Part shown: positions 1-5,920 of the stretch, in pieces
Layout of the letters: each line of letters begins with the position of its first letter
Numbering within the stretch: position 1 is the first letter of the stretch
Assembly (NCBI GenBank): GCA_022712835.1
Contig: JAFLJU010000629.1
Location: 1 to 5,920 of the forward strand
Source of the DNA: Desulfobacteraceae bacterium
Lineage (GTDB): Bacteria; Desulfobacterota; Desulfobacteria; Desulfobacterales; Desulfobacteraceae
Direction: 5' to 3'
Length of the DNA stretch: 5,920 nt
Program-made: the position numbers and the translations under genes
Notes under the pieces: model-generated
Databases searched by the model: none
Told to the model about the DNA's origin: nothing
Seen by the model: the letters and a program-made list of their open reading frames with translations, nothing else

Positions 1-374
1 AATAGGGTATTTTCCGCTTCTTTTGATCGTATAATATCAAACCAGCCGATTTCTCTGTATTTGTTTTGATAAACCCTTGCTCCCAATGTATCGGCGATCA
101 ACTGGGCACCAAGACAGATACCCAGCACAGTTTTTCCTGAAGAAATGGCTTCTTTAATAAACTTTTTCTCAAGTTTCAACCAGGGATAAATTTGTTCATC
201 ATACACTCCCATGGGGCCTCCCATTACAATCAACCAATCAAAATTCTGTGCCGGGGGAAGTTTTTCTTTTTCATATAATTTTGTGCATGTCAGTTCATGC
301 CCTTTTTCAATCAAAAAGTTTTTGATACTGCCGATCCCCTCAAACGGGACATGCTGTAAATAATGAACGCGCAT
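1..374 (-). CDS. Class I glutamine amidotransferase-like protein, N-terminal part (truncated by window edge)
   Basis: The first 124 codons of a minus-strand gene are visible; the C-terminal part lies beyond position 1. The protein begins MRVHYLQHVPFEGIG and has the Rossmann-like start of a class I GATase: a strand ending in VMGGPMGVYDE (residues 50-60, the oxyanion-strand region) and the nucleophile elbow GICLGAQ with Cys87. This matches the stand-alone GMP-synthase-like GATase family (GuaA N-terminal domain relatives), in which Cys87 would attack a glutamine or gamma-glutamyl amide; the His and Glu of the triad would be in the missing part. The start is supported by GGAG (381-384, minus strand) 6 nt upstream. 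It lies 55 bp downstream of the polyferredoxin gene on the same strand with no visible terminator between, so co-transcription is plausible. The substrate cannot be told; such proteins are often annotated as GMP synthase homologues without being the true enzyme. Confidence 0.88.
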   Translation of the reverse strand, partial: MRVHYLQHVPFEGIGSIKNFLIEKGHELTCTKLYEKEKLPPAQNFDWLIVMGGPMGVYDEQIYPWLKLEKKFIKEAISSGKTVLGICLGAQLIADTLGARVYQNKYREIGWFDIIRSKEAENTL

Positions 375-429
375 ATTTATCTCCATATATTAACTTGTAT
401 TGCCGTGGTCATTAAATTGCCAGGTATGG

Positions 430-1554
430 TCATTTTATTTTTTCTTTAAAAGTTTGCATCATTTGAGGTTTTTGTGCCTGGATGTTTCTCATGGCCTTCA
501 TCATTTTCTCCATTTTTTCTGGGTCAACCTGCCCATTTGAGTCCCATGGCTGATTACTTTGTATCACATACCTGAGATAGGCAGGTTTTGTAATTTCATT
601 CTGCCAGTTACCCGATGTTTTGGCCATGGAGATGCCCATGGAAAACATGAAAATCAGTATCAGGGCAATTGTGGTTTGCCCAAGCTGAATATCGCCAGGA
701 GTTAGTGAAAAGCTTAAAGTTTGTTTTTCAGGACAGTTTTTCACACAGGTCATGCATGCCGTACATTCTGAAGAGTGAATGCTTTCCTTCTCCCTGATTT
801 TTATAAGGCTGGGACATTTCTTTTCACACCTGCCGCAATTGGTACAATTGGATGGATTGCGTTTAATCTTACCGATACTCAAAAAGCTGAACACTCCCAG
901 AACAGCTCCATAGGGACATAGATATCTGCACCAAAAATAAGGAACGGCGAATGACAATACAAATAATACAAGGATAACGATCAATGCAGTGTTAGAAATA
1001 TTAGTAAAAAAATGCAACATCTTAACATCTGCAAATCGGTTGTAAGGACTTTGAATAAACTGCTCAATGCTTTGTATGGGCATCTTGTAAAAAATGGACC
1101 ATACAAAGAAACCGGCCAGGCCATATTTGATACTTCTCAATACCACATCCGCCCAAATCGGCAGGACCACTTTCTGTTTAAAGAAGAACCCATTCAATTT
1201 TTCAAAAATATCCGAAAGCAGGCCAATGGGGCAAACCCAACTGCAGAACCCTTTTTTCACGATCAAAGCTGTCATGCAAATGATTGAAAAAATTACCAAT
1301 GCCGACGGATGGATGGTGTTGATTTCTCCGGTAACAAAAAAATATTTCAGGCTGACCAGGGCGCTGATCGGAAGAAAGGCCTCTACACCGGGCGGTCTTT
1401 CAAAGCCGGGGATGATGCCGGTTTCAAGTTGGGCTACAAATGTGTAAAATTGCATCCCGATGGCAAGAACAATAATACATGATAATAATTGAATCAGTCT
1501 TCTTATTGAAAAAAAAGATATTGTTATTTTGTAAATTTCAAACCATTCCTTCAT
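430..1554 (-). CDS. Membrane-bound 4Fe-4S polyferredoxin, NapH/CcoG (RdxA)-like
   Basis: This 374-residue integral membrane iron-sulfur protein probably moves electrons between the quinone pool or a membrane partner and a cytoplasmic or periplasmic acceptor. Hydrophobic segments lie near residues 19-40, 84-101, 137-155, 186-206 and 293-310. Two Cys-x3-Cys-Pro motifs (C104/C108 in CSWVCP and C209/C213 in CRYLCP) follow membrane segments, as in NapH, MauN and NosR-type proteins. They are followed by two classical 4Fe-4S ferredoxin motifs, C237/C240/C243/C247-P and C264/C267/C270/C274-P. After the Fe-S domain there is one more membrane segment and a hydrophilic Met/Lys-rich tail (about 311-374). 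The start has a strong AGGTGG/GAGG Shine-Dalgarno (about 1559-1565, minus strand). It is divergent from the CBS/HPP/hemerythrin/kinase operon, with an FNR-type site at -41.5 of its inferred promoter. The family is clear. The electron donor and acceptor are not, because no nap, nos or cytochrome oxidase genes are in view. I give no symbol for that reason. Confidence 0.9.
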   Translation of the reverse strand: MKEWFEIYKITISFFSIRRLIQLLSCIIVLAIGMQFYTFVAQLETGIIPGFERPPGVEAFLPISALVSLKYFFVTGEINTIHPSALVIFSIICMTALIVKKGFCSWVCPIGLLSDIFEKLNGFFFKQKVVLPIWADVVLRSIKYGLAGFFVWSIFYKMPIQSIEQFIQSPYNRFADVKMLHFFTNISNTALIVILVLFVLSFAVPYFWCRYLCPYGAVLGVFSFLSIGKIKRNPSNCTNCGRCEKKCPSLIKIREKESIHSSECTACMTCVKNCPEKQTLSFSLTPGDIQLGQTTIALILIFMFSMGISMAKTSGNWQNEITKPAYLRYVIQSNQPWDSNGQVDPEKMEKMMKAMRNIQAQKPQMMQTFKEKIK

Positions 1555-1579
1555 AAGACCACCTCTTTTCCATATAATT

Positions 1580-1628
1580 TTTCTTTTTTATACCTTTGTG
1601 GTCAAAAAAGAAACTTGATTTAGATCAA
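1580..1628 (-). promoter_or_regulatory. Inferred class II FNR-type promoter of the polyferredoxin gene
   Basis: Read on the minus strand, a TATAAA hexamer lies at 1592-1587. If it is the -10 box, transcription starts at about 1580 and the centre of the perfect palindrome at 1615-1628 falls exactly at -41.5, the classical class II position for FNR/CRP-family activators. The leader to the ATG at 1554 would be about 25 nt and contains the Shine-Dalgarno. No strong -35 is needed in this geometry. The match is positional inference from sequence, with no transcript data. Confidence 0.6.
1615..1628. promoter_or_regulatory. FNR/CRP-family operator, perfect TTGAT-N4-ATCAA
   Basis: TTGATTTAGATCAA is a perfect match to the FNR consensus half-sites TTGAT and ATCAA with a 4-bp spacer. 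FNR-family regulators (FNR, ANR, DNR, HcpR and relatives) sense O2 or NO. Which family member acts here cannot be told from the site alone, and no regulator gene is in the window. It is the nearer of two sites to the polyferredoxin gene. Confidence 0.72.
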
Positions 1629-1642
1629 TAAATTTGAAAAAC

Positions 1643-1656
1643 TTGATTTAAGTCAA
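1643..1656. promoter_or_regulatory. Second FNR/CRP-family operator, TTGAT-N4-GTCAA
   Basis: TTGATTTAAGTCAA differs from the perfect FNR palindrome by one base in the right half-site. It shares the left half, most of the spacer and flanking bases with the site at 1615-1628 (both are preceded by AAC and followed by T), as if the element were duplicated. The two centres are 28 bp apart, nearly three helical turns, so two dimers would sit on roughly the same face of the DNA. Confidence 0.62.
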
Positions 1657-1691
1657 TGAAATAATCAGAAAAAGTAATTATTTTCATAGTA
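1643..1691 (+). promoter_or_regulatory. Possible class II promoter of the CBS-HPP-hemerythrin-kinase operon
   Basis: Taking the right-hand palindrome (centre 1649.5) as a -41.5 activator site places +1 near 1691 and the -10 at 1679-1684, where the sequence is TATTTT (4 of 6 matches to TATAAT). This mirrors the arrangement on the other strand and would give a leader of about 94 nt before the ATG at 1785. The -10 is weak and CATAGT (1685-1690) is an alternative, so this is a tentative call. Confidence 0.38.
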
Positions 1692-1706
1692 AATGCCGGT
1701 AGTCCA

Positions 1707-1756
1707 TCCAGCAAAACATCTTCAGGAAGCAGTTTTTCTGGAAAACCATTTTTTTT
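1707..1756 (+). promoter_or_regulatory. Leader hairpin followed by a T8 run (possible attenuator)
   Basis: TCCAG (1707-1711) can pair with CTGGA (1738-1742), and AAAAC (1713-1717) with GTTTT (1732-1736), around a single mismatch (1712/1737). A small CTT/AAG pairing is possible inside the loop. A run of eight T follows at 1749-1756, six bases after the stem. The stem is AT-rich and the T run is not directly adjacent, so it would be a poor terminator. It could be a leader structure or chance. It lies between the inferred operon promoter and the CBS gene. Confidence 0.25.
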
Positions 1757-1784
1757 ATCCAAACCTTTTTACAAGAGGGATGAT

Positions 1785-2378
1785 ATGAAATTTAGTTCAC
1801 TCAATGAATGCACCCTGCCAATTTCAGACGAAGATATTATTCAGGCCATGAAACAAATACCAGGGTATCTGGATATTACACCTTCGGATTTTATGGAAGT
1901 TTATCTTGTGGCCTTTGATCAAGCCATGTCCCGGTTGAAAAACGCCATCACAGCAGATCAGATCATGACCCGAAGTGTCATCACAGTAAGCGAAAATGCT
2001 CCACTTATGGAAGTGGCAAAAAAAATGGCCGACAACAAGATTTCAGGCCTTCCGGTTCTCAAAGATGATCAGACGGTTACAGGTGTCATATCTGAAAAAG
2101 ATTTTCTAAAAAGGATGAATGATGATCATGCGCCGACTTTTATGCGTGTTGTTTTACAATGCCTTGAAACAACAGGCTGTATTGCAGCGGACTTTAAAAA
2201 TCTTACGGCCTCAGATATCATGTCTTCTCCCTGCATCACCATCGAGCCCCACACCCCTTTAATGGAAATTACCACCCTTCTGGATCAGAAAAACATCAAC
2301 AGGGTGCCGGTAATTGATGATAAGCTAAAACTTGTGGGAATTATTGCCCGATCAGACATTGTTCAGACCATGTGTTAG
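1785..2378 (+). CDS. CBS-domain pair protein with short N-terminal helical region
   Basis: This 197-residue soluble protein contains two CBS domains that should fold together as a Bateman module binding adenylates (AMP, ATP or similar). CBS1 covers about residues 56-112 (MTRSVITVSENAPLMEVAKK, then SGLPV and GVISEKD); CBS2 covers about 141-196 (SDIMSSPCITIEPHTPLMEI, then NRVPVID and GIIARSD). Both end in the G-h-x4-D signature (D106 and D191) typical of ribose-contacting CBS sites. The first ~50 residues (ISDEDIIQAMKQIPGYLDIT and onward) look helical and I do not recognise them as a named domain; a ~28-residue linker separates the CBS units. The ATG is preceded by GAGGG (about 1775-1779). It lies 27 nt upstream of an HPP-family gene. 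HPP and CBS domains are known to occur fused in one protein, so this is probably the regulatory subunit of that membrane protein. That role is inference. Confidence 0.88.
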   Translation: MKFSSLNECTLPISDEDIIQAMKQIPGYLDITPSDFMEVYLVAFDQAMSRLKNAITADQIMTRSVITVSENAPLMEVAKKMADNKISGLPVLKDDQTVTGVISEKDFLKRMNDDHAPTFMRVVLQCLETTGCIAADFKNLTASDIMSSPCITIEPHTPLMEITTLLDQKNINRVPVIDDKLKLVGIIARSDIVQTMC

Positions 2379-2405
2379 TCAATAAAAGCTAGGAGATGTG
2401 ATTGA

Positions 2406-2942
2406 ATGTTGTTTTTCAGCAAAATGAAAGGGGGGGGCCAGAGTCCCCCAGCGGTTGGGTTTTCAGAGATCGCCTGGTCATGGGTGGGTGCTCTTTTAGG
2501 CATAGCACCGGTGGCTTTTTTGCACTATAATCTGTTTAGCGGTGATGATCTGGTATATATCATCGGATCTTTTGGGGCTTCAGCCGTATTAATATACGGT
2601 GCGGTCAGAAGTCCTTTGGCACAACCCAGGAACCTTGTGGGCGGGCATGTCATCTCGGCCCTCATTGGAGTAATTGCCTATAAATTATTTTATCCTTTTC
2701 CCTGGTTTGCTTCCTCGATTGCCGTTGCCACAGCAATTGCCGCCATGCATGCAACCAAAACACTGCATCCTCCCGGAGGGGCAACTGCGTTGATTGCTGT
2801 TATCGGCAGTGAAAAAATCCATGACCTTGGTTTTTTATATGTGTTCATTCCCGTTGGCGCCGGGGTTTTGATCATGCTGGTCGTGGCCTTGATCGTCAAT
2901 AATCTGGCAACCTCAAGAAAGTACCCTGAATTTTGGTTTTAA
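2406..2942 (+). CDS. HPP-family integral membrane protein
   Basis: This 178-residue, mostly hydrophobic protein matches the HPP family (Pfam HPP) in length and motifs. The diagnostic His-Pro-Pro lies at residues 121-123 in KTLHPPGGATALIAVIG, and the conserved SPLAQPRNLVGGH stretch is at 69-81. Membrane segments fall near 22-41, 48-67, 79-93, 103-118 and 142-166; the C-terminus is short and charged (SRKYPEFWF). HPP proteins of cyanobacteria and plant plastids have been reported to transport nitrite; the substrate here is unknown, but a small anion would fit the FNR-type control and the hemerythrin next door. AGGAG (2391-2395) lies 10 nt before the ATG. The next gene begins 19 nt after the stop, so the two are surely in one operon. 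An eight-G run lies within codons 8-11. Family assignment is firm; transport role is inferred. Confidence 0.9.
   Translation: MLFFSKMKGGGQSPPAVGFSEIAWSWVGALLGIAPVAFLHYNLFSGDDLVYIIGSFGASAVLIYGAVRSPLAQPRNLVGGHVISALIGVIAYKLFYPFPWFASSIAVATAIAAMHATKTLHPPGGATALIAVIGSEKIHDLGFLYVFIPVGAGVLIMLVVALIVNNLATSRKYPEFWF
2430..2437 (+). repeat. G8 homopolymer near the 5' end of the HPP gene
   Basis: Eight consecutive G occupy codons 8-11 of the HPP gene (AAG GGG GGG GGC) and are followed 7 bases after the run by CCCCC (2445-2449), which could fold back on it just after the ribosome start region. Gain or loss of one G would frameshift the whole membrane protein. No other homopolymeric G tract of this length is visible in the window. 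Confidence 0.85.
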
Positions 2943-2961
2943 CGCTTTACAGGGAGAGTCA

Positions 2962-3525
2962 ATGATGAAAGTAACCCAGACCTTAACCGATGAGCACCTC
3001 TTAATACTGAAAGTCCTCCATATGCTCAATCAGTCCAGAAAACAGCTTGAAAATGGTAAATTTATACCAGGTGAATTTTATGAGAAGGCCATGATTTTCT
3101 GTTCGGATTTTGCGGATCAGTTTCATCATTTTAAAGAAGAATTTTTATTATTTGGTCTTTTGTCCTATAAAAAACAAGGGGAATTGGATTCAGCCATGGG
3201 CACGCTGCGGTATCAGCATGAGCGCTGCAAGCATTGTATTGGTCAGATTAAAAAAGCCTTGAAAGGGTATGGAAATAAAGAAGAGATGTCCATCACATTT
3301 CTCCTGGAAAGTCTGTCTATTTATGTATCACTTCTGCGTCGTCATATTTATCTGGAAGATCAGATATTTTTTCCCATGGCAGAAAAAGCATTGTCACAAG
3401 AAGAAAAGGAATCCTTAGCCGAGCAATTTTCAGATGAAGAACTCAGATTAGGAACAAGAGAAACTATATTCGCTAGGAATCAAATCATTGTTGAGGATCT
3501 TGAACGGATAATGCGATCGAGGTGA
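2962..3525 (+). CDS. Hemerythrin HHE cation-binding domain protein
   Basis: This 187-residue soluble four-helix-bundle protein carries the hemerythrin/HHE ligand pattern: H12 in TDEHLLILKVLH, H55/H56 with E59/E60 in FHHFKEE, H86 with E87 in RYQHERC, and H128 with E132/D133 in RRHIYLEDQIFFP. These should bind a non-heme di-iron centre, which in known members binds O2 or NO or senses iron and oxygen. The closest named type is the DcrH/YtfE-like stand-alone HHE group, but the exact role (O2 or NO scavenging, Fe-S repair, sensing) cannot be decided from sequence. The last ~45 residues are charged and helical (EEKESLAEQFSDEELRL). GGGAG precedes tandem ATG codons at 2962 and 2965; I use the first, though either would give the same domain. 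The downstream kinase gene starts 3 nt after its stop and its Shine-Dalgarno lies inside this gene's last codons, so the two are probably translationally coupled. Confidence 0.92.
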   Translation: MMKVTQTLTDEHLLILKVLHMLNQSRKQLENGKFIPGEFYEKAMIFCSDFADQFHHFKEEFLLFGLLSYKKQGELDSAMGTLRYQHERCKHCIGQIKKALKGYGNKEEMSITFLLESLSIYVSLLRRHIYLEDQIFFPMAEKALSQEEKESLAEQFSDEELRLGTRETIFARNQIIVEDLERIMRSR

Positions 3526-3528
3526 CCT

Positions 3529-5920
3529 ATGGTGCGAAAGAAAAATTGTTGGGAATATATGCAGTGCGGACGTGAAGCCGGTGGTGAGAATGCTCTGGAA
3601 CTGGGAATTTGTCCGGCTTCTGTGGACGCATCCCATGAGGGTATAAACTCAGGCAGCCATGCTGGCAGGTTTTGCTGGGCAGTGGCCGGTACCATGTGTG
3701 ACGGAACCGTACAGGGAACCTTTGCCGAAAAAAGAAAAAGTTGCACCCAATGTCATTTTTACAATGAAGTCAGAGCCCAGGAAGGAAGTCTGAACATACG
3801 GACAAAATTTTTACGATTTGTCCAGCCCTATTCACAATCATCCATACTGAAAAATTTAATCTTAAGGCAGATCCACCAGGGAAAACGATTTATCCGCCAG
3901 GGGGAAATAACACAGACCGCCTATATTATCCAGCTGGGGTCTTGCATGGAACTTGTTGAGAAAAAAGGCGTTCTTTATCCGGTGGGTCATCGGGGAGAAG
4001 GGGATATTGTCGGGATGATTTCTCTTGTCACCGGAGAACCAATGGGATTTCATGTAGAAGCGGAAACTCAAATGAATGTGTGGGAAATTAAAAAAAAAGA
4101 CTTTAATCGCATCCCCAAACAAGATCCGGATCTGTTCGCTTTTTTAACAGAACTTGTTGCCGACCGATTTGACCGCAAAGGCCCTATTGCAGAAAGGACC
4201 ATTGGTAAATATCTGGTCACTGACTTTCTCGGGAGAGGTGGGTATAGTATTGTCTACAAGGGAATTCATTCTGAACTTGAAAGACCTGTTGCCATAAAAA
4301 TGATGCGCCACCACCTGTCCATGCAAGAAGACTTCATGCTAAATTTCCACAACGAAGCCAAGTTAATTGCCCGGCTGAATCATGCCAACATCGTCACCAT
4401 TTTTGATATTGAGGTTAGATATAAGACTTTGTTTATCATCTACGAATACCTTGACGGGGAGTCTTTGGAGGACATGATAAAGCGGTTGAAAACTATCCCG
4501 CCTGATCAGGCATTGCATTTTTTGCGTCAACTGGCATCTGCCATGGCGTTTGCCGGTGAAAAAGGACTCATCCATCGGGATATCAATCCTTCCAACGTCA
4601 TCGTGTTGGCCCAGGATCAAATCAAATTGATCGATTTCGGTCTGGCGTGTCTCCTGGGTACGGATGATTTTTTGATGGGGGGAAATTTTAACTACCTTGC
4701 ACCGGAACAAATCGATGGAGAACCTGCTGATTTCAGAAGTGATATATACTCTCTGGGCATTACCGCCTTTCAAATGGTCACAGGCCAACTCCCATTTTCA
4801 TCTGATAATCAAGCAATACTGATGAAGATGATGAGGAAGTCACCCATACCTGATCCTGGAAAAATAGCAAAGAATCTGCCTGAAAAGTTGAGGCTATTCA
4901 TCTTAAAGGCCTGTGAAAAAAATCCAAAAGATCGGTTTCAAACACCGGATCAAATAACAGACTATCTTGGCTTGACCTTTCCCGGCCGGGGATCACTATC
5001 TTCAGGGTTGAAAAGGGAAAATATCCGAACCATTAAATTTGAATTTGATCCGGATAAAGAAAATGACTTTTTAATTTTGCAAAAAAAAATAGACAAACTT
5101 GTCAAAAAAACAGATGGCATTTCCATAATTAACAGCGGGGACAAGATTATCACAACTGAAAATAATGTTCTGTGGAGACAAAAACAGGATGTCCTGCAAA
5201 CAAAAAAAATAGAAGTAGCGGCACAAACCGACATTGGTTTAGAACGAAAAACCAATCAAGACCGGTATGCCATGCGTTGTTTTTCAGATGACACAATCCT
5301 GATGGCGATTGCGGATGGTCTTGGCGGCGAACCAGGAGGAGAAATAGCCTCTGACTATGTCATGGAAGAATTAAAACAATTGACAGACATAGGGTGTACC
5401 CAAACTGCTAAAGACCCATCCTTCTTTTTTGGAAAAATGGATCAAATGCTTTGTGCTCTTGCGGAAAAAAATCATGGGTTGAATGGGATGGCAACAACGC
5501 TTATATCTATATTCATTAAAAATCATGTCGCATCCTGGTGTCATTCAGGGGATAGCCGTCTGTATCTCTTAAGAAAAAATCGAATACGGCAAATTACCCA
5601 GGACCAAACGCTTGCCCGATTTTTAATACAGGAAGGCGAACTGACAAAATGCCAGGCGAAACAGCATTATTCAAAAGATGTAATCGATCAATGTGTTGGT
5701 TGCCAGGATGTGACGCCTGAATCCGGGAAGATTCAACTTAAATCCGATGACATGCTCATTTTAGCTTCAGACGGTCTTTACCGGTCAATAACTGAAGAAG
5801 AAATATGTCGGATAATCTCCCAGTTTCCAAAACCTGAGAAGGCAGCTGATGCATTAATCAAGTTATCTCTCGATGCCGGAGGGAAAGATAATATCACGGT
5901 GGTTATCGGCAAAATTCATT
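3529..5920 (+). CDS. Two-CW / cNMP-binding-like / Ser-Thr kinase / PP2C phosphatase multidomain protein (3' end beyond window)
   Basis: One open frame of at least 797 codons, unbroken to the window edge. (1) Residues 1-85: Cys-rich 'two-CW' domain with C7-W8, C13, C28, C49-W50, C57, C72 and C75, probably metal- or redox-active. (2) About 95-215: CRP-like cyclic-nucleotide-binding fold; its phosphate-cassette region (GDIVGMISL, 158-166) is followed by PMGFHV where cAMP binders have Arg, so classical cAMP binding is doubtful. (3) About 226-480: Hanks kinase with LGRGGYSIVYKG, VAIK (K257), E276, HRDINPSN (D351, N356), DFG (D369), APE (391-393) and SDIYSLG (D405); the usual catalytic-loop Lys is Asn353. 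(4) 482-561: linker, no domain recognised. (5) About 562-797: PP2C phosphatase with NQD (D578), ADGLGG (D596), SGDSR (674-677), SDG (D748) and KDN (D787), all metal Asp present. The start has GAGGTG (3519-3524). No membrane segment is seen, so it should be cytoplasmic. The PP2C core looks nearly complete at the edge. Confidence 0.93.
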   Translation, partial: MVRKKNCWEYMQCGREAGGENALELGICPASVDASHEGINSGSHAGRFCWAVAGTMCDGTVQGTFAEKRKSCTQCHFYNEVRAQEGSLNIRTKFLRFVQPYSQSSILKNLILRQIHQGKRFIRQGEITQTAYIIQLGSCMELVEKKGVLYPVGHRGEGDIVGMISLVTGEPMGFHVEAETQMNVWEIKKKDFNRIPKQDPDLFAFLTELVADRFDRKGPIAERTIGKYLVTDFLGRGGYSIVYKGIHSELERPVAIKMMRHHLSMQEDFMLNFHNEAKLIARLNHANIVTIFDIEVRYKTLFIIYEYLDGESLEDMIKRLKTIPPDQALHFLRQLASAMAFAGEKGLIHRDINPSNVIVLAQDQIKLIDFGLACLLGTDDFLMGGNFNYLAPEQIDGEPADFRSDIYSLGITAFQMVTGQLPFSSDNQAILMKMMRKSPIPDPGKIAKNLPEKLRLFILKACEKNPKDRFQTPDQITDYLGLTFPGRGSLSSGLKRENIRTIKFEFDPDKENDFLILQKKIDKLVKKTDGISIINSGDKIITTENNVLWRQKQDVLQTKKIEVAAQTDIGLERKTNQDRYAMRCFSDDTILMAIADGLGGEPGGEIASDYVMEELKQLTDIGCTQTAKDPSFFFGKMDQMLCALAEKNHGLNGMATTLISIFIKNHVASWCHSGDSRLYLLRKNRIRQITQDQTLARFLIQEGELTKCQAKQHYSKDVIDQCVGCQDVTPESGKIQLKSDDMLILASDGLYRSITEEEICRIISQFPKPEKAADALIKLSLDAGGKDNITVVIGKIH

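Follow-up and report, generated by a model that had tools for sequence, protein, structure and literature searches.

Does a gene that joins a Ser/Thr kinase to a PP2C phosphatase behind two sensor-like domains, and that follows a hemerythrin gene, belong to a signalling system that has not been described, and to what would such a system respond? We addressed this question for a stretch of 5,920 nucleotides from a Desulfobacteraceae bacterium (contig JAFLJU010000629.1; the whole stretch is called the window), in which a preliminary description had picked out this gene as a candidate for an undescribed signalling system. Our analysis indicates that the module is probably an undescribed stress-signalling switch. 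We read it as a whole as a reversible Ser/Thr phospho-switch that would be induced by NO/redox stress and would probably also sense it, a reading that we hold to be evenly balanced between right and wrong.

Domain organization of the window protein

The gene and the domains that it encodes are located as follows.

3529..5919, + strand: two-CW/CRP-fold/Hanks kinase/linker/PP2C protein, a single ORF of 797 codons with an ATG start
3541..3777, + strand: two-CW domain, aa 5–83 (NF045718, 99.8 bits, above the cut-off of 35)
3865..4122, + strand: CRP/cNMP-binding-fold domain, aa 113–198 (PF00027, 41.6 bits, above the cut-off of 27.5)
4216..4944, + strand: Hanks-type Ser/Thr kinase domain, PknB-like, aa 230–472 (PF00069, 173.1 bits, above the cut-off of 31.7)
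4987..5208, + strand: linker, aa 487–560, where the kinase gene is separated from the PP2C gene in relatives
5224..5907, + strand: PP2C phosphatase domain, aa 566–793, with the metal-binding Asp residues present (PF00481, PF13672 and NF033484)

The uninterrupted frame from the two-CW domain to PP2C that had been proposed was borne out: it contains no internal stops, the window ends one base past codon 797 with the stop codon beyond, and every domain has a profile match above its cut-off, including PF00481 (40.0 bits, cut-off 20.3) and PF13672 (38.3 bits, cut-off 24) for PP2C. The AlphaFold2 model of the full protein, built with 63 sequences, had a mean pLDDT of 85.1 and a pTM of 0.58. In Foldseek searches the kinase domain resembled PknB, with a target TM-score of up to 0.89, and the PP2C domain resembled PstP (0.90); the PDB sequence search agreed for both. 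A search for tandem repeats found none. We regard the domain anatomy as nearly certain.

Active-site residues

Conservation was counted over 185 aligned sequences for the kinase, two-CW and CRP-fold columns and over 212 for the PP2C columns. In the kinase core, K257 (VAIK), E276 (C-helix), and D351 (HRD) are each present in all 185 sequences, and N356 (the catalytic Asn) and D369 (DFG) are each present in 184; the window protein has all five. The PP2C Asp residues are equally well kept: D596 in 212 of 212, D748 and D787 in 211 each (one gap each), and D578 in 209 (three gaps). K257, D351, D369, and the four Asp residues are those that the preliminary description had named, and all are present and conserved. 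Judging from these columns, the catalytic cores of both the kinase and PP2C appear to be intact.

A Lys in the catalytic loop (HRDxK) is usual in Ser/Thr kinases. The loop of the window protein reads HRDIN, with N353 at the position of this Lys (Asn in 169 and Lys in 2 of the 185 sequences), and the P+1 position, which is Thr in 63 of the 185, is Asn. The kinase is atypical because HRDxN replaces HRDxK and the P+1 Thr is lost.

Distribution of fused and split forms

A search of 5.8 billion proteins gave 1444 relatives at E ≤ 1e-20 among 7984 scored candidates. Among the 120 relatives listed, 47 exceed 660 aa, which is fused length, and full-length fused homologues exist. A relation to phages was rejected, the five PHROGs matches being limited to the kinase or to PP2C. 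Matching genomes made up 24 of 86 in the family-level group of a Desulfobacula genome (E ≤ 1e-150), 58 of 389 in the Desulfobacula order sample (E ≤ 1e-140), and 6 of 395 in the phylum sample (E ≤ 1e-120). Most occurrences of this writer-eraser module of kinase and PP2C appear to fall in the order to which the sulfate reducer Desulfobacula belongs.

We compared 65 loci, that is, the window and 64 others that were picked as the best family- and order-level matches (four listed order-level matches were left out) and are related rather than independent. The presence of PP2C, hemerythrin, norB, and hcp was scored by tblastn, which may miss divergent genes. The kinase and PP2C are fused in 13 loci, including the window, and are adjacent separate genes in 31; no PP2C was found nearby in 15, and 6 are undecidable because of a contig end (3) or short downstream DNA (3). 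A second two-CW match lies 1.4–2 kb past the kinase start in 14 of the 65 loci, either inside a fused protein or at the start of a stand-alone PP2C gene; a locus in which PP2C was not assessable (L083) is among the 14.

A rapid maximum-likelihood tree for 86 kinases, in which 27 of 83 inner branches are open and "unfused" was judged by ORF length for rows known as proteins only, needs at least 13 changes between the fused and non-fused states. With 13 fused and 31 adjacent loci, these changes indicate that the pair is the conserved unit and that tethering comes and goes. The architecture is therefore not unique, and fusion is not an essential feature of it, with separate genes in 31 loci and unfused nearest rows to the window itself.

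The kinase/PP2C junction

Two features of the window lie at the join.

5137..5140, + strand: GGGG run; the two nearest relatives read like five G, with the kinase frame ending a few codons on
5146..5151, + strand: ATT-ATC codons, a possible internal PP2C start suggested by two split relatives that have no ATG, GTG, or TTG

In the tree, the nearest rows P0002 and P0003 (90% and 86%; SH-aLRT 99) and the next pair, L039 and P0006 (SH-aLRT 100), are all unfused, and the window is the sole fused row of this supported five-row clade. The kinase C-terminal tails of P0002 and P0003 correspond to the window sequence with an additional G in the run: its kinase would then end in SGGQDYHN, against NGGQDYHN and NGGEDYHN in P0002 and P0003, respectively, the five-G state of both being deduced from these protein tails and not from DNA. 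Because the nearest rows are unfused and their tails are five-G-like, the fusion in the window would be either a very recent event, namely a one-base deletion, or a one-base sequence error.

The second option, a sequence or assembly error in a genome that truly reads GGGGG and carries two overlapping or adjacent genes, is a serious candidate that we place a little short of even. The matching tails and the lone fused state of the window within its clade speak for it. However, the linker of the window aligns without gaps to the linker of a homologue whose fusion is independent (L038/P0001; 67–68%), and fusions are known elsewhere, including one on a 4.8-Mb contig (L047, genome G062). The reading of the kinase and PP2C as a conserved pair concerns fused and adjacent genes alike.

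A programmed frameshift or stop readthrough at the join was also considered and is less likely, given an offset that varies (0 with a stop, +1, and +2). In two split loci, L039 and L058, no ATG, GTG, or TTG stands ahead of the PP2C domain. A non-canonical PP2C start at ATT/ATC behind a Shine-Dalgarno-like stretch, which is strongest in L058 (AAGGAGG), would fit better than frameshifting or readthrough. We keep such a start as a side remark because every canonical PP2C start is missing in only 2 of the 31 split loci and because no strong Shine-Dalgarno sequence precedes position 5146 in the window.

Neighbouring genes

Three genes precede the kinase gene in the window.

1785..2378, + strand: protein with two CBS domains (PF00571, 106.4 bits)
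2406..2942, + strand: HPP-family membrane protein (PF04982, 203.5 bits)
2962..3525, + strand: hemerythrin-domain protein of 187 aa (PF01814, 47.3 bits), ending 3 bases before the kinase gene

The position behind a hemerythrin, to which attention had been drawn, is kept in relatives. Of 60 assessable loci, 33, the window among them, have a hemerythrin gene no more than 250 bases upstream of the kinase, and 27 have none there; at least 700 bases before the kinase were required, for which 5 further loci were too short. At the family level the adjacency is found in 22 of 23 assessable loci (of 24). Furthermore, one relative (P0126) is a hemerythrin-PP2C fusion protein. As a RIC/YtfE protein the hemerythrin neighbour scored 18.8 bits against TIGR03652, under the cut-off of 204.7. 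The 3 kb upstream of the kinase contain an HPP gene in 17 of the 65 loci, and the 3.5 kb upstream contain a CBS gene in 16.

Genes like norB occur near the kinase in 8 of the 65 loci (partial in L041, L060, and L081) and genes like hcp in 5 (partial in L058 and L110), norB or hcp together in 10; Pfam matched NorB in L058 and Hcp in L048. Of the 24 family-level genomes, 5 had a norB match (E ≤ 1e-40), and in 2 the gene adjoins the kinase. Over 28 genomes it is present in 9 and kinase-adjacent in 6, four of the 28 having been picked because norB adjoins the kinase there. All 28 genomes have hcp-type matches, so most hcp copies are not beside the kinase. Among 129 other neighbour ORFs from 17 loci, Pfam identified Fer4_7 in 8, COX1 in 4, and Prismane in 3, with no dominant family beyond the 4Fe-4S domains.

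FNR/HcpR-type boxes and the candidate signal

Two putative regulator sites lie ahead of the CBS gene.

1615..1628, + strand: FNR/DNR/HcpR-type box TTGATTTAGATCAA
1643..1656, + strand: second FNR/DNR/HcpR-type box TTGATTTAAGTCAA

The expected number in the window is 0.11, and none of 200 shuffles contained two. Box TTGATTTAGATCAA is a perfect TTGATnnnnATCAA FNR-type box, and TTGATTTAAGTCAA carries the HcpR-type half GTCAA. In 60 loci the sequence extends 150 bases or more upstream of the cluster; 21 of them have a box TTGAYNNNNRTCAA ahead of the cluster and 39 have no such box. The density of TTGAYNNNNRTCAA was 27 sites in 18.0 kb before clusters against 28 in 681 kb (680.6 kb) elsewhere, coding DNA included, where the latter count is 28–29 depending on how the edge is marked. 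In intergenic DNA only, 25 sites in 11.2 kb compare with 25 in 89.0 kb elsewhere, an 8-fold enrichment over a background that itself holds likely functional sites. Sites elsewhere lie just upstream of hcp (L044 and L048), norB (L059), and HPP (L050); three loci with norB or hcp neighbours have TTGAYNNNNRTCAA just upstream of these genes.

The motif reported for HcpR in delta-proteobacteria other than Desulfovibrio, wyTTGACnnnnGTCAArw, is FNR-like, the motif of the NO regulator DNR resembles the FNR box TTGATnnnnATCAA, and hemerythrin-like genes are frequent members of predicted HcpR regulons (PMC1274295). In D. desulfuricans, the HPP-family gene Ddes_0524, which is placed with the hcpR1 genes, is NO-induced with a log2FC of 1.75 (PMC5701242). 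In the available parts of both reports, the account of how sulfate reducers respond to NO centres on transcription factors (PMC5701242, PMC1274295).

The box is used by regulators both of the O2 type (FNR) and of the NO type, so oxygen may be the signal instead. Hemerythrin domains are able to bind O2. A module that responds to oxygen or to redox conditions in general rather than to NO, with the boxes acting as FNR sites and the hemerythrin sensing O2, would agree with this property and with the perfect TTGATTTAGATCAA match to the FNR consensus as given in PMC1274295. Such a module is, in our judgement, somewhat unlikely: norB or hcp is nearby in ten loci, three of them with the same box, TTGATTTAAGTCAA has the HcpR-type half, and an NO regulator, DNR, uses an FNR-like box as well (PMC1274295). 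We tentatively favour NO as the signal, at a level of confidence that stays below the halfway mark.

The two-CW and CRP-fold domains

The two-CW domain has seven conserved Cys residues (positions 7, 13, 28, 49, 57, 72, and 75) together with W8 and W50. Five of the Cys residues are present in all 185 sequences, C57 in 183 (Ser in 2), and C7 in 168, the 17 rows without C7 being protein records that start a few residues later, at a Met before C13. When 72 two-CW domains were aligned separately, neither the seven Cys nor the two Trp residues varied. The domain modelled alone gave a confident model (pLDDT 84.6), for which Foldseek returned a single match at E ≤ 10 (E 9.8) and VIA-align none; a sequence-profile search of the PDB and a Pfam search each returned none at E ≤ 1. 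The two-CW domain is thus a conserved domain with seven cysteines for which these searches identified no structurally characterized relative. Its cysteines may serve as ligands of a metal or cluster or as redox thiols.

In regard to the CRP-fold domain, positions 163 and 172 are what we take to be the sites of the phosphate-binding-cassette Glu and Arg of the PF00027 motif. Position 163 is Glu in only 1 of the 185 sequences, a distant member (L117), and position 172 is Arg in 78 and another residue or a gap in 107; the window protein has Met at both. Because the cassette Glu and Arg are missing, the CRP-fold domain is unlikely to bind a canonical cyclic nucleotide, and its ligand is probably a different one. 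Canonical cNMP sensing by this domain, which the preliminary description had labelled cNMP, was rejected, with the Glu absent in 184 of the 185 sequences.

The same residues bear on a switch like rice PKG, in which a cyclic nucleotide would turn the kinase on and the phosphatase off. The full model finds its best structural matches in cGMP-dependent kinases, aligned across the CRP-fold/kinase stretch. However, the rmsd over this two-domain stretch is near 20 Å, so the relative placement of the domains is not meaningful. The domain order of rice PKG also differs from that of the window protein. Rice PKG, called a molecular switch, combines a cGMP-regulated kinase and PP2C in one protein, and the two respond oppositely to cGMP (work by Shen in 2019 as reported in PMC11638329); it is eukaryotic and cGMP-responsive as reported there, whereas the window protein has no nucleotide-binding Glu. 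A PKG-like mechanism is improbable on this comparison.

A phage-defence kinase like PD-T4-6 is the least plausible reading by far and was rejected, since the PD-T4-6 models of PADLOC do match the kinase domain but the best 25 of 38 PADLOC matches lie on or around this generic domain and the scanned neighbours include respiratory, ferredoxin, and stress genes.

Comparison with known systems

Gene pairs of a Stp1/IreP PP2C and a Stk1/PknB kinase represent classes to which the PP2C and the Hanks kinase of the window protein are related, and the folds of the window protein match PknB and PstP. The window protein differs from these pairs in that no PASTA repeats are among its Pfam matches and in that both NCBIfam models score under their curated cut-offs (NF033484, Stp1/IreP PP2C, 191.9 bits over aa 566–793, cut-off 230; NF033483, Stk1/PknB PASTA kinase, 250.1 bits, cut-off 450). 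Moreover, two-CW and CRP-fold domains are added, and the two enzymes are fused in some relatives.

The Pseudomonas fusion described by Krupa and Srinivasan in 2005 (PMC1262709) also has both enzymes in one chain, but PP2C is N-terminal, in agreement with the PP2C-first order that had been stated for known bacterial fusions, and the available part of the report does not mention two-CW or CRP-fold domains. A myxobacterial PP2C with a C-terminal cNMP domain shares the coupling of PP2C to a cNMP fold; unlike for the window protein, the available text does not speak of a kinase in the same chain (PMC2887360). The HcpR regulons of delta-proteobacteria have the FNR-like box, hcp, and hemerythrin-like genes in common with the window cluster, but no kinase or PP2C member is noted in the part of the study at hand (PMC1274295). 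A 2025 survey of bacterial PP2C proteins gives Pkinase among the partner domains, mainly in Pseudomonadota, and its Fig 5B, in the form available, depicts eight PP2C proteins whose partner domains include Pkinase and cNMP_binding, in the same or in different chains (PMC12088040).

In word searches of open-access papers we found no published description of the combination of two-CW, CRP-fold, kinase, and PP2C domains. The proposal of an undescribed signalling system stands in this respect, as does the expectation that the exact combination would not have been described; the fused form, in turn, recurs in relatives.

Proposed mechanism

From the domains, the conserved catalytic residues, the gene order, and the box enrichment, we infer a signal, activities, a coupling, and substrates as follows. 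In response to NO, nitrite, or redox stress, a regulator of the FNR/HcpR type would induce the CBS-HPP-hemerythrin-kinase/PP2C cluster. The two-CW and CRP-fold domains, probably together with the hemerythrin, would sense the stress, and this sensing would set the balance of kinase against PP2C activity on shared substrates. The kinase and PP2C would act as a pair, whether they are fused or encoded side by side.

A more specific version, a nitrosative-stress pathway that relies on Ser/Thr phosphorylation, is doubtful in our view. In it, an NO/redox-sensing hemerythrin and the two-CW domain would gate the kinase and PP2C within an HcpR-type regulon, and the ratio of the two enzymes would be tuned by a labile gene junction, in the form of a fusion, an overlap, or a PP2C start codon that is AUU or AUC rather than AUG, GUG, or UUG.

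If the general reading is correct, the module would add a layer of reversible protein phosphorylation to the NO response of sulfate reducers, and the two-CW domain would gain a first role that can be tested. The kinase and PP2C, which have fused and separated repeatedly, would also offer a natural experiment on the importance of tethering in such switches.

PP2C genes at split and apparently rearranged loci

The PP2C genes that lie separately from the kinase gene at two homologous loci contain no ATG, GTG or TTG codon 5' of the domain:

L039, 8493-8630: separate PP2C gene
L058, near 9466-9542, reverse strand: separate PP2C gene

Both carry a Shine-Dalgarno-like stretch (AAGGAGG in L058) followed by ATT/ATC codons. 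In the PP2C homologues P0124, P0125 and P0133, the annotated start falls within the domain, and the NQD motif is thereby lost. In regards to locus L057, PP2C was not found by tblastn 3' of the kinase stop at 9617, where a leftover of the PP2C N-terminal stretch, SPWDRKQD, is still present. P0126 (342 aa) is a hemerythrin-PP2C fusion, and the N-terminal start of the PP2C protein P0127 (268 aa), MKLSSLNECT, resembles the CBS protein of the cluster. These two sequences suggest that the cluster was rearranged with retention of PP2C.

NapH-like gene and two-CW domain distribution

The window also contains the following neighbour gene:

430-1554, (-) strand: NapH-like 4Fe-4S membrane protein

Its product was 86% identical to the counterpart at locus L053, whereas the hemerythrin and kinase of L053 and the window shared only 48–53% identity, which indicates a possible horizontal exchange. 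Two-CW matches were obtained at L005, L006 and L007, whose contigs carry the labels Chloroflexi, Bacteroidales and Nitrospirota; the range of L005 examined contains stop codons. These matches indicate that the two-CW domain is probably distributed more widely than the two-CW/CRP-fold/Hanks kinase family.
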